Of a DNA stretch of 64,000 nt, positions 1 to 64,000 are shown piece by piece (position 1 is the stretch's first letter; each line of letters begins with the position of its first letter). The DNA comes from Tetrahymena thermophila SB210 (taxonomy: Eukaryota > Ciliophora > Oligohymenophorea > Hymenostomatida > Tetrahymenidae), in NCBI RefSeq assembly GCF_000189635.1, contig NW_002476365.1, positions 310,001 through 374,000 on the forward strand. Direction: 5' to 3'. The notes beneath the pieces were generated by a model. That model ran no database searches. It had not been told where the DNA came from and saw only the letters and a program-made list of their open reading frames with translations. A program made the position numbers and the translations under genes.

Positions 1-2567
1 ATAAATTTATTATTCTACTTAGTATGCTTAATCATACCTAACATGCTTGTTAATAAAATAGCAATATGGGCAATCAAACAAATGAAGTTAAAAAAATCTT
101 TCTTTTTAGTCAAACCCAAATAGCAAACAAGGAGTATTAAGTAGCCTATAATTGATAATACTTCATTGGAATCAATACTGTTATAATCTTAATTCATTGA
201 AGCCTCAGCTATTTCAGGAATTACATAGAATACAAAATATCCTAACAATATTTTCCTGAGCAAGCGACTGTTCTAGTTGGAGACTCTTTTTTAATATTAT
301 TTCTCTAAATATCGATTCTAAAATTCTAAGCTGAATCGATTCATTTTTCAAAAATCCTTAATTTAACACAGTAAAATATCCTACTATTGCTTACAATGAA
401 TATCTATCGTCAGCTTCTCTATCTACCTACTATCTATCCTTAAAAAAATTGGCCTACAGCGTTGATATGTCTACTATTATAAAGTTAAATATTATGTGGG
501 AATAATTAGTGCTTATATTTTATAAGAATAGTCTTTTTAGCCTTTAAAACAAACTTAGAATTTTCAAAATAAAATGAAGTTTAACAAACTCTAGAAAAAT
601 ATACTTGCTTATAAGCTATTTATTAATTTATATTCGTGTTATTTTTAATAATCTAGTTTGTTTATTTGCTTCTTTTCCAGTCTTTTTTTTGGAATATAAA
701 ATCAACTTAATTTCTTTATTAAATAATTAATAACTATTCATTGAGTGCATCAAACAATACTTGTCTTTACTTTGAAGTCGGTAATTTATTTATTTATTTT
801 TTTTTCAATTCATTCAAATAATTAAATTAATTGATGCTTAAAAGACCTAAGAGTTTACAATAGAGTGACATTCAAAGATAAAGATACTTTTAATGAGTTG
901 CATATGTGTTAGCAAATCAATAATTATTAATATTTTAACCTCAATTAAATTAACTAATTTAAAAAAAAATTTATTCCAAATATTTAAGTGTTTGGTTTAT
1001 AAGCTAATTCATTTACTAAAATAAAATAAGAAATTTGATACATATCTTTAGTCATCCAAATTTATATAAAAAGTGATGATTGATATTTTATCTTAAAACT
1101 GGAGTGAAAAATATCTTTAAGAGCTATCAAAAAATTAGTTCTAGCAAAAGAGTATTAAAATGCGTAAAATAAACAATCAATTATTTCAAAATAATACCTA
1201 CTTCATCAAATCAATCTATTTTTTCTATAAACTAAACTGCACAACTGTTATAGTCGATCCTCTTTAAAAGTCATTTTTAACAAAAATTATTTTTTTTAAA
1301 ACGAAGAAAAATCTTTGAAAGTAGATACTGAAGAAGAATAAAAAAATAAACAATTATTCTGAATTATTTTAATATTCACACATTAAATATGATTAATTCA
1401 CATAAATCTATATTTACTGAACATATAATTAACATTAATTTATACATTCAATAAATACTTTATATCTAAATACTCACTTTTATTCTTAAATAAAGAATCC
1501 TAACTTTAATTTTTTATTTCAAATAAATTTCTTAACTTAGTTATTCAACTCAAATTTTTATTTTTTTGGTAGGTCATATAACTGTTATATTAATTTAAAG
1601 AATCTTTATATAGAATTAAATTTAGATATACATTTTGCTTAAAATCAAAATAGAAAGCATATTGTTAAGATTTAAGATAGTTTATGAATACATAATTAAT
1701 TAGCTTTTCATTTTGAAATTATTCATTTACTAAAATAATTCCTTTTTATCAAATCAAAAAACAATTCATCTTACCAAAATCAGTTTGTAAGCTTAAGTGA
1801 TTAAAAATAAAAAGATATTTAATATCAAATTTATTAAATGAAAGGTGTAACACTTTTTTAACTAACACACAAATCAATAAGATTTATCAGCAAATTTACA
1901 TTTCTTTCAAGTAAGATTCTTAAATTACTCCATAAAATTTAAAATCACTATTAAAAATTTTTAAATTTATTAATTTCTATTGCATAAGAAAAATTTTACT
2001 CAAATTCTGAATACTTTCTAATCCCATATACAAAATCTTAATCTTGGTTATAGTGATTTATTTGATCTCAATTCGAAATCGAAATATTCTTATATTAAGT
2101 GCTTGAACAAATGCTATTTTAATAGGAATTAAAATCTTAACTTTATTTGGAATATTATTATGTAATTCACCAAGCTTTACAAAGATTTTCTTTTGTAATA
2201 TTAAGTCTTAATAAAAGCATTTAATTTTTTGAAATTTATAAGCTCTTTTTTTAAAATAATTTTAAATTTCATTCATACTTCAATTAAAATTTTAAATAAT
2301 GTTAACCATTAGTTATTTAATTATGAAATCTATTGATTGATTTATTTTAAAAATGTGAGCAAAATAGAGAATAAAACAAATAAAAAAAACAAAATAATAT
2401 TTTATTCAAAAAATGAAAAGATTTTATTTTGCTAGGATAAATTATTTAAGTTCTTTATTATTATTATTTAATCTTAATTTTTTACCAAATAGAAACTTGA
2501 AAGTATATCAGAGTATCAGAAATCAAACACAAAATAGAATAAATAAAAATTTATAGATTGCTTTTAG
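1..2567. other. AT-rich stretch, no gene firmly recognised
   Basis: Mostly very AT-rich sequence. A plus-strand frame is open from the left edge to a TGA near 403 and reads as plausible but unremarkable protein. A second frame is open from about 1087 to 1318. In both places a second frame is also open, so I do not call genes. They could be exons of a gene entering from the left. Confidence 0.4.
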
Positions 2568-4444
2568 ATGAATGCTTATTCAATATGTTTAAATGATTCT
2601 TGCAAAAATAATTTAATATTATAAAAGGATAACTAAACAATTTAGAATTGTATTGATAGTTCTCATAGGCTTATAAAATCTTAAGATCTTATAGAAAATG
2701 CATAATGTTCCATCAAAGTCTTTTCATAAGCTCTAGATTTGTTGAAGGAATCCTACATTTTTAATGAATAACCAGGATTGTCAAACATAAACGTGTAAAA
2801 TATTTCAGCTAAAATCAAGTAGGAGTTGGAGTAATCAATTAAATATGTAAATGAAATTAATTGCTTAAAATATTTGAGCATTCTTTCAATGCATCAAGGT
2901 TGTCCTTTTTTTGTAATTATAAAAATAGTCTCATGAATCAATAAATTGTATTCAAAATGGATTTATTAGCTAGTAGTTTTTGAAGTAGCTACTTTACATT
3001 GATATGGAAGGAAATATAACAAACATATAATTCGAAAGAATTAAAGCCCTAACTTCTCTTCTTTAGCAAATAAATTCAAGAAAATGTAGCATAAATTAAT
3101 TTAATTGCTAAGATCTTATCTAAGAAGTAGATTAGAAACATATCTAAATATTATCTATGTATATTAAATTTAAGGATTAATAGTTAATTAAAGTATTAAA
3201 TAATAAAAAGAGATATTTAGGTGCCTATTATAAGTTTTATAAATAGAATTACAGTATATGCTTTACTACCATCTATTTAAACCCTTTATCTCTCTATAAT
3301 GTAAGAAAACATCTTTTTTATTCATTCCATTTTTTAAAATGATTTTTTTTATTTTAGGCACTAATAATTAACTGAATAAGAAAACAATACTCTCTGCCAT
3401 TTTATAGCAATATAGACTTCTCTAAAAAGGCTTCGTTTACAAATTATGATAGGTCTATAGTATTATAATCATTTAAAAAATATAATTTAGTCTTTAGTTA
3501 TAAATAGGAGCATTAAATATTTAACTCTAGATTAGAGGTATTTTTTATTTAATTAGGTATTAAACTAATCATAAAAATAAAATTAATTTAAAGTTGTGGG
3601 GTCTTGCCTCTATAAATATTTGTCCATCTTGCACACCTCATAAAATACAACTAAAATATTAAGGAATTAAAATTGTTGTTTGATTTCACTAAATTCTAGG
3701 TACCACATACAGATTTACAAAGCTTAATAGCAATATTTTTAGAACTAGAGAAGTCGAAATCAATAAATTATTTTTATGGCTACTTCAATAGGTAAATTAA
3801 ACTTAATTTTTTATTATTTATAGTTATTTCCATTTGTTTTAAAATAGCTTAAAGCCTTATAGTACTACCCATCTAGGTGATCAAATTGTATAACTCTTAG
3901 CTAAAAATAAAGTAATTTAGGAATTCTGCTTAGAAACAACGTAATTAGAATAATTTTTTGAAAGAAAATTTAAAAGTAATTCTTAAAAATAGCTCTATTA
4001 AATACAACTTGAACAAAATATCTTAAGGTCTTAGGCTCAACGAAGGACTTTAATATTTCAATTTAACAAGCAATGATGATTATGAAATGTAAATAAATAT
4101 AAACTCAAATATAAATATATTAAGCTCTATAAATACATATATTTTATACTAATAGAGATGATGTGGTAACGCTTTGTAAGGCAGCTGAAGATAGAATGCT
4201 AAATTCTACTTTGAGATATTTCAATTCTTACAGGTATTTTTTTATTTAATCTTATTTTAGTAATTTTTAATTAAAATAAAGCTATGTCATACCTTATGAA
4301 TACAAATCTAAATTTAAAATTTTAACTGAATATTAAAATTTTAGATACTAGGCACTATTTTACATATTAGCTTATAAAAAGCATTTTGCTCCCTATATAA
4401 TTTATAATCCTTACATATAGTACATTGACCTCTTTGTAAATTGA
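2568..4444 (+). CDS. Hypothetical multi-exon protein, weakly LRR-like
   Basis: I do not recognise a named family. Eight exons fit together with matching phases and GT...AG borders: 2568-2912, 2974-3300, 3430-3537, 3594-3674, 3723-3791, 3877-4088, 4156-4233 and 4345-4444, giving 439 residues ending at a TGA. Inferred features are many leucines at regular spacing, for example NSSIKYNLNKISQGLRLNEG followed by LQYFNLTSND around residues 350-380. This recalls the irregular leucine-rich repeats common in ciliate proteins. Several introns contain TGA in the exon frame, which supports splicing. Other frames are also partly open in exons 3-6, so an alternative exon choice or a decayed gene is possible. 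The start Met at 2568 is the first in frame after AT-rich sequence. A second cNMP-type gene follows on the same strand. Confidence 0.42.
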
Positions 4445-5391
4445 AATTTTTGTTTAAAATTTGTAATTTAGTAAATATAATAAAATTTTTGTTAGCTTTA
4501 AAAGTAAGTAGGATACTAATAGAATTAATTTTTAATAAATCAAATTAGGATATTACAGCTCATAATTATAATTATAATAATAATTTAAAATTTTGTTTTT
4601 CTTATCTATTTATTTATTTCTATGTTTTTTTCTATTTTTAAATATTCGCTTGCCAATATAAATAAACACTACAAATTCAAAAATTTTCAAATTAAATTTA
4701 TTTTCTAAAATGTTAAGTTGCTTTCAATTATGTATAATGTAAACTCTCTATAATAAGACCACCACCCATAATATCTAGAATTTCTAAAAAAATGGTCTTA
4801 TTTAAAATATCACAAATTATGATATCATGGTTCATGATATTTCAAATGCAGGAACAGCTATATATAAAACTAATTATTATGATTTATTAATGTATGCTTT
4901 TATTAAATAAAGTTTATTTTAGTTTAAAAAAATATATTTTTGAATGATTTCAAATAAAAATTTGATAAAATATATACAAAATTAATTAATTGAATTTATT
5001 TTTCAATTTAAAAACAAAATTATTTTAAATAATCTTATGTTATGTTGAATTAAATATTTCATATTTTAATATTAAATAAAATATTAGCATGTTAATTTTA
5101 TGCTGTTTTAATTATAGATATAAGTTTTACAAAGAATATATTATATATATGATTGAAACAGATAAAAAATAGATACTTTAAAAACACGTCAAAAATAATA
5201 AGAATCAAATAAAAATAACCATATATCAATAAAAATTATATTTAACTATTTATTATTTACCAACCAAATTATTATTATCGCTTGGAAATCAATATTTTGT
5301 TTTTATATATTTATATAAATTTTGCTAATTTTCAAAATTAATTGATAAAATTCTTATTATATTTAAGTATTATTTATTATTTTACAGACAT
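4445..5391. other. Intergenic, two inverted repeats, no gene
   Basis: No gene seen. A 10-bp perfect inverted repeat (4752-4761 with 4793-4802) and an 8-bp hairpin (4822-4829 with 4833-4840, loop GTT) lie about 300-400 bases after the upstream stop codon. A CCCATA hexamer like that of the U4 promoters sits inside the first repeat, but no RNA is recognisable downstream. Confidence 0.5.
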
Positions 5392-8300
5392 ATGGAGGAC
5401 ACACCTAAATGGTTAGATGTAGCATTTTTCAAAATTTTATGTTTTGATTGTTTCTATTTATCATCTTATCTTATTTTTTCAAAAGAAAGGCATTGCTATA
5501 ATGGAGAAGCAAAGCGCTTCAAGGACTCAAGATGAACTTTAATTTTTAAGTGATTAACTAGGAGACTTATAGTTTTTCTAAGAATATGTATAAGATGATA
5601 TGGTAGACTTGTTAAAGAGATGTGTTAGATATGTTAAATACAAATTTTGTAAAAAGGGTGAAGTTATATTTCATATAGGTAGTTAGTTTATATTTGATTT
5701 TGTTATTTTTTTACATATTATTTATTTTATTTGTTTAAAAGATTCTGAAGCAGATAAATTTTATATTATAATCAGTGGATTAGTAGGTGTATTTACTAGA
5801 CCATCAGATGGTAATTAAAATAGAAAAAGGAAGAAGAAACATTTTGAGCATATTATTAAAAGAAAAAAAGATTCGTTGAACACTGATTTAAACATTAATT
5901 AATCGATGGCATCATCTATAAATCGTATGTCATAAATTGAACTTCAAAACATCTCAGCAGAAAAAATTGATGATTCTAGATTAAGATTAAGCATAGCTTC
6001 TTTATGTGAAGATAATATTGATGATAAACGTGCAAGTATGAAATGTATTTCATAATATTCATCAATGAAAAGTATCAAAAATTTATAATAACTAAAAAGA
6101 TCTGTGTCACCTACATATAAAAAAAATAATGAAAAATTTATAAGAATTTAGGATAAATCTTCTTAAAAAAGTATTGCTTCTTAAATTGTTAAGCAAAATA
6201 AATCGAACGCTTAAAATGTAGCAGCAAAGGCATAAAGATCTTTAACAATAGATGCATAGGAAAAAAAATAAAGGTCAATGAATATTTAGCAATAAGAATA
6301 AGGATTCTTTCTTACTCAAGATCAAGATTAAAAAAACATTATATAGAATATATCTTAGTAAGAACTCTAAACTAAAAATGAAGCTATTTAGATGAATAAA
6401 AATGTCAAGAACAATTTAGGATTAGGTAAAGAGTAAGATATAACTGATAAAAAGCATATTTATTATTTTGGAGAACAGCTTACAAAAGTAGAAATATTTA
6501 TAATTAATTAATAACGTTAACTATTAGACTTATCTTTAAAATTATAGGCAAAAAATATGGAATCAGGAACTGCTTTTGGAGAATTAGCACTTGTTTATAA
6601 TAAAGAAAGAGCAGCAACAATAATTTGCTTGCAAGACACTCATTTAGCTTATATAGAAAAGGAGCATTTTATTTAAATATTTAGTTAAAAGGAGGAAAGA
6701 AGAATATAGTAATAGGCAGAGTACATAGGAAAACTGCCACTGTTTTCAAATTTCTCTTTCTAATTTTTGAGAGATCTATATTACAATACTATTTCATACA
6801 AATGCAAGAAAGGAGAAACTATATTTTAAGAAGGGTCTTCCCCTGACAATGTATATATAGTAAAGAAAGGAGAATTCGGGGTAACATTTTTATATAGTTA
6901 TCAAAAATTTATTTCAATTTAATGAAAATAGATTTTTAAACAGTTTCAAGTTTTAAACTAAGCTCCAGATAGCATTCAGATTGGTAAAAATGAACAATTA
7001 GAGGTCAAATCTGTCAATCCATTATTTCACAAGAAAATGTTAAAGAAAAAATAAATCAAGGTAAACTTAGTTCATTTGTAATTTTCAACAAATATTATTT
7101 TTAAATTATTTTATTTATTTATGCTAATAAAAATCTAATTGAAAATATATCAATCAATTGTATTTTAATTTAAATAAAATTTTAAATCTTATCAAGTAAG
7201 TATCTGTAAAATATTTTTATTTTTTCAGTTTAGAAAATGAAATGAAGATTAATTTATTATTTTATTGAATTTGATCGTTAAATAAATACACCAGTTAAAG
7301 TATCAAATTTAAGAATAATATTTTTTATTATTGAAACTAAAAAAATTGTTTAAATTTAATCATGTCAAATTATTTTTCAGCATAATTAAAATAAATATAA
7401 AAATAAAAAATAATTATTTTTAATTTTATTTATCATTGAATTTTATTTCTAAATACTAAAAGTTAAATATTAATTTTAAGAATATTATTTTTATTGAAAA
7501 TAAGAAAAATTAGTTAAATTTTATCACGATTACAAAATTTTTTTCAGTTAAAAAATGAAATAAATAAATAATAATTATTTGTAATTTTATTGAATTTTAG
7601 ATGATCGAATTTTTATCTTAAAATAGAATTAAAATGAATATTTTGAATTTTTAATTATTTTAATCAATAATTTATTTAAATTAACATATGTTTTTTATTG
7701 AAGATAATGAGTTTAGGAGAATATGAAGTTATTGGGGATAGTGATTTAGTTTAATCGAGAAATCGCGAATATTCATTGAAGTGTACTTCTTTAGAAGGAG
7801 AGCTGCTGGTTATTAAAAGAGAGTATTTTGAAGATAAAATTTTTAAATATTAAGACACTTTCAATGAGATACTTAAGAGATGCAACAACCAAAATATTCT
7901 TTTAAGTTAAAGGATAGAAAATATTTAAAATTAGATAGATTTGTTTTCTAATTAGAATACAAATAAAACCTTTGATAAAAAAGAAAGAAGTTTTACAAAT
8001 CTAATAACTGATAAATAAGGAATAGACAGAAAACTTCCTGATTCTCCCACACAAGAGAAAAAAAGATAATTTGAATACCACAAAAAAATCCTTATCCACT
8101 CTAATATTTAAAATTGCACAGATGATATTATTTTACCAAAAATACATAAAAATATCTCACCTCACCCTTAAGAAAATTCATAAATTTATCCCAAAAGTAC
8201 GGCTAACAAAAGTTGTTGCTATTCATCTGACCAGAAATATTTTTTGTAATCTAGTGCAAGAAGTCACTACGAAAATACACTCATTTCAGAATTTGACAAT

Positions 8301-10333
8301 TAATATAATTAAGATACAAAAAATGTATTAGGGAATAGCAGCTTAAATAAAGATTATACTTACAGAGTTTAAAAGAAATAAATAATAAAAGATGGTATTA
8401 ATAGGCAGGAAATCATAAATTAGTAGGTAATACTTAACCATTAATTTAATTTTTAAATACTTTTTATTACGAATCACTTAAGATTACATTTAATTTCAGT
8501 AGTTAAAAGTATGTAACTTACTTAATTAAATAGGGAAATGATCGTTCTATAAAAAGTACAAATAAAAAAGAGAACTAAGTCTAGGAGATTAATAAGTATT
8601 ATGAACCCTTAGAATATTAGTTTATGAACCAATAAAAGAGTAGAGATATTAGACTAATTAAAAATAAAAGGAGCTTACAGTTATCATTAGAGTAGGAACA
8701 ACATAATTTGACTACTGATATATAGAGAATGAGCTTTACTCCCAACAGTACAAAAACACTTGATAATTCAATAGGAAATTATCTAAGAGAGAAACAAAAT
8801 CTTTCTTAGTTTGAAAATTAGCTAAATTAAAGTATATTTATTGATGGATAAAATCAATCAGATTAGAGGAAACTGTTTGATAGAGAAAATACAAAATCTG
8901 TTTAGGGTAAATAAGTAGCACCCCATTTCAGGTCAATATCTTAATAGGATGTATCGACTTAATAGTATGAGACATATGATATGAATTCCCAGAATTTTTA
9001 CTACAATAAAAATAAGCAAGTAACAAAAGTCTAAAATATTTCTAAAAAAACGATTTAGGAGACAATTTAAGAAGGAGCAGAAAAAAATTAGCAAAAATAA
9101 GGATAAGTACCACCATTGAACTTGTAGGAATAATCGAATAGATTAAAGAGGTTTAGCCCAAATTTAAAGAATAGTAAGAATTTAAAAATAGGGAACCACA
9201 CAGAAAGAATATCCAGCAAGAAGGAAGAACAAGAGAAAGTATTCATGGACTCTACATATGGGTATTTTCTGAAAAAAGAGTAAGCTGCTTAAGAAGTTTT
9301 TACAGAAAGATATAATCAGAAACCTGTGCTAATAGAAATAAAGTAAACTGAGTATAATAAAATAGAGTAAAATAAAAAGAAAATTGAAAAATATCATCAG
9401 CAACCAATATCACAATAAGAGAAAATTCTACAAACTCTCATATTTTCTAACAAAAAGATAAAGAAACATTTATTTTCTAAGATTTTAGGAGATGAATATA
9501 TGACCATATAGAATAATCTCCAGTCATAGCAGTCAGATCAAACAAAAAGGAACAATTAAAATAGACAAGATAAACAGACTTAGAGCTAAGCAACAAAATA
9601 TATAGGAAGTGAATCCGCAAGTTAAAATGGTATTTTGACTTCCGATTTTGGTACACGAAGAAGCTAAGAGACTGTTTAGTGTAACTATTATAATTTAAAC
9701 AATGGTTTTGACTAATTTCAAAAGGAGTAGCTGCTTACTAATAATAATTGCAAAAATGAAAATAATCCATCATAGAGCGATATCAAACCAGTAAAAATAA
9801 CATCTGCGCAAGCTATTTAATTAAATAACTAGTAAGTATACTAATAAGCGTCTTTGAATATCAAAGATTTAAATCAATAGTAATAGTTAAATTAACAAAT
9901 TTCAGATGATTAAATAAATAAATTAAATTAGAATAGATTACTTGAGGATATATCTTCAGGTGACTAAATTTGTAAATAGAACTAAAAAATAAAAGACTTA
10001 CCTATTAATAATAATACTTCTATTAATGAAAGCAGAGAATGTGTTCCAACAAAAATTAAAAAATTAGGAGAAGTAGAAAAAAATGCAAGTCATAATTAGT
10101 AATCAGTGCTGAAAAATAATATTAATATTTTCCCTGAAATTCTAAATTTCAATCTAGAATCAGAAAGTAAATTTATTTTTGAGTAATATTAGTTTCTCGA
10201 TTCTATCCGAGACTCTCAAAAATACAAAATAGGTTCTGCATCAGTTTAGAATAGATTCTTTAAAAAAACTAAAAAAAAAATGCAAGAAACTAGATAGAAA
10301 ATAAACTAATTAAATTAATAAGATATTCATTGA
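5392..10333 (+). CDS. Cyclic-nucleotide-binding domain protein, 1353 aa
   Basis: Predicted sensor of cAMP or cGMP. Six exons fit in phase: 5392-5418, 5486-5678, 5742-6880, 6932-7060, 7704-8426 and 8483-10333 (TGA). The first CNB domain starts at about residue 60 (FCKKGEVIFHI, then KFYIIISGLVGVFT). It is interrupted by about 240 low-complexity residues and resumes near residue 345 with the phosphate-binding cassette FGELALVYNKERAATI, which keeps the Glu and Arg needed for nucleotide binding. A second CNB begins near 401 (KCKKGETIFQEGSSPDNVYI). Its cassette region (LGEYEVIGDSD) lacks the canonical Glu...Arg-Ala pair, so it may not bind ligand. The last ~800 residues are Gln/Asn/Lys-rich with no recognised domain. 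Intron 4 is 643 nt and internally repeated. The acceptor at 8482 was chosen because the more canonical TTCAG at 8499 breaks the frame. No kinase or channel domain is visible. Confidence 0.85.
7229..7600. repeat. Degenerate tandem repeat inside an intron
   Basis: Within the 643-nt intron 7061-7703, segments beginning at about 7229, 7381 and 7548 resemble each other. Each runs through TTTAAGAATA...TTATTGAAA...ATCA to a TTTTTTCAG-like end at 7228, 7380 and 7547. The spacing is about 152 and 167 bases. Each unit ends in a sequence resembling a 3' splice site, so intron growth by tandem duplication is likely. Confidence 0.6.
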
Positions 10334-11128
10334 TTTCTAAGAAATTTGATGATTAATTAATTAAATAAATCTTTTTGATAAAAGAAACAAACTAGTAAAA
10401 GAAAATTACATATTTTTCAATCAAATAATCAATCATATTTATAATAAGATATTTTAAAATATATTAAGAGTTTATAAAAAGAAAGAATAAACACAATTCT
10501 CTTCTCAATTATTGTGAAAACGAGTAACAAACTGGTTATTAATAGTAATAGTTAATAAATTTAAACAAATAAATTTTTAGTATTTTGTTCTAAAGAATAT
10601 AATAACTGTTTACTTTTATTTTATTTCAGAAGGTTATTGTAATTATTTTGAAAATAATAATTTGAATTTTTTGTTACTTTATTTTTCATTTGTTTTGTAT
10701 CATTTTCATTTAATTCTTATCTATTATTTTAATTAATTACATTAATTATGTAATTTAAGCAAATAACAAAATCTTCTATTATTAGAATCAAAAATTTTTA
10801 ATACAAAGTCTGCAAAAATCATAATGAGAAACCCTAATAAAAATATCCACTTAATAATATTCTCTGAAAAGGAATTTGCCTGCCTTAATTTTTAATTTGT
10901 ATTTTTCGAAAATACTTATTTTTTAAGTAAGTATTAATTTTTGGTAGTCAATCATAAAAATATTAATAAATTATTTGATTATGTGAGTGAGTGATTGATT
11001 AAATTATGTTATTTACTTCATGAATAATACAAATCACTGTTCAGAATTAGAAACATCGAAATAATAAATATTAATTGGATTATTTACTCAAAAATTTAAA
11101 TTATTTTGTAAAACAAAATCAATAAAAT
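10334..11128. other. Intergenic AT-rich, no gene seen
   Basis: No gene, RNA or notable repeat seen. The sequence is AT-rich and probably holds the 3' end of the cNMP-binding gene and the promoter of the next gene. Confidence 0.5.
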
Positions 11129-11707
11129 ATGGGAAACAGCCAATCAGGTTACAAATGCAAACCCTACAAAACAATCTAAGAAATTACCTAAGAAATGAAC
11201 TTTGCTCTTTCTTAAAGCTCAACAATAGTTAAGCAATTCTTGTAAGAAAGGGAAAATTTTAGAAAACAGTTTAACGAAAACATACTAGAGCCTCATTTCG
11301 AATGCACTCAGAAAGATTTAGTTTTGATAAATAATTATTATACAGATAATAACAAATCTTTTTTAATTAAAAAAATGGGAAAGATTATTTTAAAATAATA
11401 TATTGACCTAATTGACAAAACAATCTTAGAATGCATTCAGATATTAGACTTAGCTTATAAAGTTATCGAAAAGATTTCTATTTCTAAAACTTTGATAAAC
11501 AGTGACATATAAATTAAAATAGAAGTGTAAAATTAAACTGAAAACTTATCTTAAAATATTTCAAACCTTGAACTATTTTTATTTTAATATATTGACTATC
11601 AGCAAATAACCAGAAATCAATATAAAAATAGATAGTGTATTTAAGATAATCACAAAGAAGTATTAATCAGTTATCAATCATCAATAAATACTTTCCAAAG
11701 TTCATGA
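11129..11707 (+). CDS. Small N-myristoylated-type protein 1 (MGNSQS)
   Basis: Single-exon ORF of 192 codons to TGA. The start ATG is in AAATATGGG context, and the protein begins MGNSQSGYKC. Gly2 with Ser6 is the classic N-myristoyltransferase signal, and Cys10 could add a palmitate. The rest is predicted helical with no recognised domain, for example FLQERENFRKQFNENILEPH near residues 42-61 and KMGKIILKQYIDLIDKTILE near 82-101. Many Gln are TAA/TAG. It is one of four same-strand, intronless genes with this type of N-terminus within 10.5 kb (see 13983, 16536 and 21158). The sequences beyond the N-terminus are hard to align by eye, so descent from one gene is inferred. The likely role is a membrane-anchored scaffold or adaptor, but the function is unknown. 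Confidence 0.75.
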
Positions 11708-12569
11708 AGTCATTTAAATAAAAATTTATTAATTTAAAAAAAATGTGTAAACTGAACTGAAACACCTTGTGTGATAAATAAATAAATAAATTACAATAGA
11801 AAAATAATTAAAATTAGAATTTAATAAAACAACCTTACTACTTACTATTTATTTATATAAATTATAATTAAGTTAATTAATTATTTTAAAATATCTTTTT
11901 ATTTTAGTAAATTCTTTATTTGTGTATTAATTATATTATATCAATCTATAATCATTTTAGACATTTATTTATAAACTTTGCTTTGTTCTTTCCTTTTTAA
12001 TCTTTTACAGAATGATTTTTTTTAGATAAACTATAAATAAGGAATAGAAATTTGTGAAAATTAAACCAGTGGATGCATCGTTTTTACTTATTTTATTTTA
12101 TAAAATTGAAATGAATGATATAAAGAGCATCAGTTAAGAAATTCTAATTTATTTGATTTAGCAAAGTATTGTTTTCATAATTTTTTAATTAATATAGTGT
12201 ATTCATTACATTTGTTTTGAGTATTATTTCTTTTATACTTAAAGTTACTCAGATTTAAAATAAATTTTTACATGTAATAAATATCCTACGTTCTTAAGCT
12301 TACAATTGATTTGATATTACATCAAACTCTTGAATTTTTTAATTATTTATTCTTAAATTCAATTAAATATTTTCGTAAACATAGCAAATATTTTTAGTTC
12401 GATTGGGTGATAGAAAGAAAGCATGGTTAATCATAATTTTAATTATTCAAAAAATATTAAATTTTGATAGTAATAATCCATAGAAGTTTTAATAGTGTTC
12501 TGAACATAAATATAAGATCTAATTTTATTTTTCGTAAAATATTTTAACTAAAAATACTTTGATTTGGCT
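11708..12569. other. Intergenic AT-rich, no gene seen
   Basis: No coding or RNA signal recognised. Confidence 0.5.
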
Positions 12570-13621
12570 ATGAATAATAATTCAAGAGATTTAAATGAAA
12601 TTAGCAGTAGTATTACATATTAAAAGGTTAAGTAATATTGACTGTAAAAAATAAATAATGACTGGTTCTGATTGCATAAGTATATTTTTAAAATATCAAT
12701 TAAGATTTAAATGTAAAAGCTATTAAGTAAAGAATTTTAATCCCAGTATTTATTTTTATTTTAAATTCCCAGTCTATTTCTGTTTTGGGTGTAAATAAAT
12801 TTTGGATTAGGGGTGGTTTAGCATAGACTCAGCTTACATACAATTTGAGTAAAAAGTAATAATTTTTTAATTTCCAATTTATTTATTTGTGTAATTGCAT
12901 TTTTAAATTATTAGAATCTTAATTATAGTAAGCTCTTTAGATAATTATCTCAAAAAAATATATATTTGTTTAAGTAATCTGACAATGAAATACCACAATA
13001 CAAGATAACTTATTTATCTAATTTAAAGAAGAAATACATGTGAAAAACTAAAAACTATTGTGAAAAACATATTTATTGTAAAAAAAAAAAGAATACATTC
13101 CTTTAAATTGAATGTAATGTTTTGCTTATTATGCAGAATTATCAGTTGCAATAAGCATTTTGTTTTTATTACAATAAATGCTTTTGAATTTTATACTTTT
13201 AAAGATAATTTTTGATAAGTTAAATATTACTAATAGTCAACTTTTTAGGTATAATTAAAAATATGAAATAATCAAATATTTAATCAATCTTTTTTATATC
13301 TTTTAATTCCTTTAGATAATAAGGATACTTTAGGAAAGTAAACGCAGTTTCTTTTAATAATTAAATGAATATATTGATAGATCTTAATATCTATTAAAAC
13401 TTAGTAAGCAAAAAAAGTTAAGGCGGATAAAGTGCTTTTAAATTTAATTTTTACTTTTTTAAAGATTGTAACAACCATGCAATCATTTCTGTATTTTTCA
13501 AAAAATGTAATAAAATATTTAGGAGTAATGCTTAATAAGAAATCGTTTTAAATATGACATAAATGACTTTGGTATTTAAAAAGATATCAATTATATAATT
13601 AATGGAACTTCTATTACCTGA
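12570..13621 (+). CDS. Small unrecognised three-exon gene (tentative)
   Basis: Not recognised. A phase-consistent model has exons 12570-12626 (MNNNSRDLNEISSSITYQK), 12773-12855 (contains WIRGGLAQTQLTYNLS) and 13324-13621 (contains ESKRSFFQQLNEYIDRSQYL), giving 145 residues ending NGTSIT at TGA. The second exon is GC-richer than its surroundings and has a good TTCCCAG acceptor. The second intron is long at 468 nt. A competing frame is open over much of the third exon, so either the exon borders or the gene itself could be wrong. It lies between two of the N-myristoyl-type genes but lacks the MG start. Confidence 0.35.
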
Positions 13622-13982
13622 ATAATTAGTAAGTGCTATTAACATAATGTTACTGACTTAAAAGATAAAATAAGAAGATTCGTTTATTAGTCTTTGAATA
13701 ATTACAGAAGGTATAATACTACTGATTGAAAAAAATAAATTAAAGATTTAATATTACAAACATTATAAATTATATTCAAGCCAGAATTAATAATATTTTG
13801 AATAAATTAAGTAGCTATTAATATGAATTCAGTATGGGTTTGTTTTATCAAATTAATAATCAAAATAAACTTAAATATCTAGCAAACGAGACCTTCAAAA
13901 AAGATATAATACAAATAAAAAATCTAAATTGAAATATTAATAAATAAATCAATCAATCAATCAATAAAAAACAAATTCCGAA

Positions 13983-14687
13983 ATGGGATAATCCAATTCT
14001 AATGAGATTTTAAACAACCACTTTTCTCTTAACTAATAATCTTAATCATCTAATATAATCATGGATTCTGAGTCCTTGATAGAAGAGAGCAGAAAATTGG
14101 TGATTAAAATTAACGAAACCTTTGAAAAAATTTCCTCTTCAAGATAATAAGTATTCCATGCTTTGGGAATTTCTTAGGTTGGTTTCGGCAGGAAGTATAA
14201 ATAACTGTGGTCAATAGATGACGATTTAAGCATTTTTAAATAATAATTGTAAAATTTAGATATTATCGTCCCCTTAGAAAATATATTATCCATAAACTAA
14301 TATTGCTTTGAGCTTTCGATGATTAAAATTGGCATTGTTTCTCAACTTTGCTAAATAAATCGCTTAATGGATTAAATCTAAGCACACTTAAAATAAAATA
14401 AACCAGAAAAAAACAAAAAAATCTAATTAAAAAACTCCATTAAGGTTTTAAATTCAAATATCGTAAGGCTTGAAGAACTTTTATCGAATAGATTTGTTTG
14501 TTAACTTAACAATTAAGATTTCTTAAACTGTGTCCACTCAATCTAGTTCAAAAATTCTTTAAAAAAAATAGACGATAATATCAGTTTGAGAAACCAATCA
14601 CCTTAAACAATCATTGATAACACAGACCTTTCTATTCTCTCAACTAATTAATCTTTTGATGACATTTTCTTGGAATAAATAATATGA
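13983..14687 (+). CDS. Small N-myristoylated-type protein 2 (MGQSNS)
   Basis: Single-exon ORF of 234 codons ending at TGA, starting in an AAATGGG context. It begins MGQSNSNEIL: Gly2 plus Ser6 fits N-myristoylation, and the third residue is Gln encoded by TAA, so the standard code would stop at codon 3. Near residues 40-60 there is IEESRKLVIKINETFEKISS, and the remainder is helical and Leu/Gln-rich without a known domain (IDDDLSIFKQQLQNLDIIVP around 80-100). It shares N-terminus type, strand, lack of introns and size class with the genes at 11129, 16536 and 21158. Function unknown; membrane association is inferred only from the N-terminus. Confidence 0.75.
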
Positions 14688-16535
14688 TTAATTTTTTAAT
14701 CTATCTTTGAAATTCAAGCAAAAAAAACTAAAATTAAAGATTTCCTTAGAGTGTAAATTTTACAAGGAAATTCTTAAAATTGGTACTATCAAAAGATAAA
14801 ATTGTAAATAAATGCTATTCAAGCATGAAATTAAAAGTCGCTAAAAATAATAACTTTTACTTAGTAAGTCAAAAACTTTAACTATTATATTAAAATAAAT
14901 TAATTATAAATAAATACATGTAAATAATAATTACTACTTCATATAAAACACTTTCCTTACTCTGTTTATAATTATATAAATTGCTAAAAAAAATTACTAA
15001 ATTCTTATTTAATACAAATTTTAAATTGAAAATATTAAATCTATTTTTATTACACTATTCAATAACTCACTTCTTATTTTACACTCATTTCATAATAAAA
15101 TTAGAATTTTCCAACTCTCTCTTCAATTAAATAACGATCTATCTTAATTTCTTGAAAAGTCACTCTAAAGGATAATTTACTTGTGAATATCATCTATCTA
15201 TTTACCTGGCTGATTTATTTCACCTTCTAGCCAAAATATCGCTTCATTAAAAAATTAAATAAGTAATTAAATATTCATATTTAATATAAAATTTCAATAA
15301 AGAAAAATAATTGATAAAATTTATAAAAAGATAAATAAAAAAATTATTTCATTTAAAAAAATTAGTCGATTAATGAATGGATAATTAAATTTATTGATAT
15401 TAAAATTTTTATATTTAGAAAAATAAATTTATTCATAAGAAATTAAGTATACCGTGATTATCATTTTTTCCCTATTATTAGAGTATTCTGAATTTGTGTT
15501 ATATTAAAAAAAAATCATTCAATTTATTATTTGCTAATCTATTAGTATCATTTTTTAGACTTAATATTTCAAAAAATCTTAAAATTTAACTCTATTGTTA
15601 TTAATTGCTTTGAGAAACATTAAATCTCCATTTTTTTACAAAAATTAAAAAATATTTTACTAAATTAATAAAAATTAAAAAATATTGAGTCATTAATCAG
15701 CAGCCATAAAAAATAAAATGTAATTTTAATACTTAAAGTAATTTAAAACTGTTGAATTTTAAGCATATATTTTTTTTAAATGTTTAAAAATATTCCATGT
15801 TTAATTATGTCAGCAAAATAGTAATGAATTTTATTTTCCTAAATAAATTGTTTAATATTTTTATTAAAAAGAATTTAATTGATAACCAATAATTTTTAGT
15901 AATTGAAATATTAAATATTAATTTTATAATAATTTATAATAACTAAATTAATAAACATAGGCAAAGTATTGCTTATTCATATTTTATTTTTTTATTAAAG
16001 TATTTATTATCTGTAATTCATAATCAAAATAAGAGATGAAAAAATTAATTGCTTTAAGTTAATTTTTTTTCTAGATTTTTTTTTTTTTGGTAATTATTAA
16101 CTGTGGATTTATTTTTCATAGAAATGAAAGGTGTAAATAATTCATGAAATTCAATTGAAAATAATGCAGAGTAAATTTTCTCAAAAATATTTGTGATGAA
16201 AGAAAGGTTATTAAAACTTAAAACAAACTATAAAAAGAATGAAATTCTTTTTTTAGAGCAGACAGACAGACAGACAAGAGAAAGGCTACATTTAGAAAAA
16301 TAAAAATTAGTGAGATAATATCATTGAATATTTTAAAAACTAATTTATTTAAAAAAATTATAAAATCGCAAGTGATATAGAAAGTCAATTACGTATATAT
16401 AACTCTAAGCATCAGAATAAAGTCTTTGCTTGTCTTTTATCTTTTTTAAGTTTTGAAAAGCTCTAAAAATTCAAAAATAACTTTTTTCAAATTTTGCTAA
16501 AAAAATCTAAATAAATCTAAAATAATTTTACACAA
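14688..16535. other. Intergenic AT-rich with a short GACA repeat
   Basis: No gene recognised. A (GACA) microsatellite of about four to five units lies near 16258-16275. The rest is AT-rich with homopolymer runs. Confidence 0.5.
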
Positions 16536-17294
16536 ATGGGCAACAGCAACGCATCTAATAGCATGAATTCTGCTAGCAGTTGCTCTACTGTTATAATGTC
16601 AAATGGAACTCCAGAAAAAGACTAAAAGGCAACAAAATCTTCTCCAGAAGAACTGATTCAAAGTTCATACTAGATTATTGATTCTGGTAAAAGAATAATC
16701 AAAGAAATCAATGAAGGATAGTACGCTAGCTATAAAATGTTCTAGCAGTAAAATAGAATATCTAAACAGTACAGCATTGCAGAAGACTTTCGTTATTTTG
16801 TTGAATATTTAGAAAAAAGCATAATGCAAAATAATAAAAATATCATCTTTCTCTAACAATCGAAATAAAATTTATAATGCAAGGATGAATAGCTTCTTAA
16901 CATTTATGAGGAGCTAACTTAGAAGCTAGCCTAAGCAGAGAACCTGATCAAATTTGGAAATTAAGTGCGCTCTCATTTAACACTATGTCAAACAGTACTT
17001 CTAAAAAGCTCTTAGCTGATTGAATATATAGAAATACTAGAATCAAGCTAAAAGAAATAAATTAAATAGAAGGGATTGAAAAAGTAGCTCGATTAAGCTC
17101 AATACAATCTGAACGATATCATCATGACACTGGAGCAATACTTGTTACAAAAAATATCATTTAACTCGATTTCTGATGTAGATGGGTATCTAATTAGATT
17201 GATTACAATTTAAACTTAGCTCATAAACTTAATGCAACAATTCTAAGTTGAAGAAAGCGAAGATATCTAAGAAATCCCCTACGAATTAGAGTGA
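16536..17294 (+). CDS. Small N-myristoylated-type protein 3 (MGNSNA)
   Basis: Single-exon ORF of 252 codons to TGA. It starts MGNSNASNSM. Gly2 is present, position 6 is Ala and Ser is at 7, so the myristoylation signal is good but slightly less canonical than in its neighbours. After a Ser/Asn-rich leader of about 35 residues comes a long helical, coiled-coil-like region (DSGKRIIKEINEGQYASYKM near 48-67, then KDEQLLNIYEELTQKLAQAE). The C-terminus is acidic (VEESEDIQEIPYELE). No catalytic motif is visible. It is the third member of the four-gene run and the longest. A lipid-anchored coiled-coil protein is the best description; the function is unknown. Confidence 0.75.
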
Positions 17295-20200
17295 ATATTA
17301 GTAACCTTAATAATATTTTAATATAAAAATACACATCTTCTCTCATTACCTGAAGAAAGCGCTAACAAAAAATAAAACTAAAATCATTTTTTACTAAAGC
17401 TTTAATCTTACTTTATCGTCTACCTTTAATAAAATTATTTTTAATCTTTTAACTGACGACTGAAAATTAAATTATTAAAAATAATACAAAATAATTAAAC
17501 AAACAAACAAACAAACAAATTTGCTCTCAAAAGTATACAAAGAAAATAATAAATTATCTTTCTCTTTTTTCTTTGAGTATTTCTTTCTTACTCACCTCTA
17601 ATACTCTTTTACTTCTTAAATACTTTAATACTTAGCAGAAAGTAAATAAAATAGGATTTAATAGGTAGTTGAAATAAAATTCTATAAAAATTTTTACCTC
17701 ATTTAAGTAAACTAACGTAAAAAATAATTTAATTAAATCCTATCTATTAGATTTCATCATAAAGCAATGTAGATTTTTGTAAATCTACTTAAGTAAAGAC
17801 GGGCTTATGAATTTGTTTTAGTTTGAATGATTTAAGGTGTAACACAAGGCAGAAGATAATATAAGAATATCTATTATTTAACTTTCTTGAATCTCCTTTA
17901 TTACATTCATTCACCTTCACAATACTCTTATTGAAAAACCAAATCTTAACAATCTAATCTTACAACCTAATTATACCTATAAACATTTATTAACCCAAAC
18001 CTATATAATCTAACTAATCTTATTATAGCATTAAAGATTCTTAATTTTATTTCTTCTTACATTTAAAAAAAATCTTATATAATCAAAAAAATGAATGTCT
18101 GTCTTAAAATTCTTTCTCACGCATTCATTCATTCATAAATAATAACCAAAAACTTTTAAAAAAATCTTAAAATCAATCTATTAACCTCTTATAACGATAA
18201 TCTTGTTAAATATATGAATTCAATTTTTACTTGGAACAATAGCACAAAAAATATCTAAAAGTCAAATAAAAATATGAAACAAACTCAACATATTTTATTT
18301 GAAATGAATAAATGAATTAATTTTATAAATAAATAAATTTGAAAAATAAATACTTAAATTGAATAAATAATAATTTCTATTAAAATCTATTTAGTTGCTT
18401 TGTTTATTTGTTCGTTCGTTTTTGTGCCTTTTTCTTCGTATATCTTGAAATTAAAAAAAAAAAATATCTATCTATATATAGATTTTGTATTACACTCTTT
18501 TACATTAGAAAATTCATGATTTGAAGTTTCTTGATTTTATATTTTAAATTAACTAAAGCCAGCAACTATTACAAAAGGTTTCTTTAAAAGAATATTTAGA
18601 TTTACATAAGTTAATAAAATGCAGTACTTTTTTTTATTTACTTCTTAATTTAGATTAGGAGATTTAATGTAACTTTAATTTATATTAAAGAACAAAAAAT
18701 TCACTACTTTTCTTAACTAATCGAAAATCCCACACACCCACACTTTTACTTTTTCTAAATTACAAAAAGAAATTATCAATTTAAAACTCAATCTTAAATT
18801 TAATTAGGAAAAGAAGTAATATATGCAAAAGCTAATTAATTATATCTTTTCTTTTTTCAAATAAAAACAAAAAATTATTATTTTTATATATATCTCATCC
18901 TGATAAATTGATAATGCTATTAAAAAAATATAATTTTTATAAAAAACTTGTTGATGATGCTAAGTAATAGTAGAAATTTATAAATTCTATTTATGCTTTC
19001 ATGTTAAAGTTAAGATATTTGCTTTTGTAAATTAGCTACTGGACTCAAAAATTAACATGAATACTTAGAATTTCAAGGACATTAATTAATAAAAACGCAA
19101 AAATGTGTAAAAATAGACAGCTGATCATAATGCGCTAACCTTATTTTAAAAAAAAGTGCACTGATTGGAAATTAGCATTTTTTACATTGTTATAAATTAG
19201 AAACGATATAATTATATAATTAAAATTAACCTAGCATAAAAAGTAATTAAATGATTAATTTTTTAAGTAAAAAATATTTATACAAGCATTTGCTATGAAT
19301 TTATTTTAAATGGTTAAATAAATTAAGATAAATAACTCAGTTTTTCTAAAAATAACTTTACACTATAAAATAAAATACAAATACTTCCTTTATTGTTAAG
19401 TAAATAAAGCTACTTTCAAGTTTTAATGAATAATTAAACTCCAAATTTCTTCTAAGAGAATTTATATCTTATTTTTAAGCGATTTTGCTGGATATTAATT
19501 TTCTTACATCAATTTTGCCAGTGTAAAATTTAATTATTTTCAGTAAATAAAATAGCTTTTAATTATTTGTTTATATGCACTTATTTCATACTTATAATTA
19601 AACTGAGTTACTATTCATTTGCTTAAAATATAGCTGAAATATAATACTTTAGCATAACCTTTATTTAATTAGTAAAGTTAGACTGGTGTTTGCTAAAAAA
19701 AGCCTATTCAAGGAAGTTATGAATTGTTTTATTATAGGGTTTATTTTTTATATCAGCAAATATATTTTGAGAAATTCGATAACGTTTATATATATTAATA
19801 GAAAAGACACTAAGACAGTATGAATGGGTTTTAATAAAAAGATCTTTTTTGCAAATTTGAGAATAATAAAAATGATTCAGTAGCTAATTTTGTAACTCTA
19901 AAAAAGTTTGTTTTTTTTGATTTGATTAAGTCTTTAATATAAAAGTTATCCTACGCATCGAACAAATATGTCATTTTTAGTATTTTAAAATAGTACACTG
20001 TAAAATTTTTGGATAATTCAATAAAAGGACAAAAAAGGAGAGAAGTAAATTAAAAAGCAATCTCTACTATATATCCAAAGAAGTTCATGTTGGGAAATCT
20101 TTGTATTTTGTTTAATTTTGATAAATAAGGGAAGAAAAGAGATGTAATGATAATACTTTACACCTGTTTTTAATATGCATTTAGTAATTTTTATTGGCAT

Positions 20201-21157
20201 ATTTTTTTCAATAACATGCAAATTTTTTTTACTGAGCAAAAGAGTATTTTGATATTTGGTAATATAAGTGCACTGATTTTTTTTACTTTTGGTAATAGTT
20301 ATCTTAGTATGCAGGTTACATATAACATGTTAAGGTATAAATGAAATTATTATAATAAATTCTAGCTAGAATAATTAATTAGCAAATAACTGCATCAAGT
20401 GTAAAATATTGATCGACCTTAAATTTTTCATGGATCTTTATTTATTTATTTATAATTTGTTTTTGTTAGATTTTTAGTTTTAGCGAATCAATTTTATGTC
20501 TAATCACTTTTTTATTTTAAAGATATCTAACTGAGGCAAATATTTTTATACTTCTTGATTGAATATTAAACAAACAAGAAATGTTCCTACCATCGATTTA
20601 ATCTCGTCTACCATGCTTGTGTAGTCCAATTTTTTCAGTAGCATTTTTACATAAATATTTATAAATATATAAGTACATCTTATTTATTCTTTTATCTGTT
20701 TTAGGTGACGAAAGCTGATTATAGTAATAGGATATTACATTGAAATTAACAAGAAAAAATCTGTGATGCAAAACAAAAATAGATAGCTCGATTGAAATCA
20801 AAAAAAAGAAAAAGAAATCATTGCTAATTTAAACTCAAATGCTTATTTCCCACTAAAAAAAGAAATAAGTAAAAACAAACTAAGACTGAAACGATCAATG
20901 TTAAATTAAATTTATTTAAAAGGGAAAAAGTTAATCTTTAAATTAATTATAAAAAATTAAAACCAAAAACAATTAATTAAAAAGAAATCAAACAAACCTT
21001 AACTAAAAGCAAATAATTAGATTAACATACCAAATCTAATCTTAAGTACTTATTATTCATTACCGAATAAGAAAATCCCTTCTATCTAAATTAAAAAAAG
21101 CAAGATAAGAAAGAAACAAACAAATAATTAACAAAAATATCAAACAAACAAACAAAA
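17295..21157. other. Long AT-rich stretch with small hairpins, no gene
   Basis: No gene recognised in 3.9 kb. Visible structure: an (AAAC) microsatellite at about 17497-17519; an 11-bp inverted repeat (17651-17661 with 17733-17743); and a perfect 8-bp hairpin (17769-17776 with 17781-17788, loop TTGT), 2-7 hundred bases after the MGNSNA stop. Isolated open frames occur, for example on the minus strand near 20018-20239, but they read as low-complexity sequence. Confidence 0.5.
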
Positions 21158-21598
21158 ATGGGTTGCATCGCTAGTCAATAAAAGAATGTCTCTCAAGTAA
21201 AAACAGTTAAATCTTAGGCTTAATTAGAATATGAATTGAATAATTGCTACGACCACTTCAATACCATTTCAATCACACTTCAAAAGAGCCAAAAATATAT
21301 TTTCAAGAGTGTAGGAAAGGAACTAAACTCTAAAGAATACTACTTAATATACTAAAAGCTCGAAAACTAGCCTAATTAAGAGAAAACTATCGAATCCTTT
21401 GATATATTTTTCAGAGCGGTTGAATAAGGTCTCTAACTTCTCCCTATGCTTTTAAAATAGAGCCAAAAGCTTGAAGCTAGTCTTTCAGACAGAAAAAATG
21501 AAATCTCAGAATTCAAGCAATCTCTTATTACACACATTGAATTCTGCAAAAATATTGTACTCCCTTCTCACATGAATTCCTAAAGCACTGAACATTGA
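21158..21598 (+). CDS. Small N-myristoylated-type protein 4 (MGCIAS)
   Basis: Single-exon ORF of 146 codons to TGA. It begins MGCIASQQKN. Gly2 and Ser6 fit myristoylation, and Cys3 is ideally placed for palmitoylation, so dual acylation and stable plasma-membrane or endomembrane attachment are likely. The rest is helical (LEYELNNCYDHFNTISITLQ near 23-42, and a Leu/Lys-rich segment near 100-130) with no known domain. It is the shortest of the four genes and lies 3.9 kb from the third. There are no introns, and several Gln are TAA/TAG. It could be an unrelated acylated protein that happens to lie near the others. Confidence 0.75.
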
Positions 21599-24028
21599 AA
21601 AATTAAAAAGAATTCCCGAATTAATAAACTCCAAATATTTTTCAGTCTTCTAAATAGCTAAATAAATAAATCAGTACATACTATAATAACAATTGAGAAG
21701 TCACTAAATTTTATTAATCTTAGCCTTCCCAGATAGCTACTAATACGTACTATCTATCTATTTAATTATTTATATAGATAGATTGCCTTTTTTACTAACC
21801 TGCTAATCAATCAATTAATTATACTGTATAAACTTTAATACTCAAAATACAAATAAACTCAACTAATCCAAAAAATTAATTAATTATAACTGTGAATAAA
21901 AAATCTAGATTAAGCAGCTCAAATACTAATTTAATCTTAATATAAAATAGACCAGTAACTTGGTTTCTAAAAAATTTTTACTACCTCCCTAATTATAATT
22001 ATGATAAGCTAAACCAAAATAAAGCAGGCTGAAAAGTAATTATTTAAATTATTCAGCCCTCAGATGATTATTGGTTCATTTATCAGCTAGTAGAAGAGCT
22101 GCATGAGACTCTTTAAATAGTACACTTTTATTACCAAAATGTATAGAAAACCAACAATAAATAAATAAACAACTTACTAAAATATTTATAATGTATTATA
22201 TATTAATTTATTTTTCTTTTTCATATTATAGTTTTAAAATATTTATCTTCTTACTTAAATTTAATATACTTGCTTCCCTAACATTATTAGAAATTAAACT
22301 AATTCTATTTAGCTATAAAAAATACAAAATTTTCTCTTAAATTAAATTAAATTAAAAAATTAAATATTGTATGCAATACATTAACCCTAACGCATTTGTA
22401 AACGAATTTACTATTCTTATTTTGATATCAGCTAGAGAAGGCTAAAAATATTCCTTACTGATTCCACAAAATTTGATATTCTAATCAATTATATGAATAT
22501 TTTTTCTAAAATATATTCCTTTTACTGAATTATATTTTTGCTTATTTCCTTAATTTTTTAAGTGGCATAATATATATAATTTTTCTTTTTCCACTTCAAC
22601 TATTGATAAATAGAAGATTTAACCAATCTAAAATGCAAAAAAAAATAGAATTATTTTATTATTTTGATGCCTTTTTGTGATTTTCTGCCTACAAAAATAC
22701 TGTTTTCCCCAACTTACAAGTATTTTTTAAGCTTCAGCAATACAGATGTAAAGTTATAAATATTATATCATTTGTTACTATAATTGATTTATAATATATT
22801 TAGATAAATAAAGCAATTTTCTTTCCTGAATTTTTTACAAATAAAATAGCAATTTTTCTTAAGAAATTCGAAAAATACAAAAATTTTCTCGATTTAGACT
22901 AATTATTAATATTACTTCCTTACTATTTATCTCAAATAATGATTGAAATTAAGATTTTATAGTATGAAGTCATTTTACTTAATATCAGTTCATAACGCTA
23001 ATTAATTCGCTTACAAATTTAATATATTTAAGACTAATAATCAGTTATAAATATTACAACGCAACCACTATTAACCAAGCATAGAAATATAAAAAAAGGT
23101 AATATTTTAAATAGAAATATTTAAGAAATTTAAATCGAAGTAAATATCAAGATTTTAATACTATTTATAATATTAAAAATTGATTCATTTAATTTATAAA
23201 GCATTTTCTCATTGTAAAAAATCTGATCTTCCTTAGCAGCTTTTTTCAAAAAAATATCTAATTTTTACCAAATTAATATTAAAAAATAATATTTTTAAAA
23301 ATCTATTTTTTGTCTCATCTTAATTTAAGCAATTTTCTATTTAAAATAATTTAAAAACTATGATATTATGAATGAGATATCAGCTAAAACTAAGTTATAA
23401 AAGAAGATAAATAAATAAATAAATAGAGTAATTTGTTAATCACAACCACAAAAGTTAGAAAACAAAAAAGAAATTAAAAAAATATTTGATAATTTACAAC
23501 CTGTTTCAATAAATAAAACATCAAATACAAATTTGTAAACTTATCTATAATATTTTAAATCTAACAACACCATATTTTTTGAATCTATAAAATCTTATAA
23601 TTAAATGATACTTAAGTACATTTTTAATATTTTTAAATTATAATATTTTTAATGATCAAAAATTATAAAATCAAATGTAAATTAAATTCTATTTTTGTAA
23701 TTTGGAAATTAATAAGTTCCTTTATATGAAATTGAATTAGCTAAGTCTATAAATAGAAATTTTAAGAATAATTAATGCTAAATTCTTTAAAGACAAAAAA
23801 ATAAAAAATGTATCAAAAATTCATTTAAATATTTTAAAATATTCTAATTATATTTAAAAAAATATGTTTTGCCTGTTGAAAAAATAAACAAAAGTAAGGC
23901 TTTAAATTTTTATAACAGTTAAATTAAAACTCTTTTCAATTTTAAAAAGTATTATTTATATTTGCTTTTTGAAAAATTTAATATTGCCATCTACATAAAA
24001 GAATATGCAATTAGAGTAAATAAATTTT
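21599..24028. other. Intergenic AT-rich with one stem-loop, no gene
   Basis: No gene recognised. A bulged hairpin occupies 22027-22058 (GGCTGAA pairing with TTCAGCC, and TAATT with AATTA inside). It is followed by a slightly GC-richer stretch to about 22120 that codes for nothing I can identify. Confidence 0.45.
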
Positions 24029-25347
24029 TCAAACTTTCATGTTCATAACTTATAAAGCAAGGGGAGAAAAATAATCGAAAATTCCTGGGACATAAGCAGA
24101 ATCTCCATAGCCGAAAAGACGTCTATTAACTACAAGCTTGACTTTAGCGTCTGGGAACTCGGTATTAACAATTTATTCAAATGTAGCAACACCATCAATA
24201 AATCTATTTATAATTAATTATAATTCAATTTTATTTATATTCTTTAAAGAATAAGTAAATGATCTCTTTAATCATTCATTCATTGATTCATTCATTAATT
24301 AATTTATTTTTTTACCCTAAATTTTATGCCTCTTATCCAAAGACTATATCTTTTTGGAATAAGCTTGAGTTTAATTATTCATTTGAGAGGTTTTTTTCAT
24401 GGAACTTTTCAGCTCTTAATTTTATGAGTTCTTTTTTTAATTCTTCTTCTCTGTCGCTCAATACGTTGTTGATCCTATTAAAGAATGTTTAATAGACATC
24501 TTTATAATAATTAAAAATACCATTTTTTGTCTTCTTCAGTAAAAGGAGTGTTGCTATCTAATTTTTTACCCTTAGTTGCTTCTGAGCAATAAGTAGTAGC
24601 AATACCATATTCTTTATTAAATTCAGATGTTTCAGTAATAATTTGAGAGAATCCAAACTAGCCAATCATAGAATGTTTAGCTTTTTATAAAATTAACAAT
24701 AAATTGAAACTTTTTTCTTTATTTAATTCAACTTACAAGAAAAGCACCTATTAGCTCCTACTAACACTATATTTGCTGCTCCAAAAACTCTGTCTTCACC
24801 AAAAGTATAAATAGGAGCTCTTTTTTTATATCAATAAGTTATACATAAATATTCGCATATAGTTAAAAAGGACAATGAAATTATAAATATGAAAATATAT
24901 TTACGATGTTTTATATGAAATATCCTTCAAAATAGACACAATATTCTTAGCTTAAGTTATGCTTCCTTTTTTAAAATCGAATGATTATATAACTTTTCTT
25001 AAATTTGCTCATTATATGTCTTAATACTATAAATGAGTAAGTAACATCATCTATTGATGAAATAAAACTATAATGAGAGTATTTTAATACCTCCATCTGA
25101 GTTTATTGAAACAGCTACAAGGGATGGTCTTTATCTTATAATAGTTTAACTAACGTTGAATAATTTATCAGTGCTTTTGATTATAAATAAAATGTGATGG
25201 ATGATTTTAACAATAAATATTTATTTATTATTTAGCATTTTCAATAAATGAAATTAAATTTTGTATTTAAGTAAAAAATACATACATTCTACTAGATATA
25301 TTTGAGTGAATCTTAAAATGAACTACTTTAAATCCTTTGCTAAACAT
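24029..25347 (-). pseudogene. S49 (SppA-type) peptidase homologue, frameshifted, catalytic Ser lost
   Basis: Homologue of signal peptide peptidase A (family S49). Six exons on the minus strand fit in phase: 25347-25286, 25173-25091, 24992-24905, 24819-24737, 24680-24316 and 24203-24029. Motifs appear in S49 order: LVAVSINSDGG, then ITQAKNIVSILKDI, then APIYTFGEDRVFGAANIVLV, then SSKHSMIGQFGFS, and finally FGQEAQNLGFIDGVATFEQI. In the nucleophile segment, normally EDVAASGGY, the sequence is EDRVFGAAN, so Gly replaces the catalytic Ser. In exon 5 there is one extra base in an A-run at 24513-24517. Dropping it joins TEEDKKWYF to NYYKDVYQTFF and restores the whole downstream frame. The gene is therefore either a pseudogene or an intact inactive homologue with a sequence error. 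Length is about 280 residues, close to SohB-like single-domain members. The start Met at 25347 precedes a short basic segment. Confidence 0.75.
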
Positions 25348-25890
25348 TACCTTATTTTAAGTATTTTATAAACTATTATATCTTTTAATTTTTATCTATT
25401 ATAAATCTACCACTGTATGAGTATTTATATCAAAAAATCTTTTCTTCGAATTATTTGGAATAAAATATCTGAACTTTAAATTAAGATATATACTTTGTTA
25501 AGTAAATAAATATGTAGTCAACTATTTTTTATAAAAATAAAATATCTTTTTACACAATCAATTAAGTTAAAGCAGTATAATAAAAATATTATTGCAAACA
25601 ACCAACAAAAAAACTAGAAAATAAAATAATATTTTTTCAATAAATTATTAAAAAATAATTTTTTCAATTGTTTAATTTTGTGTTTCGTTTTTACTATTTT
25701 ATAAATTGAAATTCTTCTAAAAATATTTTTATTTGTTTTGAATTATTTCTATTTATTTATTTATTTATTTATTTATTTTATTAAAAATCTTATGATCAAA
25801 AATCTTAATCTTTAAATAATTTATTTATTTATTAAAATCACTTTTCATCAAAAATCTTCTTTAAAAAATTCAAAATAACTAATTTTAAGC
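25348..25890. other. Intergenic, ATTT microsatellite
   Basis: No gene seen. An (ATTT) repeat of about seven units lies at 25750-25779, between the peptidase homologue and the first U4 gene. Confidence 0.5.
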
Positions 25891-25907
25891 AAACCCATAA
25901 TTTTTTA
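25891..25907 (+). promoter_or_regulatory. PSE-like element of U4 copy 1
   Basis: AAACCCATAATTTTTTA. The CCCATA core starts 64 bases before the RNA 5' end. The same core occurs at matching distance before the three other U4 copies, while the surrounding sequence differs. This fits the proximal element of snRNA genes. Confidence 0.7.
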
Positions 25908-25957
25908 TTTTATAATTTACTATTTATTTGGCTGCTCTTTGCAACAAGAATTTCTTT

Positions 25958-26096
25958 AACCTCGCGACAGGGGCAATATAGCAGCAAGTGACGGTTAACT
26001 GATGCGCTATTATTGCTAGTTGAAAACTACTTCAATAAGTGGAAACGACGCTTGCGTCGGGTCCCAATTTCTGGAAGGTCGTATGACCTACTCACT
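25958..26096 (+). ncRNA. U4: U4 spliceosomal snRNA, copy 1 (class A)
   Basis: U4 snRNA pairs with U6 in the tri-snRNP. The 5' region (CTCGCGACAGGGGCAATATA) matches the U6-pairing stem II part of U4. The 5' stem-loop keeps the K-turn bases (GTGA opposite CTGATG), the site of the 15.5K/Snu13 protein. CTATTATTGCTAGTTGAAAA is the nearly invariant stem I block. A central hairpin CGACGC-TT-GCGTCG (26046-26059) is perfect. The Sm site AATTTCTGG is at 26066-26074, followed by the 3' hairpin GGTC-GTAT-GACC. Length is about 139 nt, and the ends are estimated to a few bases. This copy differs markedly from the other three in the central domain. Confidence 0.92.
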
Positions 26097-26525
26097 CCCT
26101 ATATTAATCAAACAAAACTAAGTTCTTTTCTTCTTAATTCCTTCATATTTATGATCTTATTTTCAATTAAATCAAGTTATTATTAACTCTAAAATGAATA
26201 AATTTAAATGTAATATGTAATTTAAAAACAAAATTTATGTAAAAAAAAAAAAAGAAATTAGCATAACTAACTAAAATGCTTTTTAAAATGATGTTTTATA
26301 AGTAATATCATAAAAAACTAGCATTCAGATTATGTTATTTCTTTTTATAAAAAAGAAACTCTGCAAATATTAAAGAAAAATAAAATGAAAAAATATATTT
26401 TTAATTGTGCACACATGAGATATATTTTATAAAGGTTTATTATAAAAAAAACTAAACAAAAATAATTATTTTAAAATGTTTAACTGTTTATTTTTTTATT
26501 ATTTTTAATAAAAAGCATCATTCAA

Positions 26526-26951
26526 TCACTCTTCTTTCTGAACATTTTTTTGTAATATCAATTCTTTTATGTGCGACATTGGATATAAGAGCCTCCCAAA
26601 TTTAATTAATCCAAAGAATTAATCCCTAATAGGTAATACAATTCCATGATAGTGTAAATGATCTATTGAAACATGAGGAGGGATATGATAGCCATATTTG
26701 TACTCTTTTCCAGGATGACTTTTTTAGAGAATTTGTTCGCATACTTTGTGAATTTCATCTAAAAGTTAGAGATCATTGCTAGTTAAATAACTAGAGTTTT
26801 CTATGTGCTTAATTGGACATACTAAAATGTGCCTCTGCGAAGATGCTAAATCAATATCCTCAATAGCAAATACAATGTCGTTTTAAAAAATGATTAGATT
26901 TTTTTTGTTTTATAAAATATCGCAAAATTCACAAAAATACTGGTTCTTCAT
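26526..26951 (-). CDS. HINT-type histidine-triad (HIT) protein
   Basis: Single-exon ORF of 141 codons. HIT proteins are nucleotide hydrolases or transferases acting on AMP-linked substrates. The N-terminus FCEFCDIL gives the CxxC that often binds zinc in HINT proteins. RHILVCPIKHIENSSYLT near residues 40-57 matches the strand that follows the substrate pocket. The triad motif is near residues 99-112: YHIPPHVSIDHLHYHGIVLP, with HLHYH as the HxHxH catalytic core. The bases GYHIPPHVS before the triad resemble HINT3-type proteins more than HINT1 (which has QSVYHVHLHVL). It lies between U4 copies 1 and 2 but on the opposite strand. Length fits a single HIT domain with a short tail. The likely location is cytosolic or nuclear. 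Confidence 0.88.
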
Positions 26952-27305
26952 GCTTTTCAATTAATTTCAAATATATTTAATACTTAGAAACTAAATGTAA
27001 ATGTAAATATTAAATGTGTTAAAAATTAGTCAAAGATAATAATGTTTTATTCAATAAATTTATTTTTTCATATTCTTAAAAAATATATTTTAAATATTTA
27101 ATATCAAAAATCTCAATTTAGAATAATTTATATTTACCGATTGTAAAACATACATTATTATATTCATTAAGTACAAAAATTTTTGATAGATGCAAGAAAG
27201 AAAGAAAAATTTAAACATTGAAAAGTTTAGTTAAAATCAAATCTATTTCATTAGTATATTTTGAAAATATTTTGTCTATAATTTAAAAATTGTATTATTA
27301 AATTA

Positions 27306-27322
27306 ACTAACCCATATTTTTA
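27306..27322 (+). promoter_or_regulatory. PSE-like element of U4 copy 2
   Basis: CTAACCCATATTTTTAT, with the CCCATA core 62 bases before the RNA start. Same position and core as at the other copies. Confidence 0.7.
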
Positions 27323-27372
27323 TAAACCAAATTAATCTTTATAAATTGAAATCTAATCCTTAAGAAATACTT

Positions 27373-27518
27373 ATCCTCGCGCAGAGGGGCATTATAGTAG
27401 CAAGTGAAGTATTAACTGATGCACTATTATTGCTAATTGAGAACTATGTTCGATAAATTGACTTTAAGTGTAAACTTATTGGCATAATTTCTGAAGGGTC
27501 TTATGGACTCCACTCACT
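27373..27518 (+). ncRNA. U4: U4 spliceosomal snRNA, copy 2 (class B)
   Basis: About 146 nt. It starts ATCCTCGCGCAGAGGGGCAT and keeps the K-turn (GTGA and CTGATG), the stem I block CTATTATTGCTAATTGAGAA, a central hairpin AAGT-GTAA-ACTT, the Sm site AATTTCTGA (27486-27494) and a 3' hairpin GGGTC-TTATG-GACTC. The central domain differs from copy 1 in sequence but not in fold. Copy 3 is almost identical, including some 50 bases downstream (ACAAAACAAAAGC...), which may carry the 3'-end signal. It appears functional. Confidence 0.9.
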
Positions 27519-28165
27519 TCACTTAAATTAACAAAACAAAAGCATCTTTTTTATTCTTTTTAATATATTTTTATTTAAATAATTTAAACATTTTATAAAT
27601 AAATAGAAAATAAGTGAAAATGAAATTCATATTAAAAATAAATATTTTTTATAAAATTTCAAATATTAATTTGCTTATTTTTCAAGTTTGAATTTATTTA
27701 TAAAATCAAAAGTTAATATCTAATATAATATTCTTATTTTATACTGCATTACAAGGTAATAATATGTATAAAATTTAAAGTAATTGTAAGATTATTTGTA
27801 GTAAAATTTATTACTATTTAATTCATCCCTTAATTTAAATAAATTAATTAAAAATAAAATAATTAATTATTATTTTTTAGTTTTAAATATGTACAATTAA
27901 AATATTTAACCAATAATTTACTTTTAGACTTATTTTATTTAAATATTTTTAAAAAAATTATAATTATATAAAAAAGCTGATTTATTTTATCATTATTATT
28001 CAATGTTTTGAGAATAAAAAATATATAAATTAATATAAAATAGATGCATTTTTTATAAAATTTTTGAAGTGAATTTTGTTGGTATTTTTAAATTATTTTT
28101 CCAAATCTATTTCTATCAAATTTAAAAGCATTTTGTCTATAATTTGATGTTAAATAATTAAAAAT

Positions 28166-28185
28166 AGCTAACCCATAATTTTTAA
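28166..28185 (+). promoter_or_regulatory. PSE-like element of U4 copy 3
   Basis: AGCTAACCCATAATTTTTAA, with the CCCATA core 62 bases before the RNA start. Confidence 0.7.
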
Positions 28186-28233
28186 GGTCAAATTAACTTT
28201 TATAAATTGAAATCTAATCCTTAATAAATACTT

Positions 28234-28379
28234 ATCCTCGCGCAGAGGGGCATTATAGAAGCAAGTGAAGTATTAACTGATGCTCTATTATTGCTAATTG
28301 AGAACTATGTTCGATAAATTGACTTTAAGTGTAAACTTATTGGCATAATTTCTGAAGGGTCTTATGGACTCCACTCACT
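28234..28379 (+). ncRNA. U4: U4 spliceosomal snRNA, copy 3 (class B)
   Basis: Nearly identical to copy 2. The visible differences are single bases in the 5' stem-loop, such as ATAGAAGC for ATAGTAGC and GATGCTC for GATGCAC. The second change weakens one pair at the base of the loop. The K-turn, stem I block, central hairpin, Sm site (28347-28355) and 3' hairpin are all kept. About 90 upstream and 50 downstream bases are also shared with copy 2, which shows a recent duplication with a unit of about 860 bases. Confidence 0.9.
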
Positions 28380-28855
28380 TCACTTAAACTAACAAAACAA
28401 AAGCATATTTTTTATTCTTTTCAATATATTATTATACAAAATAAATAAGCAATAATTAAATCAAAAACATTTTCATTTCGACTTAAAATAAATTAAAAAA
28501 GGAATTCATATGAAAATTTTAAAAAGATTAACTAAAGTTTCAATTGATTTTATAAATTAAACTAAATTATTTATTTACAAATTATATATTAGGTTTAAAA
28601 ATAAACATGATTTAAATAAATATAACAAAGAATTAGTTGGTTTTTAAATTATTTATTATTTTTGAGAAAAGTATTTATTTTTAGATTTATTTAATTGTGT
28701 AAAAAAATTAATATAATTGCATCTATTAACAATTAAGAATAAAAATATTTGATAGATGCAATTTATAAAATTTTTGATCAGGATGATAAGCAATTAAATT
28801 AATTGTCCAAATCTGTTTTTATGAACTCGAAAAATATTTTGTAATAATTAAAGTT

Positions 28856-28872
28856 AGCTAACCCATATTATT
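28856..28872 (+). promoter_or_regulatory. PSE-like element of U4 copy 4
   Basis: AGCTAACCCATATTATT, with the CCCATA core 59 bases before the RNA start. Confidence 0.68.
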
Positions 28873-28920
28873 TAAATCAAATAAACTTTTAAATTTATAT
28901 ATAATCCTCCTCTAATTAGT

Positions 28921-29066
28921 ATCCTCGCGCAGAGGGGCATTATGGAAGCATGTGAAGTATTAACTGATGCACTATTATTGCTAATTGAGAACTATGTTCG
29001 ATAAATTGGTATTGAGTTTAAACTTATTACCATCATTTCTGAAGAGTCTTATGGACTCCACTCACC
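28921..29066 (+). ncRNA. U4: U4 spliceosomal snRNA, copy 4 (class B, diverged)
   Basis: The 5' half, K-turn and stem I block match copies 2 and 3. The central domain has drifted (GGTATTGAGTTTAAACTTATTA). The Sm site reads CATTTCTGA (29034-29042) instead of AATTTCTGA. The 3' hairpin GAGTC-TTATG-GACTC is a perfect stem. The downstream shared block is partly lost. It may still be expressed; the altered Sm site makes assembly less certain than for copies 1-3. Confidence 0.85.
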
Positions 29067-29454
29067 CAACAAAAACATTTTTTTCATGTTTTTAATTTAA
29101 AAAAGTAAAAATATTATATAAATATAATTTACAATTAATGCAAGCTACATATATTTTAATTAATTGTGACAAAAATAGACAAAAATAAATTTAAGAATTA
29201 AATTTCTTTAAAATTTTAAAAAAATCAGTGCTCATAATTTTATTTAAATATATTTTGATAAAGAAAACTTTTAATAAATTTTTATAAAATTCTTATTTTT
29301 ATTTTTAAAGTTTTAATTTTTAATATAAAATCTACTTGAACAAAAAAATAAAAATTTTGCCTGTTATTTAAAATTATAATTAAAAAGTCTCAACAATTAT
29401 TTTAATAAAGCTAATTAAATTTTATAAATAAAAATCTAATTCTTTAAAAAACTT

Positions 29455-29606
29455 GTATTCATACTTAAAGGTGCATAAAAGAAGCATGTTCATTTTTAAT
29501 TAAAGCTTTGTTATTTCAAATTGAGAACAATGTTTGATATATTGACTTTAAATTTATGCTTATTGTCACAATTTCTGATGATTATTATGGACTCCATTTA
29601 CTTCAC
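29455..29606 (+). pseudogene. U4: U4 snRNA pseudogene, copy 5
   Basis: Recognisable by collinear remnants of class B U4: GTGCATAAAAGAAGCATGTT, TTGAGAACAATGTTTGATAT, ATTGACTTTAAATTTATGCT, the Sm-like CAATTTCTGA and TTATGGACTCCATTTACTTC. The CTCGCGCAGAGG 5' end is gone, the K-turn bases are lost (GTTC for GTGA, TTAAAG for CTGATG), and stem I reads TTATTTCAAATTGAG. The upstream CCCATA element has decayed to CTAATTAAATTTT. It is a decayed fifth repeat of the array and probably not transcribed. Confidence 0.78.
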
Positions 29607-30028
29607 CTAAATTTTTGATTCAAAAGCTTCTTTCTTATTATTTTGAATGCGTTTTCTTAATATTAATAGCAAAAAGCTTAAAAAAATAATTTAAAAAAAT
29701 AAATATTTAAAATATTATTCAAAAAAATTATACTTTAACTTTTTTAATTCACTAGAAAAATATTTATTAAATTGAAATTATCATCAATAATATATCAAAA
29801 AGATAAGTTAGAATAATAATTTGTATGTATCACCAATATTATTAATGTTTTTGTAATTTAGAGATAAATAATAAATATTTTTTTGTTTATTTGTTGATTT
29901 ATTTCTGCAAATATTTTTTTTGTTTTATTTTAGATAAATATTTTTTAGTTTATGAATCTTCATTTACTTTTAGAAAATTCTTATTTATTATTAATTTATT
30001 TGTAATTTTAGTTTATTTATAAGTAGAA
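29607..30028. other. Intergenic AT-rich, no gene seen
   Basis: No coding or RNA signal; presumably the promoter region of the following gene. Confidence 0.5.
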
Positions 30029-30451
30029 ATGCTGAAGAATATTTTCAACAAGTTCAAACAAATAAGGTAAGCCCATAATGATGCAAAATTTAATAGAAAA
30101 TTAGTGGGTACAGATAGAAGCGGAAATAAGTACTACCAATACTTTGATGAAGAAGGGTATGAAACTAAAAGAGAATGTGAATATTTAAATGTTTTTGATC
30201 AGAATCATGTGAATAGAATAGATCCAGCTTGGGAAGATTGGTTGAGAAAGAAAAGATTAGATCCTTTTACTGAAGAAGAAATGGAAAAAATTTATAGATA
30301 CACTGATAATCTAAGAAAAAAAGGTATTTCAGCTGATAAATATGAATAAGAAATGATGAAAACTTTTCGTAGAACTGATAAATATAATGCTGCAGAAAAA
30401 AAAGACTTCCAACCTGAACACTGGGATTTTGATTAGAAAAACAATAAATGA
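30029..30451 (+). CDS. NDUFA12/NDUFAF2-family complex I protein
   Basis: Single-exon ORF of 140 codons to TGA. It belongs to the 17.2-kDa family, which includes complex I subunit NDUFA12 and assembly factor NDUFAF2. The diagnostic segment begins near residue 26 with VGTDRSGNKYYQYFDEEGYE. It continues through a Lys/Arg-rich stretch to IDPAWEDWLRKKRLDPFTEEE near residues 58-78, matching the PPEWxxWLRxxRxxPPT signature. The start Met opens a basic, amphipathic leader (MLKNIFNKFKQIRQAHNDAK) that fits mitochondrial import. The TAG at codon 14 is Gln, so a standard-code reader would start later. The C-terminal half is charged and low in complexity. Which of the two paralogues it represents cannot be settled from sequence alone; the single domain and acidic tail fit either. 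Confidence 0.85.
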
Positions 30452-31270
30452 TATATTAGTAAACTCAATTGATAATAAAAATATATTCTTGATTAATTTA
30501 TATAATTTTAATATATATTAGTTATTTTTAGACCAATAAACATTTTATATTTTGCTAAAAAAAGAATATTACTCAAATAATTAAATTAATTACTATTAAT
30601 TTCATATTATAATTAAAAGAATAGAAATATTGTAAGCAATCTATAATGTATTTATTACTGAGTGATTTCAATTAATATAATATTATCTTTTTTTTAAATA
30701 AAGCTGCTTTTAGATACAATAAGTGAAACATCTATTAAAAGTTTCTCATGCATTTATTTAATTAGAAAATTAATTTATTTTTCTTAGATAATTATTCAAT
30801 CAAAATTTGCTATATTAAGATAAAAATAGTTTATTTATTTTTTTTGGAGAGAATACGCACAAAGGATAGAATATATTATACTAATGAAATTAACAGATTA
30901 AAATAAAGTTAACTATCTAATTAATATTTATTAAAATAAATAAACATTATGCAATAGCTTTTATATTTTCCATTATCGTACATATTTATTTATTTAGTTT
31001 TTTAAATTTTGATTTTATTTTTTTTAGGAGTTACTATTTACTCATAAATTATTTTTTTAAATGAAAAATAAATAATGACTGAATTTAGTTAAAAAATATT
31101 TAGAAGTATTTAAGATTCATTAATTATTTATTGTTGGACAAAGAGTAAGTAATTTTTATCAGGTTGCTCAAAAAAAAAATGAATATTTGAATAAATGAAT
31201 GTTTTAGATTTAAAATTTAAATTTATTTATTTACTTTACAGTTAAACAAATACAACAGTAAATATTATTA
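30452..31270. other. Intergenic AT-rich, no gene seen
   Basis: Convergent genes end on both sides. No gene or RNA recognised. Confidence 0.5.
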
Positions 31271-33175
31271 TCATAAATCTTTACCCAATCTGTGTATTTC
31301 ATTAAGAGCAAATTATGCTTCTTCTTTTCCTTTATCAGCTGTAAAGATAAATCTGAAGAAGTTCTTTCTTTGAATTGATTTTTGGTTTTGTTTTTAATAG
31401 GCAACCATCATTGTACCTTGCTCAACCATTTTAGCTTTGATGATAGGAGGAATATTATGCATGTCTTCCCAGAATTTTTCTGTTTTGTCTTCTCCTAATT
31501 CTTTTCTTTTTAAGAATGAGTCAGGATAATAGAAAAAGCTGACACTAACATATTCAGGCTCATTGATTAATTCACAGTTAGGGTGATCTTTAACCAACTA
31601 GGCAAAATATTTAGTGGTTTCTAAAGAATCAGCAACAATTTATTCTAAACCTAATGTACCAAAATGTTTCCAGTAGATCCAAAATTTGAATACATCTATA
31701 TGTCTTGCACATTAGTAAGTCTTATCTCCTGAATCATATCTTTATTAAAGAAAGTATTGATTAATAGATGAAATATTAATTTTTTAATTTATTTTATTAC
31801 TTAGTTGCATCATAGAGTTTTTTGTCCTTCATGAAAAGATAGTCGCTACCTAAAGCATTAGCTTCATGAAGCAAGCCAACATGTCTAGTGAAAAAGGCTG
31901 TACATTATTAAGGAACATTAAATAATTTATGAGCATCCCAAGCGAAACTATCAGCTTAGCTGATGAGGCTATATTTATTTCTAAATTCTTCTAAAAAGAT
32001 CAAGTGACCACCCCAACAGCCATCAATGTGAACCCACATGTTATATTTTTGTGCTATTTCAGTGCATTTGTTGATAGGATCAACTACACCAAAGACTGTT
32101 GTACCACAGGTCAAATTAACCATTAAAGGAACCTAAATTAGATTAATAAAAGAATAAATATTATTGATGAATATTACGTATTTTAGTTAATAATTTTGAT
32201 AAAAGCTATCAAAAAATATCTTTTATCATAAAATTTTTACATTTGGATACTGCTTTTTCTTTATGAACTAAAAAAATATCTTTAAAAATAAAATGAAATT
32301 ATAAAATATTTTAGCAGATTCAAATAAGTTTTGTTTTATATGTTTATTTATTTATCTTCGGTTTTTATTTATTTAATTCATTTTCTTCAAGCAAAATAAA
32401 TAATTGTCTATCTTACTGAACCTTCTTAAATGCATTTTTAGATTTCCTTTTCGAATTCCTCAGGAATCATTCTTCCTTCTTCATCACAAGCTATTTTGAC
32501 AACAGAATCAAGACCAAAACCAAGCATAATTGCTCCTTTTTCGATGCTATAGTGAGCTAATTCAGATGTGAAAAGTTTCAAATCAGGAAGAGCACGAAGA
32601 CCTTTTCTCTTAAATTCAGGATATTTGTGTTATCTAGCTGCTAAGATACCATAAAAATTAGATTAGGAACCGCCTGGGCAGAAAACTCCATCAATTGTAC
32701 TCCACTTTAAGTATCTTTCTGCAAATAATTACTAAATGGCGTTTTCCATAAAGTTAAAAACTGGGGCCATTTCATAAGTATACATAGAGCCATTAATTGT
32801 AGATGTGAAATAGTCTCCTGCTAAAGAATATTCATTTGAACCACCGAAGAGGTTATTGAAAAAGTGAGAGTGTGAAGTCTTAACGCTATATTTGTCAACT
32901 AATTTAATGAAGTTAATAATCTCTTCATCAGACTATCCTTTTAAAGGAAGAGTTAAATCTATTTCTTTAATGAGCTAATCAGGAGTCTTAAAGTCAATAA
33001 CCTTTCCATTACCTGTCTTGCATTCGAGAATTATCTTCTTCAAAATCTAAAAAACATCATCCAGAAATTTCTCATTGAGTTTTTTATCTGATAAATATTA
33101 AAGGATTTAAATATAAAATATTTTTTTGAACCAATAGTTACCATTTGCTAAAAGATGCTAATCTTATTGTTCCAT
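31271..33175 (-). CDS. Group II PLP-dependent decarboxylase (glutamate/cysteine-sulfinate type)
   Basis: Pyridoxal-phosphate enzyme of the GAD/CSAD group, removing a carboxylate from an acidic amino acid. Four exons fit in phase: 33175-33142, 33087-32417, 32132-31801 and 31739-31271, giving 501 residues, the usual size for GAD. The PLP lysine is in SFAWDAHKLFNVPQQC (DAHK). Other group II landmarks are SHSHFFNNLFGG, the glycine motif CPGGSQSNFYG, VNLTCGTTVFGVVDPI, VHIDGCWGGH with the Asp that contacts the pyridine nitrogen, and [20 protein letters not shown] near residues 345-365. The extended N-terminus that localises mammalian GAD is missing, so the enzyme is probably cytosolic. GABA or hypotaurine production is inferred; ciliates have several members of this family and the substrate cannot be told by eye. 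No catalytic residue appears to be missing. Confidence 0.9.
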
Positions 33176-34494
33176 TCTTATTTGTATGATATTCTAAACT
33201 ATATATTTACCTTTATTTAACAATAATTAATTTTTTTTTTAAAGTAATTATATGTGGTTTTTATGAGTTTAAGCTATTTATTGATTGATGATAGATATTT
33301 TCTTAAATCTTTTATAAATACTCTTTAAATGTAATGATCCAAATGTAAAAGATTTTTTATCTCATCTTTATCAAACATACCTCAATATTCTACTAATTTT
33401 CTTTACATAAAATAATGTTCGTTCATAAATTTTTATTAAAAATTATTCACCATTTAGTACTCTATGAGTTTGGGGGAGGGGTTGGTGATAATTAATGAGG
33501 ATTAACTGTATATCAATTAATAAATATTTGTTAGTTTAATTTTAGAATATAATTTTTTTTAGTAATTTAAAATATTTATTCATGCTATCTTGTTTTACTT
33601 TTGCAAATAAATATAAAGAAAATATATTCACAATTAAATAAATATCCTCAGTTAATTTAATATATTTTTATTGTATTATAGCTTTAATAGAAAATAATAA
33701 TTATTAATTAATACGATTAAAAAGAGATTTTATTTTTAATTAGCAATTTTAAATTTATTTTTGAAATGAAATTATTATTGAAATTTATTTAGCTAAGCAG
33801 TTTTACACTTTTAATTAAAATTTTTTAATATTCCATTCATTTTTAAATATAGATTTAAACAAAGATATTGATAAATAAAAATTAAGTAGCAGGAGTTGAA
33901 TGATTTCATTTACTTATAATGTTTATATTAGCAATTTTAAATATACTTTGAAATCAAATTTTTATTTAAATTTTACAAACAGAATTTACACCTTTTAGTA
34001 AATTTTACTTGCAATTTTGCACTTTTTAAATAAAATTTTACATAAAAATATTTGATAAATAAAAATTAAGATGAAAGAGGTGAATGAGTTTTATTTAATT
34101 TTTATGATTATTTTAAATTTGAATAAAAAATGATAAATTTTTAGATGAATTTAGACGATAAACAAGTAATTATGTAATAATTAAGCGAATTGATAAATAA
34201 TAAAATAAAAATGAGTTGAAATAATCTACAATTACTTCTCACCATGAATATTTTAATAAGTTTGAAAATAAACAACTATTACAGCTCGAAAATCTTTTGT
34301 TTAACTAATAATTAAGTATTATTTAAATAATTATTCACTTTATATATAAATAAGCTTGGAAAAGTAGATAATTTGAATATTAATAGCATAAAAACTTTGT
34401 AGAATAGGATAACCAAATCAAAATAAAATAGATTAAACTTAAAGAATCACATATTAATTATATAATTCAAAAGTTATAGCTATACTCTCTTTTC
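33176..34494. other. Intergenic between divergent genes, no gene seen
   Basis: Very AT-rich region with divergent promoters for the decarboxylase and the membrane protein. An odd G-rich patch TTTGGGGGAGGGGTTGGTG lies near 33470-33488; it is the only G-run of this kind in the surroundings. Confidence 0.5.
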
Positions 34495-37400
34495 ATGTTA
34501 ACTAAGAAGCTCACAAGATAAAAAACAAATAAAGCTAGTAAATCAGCATAAAGAAACTCAGATTAGCTTTCAAAAAATGATTAAGGGCATTCAGAAACGA
34601 ATACTAAAAAAATTTCCAAATAGACCATATTTTTTATTATCTTGTAGATTATTAGTTTAGGTGAATACGCATGCATAATAATGAGTATTCATGTATTTTT
34701 ATATAATGATTACTTAGTTTAATTTGGTCTTTAGCTTTCATTCTTTTTGGTATCTAAGATTATTAAAATAGCATATTATACAGTCAAAAAACAATATATA
34801 TAAGTCGTATTAATTGTACTGTGTTTAGACTATGTTGCTGCATATCTGATTATTAAAGAAGAAAGACAAAATAATTAAAGAATCGAATAAGGAGATAAAG
34901 TAGTGCGTGAAGAATGGGTTTAAATGAAATAATAGCAGCAAAAAAAGATTGATTAATATTTATCCAATATGTCTTATTAAAAATCACCAACAAATTCTAA
35001 ATAAAAAAATGATGAGATGAAATAAATGCCTCTTAATGTTAAGAAAGTGCCAGAAAATATTAAAATGAGTCCCCATTAAAATACATTTTTGTCACAATTT
35101 AATTAAAAGCCAACCATTTCAACCTAAGTTAATAACACAGAAACTACTTAAAAAGAGCAATTTTAAAATAGCTTGCAGAATAAGCAATTATTCAAGCTAG
35201 GAACAGGCTTGACTGAAGGCAGAAGCCCGAATCAAGATATTTAATTTTTTAATGCAAATCCTATTTCAACAAATACAGCTTAATAAAACTTATAAACGGA
35301 TGAGAGATCAATAGAAAATATACTACCAAAAATTAGTAATCAGCATGAATCACCAAATTTAAATTATTAATAATCAGGTTAATTTATGTCGAGGATAGAG
35401 GAATATAGAAACTCTTAAACATTAAAAAGCAATCTTTAATTAAGCATTAAATAAGTTTCTTAAGAATCTAATAGTAAAATTGCTTTTCAAAGTGATTATT
35501 AAAGAAAGCAATCAAATTTTAGTTAACAAAACAGATTAAAATCTTAAAGTAAATACTCAGTTTAGAAAGAAACATCTGAAGAAGAAAAACCAGCTAAAAA
35601 GAAAAATGAACGTGTTTTAGAATATCAAATATAATCTAGCGTTTTGAAGAAGCTAAAGTTAAATAAGTCACAATTACAAAGCTTTATTTTTAATAAATTT
35701 ACAACAATCTACATCGAAGAAGAGGCTGACTAAAAAAACGAGAAATACTTTATGAGAAGAAAATTTCTCTTAAGTGTAACTAAAATTTTTGATGGGATTT
35801 TTATGGATGCTCCCTGTCTCTATATTTTAGCCTATATAATTGCAAATCATTTAGATTTAGCGTAGCTTTATCCTTTACTTTAAGCTGGTTATTGGTATAT
35901 TTCAATAAGCATGTCTATTTCTATTTGCTTATTTAACAATTTACAAAATTTACCATTTAGACAGCATGATAACTACTTTTTTCTATAATTAAAATCATTT
36001 ATAAAGAACCTGGCGATTGTATTATGCATGGTAGTTTCTACTACTGTACTTTGGGCGTTTACTTCGTTGAACGGAACCGCTTTATTGATATATGATATCT
36101 CTGTCTTTTGCATAATTAATCACTAAGTTTTTTCGTTTATGCAGACAGTTTATAAGGAAGAAGTGAGAGGAGATTCAAAGTTTAAGTTTATGCTATTTTT
36201 AATATGCGTTTGCTTTTCAATTTTAGTAGGCAGTCTTCTCTTATTCGCAAATCTGATACTACTCTTAAATTCAGATCTAGCTCATGAAGCTTTGCTGTAG
36301 CTTAGAAAATAATTAGAATCACCAGATCCTAAATTAGTAAAAGACTCGCTCTTCGAATTAGTGGAAAGAGGTAAATATGGGTTTAGATTTTTGTAAAGAT
36401 AAAATCTATTTTTTGTTTTAAACTTAACATGCCTTGCTATTTTAAGCCTGTTTGTTAATCAGCTTTACAATTTTAGCTGGGATAGCTCAATAGTTTCTTA
36501 CCACAAACTTCTATTGGGATTTTTACCTGTGTGCTTATTGGGAATTCTCTTGCAATATTAAGATAGCTCATTCTTTAACGACACACTGGGTAAGATAGTG
36601 TTTGATCACTACAATAGAGTTGTTAACAATGTTAAAATGTTCAGAGTTAAGCTAAGAGTAAAATAATTAAATGAGTAGTAAATTTATTCTTAATTCTCAG
36701 AAGTAGAAAGTAAACTCAAAAACTTAAAAGAGAAATATTCTTAATAAGATTAATTTAGGAAGGATTTTGAGCATGAAGAAGCTAGATTAAATAGATCAGT
36801 GAAATCATAATAAGGATCATCTAATAATAAAAGCTAAAATAATTTAAAACTTATCACAATCTCTAGAAGGATAAAAGAAATCAAAGAATAACTTAAAGAT
36901 ATAAAACAAGAAATTGAAAGCCTTTAAGTAATATTTGAAGTGAGAGATAAGGAGTTATAAGTTATAAGAGAGTAGGTCAAGCAATGCTAAGAAGAATTCG
37001 ATAACTATGGAAAAATTAATGGAATCAATTTGGCTGAAGAAGTTATGATGGATGAGCAACAAATAGAAAACGAAGCTATTCAAATTTAATACTAAGAATA
37101 TTTAGCCGAATTACAGAAAAATCAATTTAATTACAATTAAATTAATGTTTAAGAAGAAATAGAGGCATATTAATAAAATTAAAATAACTCAAATCATTCA
37201 TATCAACATCATAAAAGCCAATAAAAACACGTTCATCATACTTAAAACCACCATAGCCCTCATCACAATTAATCTCATGGCCATGGTGGTCTTCACCATA
37301 ATCATTAACATTTTTAGCATCATTATGCTCACTAAGGTCATTAAAATTCCAGAAACCATCACTAGAATTAATATATTTAAAATAATCATCAACAATAGCA

Positions 37401-37503
37401 TCATTTGCATTAACACTATCAATCACACCACCTCAACCATAACCAATAAATTTAAGAGTAATCCAACTCTCATCACTAAAATAATCATAATCTTCGTCAT
37501 TGA
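34495..37503 (+). CDS. Multi-pass membrane protein with coiled coil and His-rich tail, 1002 aa
   Basis: Single-exon ORF with no TGA over 1002 codons, so it is certainly coding. I do not recognise the family. In order: a basic N-terminus; two to three hydrophobic segments (about residues 45-130, with IIMSIHVFLYNDYLVQFGLQ); a roughly 290-residue polar, Ser/Asn/Gln-rich loop; a second group of five to six hydrophobic segments (about 425-680, such as NLAIVLCMVVSTTVLWAF and FMLFLICVCFSILVGSLLLF); a charged coiled coil (about 720-860); and a tail from about residue 900 in which 34 of the last ~103 residues are His, often as HH or HxH. The tail could bind Zn, Cu or Ni, or sense pH. The layout does not match a CDF or ZIP transporter that I can name. 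The tail is expressed only if TAA/TAG are read as Gln; in the standard code this stretch looks non-coding. Confidence 0.85.
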
Positions 37504-40500
37504 TAATCAAAAAATAACTAATTTTATCATCACAAATCAGATAACCTAATACCCTTTAAAAGTACTTAAAATATCTCCCATAATAAGTATATATATATTT
37601 ATTACAATTAAGTACATGAAAGATTAATTAATTATATGTTGATTATGACTATCTTAGTGATAATAAACATAAATGGAATGAATCAAAGTTGTGTTTATTA
37701 TAAGTATTATTTTTTTAGGCTTTCATTAATTACTTGAGTTTTCCTAATATAAAAAAATTTTGGATGAATGAATTTGATTAAACTGTTTAGAGTTTGAATT
37801 TAAAAACGAGTAAAAATAAGTAAAAAATTATATATTATTTTTTTTTACATAATATAAGTTAAATTATTAAAGGATATATTAAAATTTATTTTTAAAATTG
37901 TTTTTATAGATGACATTTATTTATTATCTTTTTAAAAAATGAAGTAATTAGAAAAATGATAAAAAATTATTTTGTTAATATTTAAAATTGGAAAATTTGT
38001 ATATTTAAAGATAATAAGCTCAGCTCAGTAGGAAATAAACTTCTTTTTATTAGAATTATGTTTAATACTAAAAAATTTAGTAAAATTAATAATTTTTAAT
38101 TATTTTAAAGAAATTTATAAAATTCATGCTAAATCATTAACATACAATTAAAAAAAACTTAAAATTTATGAATAAAATTAATTTTGGCAAAAATTTGTAA
38201 AATTTGAATTTCAAAATAGTGAAAACAAGTAAACAAATTCTTAATTTTTAATTTATTTAACACAATAAGAGTTAAATTATTAAAAGGTAGATTTAATTTG
38301 TATTTTAAATAATTTTATTACTAAAAGTAAAATTATAAGAAAAATGAATTAAATTTTTATCATTAGTAAAAGATATGAGCTTGAATTTGAATAGATTAAA
38401 AGGTCAGCAGTAAATAAATTTCATATCATGTGAATTATTTTAATCTATAATAAACTTAAAAATATAATACTAGATAAAAAATAGTTTCTAATTTTATGCT
38501 AAATATTTGGCATACCTCATTAAAAAAACTAAATACTTTTTGAAAAAAATTGATTTTGGCAAAACTTTCTTAAATCTGAATTTCAAAATAGTAAAGATAA
38601 GTAAATAAAGTAGATTATGTTTATTTTAATAACAAAAATCAGTTAAAGGTTTTAAATTTTTTTTTAAATTAATTTGTTTTATGACATTTATCTCTTGTTT
38701 CTTTGTAAAACTAACATAATGAGAAAATGAAAAAATTGAGACATAATTAAAAAATGTGAAATTTTTATTTTTAAAGATGAAAAGCTCAGCTCATTCATTA
38801 ATTTTCTATTTATATGAATTATTTTAATCTATATACAACTAACAAATTTAATATTACAAATACATATATTTTTTAGTTAAAAGATATTTATTGAATTTAT
38901 TCTAAAAATCTAGCATATTTTTCTACTTTTATATATAGCTATGAATGAATTTGTTCGATTGATAATCTCAGTAATATAAAAAAATTAGACAAAGAACTTT
39001 AGGGGTGTAGATAAATTTTTTATATAAATAGTATTATTTGAATAAAATGAGTAAATATGTAAGTGTAATTTAATAGAACAAATATATTTTTGAATAGTGA
39101 TCTTTTAGTAGTAATTTTATATTGAATGATTAGATTTAGGTATCCTTTATTGGCTTCTTAAGAAGTTATTACAAATATTTTTACTTTGATATAATAGATA
39201 GTTATAAAAATAGTTAATCATTAATTGGTTAATTTCTGCGTTTAATATTACCATTATTTAATGAATATAAAGTACTAAATAAATTGAGGTAATATTAACT
39301 TGTATTACTCAAATATTTTTTTCTAAGTTTATATTATAAAAAATTATTTATGCCTTTGTTAATCTATTGTTACTATAAATTTTATATGAAGCTATATATA
39401 ATAGAGTCAATTAATTAGAAAGATAACATATTAATATCTGTTTAATCGCTTAATACTAAGCAAGCATTTAAAAATGATCGTTCTTTTTATCGAAAATTAA
39501 AATATATTTCAAACCAATAGATAGATATATTTGAAATATTAATAAATTAAATTTTGAGAGAGAATCAGATAAAGATGTGTAACAAAATTATTAAGATTCG
39601 ATCTATTAATTAATGACTCAAATAAATTACAAAAGTATTGTAAATTATTTATTCTGTAAATATATTAAATACAGATTTAATAATGCAAAATATCTATAAA
39701 AAACTATTTGTTTTCATAAAAAATGAACAACAAATATCTTTGATAGCATTTTAAAATAAGTATCTTAAATACAAAAGTTAAATTTATTTATTGTTTTGAA
39801 AGTGAATGAATATGCATAACTTGTTATTGTTAAATTTTTTAAATTAATGAAATTATAGTTATACTGAAATAAAAGTTAATCAAAGTCTATTAACTCATTC
39901 CCTTGGTTACTTCTAGTATTATTTTTCTTCTAAAAATGGGGGAATTTGCTCATTTTAAAAGAAAAACTAATAAAATGTAATAAAACTTTGCTTGAAATAG
40001 AAAATACTTTGCATTTTTTAAAGTTCTGAACGATATTATTAATATTTATCATCAAAAAAGTTTAAAATACAAAAAACCTTCAAATTGTAATCCACGCCAT
40101 TTATTGATGTAAACTTTATAAAAGTTAAATAAAATTTAACAAAATTTGTGGAAAAATAAATAAAGAAAGTTGTTTGTTTATTTGGAAGAAATGAATGAAT
40201 GAACAATTAACATTTATTTATTATTAAATTTAAGAGAAATTCTAAATAGATAGATAGTGGGTAATTAAAAATTTTAATTTTTTAACGCTTAGAAACTTAC
40301 ATCAATTATCTTAATAAACTATTTGATTTAGTAAGATAAAAAATACTTCTTTCACAAGGCTAATCATAATTATTTAAATTTTTATTTAGGCTAAAATATT
40401 TTTAAGATGGTTTTTTTGACATTGTTCTTATTGATAAAGATTTTAATAACCATATAAGTTCTATATTTAGTTGAAATGTGAAGGGTATTACATATTTTTA

Positions 40501-41563
40501 TTAAAATCTAAGTGATATTAATTCTTTGTTATTTAGTTATGTGATTCTTTATATTACAGATTTAAATTTGTTCTTTTTAAAGATGTTAGTCAATGTATTT
40601 TACTGGGCTTTTTCATGTCTGTACAGATATTGATTTATATATATACCATTTATATTATAGATTGCATGTTAGGTTTTTCAAATTAATTGCACTGATTTAA
40701 ATTTTTTTACTATAACAAGCCATAGATTTTAACAGAATAAAAAATCAATGCAGTTACGTGATTTATAAAAATACAAATATATTATTTTGTAACATTAATG
40801 TGATTTTTCTTGAATTTAGAATCATAATTACAAATTTCAATTTTATTTAAGGTACGCATATATTTACTTTAGAATTTACTACAATTTACATCTAATTAAT
40901 TCTAAAATAGATATATATATGCAGCAAAGTTATTTTGAAATTCATTTTTAGTAATGATTCTGTATTTTTGTTTATTGTTTTGAAATATGAAACACCGAAT
41001 TATTTTTATTGCCTACATAAAAAATTCAAAATACAAAAATAATACAAAATTCTTAATCCGAAACGTAAAATTTTTGTTTCAAGAATGCTCAATCTATCAT
41101 TATTTATATAAAACTATACAAAACTATGTATTTTTATTTACTAGAGTTAATTACTGTAAGAAAAGTTAATTTAATAGAGTGAACCAAGAATATATTTACT
41201 CAATAATTTTTGTAAATAATTTCTTTTATCTAAGCTATAATTCTAGTCAGGAAAATTACACATTTGATAACTTTAGTTATATTGGATTATTTAAATATTT
41301 CTAAAACAAGTTCTAAGTACATGGAATCGTTTCAAACATATTTAAATTTTATTGATAATTTAGAAATACCTGCTCAATTTTTCTTCTATTATTGTGTCAA
41401 ACTATTTTCTATTTTCACTTTCAATCTACACATTGATAAAAATTGAATATTTAAATTAATAATGAGAAAATTCAAAAATATGAAATTATTAAGTAAATTA
41501 ATCTAGATAAGAATTTAATTTGAATCTTTAGATCTATTTAATATAGTGATTCATATGAAATAC
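37504..41563. other. Gene-poor AT-rich stretch
   Basis: No gene recognised in 4 kb. The left 1.1 kb holds a degenerate tandem repeat (listed separately). Small open frames near 40987 and 41264 are short and read as low-complexity sequence. Confidence 0.5.
37750..38880. repeat. Degenerate ~370-425 bp tandem repeat, about three copies
   Basis: Anchors recur in the same order: TTTTGG...TTTGAATTTMAAAA...AAGTAAA at 37758, 38182 and 38554 (spacings 424 and 372); AAGTTAAATTATTAAA-type blocks at about 37856 and 38268; GACATTTAT at 37912 and 38676; and AGCTCAGCTCA at 38018 and 38778 with a diverged version near 38400; the GAATTATTTTAATCTAT block follows. There is no coding content. It may be an old satellite-like duplication or a decayed element. 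Confidence 0.55.
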
Positions 41564-42925
41564 TCATATTGATAATAGTTTTTGAATAAATTATATCTTC
41601 TTTTTATATTTATGATGTAAATATGTTTTAATTTTCCATAATAAACACCAAAAAAATCCTAGAATGCACTTCATAGCAATAATATAGCTGGAATTTATTT
41701 GTGTGCGCAGGAGTTGAAAGTTCACTTGTTTTTATCTGAGAGATCTTTACTACTTTTTCATTTTTTTGAGTTCTGCCATAAATTCACAGAAGTAATCAGT
41801 AAAAAAATTCATTTACTGATGTGTTTGGTTTATATAGCTTTAAAACTAGAGACAAAATTTGCTTTTTAGAAATGGCAGCACTATTTTTTTGGTTTAGTTT
41901 TTTTGTGAACAGTTTTTGGAAAACTCTTGTTGCAAGCAGCCACTCAGAAATGACAAAGTAATGTTAACAAAAAGAAGAAAAATAATAGTAATGTGAATAA
42001 AAGAAATTGATATAATTAAGGAATTGAAGGCAGTTTATTGTTTGTTAGATATAATATTACTCAAAAATTAGTGTCCAAAATTCTTTCTATTTCCGATGAT
42101 ACTTGGAATATAATATTTAATTGTTCATTGATAATTTGATTACAGATACTTGCTTGGCTATAAAAGCTTTTCTGATATTTTTTTAAAAGAAACAAGATTG
42201 TTTTAATTTCTGTAATAATAGAAAAATACTAACAAAATACATTTTTTATTGTAAATATTTTAAAACCTCCTCTAAGATGAGATTCTTATGAAATCCTAAA
42301 GATCCAATATTTTTTATTATCTTGCACCTTTTTTTCCTTTACTGCGCTTTTCAGAATTATTAAGGTTCCTTAATTATAATAGCTAGCTATCTTTAATAAA
42401 TTATATAGCACGAAGAAATTTTAACTATAACATCTTAATGATCTTCTCAATGATGCTATATATGTATTTTAAATTTTTGCATATCAGCAACGCTTGGTAT
42501 TTTCTACATTCTTTTTGGATTATTTTTGAAGATTATTCACTTTCTTTAATTAATCGCTCATTAGTCACTATTTTAAAAATCATCTTCTCCTGCATTTAAT
42601 GCTTGTTGCTCAAAATTTTTGTTTTAATTTTCTCTTTAATTCTGAAGAAAAGATCAAAGAGTAAGGATACTACCTTAAATCATGCTTATATCGTAATTCA
42701 AATTTAAACAGCTGGCTTGTTTTAATTTACATTAATAGTAAAAAAATAGATTTATCATTTTTTAATTCATTTGACATGTACAACAAAATTACATATTTAT
42801 GTAAAATATGTTAAGTGTGATTAGCGCTTATTTGAAGAAATATAATATTATTAGATATTTTCCCCTTCGAAAAGTTGCCAATATTGTTATTTAATAAGTT
42901 AGCTATAATATTCAAGAAAAATATG
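41564..42925 (-). CDS. Unrecognised multi-exon gene, structure partly resolved
   Basis: The minus strand reads as protein over about 1.3 kb that is GC-richer than its flanks. Convincing stretches, in order of translation, are FLNIIANLLNNNIGNFSKG, then MIFKIVTNERLIKESEQSSK, then KECRKYQALLICKNLKYIYS, then NIIGNRKNFGHQFLSN, and finally MAELKKMKKQQRSLRQKQVN before a hydrophobic end and TGA at 41566-41564. Phase-matched introns can be placed near 42690-42625, 42275-42217 and 42160-42113. The N-terminus is not resolved, and competing frames are open in places, one of them ending NAGEDDFQNSDQ at about 42565. It could be one long gene, two overlapping candidates, or a decayed gene. No domain recognised. 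Confidence 0.33.
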
Positions 42926-44696
42926 TAAAAAAATTAAAGTTGATCAAAAACCAAAATCAATTAATTTTAATGGAAAATAAAATTTCTTAAAAGCCGTTTG
43001 GATTTATAGTAAAGCTAGATTTTTTATAATTTAACTTTTAAGCGATTAATAAACGCTTGTGCTGAAGCAAAAATAAACCAGCGCATTATTAATAAAAGCA
43101 TAAAGTTTTCATAAAAAAATAAAGGATTTTGCAAATATCTTAAAAAATCAAGTATTGTTCTATTTTGCTAGATAAATAATATTTTTCTTTTGTTTTTTTG
43201 AACTTTGATTCAAATGAAAGTCTTACATTGAATCTGAGTAACAATATAAGAAATTTACCCAGTAAATGTGATATTCAATATTATTTTAACTTCTAAAGCA
43301 ATAAATATAGAAAGCATATAAACTACAAACATATTTTTACGAGCTTTCAACATTTATTATCAATAAAATTATATTAGTAAGTATTTTTGAAAGTATTAAA
43401 TATATTTAGTAGGTATTGTCCAAAAAATATCACTTTTTTTGAGATTCTATTACATTAATATTCAAAATTAAATCATCACTTGATTGATAGCTCGACTTCA
43501 AATTTTGATTCTACTAAATTAAGCAAAAATAGATAATTCATTTAAATGAGTCAATTAAAATTATCAACCAATTTCTTTTTAAAAGCTTAATAATACTTAC
43601 CTAGAAACTGAGAAATTTGCTTACTTCTGATTATAGTGTTTAACCTAAAATTTTTACATTTTTAATTCCGTAACAAATTTTGTATTCCTGCGTAGCTTTC
43701 AATTATTTCTTTTTAAGTTGGCAAAAATTTGCTCTAATAACTTTATTGTAAGAATTTTATAGGAATCATCAAATATTTATACATAAAAACCTTACAAGAT
43801 ATAATATTTTTAAAAATATTCCTTAAAAATAAAAGTAACTTACATTTCTTTTCAAATTTTAACATTTTTTTTTGAAAAAAGAAATAAATAACTTTTTACT
43901 TTTTACAAATTTTATGATCAATTTTAATAGCAGAATATTCAATTTTAGCTAATTTAAAAACACCTTAAAATAATTTCATTAATGTTTTTTAGGTTATACA
44001 GTCTTATACTTTTAGCAATACTCGATAAGCTTACTTTTTAATAAACAAAAATTAAAATTTGTTTATTTTTTTTAGAGAGTAATTCCATTTAAATTAAAAA
44101 AAGAGAAAGTAAAATTAACGGAATCATAGAAACAATAGTAACAAACACTCATCTTTGTTACTATTTTAAGAATGCCGCAAGGATGTGTTTAAAATTTAAT
44201 GAAAAACGTAATTGTATTATATTGAAGTAAAAAAGAATATGTTTAAGATTTTAAGTGTAATGTTAATAAAAATTCTAAAAAAAACCCATGATTAATAATC
44301 ATTTATATTGCTTGCTCGTCAGATTTCTTTTTTGTTAAATTCTATGCTCCGATACAGTTTGAAAAAAAAATAACAAAATTAATAATTTTTCTTGTACACT
44401 TATTTTGTATATAAAATTGAATGTGCATATTAAGGGGATTTGTATATAAATTGCTTAATCAAATTAATAGTTCCCACCTTCTTTTACAACACTAAGAGTC
44501 TGAAAAAATTATAATTAATTAATAATATTAAATTATAATAATTCTAACAATTTAATTCGACTAGCCAGAGGTATTCTTAAAAAAACTCTTTATCCTCACT
44601 CAATCAATAAGCCTCTTCTCTTAAACCTAATTTACTATCAAAAATATCAAACAAAGATATAAGCAAATTAAAATATAAATAATTAAATAAATAAAA
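42926..44696. other. AT-rich stretch, no gene firmly recognised
   Basis: May contain 5' exons of the minus-strand gene at 41.5-42.9 kb, but nothing is convincing. No RNA or repeat seen. Confidence 0.4.
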
Positions 44697-46699
44697 ATGT
44701 CTGAATCACTTTCTTGCTACACAAATTCTCACTCCGAAAGTTTACATCCTGCTGAAGCAATTAGCTAGCAATATTAACCTTCCCTCCATGATTTCGCAAG
44801 CATCAAAAGCGTTTCTTATCCTCAACTTTCTGTAAACAGACAAATATTTATTCTATATTAAGTTTTTAACCATAATATTTAACAATTTTTCTCTATTTTA
44901 ACAAGAAATTTATATTTGAACATTTTAAAGCTAAATTATGTAAATTAAATATTATTTATTTAATTAATTAGAAAACATACAATTCATTTATTATTGGAAA
45001 AATGAGATTTTCTAAGTTGGACTCATCTAACGGCCTTGAAGTTTAATATGAAAATATCTTAGAGTAAAATTTATTTTTATTTGATTTTATAAGCAAAGCG
45101 ATTTCAAACTATTGCCTTACTCATTTTGAGCAAAAATAATTACAATAAAATATTAAATCCTTCAAATTTAGTTGTATGTTTAATACATCAAATCAAATAC
45201 GATATTCATTACAATAGCTTAGGATTTTTGATAAAGAGATTACTCAAATTTATTAAAAAAAAGTATTCAAATTTATTTGCCAAGTAGAAATTTTGACAGA
45301 TTTTTTGGAATGAATCCAAACAATTTTAAATTAATTTTTAGGATTTTAAATCATTTATTTGCCTCCATTTTAGCTATGCTAATATCATTATTTTAATTCT
45401 CAACCTAATGAAAATTTATTTAATTTATTATATAGTGAATTAGACTAATAATGTGAAGAAGCAAAATTGAAAGATTGTTGCCATCTTTCTGACATTTCTG
45501 AGACTGCTGCAACTAAAAAATTAGAGCCAAAGAAAAAGAGAGCTCAAGAAAAATAGAGTAGTAATAAAAATATCTCTAAGAAAAAAAACTTGCTTTCCAT
45601 AACTGTCAATGCCAGAGTTGTGAATGACATTAAAATAATTTAATCAATTAACTTCAGCTCTTCTTTCATAGAATTTTATCGTCAAACTTCAGATGAATTC
45701 TAAACATCCTTCCATTCTCTGTAAATATATTTTCATTTTATTTGATCAGAAATAAGAACAAACAAACAAAAAAAAATAAACATAAATTTATTTTGAATTT
45801 TTGTGAAAATATGAATTTCCTAACAAAATATTTAAACAAACTAACACTAAAAAAATATTTTAAACAAAGTTAATCCTGTTTGTATTTATTAAATAGACCT
45901 TTAGAAGACTAGACATACTATGCCATATTTTAAACAGCTTTCGATAAGATTACTGAGAACCTAAAAGAAAAATATGCTCCTTACATATGTCCCATAGAAA
46001 ATTATTTAAACAGAGTAAATAATTTACTTACTCAAATTCACATGCACTTTATCTAATATTTTTTGGTACTCTTGCAAATTAATAAAAAATTTCAATTAAT
46101 TTTAAGATTAAAAGAATTGTTTACAATGAAACTTATGATAAATAATTGATTGAATCTTTTGGTTTTACATAATTTTAGATAAATTTATGGCAGCGGAGGG
46201 TAAATTCTATTTATTTACTCCCAAATAATTCAATTTAAAACATGAAAGTTATTACCAGTATTTAAGAGTTATCGTCTGATACAAGTTTCAAATTGATTTT
46301 TCATATTGAATATATAATTTGCAAGTACCATATAAAAATGCCATTTAAATAACAAGTTATATAATTTTATTTTATTTATAGAAAATTGACACAAAAGTAT
46401 GCATTGAAGTAACTAAATAGAGCAGTAAAGATGAAAATAATGAGTTGTTGATTTGCTAAATCGGTATAATACCTATGGATTATTAATCAACTACTAATCC
46501 TAATCTTTTCAACAAGCGTAGAGAGGGAATACAGAATAACAAAAGCAAAAAAGCTAAAAGAAATCTTTCTGAACAAGAGAAATAATTCCTTTTACTCTAC
46601 AAGGAATGCAATATCAATCCAAACTTGAGTGTATAAAGCGACATCTTAAATTATTTTTAAACATGCAAATATAGAAAAATTGAACAAATTGAATTCTGA
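44697..46699 (+). CDS. Paralogue pair member 1, unknown function, 452 aa
   Basis: Not recognised. Six exons fit in phase: 44697-44939, 44972-45283, 45374-45720, 45897-46014, 46179-46199 (21 nt) and 46382-46699, ending at TGA. A basic, probably nuclear-targeting stretch (KKLEPKKKRAQEKQ) lies near residues 235-250. It is followed by ITVNARVVNDIKIIQSINFS and SDEFQTSFHS just before an intron in phase 2. The last exon carries CQIGIIPMDYQSTTNPNLFN with KRREG and ends CKYRKIEQIEF. The gene at 49045 has matching blocks, the same phase-2 intron after FH(S/T), and a similar last exon, so the two are paralogues about 3 kb apart on the same strand. The N-terminal exon could contain a further intron. The 21-nt exon (INLWQRR) is inferred from splice sites only. 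Confidence 0.65.
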
Positions 46700-48524
46700 A
46701 ACAATATTGAAATAAACTGATTCTATAAATAAATCATCATTTTCAACTATTCAAATTTACTAACTTACTTATAAACAAAAATTTTAAGACTGAGTCCTCA
46801 TAAATAAATTAATAAAAAATAAAAATAAGAAATCTGAAAAATTTTTAAGTTTGTTGAAAGAGAAATAATAAAAATCATTTTATCCAATCCAAAATATTCC
46901 AATACTTTGCAAATGAGTTCTCATTGCACACTTATTACATTTTACCATAAAATACTTACACTAATTAACCCAATTAAAATATGTATATAAACAATTTAAA
47001 TTATTTTGTAAATCTATATCAACTATTTTCAAATTTGTATTTTGTTACTTACTCATTTTTTAAAAAATGAATCGATTTTAACACAGAGTTTTTTAGTTTA
47101 TTCTTTTTTCAATATTTCTTTGGCAAATAATTTCTTATAAAAAAAACTAAATATTAATTAACAAGTAAATAAATAATTTAAATTCATTTATTTATATTTA
47201 TTTTTTACTCATTCTTAATATCCTCAACCAAAATTAATAAGAATTGAATTTCTAAATTATTTATATTATATTCATATACACTTTATTCATTTACATATTT
47301 ATCATTAAAAAAGTTATTGTTAAAGTTAAGATCATTATCTAATTTTACTGATTTTATTATTTATTGTTAAAAGACTTATTAATAAATTTTTAACTCATAT
47401 GAAAAAGATAATAATAGTAACAACTTAATAAGAAGTAAATAAGACTTTATAATTTTCACATATAATAACAAAATACATTCTAATCAACCATGCTATCTTC
47501 GAAAAAGGCGAGTATTTGATAGTCATTGTGTTTTCGAGAGAAAAATATAATTAGTTTATACTATAGATTGCTTTAAATTAGGAATTTAATGCAAGATATA
47601 TGTGAGGTTTAACCTTTGATATAATTTATCAGAACGTAAATTAATTATTTTTTTATTTATTAATGCGATTAATTCATGTAGATCTTGCTACTTATTTGCT
47701 TACCTTTCTAATCTAATTTAATTTACAATCACTGTTCCAATTTAAAAATTATTTAGCTATAAGCATATTATTAAATCTGCTAATTTATCCATAAATTTTA
47801 TAATTAAAATCTATGATTAATGAAATTGTTTATTGATCTAAACAGTAAAAGGACTTTGTAAATGCTAATCTGAAAACTCACACTAAATACAAATATTTGT
47901 TACTTAAAAATTAATAAAAATTCAAAAAAAAATAAATATTTAGTTTTGAAATACTTTGTTAGATTTATTAGCTGATGAATAATTAATTGCGTAATAATAC
48001 AAAAATTTTTATAATTTGCCAATTAATTAATTAAATAACAATTTTTATTAGTAAGCTAAATCAGGTAATTCAACAATAGATCTGCATGAGTTTACAAGAT
48101 AATAAATAAAATATATAATTGTAATAAAATTATCTTTTTTACTTTCACCTTTACCGACACTCTGCCAAAGTATAGAAATTTTCAATTTATTTTAATAAAA
48201 ACGCAAAATATATTTTTCTATTAATGAGATTTGCTGTAAATATTCTAATTAGATTACTTTATTTATGTTACATTAATGGCTGAATTTAAAAAGTTGGTAG
48301 TTAATTATTATTGGTTTAAATTACCTATTTTTACATACAAATTGTATACACTTTATCTTTAAGTAAAAAATAAAGGATAAAAGTATTCTATGTAACGTTG
48401 CTTATAATCAATAGTAAACTTTCTAATCAGAAAGATTTTTTATTTTACATTAAGGAAAGGAGAAATACATAATAAGTTTTTTTAATTTGAAATTAATTAA
48501 ATTAACTTTCTATTTATATTTCAG
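46700..48524. other. Intergenic AT-rich, no gene firmly recognised
   Basis: A short open plus-strand stretch at about 47480-47620 (HAIFEKGEYLIVI...) is isolated and ends in TGA. The sequence upstream of 48525 may hold the first exon(s) of the next gene. Confidence 0.4.
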
Positions 48525-48949
48525 CTAATAATTCAATACACATATTTTAGAATAGTTTTGATTGTCTTGTAAGAAAAAATAATGGATAAGCAAATCGGCA
48601 TCAAAGTAAAAGCAAAATATTCGAAATAATATTTTCGTGTTTTTTTGATAGTCGTCTAAATTTAATGGAGATTTATTTGAAAATTTACATTGACTATTAT
48701 TTATTTAATTAATTGTGAAAATATTTATTTATTAGGCTACATTTATCTCAGCGTTTTTATTTCTGTAACATAAAATTTGTTATTGCTAATAGCCTCTCCT
48801 CTTTCGATGATATTAAGAAGGTAAATATTAAATATAAAAATAGTAAGCTAACTTAGATAAGAGTAGAAAATAAATATATGAGGCAATTACGTAATTCGAA
48901 ATATATTGATGACATACATAAATAATTTAGCAGAAATATACAGATTTGA
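48525..48949 (+). CDS. Small unrecognised gene, 5' end unresolved
   Basis: Exons 48525-48636, 48736-48820 and 48857-48949 join in phase and end at TGA. The first follows a TATATTTCAG acceptor, so at least one upstream exon is missing from this model. Protein-like stretches are IFQNSFDCLVRKNNGQANRH, then FCNIKFVIANSLSSFDDIKK, then YMRQLRNSKYIDDIHKQFSR. The first donor (TC/GTGTTT) is weak. No family recognised. It ends only 95 bases before the next gene and could be an extra 5' part of it, although a TGA and a good start Met separate them. Confidence 0.38.
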
Positions 48950-49044
48950 AAAATTATAAATTATTCTGCTTTTTTATTAAGAATAAGCACCTTTTATTTT
49001 TTACATTATAGTCCTGAATCTCCGTAATTAATAAAATTAAAGAA

Positions 49045-50503
49045 ATGAAGACTTAGAATTACAAAAAATTTCACCAATTAATATCAAAATCTCCTCAAAA
49101 CAACAAAAATTTAGTATAATTATTTATTGTAATTTTAATTATTATTGTTAGCAGTCTTTTAATGTTTTCAGTTTCGCAACAAACAATAAAAACCCTTGAT
49201 AGTAATTCAATTTAGGAAAGCTGGTATTCCAGACTTATTTAAACTGAAATAATACCAATCAAAGATGAAAAAATCGTAAAAAATATTGTTTAATTTATAG
49301 TTAAAGCATAAGAAAATTAACTAATTATTAAAGAGATTTTTACTAATTAGGAATCTAAAATACAAGAAACGTTTATTACTAACATAGACCATACCTAAAT
49401 AGATAAGTATCAGAATTTGCATGTGTATTTTAAAAATTTAATAACTGACATAAATCAATACTAAATAATGTAAATACGCATTTTTTTAAACTTACAATAC
49501 TATATTTAATGCCTCTCGCAAAACCAAAAATTATTTAATTTAAGGAACTTGGATGCATGCATACCTGAGAGCCTAAAATCTGTAACAGAAGAATCAATAA
49601 AATAAAAAACATAAGAATTATCCCTTATTACATCATATTTGAATTCTAAAAAGAAAGGCTCTAAAATAGTCATAAAAGTTACTAATTTTTAAGGAAAAAA
49701 ATTCATAAAATCTATACATCATTCAGAGTCCTTTATGAAAATGCTTTAAATTGAGTCAGATTAATTTCAAATAGATTTTCATACTATGTAAAAAAAATTC
49801 ATTCATTTTCTTGATTCCATTCCAAAATTCAAAATTTGACTTTCAAATACAAAGCGAAATTCATTCTTGTAGTTACAATTATTTGATTGAAATTTATAAT
49901 AAGATAAAGTGTAAAGACAAGCTATAACAAACTATTCATAAATTAGAGTACAAAAAAACAATTTTTAATATTACTTATATTTAAAAATTAAGGTCAATTT
50001 AAGAACTTGCCCATTTTCAGTTGATCAACCAATTTATAAATTGCTTTAATGGAAGTAAAACAAAAAAATCATTTGTTTGTAATGTAGCTCATTCACTAGG
50101 AAGAGTAAATGTTTTTTTTAAACTATCTTACTAATTATTTTTTTAAATACGATAGGATATGGTAATTAAAGGGTAAATCAGCTAAACCTAATAAATGTCA
50201 ACAGATATGAACACATTAAATAAAAAGCCTATTTAAAAATTTCATGAATAAGAAAATTCATTATCAACTATGTATTTTTTAGATATTTTTCCTATTGATA
50301 ATTAATTCCTTATGAACCCCAATCTCTCAAATCGTAGAAAAGAGCTTCTAAAATAAAAACAAAAAAAAATTTCTATCTAAGAAAAGGCATTCCTTAACAC
50401 AATTAAACAGTTTTAATCAACTTTAGATAAAAATCTAGAGGATCAATTAAGCAGAGAATATAAAATTTGTGGTTATAAGTAAATAAAAATAAATGATTAG
50501 TGA
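49045..50503 (+). CDS. Paralogue pair member 2, single-TM protein of unknown function, 446 aa
   Basis: Not recognised. Three exons fit in phase: 49045-49787, 49855-50104 and 50156-50503 (TGA). One hydrophobic segment near residues 25-45 (QLFIVILIIIVSSLLMFSV) suggests a membrane anchor with a short N-terminus. Residues about 210-247 (KIVIKVTNFQGKKFIKSIHH, then ESDQFQIDFHT) align with the block before the phase-2 intron of the gene at 44697. The second exon ends SLGR at a phase-0 junction, as exon 4 does there (NR). The last exon has IFPIDNQFLMNPNLSNRRKE and ends near YKICGYKQIKI, matching IIPMDYQSTTNPNLFNKRRE and CKYRKIEQI. The TM segment and the long TYIQKLRSIQELAHFQLINQ insert are specific to this copy. 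Without the first intron the frame would stop at 49837. Confidence 0.65.
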
Positions 50504-53397
50504 TTAAAATCTTAAAATACTTTAGATTATAAAAAGAAAAAAGCTTAATAATCTGTAAACTATATTTTAAAAAATCTAGCATCTTCAATATTATCAAATT
50601 AAGATCAATGTTAAAAAAAATTAAAATGTAACAATCAGCCAAATTTTTAACTAGTTTCTGAACATTTGTGGTTACTTTCATAAAATATATCAATAAAAAT
50701 AATGAACAAGGTTGCTTACTTTCACTTACCGAACTAATATCAATAATTAGTATACTTAAACACTTTAAATTAAAATTAATTAAATTTATCTACTAAAAGA
50801 CACTACTAAATCTTTAGTTATTAACTTAAGCAAATTAAATTATAAAACATAAAAAAATTTTAATTTTTTATATTAGAAATTTTATATTTTGCACAAAAAT
50901 ACACTTATTTGTTACTAATTGTATATTTTAAATAAGAGTATTAATCTAATATTTTATTTTTATTTGTAATTTTCGATATTTAATAAATTTTTTTGATAAA
51001 AATCCTTTAAATAATGTGTGAGTACATTTAAAAATATTAAAAATTCTACTAATTTTTCTTTTTTTTAATGGAATTTATCAATTTAATTATGAGAATTCCA
51101 ATAAATAATTTGTATTTTTTGTATTAATCATAGAATTAAAAAAATCATTAAAATATTTATCTTGTTAGTTTTAAATAAAATTATATCATTATGTTTTTAA
51201 TAGATTGTAAAATAAAATTTAATATACAACTATAAAATCAAATTTAAGCATTTAATTTTTAAAATTAAATTAAAATATCTTATAAAAACCATATCATCTT
51301 TTCACTAAAAATTTTTAATAAATTAAAAAAACGATGACAATAAAGTAAATTAAAAGGAAAAGAAAGATTAAAAAATGAAAAGAAAATTGAATAAAAGAGA
51401 TGAATAAAGTCAAAAAATATACATAAAAACAAAATAAATTTACCCATATTTGTAGCAATCAGATCTTAAGCTAAACATATAAAGGAAACTGAGAAAATGA
51501 TTAATTTTGGTTTATAATAAAATTGTTTTTGATTCCAAAGAGGTATTTGAAAACATAGTAGAAAAACAATTTCAATAAGAAAAATAAATAAATAGTGGAA
51601 AAAAATGATAAAATTGATAAAATATATGAGTGATTAGATAATAAAAAGGACTGAAAATAATAAGAAAAAAATGGACAAAATATTCAAAATTAGGCAAAAT
51701 AGATATGTTAAAATTGTGTTCAAAAGATCATTATAATAATTGATGTGTATTGTTTACTCTTTTTATTTTTCATTGTCTAATAGCTGATTTTGTGTGTTAT
51801 CTATTAATAGGTGTTTTACTTTTTCAAACATATATGTCTAAAAATAAGAACTATTTTTTACAAAAATCAATTAAATATCCAAAATTTTTATCATTTCAAT
51901 TTTATCAAGAAAGACTTAGACTTATATTTAAGTAAAATTTAAATGGTTTTATTCAGTAATCTGTTTTTAAAAATTTGATAAAATAAAAAGTTATTAGAAT
52001 TTTTAAAATATCCTAATATATTTAAAATGCCTAAGTCAAAGATAAAAGACAGGATGAAAATTAAAATATAATTAAAAAATATGAAACTATAAATAACTTA
52101 AATATTTGAGAAAGAAATGGAAGAATGAGTAGCAACTATTTATACAAATTATTATTAAAACAATTAAAATAATCTGTTTTTAATTAATCTTATAGCACAT
52201 ATTCAGTAATCCTATATCTCTATATGATAATGAAATATATTGTATTTATTTACATATGTATTTACACCTTATATCACAAAAAATGTAAAATACAAAATAT
52301 TTTTAGCCTTAAAATATTTTAAATTAAACTAATTTTTTTATGATTTCATAATAGGCTATTAAAGAGAATAGGTAAATTGTTAATAACTTAAACGCTTTTT
52401 TTGATACATTTATTTAAAAATAGATTAATTTAATAAATTGATAACTTTATTAAGATATTTTTTACAAAATAACTTAAAAATAATTCACTAAACTCTTTAT
52501 AAATAGGTTAAAAATAATTTTAATTAATTTATTAAATAATAATTTTTATTGAAAAAATTTTAATTTTATTATTAAAAATATTCTTAAAACTAAAATATTT
52601 GCTTTCTCAAATAGAATAAAATAAAGGTAAGTTTATTATTATTAAAATTAAAAATCAGACAGAAAATATTGTTAATAAGATGAAGATAGATAATGTTATT
52701 AATTATTTTGGTATATGATATGAATAGATAAATTGGTGATGAAAAAGGCCTTTGATTTAGCTATATTAAATAATTAAATTTATAATTTATATTAATTGTT
52801 AGTTTGAAAGAGCTTGTGTAATTTATTTATTTACTTAATTAATTAAAACTAAAGAAAATTAAATAAATAAAGTAAATTTTAAAAGGCCAAGAAGTATAAC
52901 TGTTTAACCATCAATAGTTAAATTAAATCTCCCAAAATAAAGTCTTTATAATGAATATAACTTTTGATACTTTTTTAATACATTTTAAAGGGCAATTTAG
53001 GACAAACTGTATTTCTATTATTTAATGAAATAAGTAATAAAAAATTATAAAAACAATAATTGAATGAATAATTTTTATAATTGTTATGTGAGGTATATAG
53101 AAAGATAGATTAAATGGGGATAGATATGCAGTATGCAGTTAATAAATTAATTAGACAAAAAATAAATAAGTTAAATATTTAAAAATTATAAAATATTATT
53201 ATTAAGATAGGCACTTCTATAATTCATAGTTAATTTTGGTTGTTTATATAATTATTTATTTATTAATAAATATAAATTAAAATTTGAAAAGAAATTTAAT
53301 TATTTATCTCAATTTATTGTAGATTTTTATTATTATTAATATTCATTCTATTTTTTATTTATACTGAATCGATTGATATATATATAGTCATGTCATA
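50504..53397. other. Gene-poor AT-rich stretch
   Basis: No gene recognised in 2.9 kb of A-rich and T-rich sequence. The open frames (50403-50693 minus, 51750-51935 plus) are Ile/Leu/Phe-rich and have no supporting motif. Confidence 0.5.
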
Positions 53398-56286
53398 TCA
53401 CATGTCTTCTTGTGCTATGAGACTATCAGATTTATAATATTCTTCGTTTTGCACATTTTCATTATCTTCGCTTTATTCAATGTTATTATTATCTAAATTA
53501 AAATTTGCATTTGAAGTTTCTTCAGATACGTTTTTCTATTCTGCGATGTCAGACTAAGATTTGAACTGAGCTTCATTTTTGAAGCAATCTATTGTATCGC
53601 TCACTTTTTGGTTAGCTATTTAGCCTTAAAATATTCCGCCTAAGTTAACTTCTTCGTTTCCTAGATTAACTGTTTGATCTTTCATTATATTACTGTTTCC
53701 TCGTGATCTCTCTTAGTTTGTTTTCTTTTTTTCCCTTTGAGCGCTACTGCTACTTTTTTCTTCTTTGTGATATTTAGTAGTGTTGATTTTAAACTCTTCA
53801 TGACCTTATTAGGTTGGAATTTAGTATTATTCTCTTTATATAAACGAGTTGATATTGTAAAATAAAGGAAGAAGAATTTAGTTGAAGTATAATTTGCATT
53901 GTTTTTAGCAAAAAGGCTATTAATGTGATTATTTTTTGTTAACTTAGCTATGTTTAGAACCAGTATTATGACTAACGCTTTTAGATCCGTTTGTGCTGTC
54001 GCCTCCTTCACTACTTTTAGTCTCTCTTTCAGACATTACATCATTAGAACTGCTATTCTATTTCATGGAACTATCATTAACAGAACTAGCATTAGTAGTG
54101 TTATTAATCGAGCTATTATCAGGACTACTTGAATTGCTTTATTAAATGTTTGCCATTTTCATATAGAGGTTAAATAGCTCTTCTAATTAGTTTTTATTTG
54201 GGATATAATGCTAAGTCTTCGATTGTTTGAAAACTTTCTTAGTTTCCTTATTTTGAACATTATATACACTTTATGAAGAAGGAGTTGTCTATAATTTTTA
54301 TATATTATTTACAATTTCTTTCTCTTGTGAAGAGCTAGAGTGGTTTAAGATGTTATAAGGAGATTGTATTTGTTGTGAATCTGATGATGATGAACTATTC
54401 TACTAATCGAATTCATTATTGCTTGAGCTATTAGCACTGTTTTATTTACCCTTTTAGTGATGGTAGCTATTTGAAGATGAAGAAGGAGTTTGCTAATTTT
54501 ATTATTTTAGTAATTCAGCATTCTTCTTTAACTCTTAGATATATGATTGTTATAGTTAAAGGATCTACTATTACTATAACATAAAACAATAGAATGGGTT
54601 AAAGTAAGGTTAATCACTTCTTTGATTTTAATCAACCTAGTTCATATTATTATTATTTTAATTGCTGTTATAGCTGAACATTTCCATCATGTATTAATTC
54701 ATATTTTAATTTTTTATCATCAATTCATCGCTACCGTTATTATAATTTGTTTAAAACTAAGTTTATTGTTACTATTATTGTTATTGTTATTGTTACTGTT
54801 ACTGTTACTGTTATTGCTATTACTATTACTATTACTATTACTATTATTATTACTATTATTGTTGTTGTTGTTGTTGCTATTGTTATTATTATTACTATTA
54901 TTGTTGTTTCTATTAATGTTGATAAATACTTTATTGATCATCGATCACACTATTTTAAATAGAGGACTAAAAATTTGGTGAACCTTGTTGAGATAATTTT
55001 TGTTATTGATTTGATTGTTTTTAATAATTAGTTGAAGATTTCAAGCTTTGGAATGTTGGAAAAGATTATGCTTATGGACTATAAACTCCTCCTAACTCGC
55101 TTAGACTAGAAGGTTAATTAGATTGATTAAGATTGCTTTAATATCTATTTGTCCTCTCAAATTATTAATTGGTATTTTTGTTATTTGATTATTATTAACT
55201 AGAGTGTTATTAGGATAAATTTTATATAGAGTGATTAGCACTGTTTCCGAGGGATGAGTGGTCACTCATTTTTGAAGATTTTTAGTTAAATGAAAATTAT
55301 TAGACATCATCTGCATGAGCAGCATTAAAGTTGTCTGGAGAACCCATGCTTTCATCAAGAACAGAATTTTATAATCTCGATTTTTTAATTACTTGAGCTT
55401 GACTTTATATTTGGGCAACAATCTAAGGCTAATTATGTTGATATAAAGAATCTTATAAATTGATTGCTGGAATTTATGAGATTGTTGAGCTTATTTAGGT
55501 TTGTTGCAATTAAGGTATTTATTATTGAAGATAAAATGATTAATTGATTGTCTAGTTTGTATTAAATTTTAAATTTTATTTATCTACTACTTATAATAAT
55601 GCTTGATTTTAAACTGCATTAGATTTTTCTTTACTATCCTGTTTTTGCTTCTTTGAAAGCCTTGGTGATTCTCCATCATCTTATTTAGATTTTTCCTGCT
55701 AATTGTTCATTGAATTTATCATTTTTTCTCCATTTTGGCTATTATAATCTCTATCATTGCTTTGATTTTAGCTCCTTTACTATTTTTCTTTGCTTTAATT
55801 AGAGTTTCTTCTAGCGTGATATACAGGACATTTGTGAAGCTTTTTTCTTTTGTCTTAGTTAAAGACATTCAGTTCAAATATGCTTCTTATGCTATTGATA
55901 GATGTTTCTTAGTTAATTTTGAAGAAATCTATATCCTTTTCATTACTTGAATTATATCCTTTTTTTGCACTGTCCCTATCGAATCTAAATTGTCTTTCAA
56001 ATTAATCATTTTTCTGCAATTGTTTTTAAATCGGTTTTTATATAATCATTAAGTCTTCACTCTATTTGCTTTCCTTTTGAGAGAATACAGATCTTTCAAA
56101 TGTCCTATTTACCTCACTTCCTAATTAATTGATACCGCTGCTTGTTTAGTATTCATCATTATTTAAATTGATGTGCTCAACATCCTGCTCGCTTTCTTCA
56201 ATTAATTCTTGTTCTTGTTCTATGGCTTCATTTCCAAGTAGATTTTATCCAATCTAAATTTTATCTTCTTCATTAGAAAAATTCAT
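53398..56286 (-). CDS. Gln/Asn/Ser-rich protein with Q48 tract, 962 aa
   Basis: Single-exon ORF of 962 codons on the minus strand from Met (MNFSNEEDK) to TGA, so coding is certain; the product is not recognised. The N-terminal third is acidic. A basic stretch near residues 145-165 (KRKKLHKCPVYHARRNSN) and a second near 840-862 (REKKKTNQERSRG) could be nuclear localisation or DNA contacts. Between them lie Gln/Asn/Ser runs and an unbroken run of 48 Gln at 54906-54763 (about residues 461-508), written with TAA, TAG, CAA and CAG mixed. The remaining sequence is Ser/Asn-rich up to a short acidic C-terminus. The composition is typical of ciliate regulatory or transcription-related proteins; that role is inferred. 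In frame upstream lies ATG at 56373 separated from this start by one TGA (56352-56350), with good-looking protein in between. Confidence 0.82.
54763..54906 (-). repeat. Trinucleotide repeat encoding Q48
   Basis: 48 consecutive TAA/TAG/CAA/CAG codons on the minus strand. Because four codons alternate, the DNA is not a pure CAG repeat. That should limit slippage compared with a pure tract of the same length. Confidence 0.9.
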
Positions 56287-56857
56287 GTAGATTTTCTAGC
56301 TTGCCAAATGTGTATAAGATTTTTTATAAATTTCTTTTAGTTCATCCTATCATATTTCCATAAAAATAGACATTTTTTATTGATTTTTGAATGAAATAAC
56401 AGATGAAATTTCTAAATTTTAAATTGCTTGGAAAATGAAAGGAAATCTAAAAATTCAATTAATTAATTTTAAATAATCTAATGTGGCTAAATCAATGGTC
56501 TGCTTGTAAGATATTTGCAATTAGACATGCGAATTAATTTATTAAATTGTAAAGCGTGTTGATCTAATAAAAAGTTAATATAAAAAATGTGTTTACTTAA
56601 TATTTGAGTTCCACAAAGTTGGATGGTATGTCTGCTAAGAGAGTTGGAGAAAAAGAAATTATTGGGCCATGGAGAGGCTTAATATATTTAATAACCTTTT
56701 TTAATAAATTAATATTAATATTTATTTGAATGAGTGAAAGAAAAATAATTATGATGATGCAATTACTTTTTTGACTGTTTGATTTGCTTAAGAAAAAGGA
56801 GAATCTGATTGTATATTTAAGCAAAGGATAATAACTTTATTTGCATATGACTCATGG

Positions 56858-59241
56858 TCAAGCTTTTTATTCTATGTATTGGCTGTTTACATCAGAGCTT
56901 GGTAGATGGATTTTTGTATGCTGGTGAAAAGTGAATTCTTTATAATATTGATTAAAGCGTGAATATAATATTTAGAGTGGGAGGAAAATTACTTTTGTTT
57001 TTTGTGGGATGAGGTTAGTGTTATAAAACAAGCGAATAGCCTTGGGAAATTTCAATAAGAGGAAAAATGGATGAAGAATCTATTTTAATAAAGATAAGGG
57101 TAAGATTTCATATCAAAGAAAAACTTTTAATTTTATTCTATATGAATTTAATAATTTCTTAAAAAACTTTCTTTGTTACAATATTAAAATTAAAAATTGA
57201 GGAAAACAAGACTTCCTTTTATTTTTGAATATATTATTGGGTGTGGAAGTTTTTCATGTAAAATTATTGATATTTATAATTACTTTATGTCTTATCGAAT
57301 ATGCCGTAAAATAGTTCAAGATCCCCTCAAAATCTTCTTTTATCGTCATAACTTCAGGGTTCTTTGGATTTACCTTCACTTGGTTTTTGTCTAGGTGCTC
57401 GGGAAGGAATGGATCAAAAACACTAAACTCTGTTTACTTTTATAATTAAGTTAAATTGTCATTTATTAAAGTGTATTAATTGCAATCATTATATATTTTT
57501 TTATAGAATGAAGGTTGCTAATTTAAATTTGTGAAACAACTTACTCTTTCTTGATGGCTTTTTTTCCTCGATTCTACGTATATGAGAGGAGAAATTCTGT
57601 AATCTACAATTTCATTTTTCTCGTCCCTTAGTATGAAAACTAATCCAAACTTTAATCCCTTTTTAAAAAAATAAAAATAATTAATATTTATGATTTGCCT
57701 CACTTGATATTATTATGCTAAAAGATTATATTCAGATAAAAAAAAGTTCTTTTTGATTAAATTATTTCACTAACGAACAAAATAGTAAATGTTCATATGC
57801 CATGATCTCCATAGTAACAATTAATGAATAGGAATTTAAGTTGAAGTTTGAAGAAAGACAAATGGAATTAATTCCAATAAGTAGCAGATGCCGATTTAAT
57901 GAATACTTTAGATTAGAAAATTTTAACTATACTAAATACTTTTTCCCCCTTTATTCTTTAACTTTTAATCAAGTAAGCTAGAAGATCGATCTCAAAATGA
58001 ATTAATATAACTAATTTTTTAATTTAGCCAACAAGATGCCTCTTAAAAAAATGTAAAGAATCACTCAAAAATAGTCAACTTATATTATCTAACAATAACA
58101 ATTATAATGACTAAAGAATAGATTAATCCGCTGCGGAAATATATGTGTAAAGGCAATTAGAAGGCAATATTTTTTATTTTCTAAAAATTAAGTTAGTAAG
58201 TAAGTAAGTGAGGTTGGGATGTGGGGGATGTATGCTTGTATGTATGTATGTGTTCGTATTATTATAATTGCAAATATGAGGGCAAGAAAATCAAGAAAAG
58301 TCTTAATAAAAATCAGAATTGCTGCCCAATATAATTAATCTAAAAGGTCAAAGGTCGGATAATTTAAATGAAGGCTCAAAGGAAGAAAAAGAGTTTTTCG
58401 ATAAACCCCAAAAAACAAAGAGAAGAAGTTCATTATTTCGATTATTAATATATGCAGTGAATCTTAATTGCTTAATTGATTAAATTGATAAATACAAAAG
58501 ATTTTTCATTTTAGCAAGGCAAAACAAGTTTTGCATACATCTCATTTAATAGTTCCAATTAAATTTAAGAAAAAAGGATTTATTACTACTTCCTATTTAA
58601 TATACCATAAAACTAATATATCCACTAAAATCGGAGCTGCTTATCAGCACTATGGAGATTGCAGGCAGTCTAAACACTAACTATTCCCCGTTTTTTAATC
58701 ATTTAATCAGAAAGTTTTTCCATTTTTACCTGTGTAATAACAATTTTATTATAAATAAATTCCATTTTACTTTAGTGTTAAACGAAGTATCAACAAACTT
58801 AACGCCTGCTATAGAGGTAGTTGAGTTTTCAACTTTCACAACTGTATTTCCTAGGAGTCGAATCAAAGAGAAAGAAGGAGGCTCAGAAGAAAAATTCTCA
58901 CTTAAATCAGGCTCCTTGAACGCCCTGAGTTCCATATATAATTTCAATCCTTCTATCTCATTTTAAAGATCTTATTACTGAAGATCTTGCATTTATGGAA
59001 AGTTGATGCAATAAGAAAAAGTAGGGATATTCAGATTTTTGTACCATAGCCAGGTGAATTATTTAGGCTGCAAAAAGCGGTTCTCTTCTTTGAAAGAAAT
59101 TGAAGCCTTGCCATAGTTGAATGATCCGTTCGCTTGATGAGAGGGACTCTATTTTTTAATCCAACAAAACTCTGGTGATTTAGAGTTAGCGAGTATTTCG
59201 CGTTGAAGTGAATTAAGTATTTGTAATATATTTCCTTCCAT
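56858..59241 (-). CDS. Unrecognised five-exon gene, 377 aa
   Basis: Not recognised. Exons 59241-58771, 58669-58496, 57658-57545, 57436-57284 and 57079-56858 all join in phase 0. The protein starts MEGNILQILNSLQREILANS. It has NTVVKVENSTTSIAGVKFVD near residues 130-150. Exons 3 and 4 hold a regular beta-like run, LKFGLVFILRDEKNEIVDYR then ISPLIYVESRKKSHQE, and FDPFLPEHLDKNQVKVNPKN then MTIKEDFEGILNYFTAYSIR. The last exon begins ILHPFFLLLKFPKAIR and ends at TGA. The third block looks like an immunoglobulin-type or signal-domain strand pattern, but I cannot assign a family. The intron between exons 2 and 3 is about 840 nt and contains TGTA/TAAG microsatellites, so a further exon there is possible. 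Same strand as the phosphatase gene upstream. Confidence 0.6.
58193..58254. repeat. TAAG and TGTA microsatellites inside an intron
   Basis: Runs of TAAG then G-rich sequence (GGTTGGGATGTGGGGGATG) then TGTA units, within the large intron of the preceding minus-strand gene. The local G-richness on the plus strand is unusual for this window. Confidence 0.7.
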
Positions 59242-59995
59242 CTTTAGATAGAGGAAGAGTATTTTCAGTGTTATAAATTGTGTACTATTAAGAATTACTT
59301 ATAAATTATTTGCACTTGATGATTATTTTTTTTTAATTAAATTATATATAAATATACAAAAAACATTGAATATTTTAGCTTTATCTAATTAATTAACTAT
59401 AAGTTAGTAATTATAATTGAAGAATAACAATACTTTTTTAATTTAAAAAAATACTCTATAATATAATTAGTCTCTCTATCATACAAAATGCAATATGGAA
59501 ACAAAGTTACACTTATATTTTGACTTTTTGCAACTAAAAAACAAAATATTAAAGTATGTGTTACTCTTCAGTGTAGCTTCAAAATCGTACAATAAAAATA
59601 ATATAGGATACAAAAAAGTAATTTATTTAAATGAGGTACGATTTGTAATATAATTTTGGCAATCAAATATCCTTTGATAGAATACTCAAGTCATGTAAAA
59701 ATGAGGAGATTAATACTTACAATAGTAATTGTTAATAATTAATTCTAAAAATAAGCATGTTGACATGTAGAAGTAACATATACTTCACTTGAAAGTAATT
59801 ATGCATGAGACTGTCTTCATTCATCTTTAAAAAAGACTGAAAACTGCTCTCATAACACAATTTATCAAATTCATCTAGCATGTTTAATTTATAATAAATT
59901 AATATCTATTCTTTTTATATTATTTGAATTTTTGTTAGGATTTTTTTCAAGAATGTCATTTTTATTTAGTAATTCGCTTATTTTCAATGCTAAAG
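59242..59995. other. Intergenic AT-rich, no gene seen
   Basis: Nothing recognised between the two minus-strand genes. Confidence 0.5.
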
Positions 59996-60484
59996 TCATG
60001 AGTTTTTAGATAATTTCTTTTCCAAGTTCATTAGCTGCTTCTGGAAGCCATCGTTAGGATGAGCACAATCTCTTTTGGATTTCACAAATTGCAATTCCTT
60101 CAAAAAAGTTGTTTATTTATTCTTCATCATCAAGTAAGCAATTACTATTGATGAGCTTCGAGATATTCCCAATTAGCAATGCACAAATACATTTGTCTTT
60201 TTAATGTTTTCATTTATGAATGTGTAAGAAGCATCAAAATATTACTCTATATTTTAATCTTCTCTGTCGTACGCTTCAAGATACAAATGCTTGATTTTAT
60301 TATCATAATTTAGCCTAAGTGGATATCCAATAATTGAAACGATCGCTCCTATCCTTAGCTTTTTAAGTTTTTCATAATTTTCAGCAACTTCTATCTGCCC
60401 TAAGTACAAGCCTCCTTTCCCCTACAAGGAAGGTTTTATAATTTCACTATAGGGAAGAGGAGGATTGAATAAACACTCTTCCAT
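59996..60484 (-). CDS. Small dual-specificity phosphatase
   Basis: Single-exon ORF of 162 codons, the size of an atypical DUSP catalytic domain alone. Removes phosphate from Tyr and Ser/Thr of proteins such as MAP kinases, or from other phospho-substrates. The catalytic loop is VFVHCQLGISRSSIVIAYLM near residues 105-124, a full HCxxGxxRS signature with Cys109 and Arg115. Its Gln110 is TAA, so the standard code breaks the enzyme inside its active site. The general-acid Asp lies in the EAYDREDQNIEQYFD region near 80-94. GGLYLGQIEVAENYEKLKKL near residues 27-46 is the typical first strand and helix, and IGAIVSIIGYP the next strand. No targeting signal, KIM or carbohydrate-binding part is present. 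The start Met in MEECLFNPPLP fits a short N-terminal extension. Confidence 0.92.
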
Positions 60485-62086
60485 AGTTGAAATAAAAAAC
60501 TTAGAAATTTAATCAAGTAATCTGCTTTCAAATAGATTAGAACTCCTAAATTTTAATGATATCAGCTTTTGGCAGCAAATTATTCTTATCATCATAAATT
60601 AAATAAATTATGAAATATAATAATGAATATAGAGTCGATGAATACTCTAGTAAGGTAAGAGTTTTACATGCAAATCGAATATGTGATTTGTTTTATCAAA
60701 ATAATAAATAGTAGTTAATTAATTGTAAATTAGATAAAATATGTTCCCTCTTTTTTATTTTTTTCATTTCCTCCTCTGAAAATGTTTTAGAGTCTATCTA
60801 AAACTATGAGGGCCAGTTACTTACTTTTTATATAAATTAATGGAATTGAATAGACTGTTTATGGATGTAAAACAATCATAAACATCTACCTACTTATATG
60901 AATAATTTTTAAAGATTTTTGATTTTTGGATTAAAGTAGACAAATAAGTTTACGCCTTAACAAGTATATGTAACCATGGTAAAATATTTTTCAAATAAAA
61001 AAAAAATACATAATTTATGAGCTTATTATAAAAATCTCTTCATTAATTATTAATTCTGGATTACTTGATATATTTAATCAATTTACCTTTTAATTAAGTG
61101 GGGATGGATAGTTAGATAGATAGATAAATAAATAAATAATTTATTGTTCTTTTAATTTGTTATCTTAACATTTAAAAGTGGAGGTATTCATCTACAAATA
61201 ATAGAATAATCATAAGAAAAATCTGAATTTGTTACAAGATTTTTTTTAACAAACCAATGTGTTTATAATGGTTATAATATATTCTGATTGAAAATTTGTA
61301 ATTTGTAAAATAGATGTTTCTAGAAAAAATATTAAGACTAGATTCAATTAGAGCATAACAGAAAATATCTTAGATTAAAATTATTATCTTAAATAAAAAA
61401 AAGAGTAATTAATTAAAAATAACAAATTAAAAAATGTGCTGATTGACTAAATGCTTGTTACAAAAAACTTAAAATTAAATTATTTTAATTTTTTCCATAT
61501 TGAGCATTATTTGTCTTTTTTAAAATTTTTAATCACTTAAAAAAACTATTGCAAATAAGTATAAAAATTTTTCTAGCTGGCTTAATATTGTAATCTATTC
61601 AATGGAAAATTAATATGAATTAGTGCTAATTAATTCAGTGCATTTAACTCATTTATAATTTAAATTGCTTGTAAGAATAGCAAAAAAAAATAAATTTATA
61701 TTTTTAATAAAATTATTTTATTCAAAAAAATTTTTGAAATTTACAAATTAAATTTAAAAAGTTTTAAATTATTTTAAATCATTAAAAAGAACTTAGAAGC
61801 TAGAAAAACGCTTTTGTATTCATAAATTATCTCCATTTTAATTTAGTATTTAGTTTATCGGTTAATAGTATGTGTTAATTTTAAGACTACTTGTTAACAA
61901 TACTAAATTATGATCAAAAAAACTCTCAAAAAAAATAAAAATTAGTTTTTTAATTGCACTTTATTAGAAAGCATACAAACAAACACTCAATTCTATTTGG
62001 AATGAATGCAAATTAGAATTTTATTTTTCCAATTTAGGATAAAGAAAGAATAAATTATTTATATTAATTAATTAGCTGATAGTGTT
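60485..62086. other. Intergenic AT-rich, no gene seen
   Basis: Divergent promoters of the phosphatase and the cNMP-binding gene. A GATA microsatellite lies near 61113-61126. No gene recognised. Confidence 0.5.
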
Positions 62087-64000
62087 ATGAGCACAATGAA
62101 TGATTAGCAATTAAATGTAAAATCTGGTAATTCTAGAAGTAATTATCAAATCGCTTCACTAAGTTCTAGCAACACATAAAAAGATTTATAATAGTAATAC
62201 CCTTTAGCAGAAAAAACTATTCAAAACCCCCTCATTTTGAATCCTTTGATAAAGCTCAATAAGTAATTCTACTTAATTAAAATACTATTTAGAGCATAAT
62301 TAACATTTATTAAGTAATTTTGCTTAAAATAATTTAAAAGCCAACCTATCCAATATGATATCAGTGAGAAAACTTTTAGAGATATAAATAATGAAGAACC
62401 TAATTAGCAAAAGCGTTTTTCAGGTACTTATCGAAGTTAAAATGAAAGTAGAATTAATAATATAAAAATACATAAATACCTTTAACTATCAGATTTTTTC
62501 TATTTTTTAATTCACTGATGAGATATTTCTTCATTTTTTCTTTAGGATTTGACCAGGGCATAGATGATACAGACCTAATATTTAAAGAAGGAAAGGATTT
62601 ATTTTAGAAATCTCAATAATCTTTAAATTTCGCAAGCAATTTCTCCTCATTAACCTTCAAGTCATAATATGAAGTTTTATCTTCTTCTCAAAATATAATC
62701 CAAAAAGATGACACCAATATTGAAAATCTTCATAATATATAATCAGGCTAGATAAAAAGTAAGGGAAGTGATAAGCTCTCTGAAACAATTTCATAGAAAA
62801 GCTAAATAAATAATCAATCTTTACTATAAGAAAATATAATTTCCTAAAATTATATAAAAGAAAACACAAACTAACAATAAGATGACATCAATCATGATAC
62901 TTTTTATAAAAATGAGCTCAATGAGAATGAAGACAATTTAGAAAAAAGAAAGAAAAATGTGGTTCTTGATATTGTAAATAGAAATGTGAATCAAAAGATA
63001 AAGCAAAATGAAAATTTAACAATAAAGCTTAATAATTCTGAAAAACAAAGTAAAAAGCTTGTATTGGTTTATAATAAAATTGTAATTATTTAAAATAGCA
63101 ATACCAGGAAATGAGGATATTTCTAAATTTGAAGATTAGCAAATTAGAGAAAGGAATTAGACTTAGATTCCATCACCTGATAAGTTTTAAAAAAGAATAA
63201 ATAATGATGATCTTCAAGCATTAGGAGATTAAATATCACCAAATCAAAACAGGAGATAACATAAGTTTGATAAGGTGAATAAAATAAATTAAAAATCGAA
63301 ATTTAAAGCAAATAATACTATTGAAAAAGCATTGAGAATACTAATTTATAAAAAGAGAGAATAGAGGTAAAAATTTTATTTTCAATTTGATATTTCTTCT
63401 TATTTAATTGAGAAAAATATAATAAATAAATTTATATATTTATTATTTTTAAATGTGTGTTTCTATTGATATAATTCATTATTTGATTTATAATATATCA
63501 TAATTTTAATTCACATTTTTTCAAGCATAATTCATATCCTTTACAAAAAAACATACCTAACTAACTCTATCAATAATATAGAAATAATGAAGACTTGGCT
63601 ACCTTGTAAAAGGCTACAATAGACATGAACTTTTTTAAAGAACTATTATCAAAAAAGTCTAATATTTAAAATAATATTCATTAAAATTTATGCAAAGCAA
63701 TGTAATATGAGTACAGAAAGCAAGGGAGTGTTGTTTTTTACGCAGGTGATATCCCAGATAGATTTTATATTCTTTTAAAAGGTATAACTGATAATATCTA
63801 AATAATGGTACAATCATTTATTTGTTTAAAATATAGGAGAGGTTGCTGTTTTGCTGAAAAAATAACAAGAAGAAATAGATAAGCTAAAAAAGGGATAAAA
63901 TTTAGATCCAACTGATGAAAAAAAGAAGAGCAAATTTACTTTAAGAAAATATTTGCTCTTTAAAAAATTCTAAAAAGTAGTCAATAATCTGAAGATTGTT
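62087..64000 (+). CDS. Cyclic-nucleotide-binding domain protein, 5' part, cut by window end
   Basis: Predicted cNMP sensor, incomplete on the right. Exons in phase: 62087-62262, 62341-62423, 62546-63060, 63116-63366, 63582-63781 and 63837 to the edge. The first intron (62263-62340) is 78 nt, divisible by three and without TGA, so its removal rests on base composition. After a ~340-residue low-complexity N-terminus, a CNB domain starts: IDMNFFKELLSKKSN, then EYRKQGSVVFYAGDIPDRFY and ILLKGEVAVLL, the first strands of the fold. It is followed by a Lys-rich insert (EEIDKLKKGQNLDPTDEKKK), as in the gene at 5392, where an insert also splits the domain before the phosphate-binding cassette. The cassette itself would lie beyond the window. 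Confidence 0.82.

Follow-up and report, generated by a model that had tools for sequence, protein, structure and literature searches.

Putative U4 snRNA genes of two divergent classes, with a probable dead copy, at a Tetrahymena thermophila locus

Orum, Nielsen and Engberg reportedly described the snRNA genes U1 to U6 of Tetrahymena thermophila in the early 1990s, counting for each RNA between two and six copies with slight differences. The U4 locus analyzed here resembles those genes in its low copy number per snRNA and in the conservation of flanking elements. A 2006 genome paper is said to be the work cited for a variant U2. That a variant U2 snRNA of T. thermophila exists is already in print (PMC3341644), offering a parallel in which a single snRNA has a divergent second class as well as its main one, but it concerns U2 rather than U4, and the passage in question contains no mention of U4 or U1 variants. 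Animal genomes, according to an excerpt of PMC4291461, also contain more than one U4 paralog, with isoforms switching in development; the vertebrate U4 RNAs compared in that excerpt show three nucleotide variations, whereas the Tetrahymena classes differ by about 30%. For T. thermophila, TGIRT-seq sets from wild-type cells and from an MLP1 immunoprecipitation are named in PMC12309372. A literature search of titles and the beginnings of abstracts, covering few subscription papers, returned nothing on this U4 locus.

The locus very probably comprises U4 genes on a macronuclear chromosome, with a class A gene followed by a class B group and a dead copy, as judged from sequence; the ends of the contig are G4T2/C4A2 repeats. 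The host is Tetrahymena, very probably T. thermophila. An NDUFA12-like neighbour had only weak PDB matches, and a TERT exon was used instead: it is identical in every letter to PDB chain 2r4g, a T. thermophila entry, and the agreement runs beyond the edge of the exon. The telomerase RNA also reads like that of T. thermophila. We scanned the window (the entire 64,000-nucleotide stretch analyzed) with the Rfam U4 model (RF00015; gathering score, 46 bits), a search that the original prediction had called for, revealing four matches above the cut-off on the + strand (25958-29056; 80.3 to 89.5 bits; E, 1.1e-18 to 3.1e-16), all full-length (model positions 1-138 of 138) and carrying the U6-pairing stem II, Sm-like site and 3′ hairpin of the family and a putative 5′ stem-loop. 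Copy 1 (25958..26089, +; 89.5 bits) has an Rfam span of 25958-26087, with 3′ hairpin pairs extending to 26089; copy 2 (27373..27511, +; 86.3 bits) ends at 27508 by Rfam and at 27511 by model R1, which was built from copies 1-4; and copies 3 (28234..28372, +; 85.9 bits) and 4 (28921..29059, +; 80.3 bits) have Rfam spans to 28369 and of 28921-29056, respectively. A fifth copy (29457..29595, +) gave no Rfam match up to E = 5 but is a real relative, recovered by model R1 (74.8 bits; E, 5.2e-16). The predicted set of four U4 genes and one pseudogene on the same strand was upheld by these matches; its proposed start, 25891, is not RNA and lies one base before the upstream element AACCCATA of copy 1. 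Among the best candidates scored in an Rfam U4 search of the 101-Mb genome, there was no U4 beyond copies 1-4, and a genome DNA search with copy 3 as the query, which is blind to divergence like that of copy 1 or 5, listed only copies 3, 2 and 4.

With 69-71% identity to copies 2-4, copy 1 is clearly of a different U4 class (A) from those copies (B), and its U4 type is older than that of the others. Compared with class A, class B has a rewritten central domain (copies 1 and 2 are the same in 15 of 38 columns), which is its point of difference from the Rfam U4 family. A direct-repeat search placed only copies 2-5 in one family, without copy 1; the array proper is copies 2-5. Between copies 1 and 2 lies a 141-aa open ORF (code 6) on the - strand (26526..26951) with a DcpS_C/HIT domain (Pfam DcpS_C; E, 6.5e-18). 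In the original prediction, all five copies belonged to a single tandem array that decays at its end, four of them being apparently intact; the copies do share a strand and four are full-length Rfam matches, but copy 1 is divergent, outside the repeat family and beyond a protein gene, and the mismatched 5′ stem of copy 4 makes 'four intact copies' generous. That version, if it takes the four copies as equal and intact, is already contradicted in part and, taken whole, is highly improbable. The unit length, also predicted to shrink, does fall in start-to-start steps of 1415, 861 and 687 from copy 1 to copy 4 and of 536 (rather than about 540) from copy 4 to copy 5, but the first step, of 1415 bases, does not represent a repeat unit because it holds the - strand protein gene (26951-26526), and the trend carries little because only three steps are left without copy 1. 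Among 21 pairs of spacer or flank stretches, spacer 2-3 versus spacer 3-4 gave the top score (73; 2 of 100 shuffles), but spacer 4-5 versus the downstream flank also had 2 of 100 and the outer flanks compared with each other had 3 of 100, and we rejected spacer homology as weak proof of recent tandem duplication.

The predicted stem II duplex with the genome's own U6 reached -27.7 kcal/mol for copy 1 and -30.8 for copies 2, 3 and 4 (equalled by none of 500 shuffles for any of the four), and -9.8 for copy 5, matched by 50 of 500 shuffles. Stem I bases are TTGCTA in copies 1-4 and TTTCAA in copy 5; the best predicted stem I duplex with U6 took the expected register in copy 1 only and another register in copies 2-5. 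A K-turn in the 5′ stem-loop, for the 15.5K protein, is a feature of the U4 family. Tandem GA bases are present in copies 1-4, with a poor inner stem in copy 1, whose inner 5′ stem-loop is a poor fit to the K-turn model (non-standard pairs by Rfam; C/U and a gap, columns 36 and 38). The outer 5′ stem is complete in copies 1-3 and weakened in copy 4, where one position is an A.A mismatch and another is G.U. Copies 2 and 3 differ at 2 of 136 bases, which are the two partners of a single 5′ stem pair (U-A and A-U; C-G in copy 1); the chance of such a paired difference is about 0.003 (24 model pairs among 9180 position pairs, by hand arithmetic with retention of pairing not included). Covariation of the 5′ stem among the four sequences was without clear excess over shuffling (73 of 500). 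Columns 26 and 51 of the alignment tell copies 2, 3 and 4 apart, and the central domain distinguishes copy 1. The Sm-like site is AATTTCTG in copies 1-3, retained in copy 5, and CATTTCTG in copy 4, and the predicted energy of the 3′ hairpin that follows lies between -5.4 and -6.4 kcal/mol for copies 1-4 and at -1.1 for copy 5.

Upstream of copies 1-4, 61-66 bases before the RNA, we found the octamer AACCCATA as a PSE-like promoter element on the + strand (25892..25899 for copy 1, at a distance of 66 bases; 27309..27316 for copy 2; 28170..28177 for copy 3; 28860..28867 for copy 4). It occurs 6 times in the window on both strands versus 1.07 expected (0 of 100 shuffles), and its core, CCATA, also lies upstream of all 21 non-U4 snRNA genes found, which carry ACCCATAA at the matching place or, in the four main U2 genes, ACCATAA. 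PSE scores were 12.8 for copy 1 and 3.2, 9.0 and 8.9 for copies 2-4, all lower than in the 21 training genes, which scored 15.2 to 22.2, and were reached by 1, 172, 21 and 26 of 2000 shuffles for copies 1, 2, 3 and 4, respectively; 1397 of 2000 shuffles reached the score of copy 5. With a 3′ box matrix built from 17 other snRNA genes, we identified + strand box-like elements after copy 1 (ATATTAATCAAACAAAA, 26101..26117; 14.9 bits; 0 of 2000 shuffles) and, in variant form, after copies 2 (27525..27541; 11.1 bits; 3 of 2000) and 3 (28386..28402; 11.5 bits; 4 of 2000), while that of copy 4 was weak (5.7 bits; 46 of 2000). Within the U4 group, copy 1 alone has the full TTAATCAAACAAAA run in its 3′ box, and it also has the best PSE score. 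These two distinctions, the variant elements of copies 2-4, and the weak 3′ box and broken 5′ stem pair of copy 4 would suit an arrangement in which copy 1 is the sole functional U4 gene and copies 2-4 are older duplicates in earlier stages of a decay that is finished in copy 5.

The RNA bodies of copies 2-4, however, are far better preserved than their flanks. In tests that treat bases as independent, RNA versus flank identity was 134/136 versus 148/180 for copies 2 and 3 (p 6.7e-7), 124/136 versus 106/158 for copies 2 and 4 (p 4.2e-7) and 124/136 versus 109/158 for copies 3 and 4 (p 2.6e-6). Also against copy 1 as the only working gene are the identical U6 stem II region of copies 2, 3 and 4 (18/18), the preservation of a pair by the only two bases that distinguish copy 2 from copy 3, and a central hairpin that pairs better in copy 4 than in copies 2 and 3, leaving that reading doubtful. 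For copy 5, the corresponding identities were 99/136 versus 122/177 with copy 2 (p 0.53), 101/136 versus 121/177 with copy 3 (p 0.26) and 96/136 versus 91/155 with copy 4; its neutrality is not clean in every comparison because the last gave p 0.038. The RNA is conserved well beyond the flanks in copies 2-4 and, in two of three comparisons, not in copy 5, which has also lost stem II pairing and the promoter element and is probably a dead copy. By itself, the locus offers a neat snRNA gene set in which the dead copy serves as a built-in reference for the features that selection preserves.

Gene conversion, rather than selection on each copy, might instead hold the class B copies alike, in line with the concerted evolution for which the original prediction considered the array a good system. 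Between copies 2 and 3, identity is 99% across the RNA (134/136) and 91% across the next 70 bases, but their upstream identity is 76% in the 110 bases adjoining the gene and 47% at -200 to -80, copy 4 is only 91% identical, and selection explains the paired two-base difference better. We consider conversion across class B unlikely, though less so than a single working copy; it may be limited to the RNA of copies 2 and 3. The spacers have little or no relation and the RNA bodies are conserved, which points to selection on the RNA, and concerted evolution is therefore not favoured.

Grouping had been predicted to set this locus apart from dispersed snRNA genes, but in each of the genome's five snRNA families the matches are grouped (U1 being spread over 45 kb), making the U4 cluster fairly ordinary here. 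U1, U2 and U4 each fall into two classes that are 65-72% identical, and U5 and U6 do not. The divergent U2 comprises five copies on a single contig (69-72% identical to the main U2), which we take to be the variant U2 published in PMC3341644. With U4 joining U1 and U2, two deep classes exist in a single-celled organism with good genetics, and whether snRNA variants do separate jobs could therefore be tested by removing one class. A second, parallel spliceosomal RNA set (variant U1, variant U2 and second U4, 65-72% identical to the main forms and sharing one U5 and one U6), serving distinct introns or a life stage, is an improbable idea; the variant U1 has an altered 5′ end, with which it would favour another 5′ splice site. 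A relaxed search for a second U6 type returned the four U6 genes plus eight matches under the cut-off, the best of the eight at E 0.067, and we rejected such a U6 as the class B partner. We also rejected a U4atac or minor-spliceosome origin of the variants: among the best candidates scored, no U6atac reached the 33-bit cut-off (top score, 24.9 bits; best 46 of 3491 candidates) and no U12 matched at E<=1 (best 42 of 9987 candidates). U4atac presumably belongs to the same Rfam clan as U4; the Rfam scan retains the best family per clan, and U4 was retained at copies 1-4.

The favoured arrangement would be the class A gene (copy 1), then the oppositely oriented HIT/DcpS-type gene, then tandem class B copies 2-4 and dead copy 5. 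The sequence itself shows family identity, a potential for U6 stem II pairing, promoter-like and 3′ elements, constraint on the RNA, and the loss of these in copy 5. Each live U4 gene would be transcribed separately from its PSE-like element, which lies 61 to 66 bases before the RNA like that of the genome's other snRNA genes, with the transcript ending through the downstream 3′ box, and U4 RNA of either class would pair with the genome's single U6 core sequence. Transcription, U4/U6 snRNP assembly and use of both classes are inferred.

Searching the window with the U4 family of Rfam release 15 (curated cut-off, 46 bits) bore out the original prediction of four U4 genes, revealing four full-length matches on the + strand at 80.3-89.5 bits, well over the cut-off: copy 1 at 25958-26087 (89.5 bits), copy 2 at 27373-27508 (86.3 bits), copy 3 at 28234-28369 (85.9 bits) and copy 4 at 28921-29056 (80.3 bits). 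Taken one by one, these copies are ordinary U4 genes. The pseudogene, copy 5, had no Rfam U4 match up to E = 5; a covariance model built from copies 1-4, which themselves fit it by construction, placed copy 5 at 29457-29595 with 74.8 bits (E = 5.2e-16), whereas no other place in 16 kb exceeded 8.8 bits. Across the 101-Mb genome there are at least four U4 loci, copies 1-4, with no other among the best 41 of 9,211 candidates that were scored with the Rfam model, making this count a lower bound.

The predicted U4 cluster is real and mostly as described, but its layout had to be redrawn as a class A gene (copy 1), a protein gene and a class B tandem group (copies 2-4) with a dead end. Copies 2-4 share 91-99% identity with one another but 69-71% with copy 1, and a repeat finder gathered copies 2-5 with their near flanks into one group that left copy 1 outside. 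Copies 1 and 2 are separated by an open ORF of 141 codons, which runs along the - strand from 26951 to 26526 and encodes a DcpS_C/HIT domain. Agreement between the same two copies is also region-wise, with 15/18 columns alike in the U6-pairing 5' end, 31/37 in the 5' stem-loop and 17/19 in the stretch that follows, but merely 15/38 in the central domain. Copy 1 thus forms a class of its own, and copies 2-5 are the tandem group proper.

To ask which copies are alive, we compared identity within the RNA with that in up to 180 flanking bases, treating bases as independent and using copy 5 as an internal yardstick for decay. The RNA was more conserved than the flank for copies 2/3 (134/136 versus 148/180 identical), 2/4 (124/136 versus 106/158) and 3/4 (124/136 versus 109/158; p<1e-5 in each case), and the test is stricter for copies 2-4 since their flanks include promoter and 3' elements. 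Copy 5 showed no clear RNA excess against copies 2 and 3 (p = 0.53 and 0.26) and a slight one against copy 4 (p = 0.038).

When the U4 5' end was paired with U6 of the same genome, copy 1 gave a duplex energy of -27.7 kcal/mol, each of copies 2-4 one of -30.8 (0/500 shuffles as good in every case), and copy 5 one of -9.8 (50/500). The picture for stem I, compared without a shuffle control, was less clear, with the best U6 duplex in the expected register for copy 1 only. Copies 2 and 3 differ at 2 of 136 bases, which stand opposite each other in the 5' stem; this variable pair is C-G in copy 1, U-A in copy 2, A-U in copies 3 and 5, and A.A in copy 4. The corresponding covariation control, on four sequences, was weak (73/500 shuffles as high), while the structure itself paired 96.9% of cells and beat all six slid versions (at most 68.8%). 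The evidence for copy 4 is mixed: its canonical 5' stem is weakened (+0.3 kcal/mol versus -3.2 to -4.8 for copies 1-3) and its 3' box is poor, whereas its central hairpin pairs better than those of copies 2 and 3 and its 3' hairpin is sound.

A PSE-like upstream element was present in all 21 non-U4 snRNA genes found, as ACCCATAA or, in the four main U2 genes, ACCATAA, with the 15-base matrix match beginning 65 to 68 bases upstream. Downstream, 15 of the 17 non-U6 genes carried TAATCAAA in a 3' box close to TAACTAATCAAACAAAA, and the other two (loci L010 and L023) a one-base variant. These genes served as both anchors and training set for the two matrices, so their own scores follow by construction. 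Upstream of U4 copies 1-4, at 61 to 66 bases, is AACCCATA, which matched 6 times on both strands of the window versus 1.07 expected. Out of 2000 shuffled flanks, those scoring as high for the PSE and 3' box, respectively, numbered 1 and 0 for copy 1, 172 and 3 for copy 2, 21 and 4 for copy 3, 26 and 46 for copy 4, and 1397 and 86 for copy 5. Since even copy 1, with a PSE score of 12.8, falls short of the training range (15.2 to 22.2), the elements at the U4 copies are variant forms of the common element.

The U4 cluster had been thought notable on the grounds that snRNA families are often dispersed, a view that does not hold in this genome. Among the best Rfam candidates, we found at least six U1, two U5 and four U6 genes, each family on one contig, and at least nine U2 genes split between two contigs. 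On every contig the set keeps to a single strand; it spans 45 kb for U1 and at most 10 kb for the others. Grouped U4 genes are therefore the rule here rather than the exception. Among the same candidates, three families split into two deep classes: U1 comprises five near-identical genes plus one at 65-66% identity, U2 four plus five at 69-72% and U4 one plus three at 69-71%. There is no such split in U5 (96%) or U6 (92-100%). Judged from sequence, this parallel two-class pattern in U1, U2 and U4 is the part that merits a second look.

The divergent U1 gene (locus L014, 1501-1661; G000:C129:374314-374474), which shares its strand with the ordinary U1 genes, scored 61.1 bits, below the 69.5 cut-off. 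It keeps the PSE and 3' box, although it was itself one of the training genes. Its 3' hairpin is built of other letters (0/300 shuffles as stable), and its 5' end reads AATTACAAT versus ACTTACCTG in U1, a change that by base-pairing would fit a GUAAUU splice site over GUAAGU. The five variant U2 copies (L019-L023; G000:C329:205096-209036), 98-100% identical to one another, share their contig with two main U2 genes. A variant U2 of T. thermophila is in print, and no similar one appears to exist in Ichthyophthirius (PMC3341644); the variant-U2 passages of that paper make no mention of U4 or U1 variants. The four U6 genes (L005-L008; G000:C424) share one core, including L005 despite its different 5' hairpin (GCCCGAAAGGGC).

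The 762-kb contig has G4T2/C4A2 repeats at both ends, the longest code 6 ORFs are rich in TAA/TAG read as Gln (98 in a 1095-aa ORF, 132 in a 969-aa ORF), and an exon of the telomerase reverse transcriptase is identical to PDB chain 2r4g, a T. thermophila protein, across the part beyond the exon edge. These features place the window on a Tetrahymena macronuclear chromosome, very probably of T. thermophila, whose telomerase RNA the one in this genome also resembles. Downstream of the U4 pseudogene and on its + strand, 30029-30451 encodes a 140-aa NDUFA12-family protein, with weak PDB likeness to NDUFA12/assembly factor 2 chains (best, 34.1 bits). Three + strand code 6 ORFs, at 13929-14687 (252 aa), 16494-17294 (266 aa) and 20792-21598 (268 aa), look alike in make-up by eye and have internal Met-Gly starts (MGQSNS, MGNSNA and MGCIAS, respectively); they may form a tandem family of proteins that are lipid-modified at the N terminus. 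The 969-aa ORF, on the - strand at 53398-56307, contains a long glutamine run.
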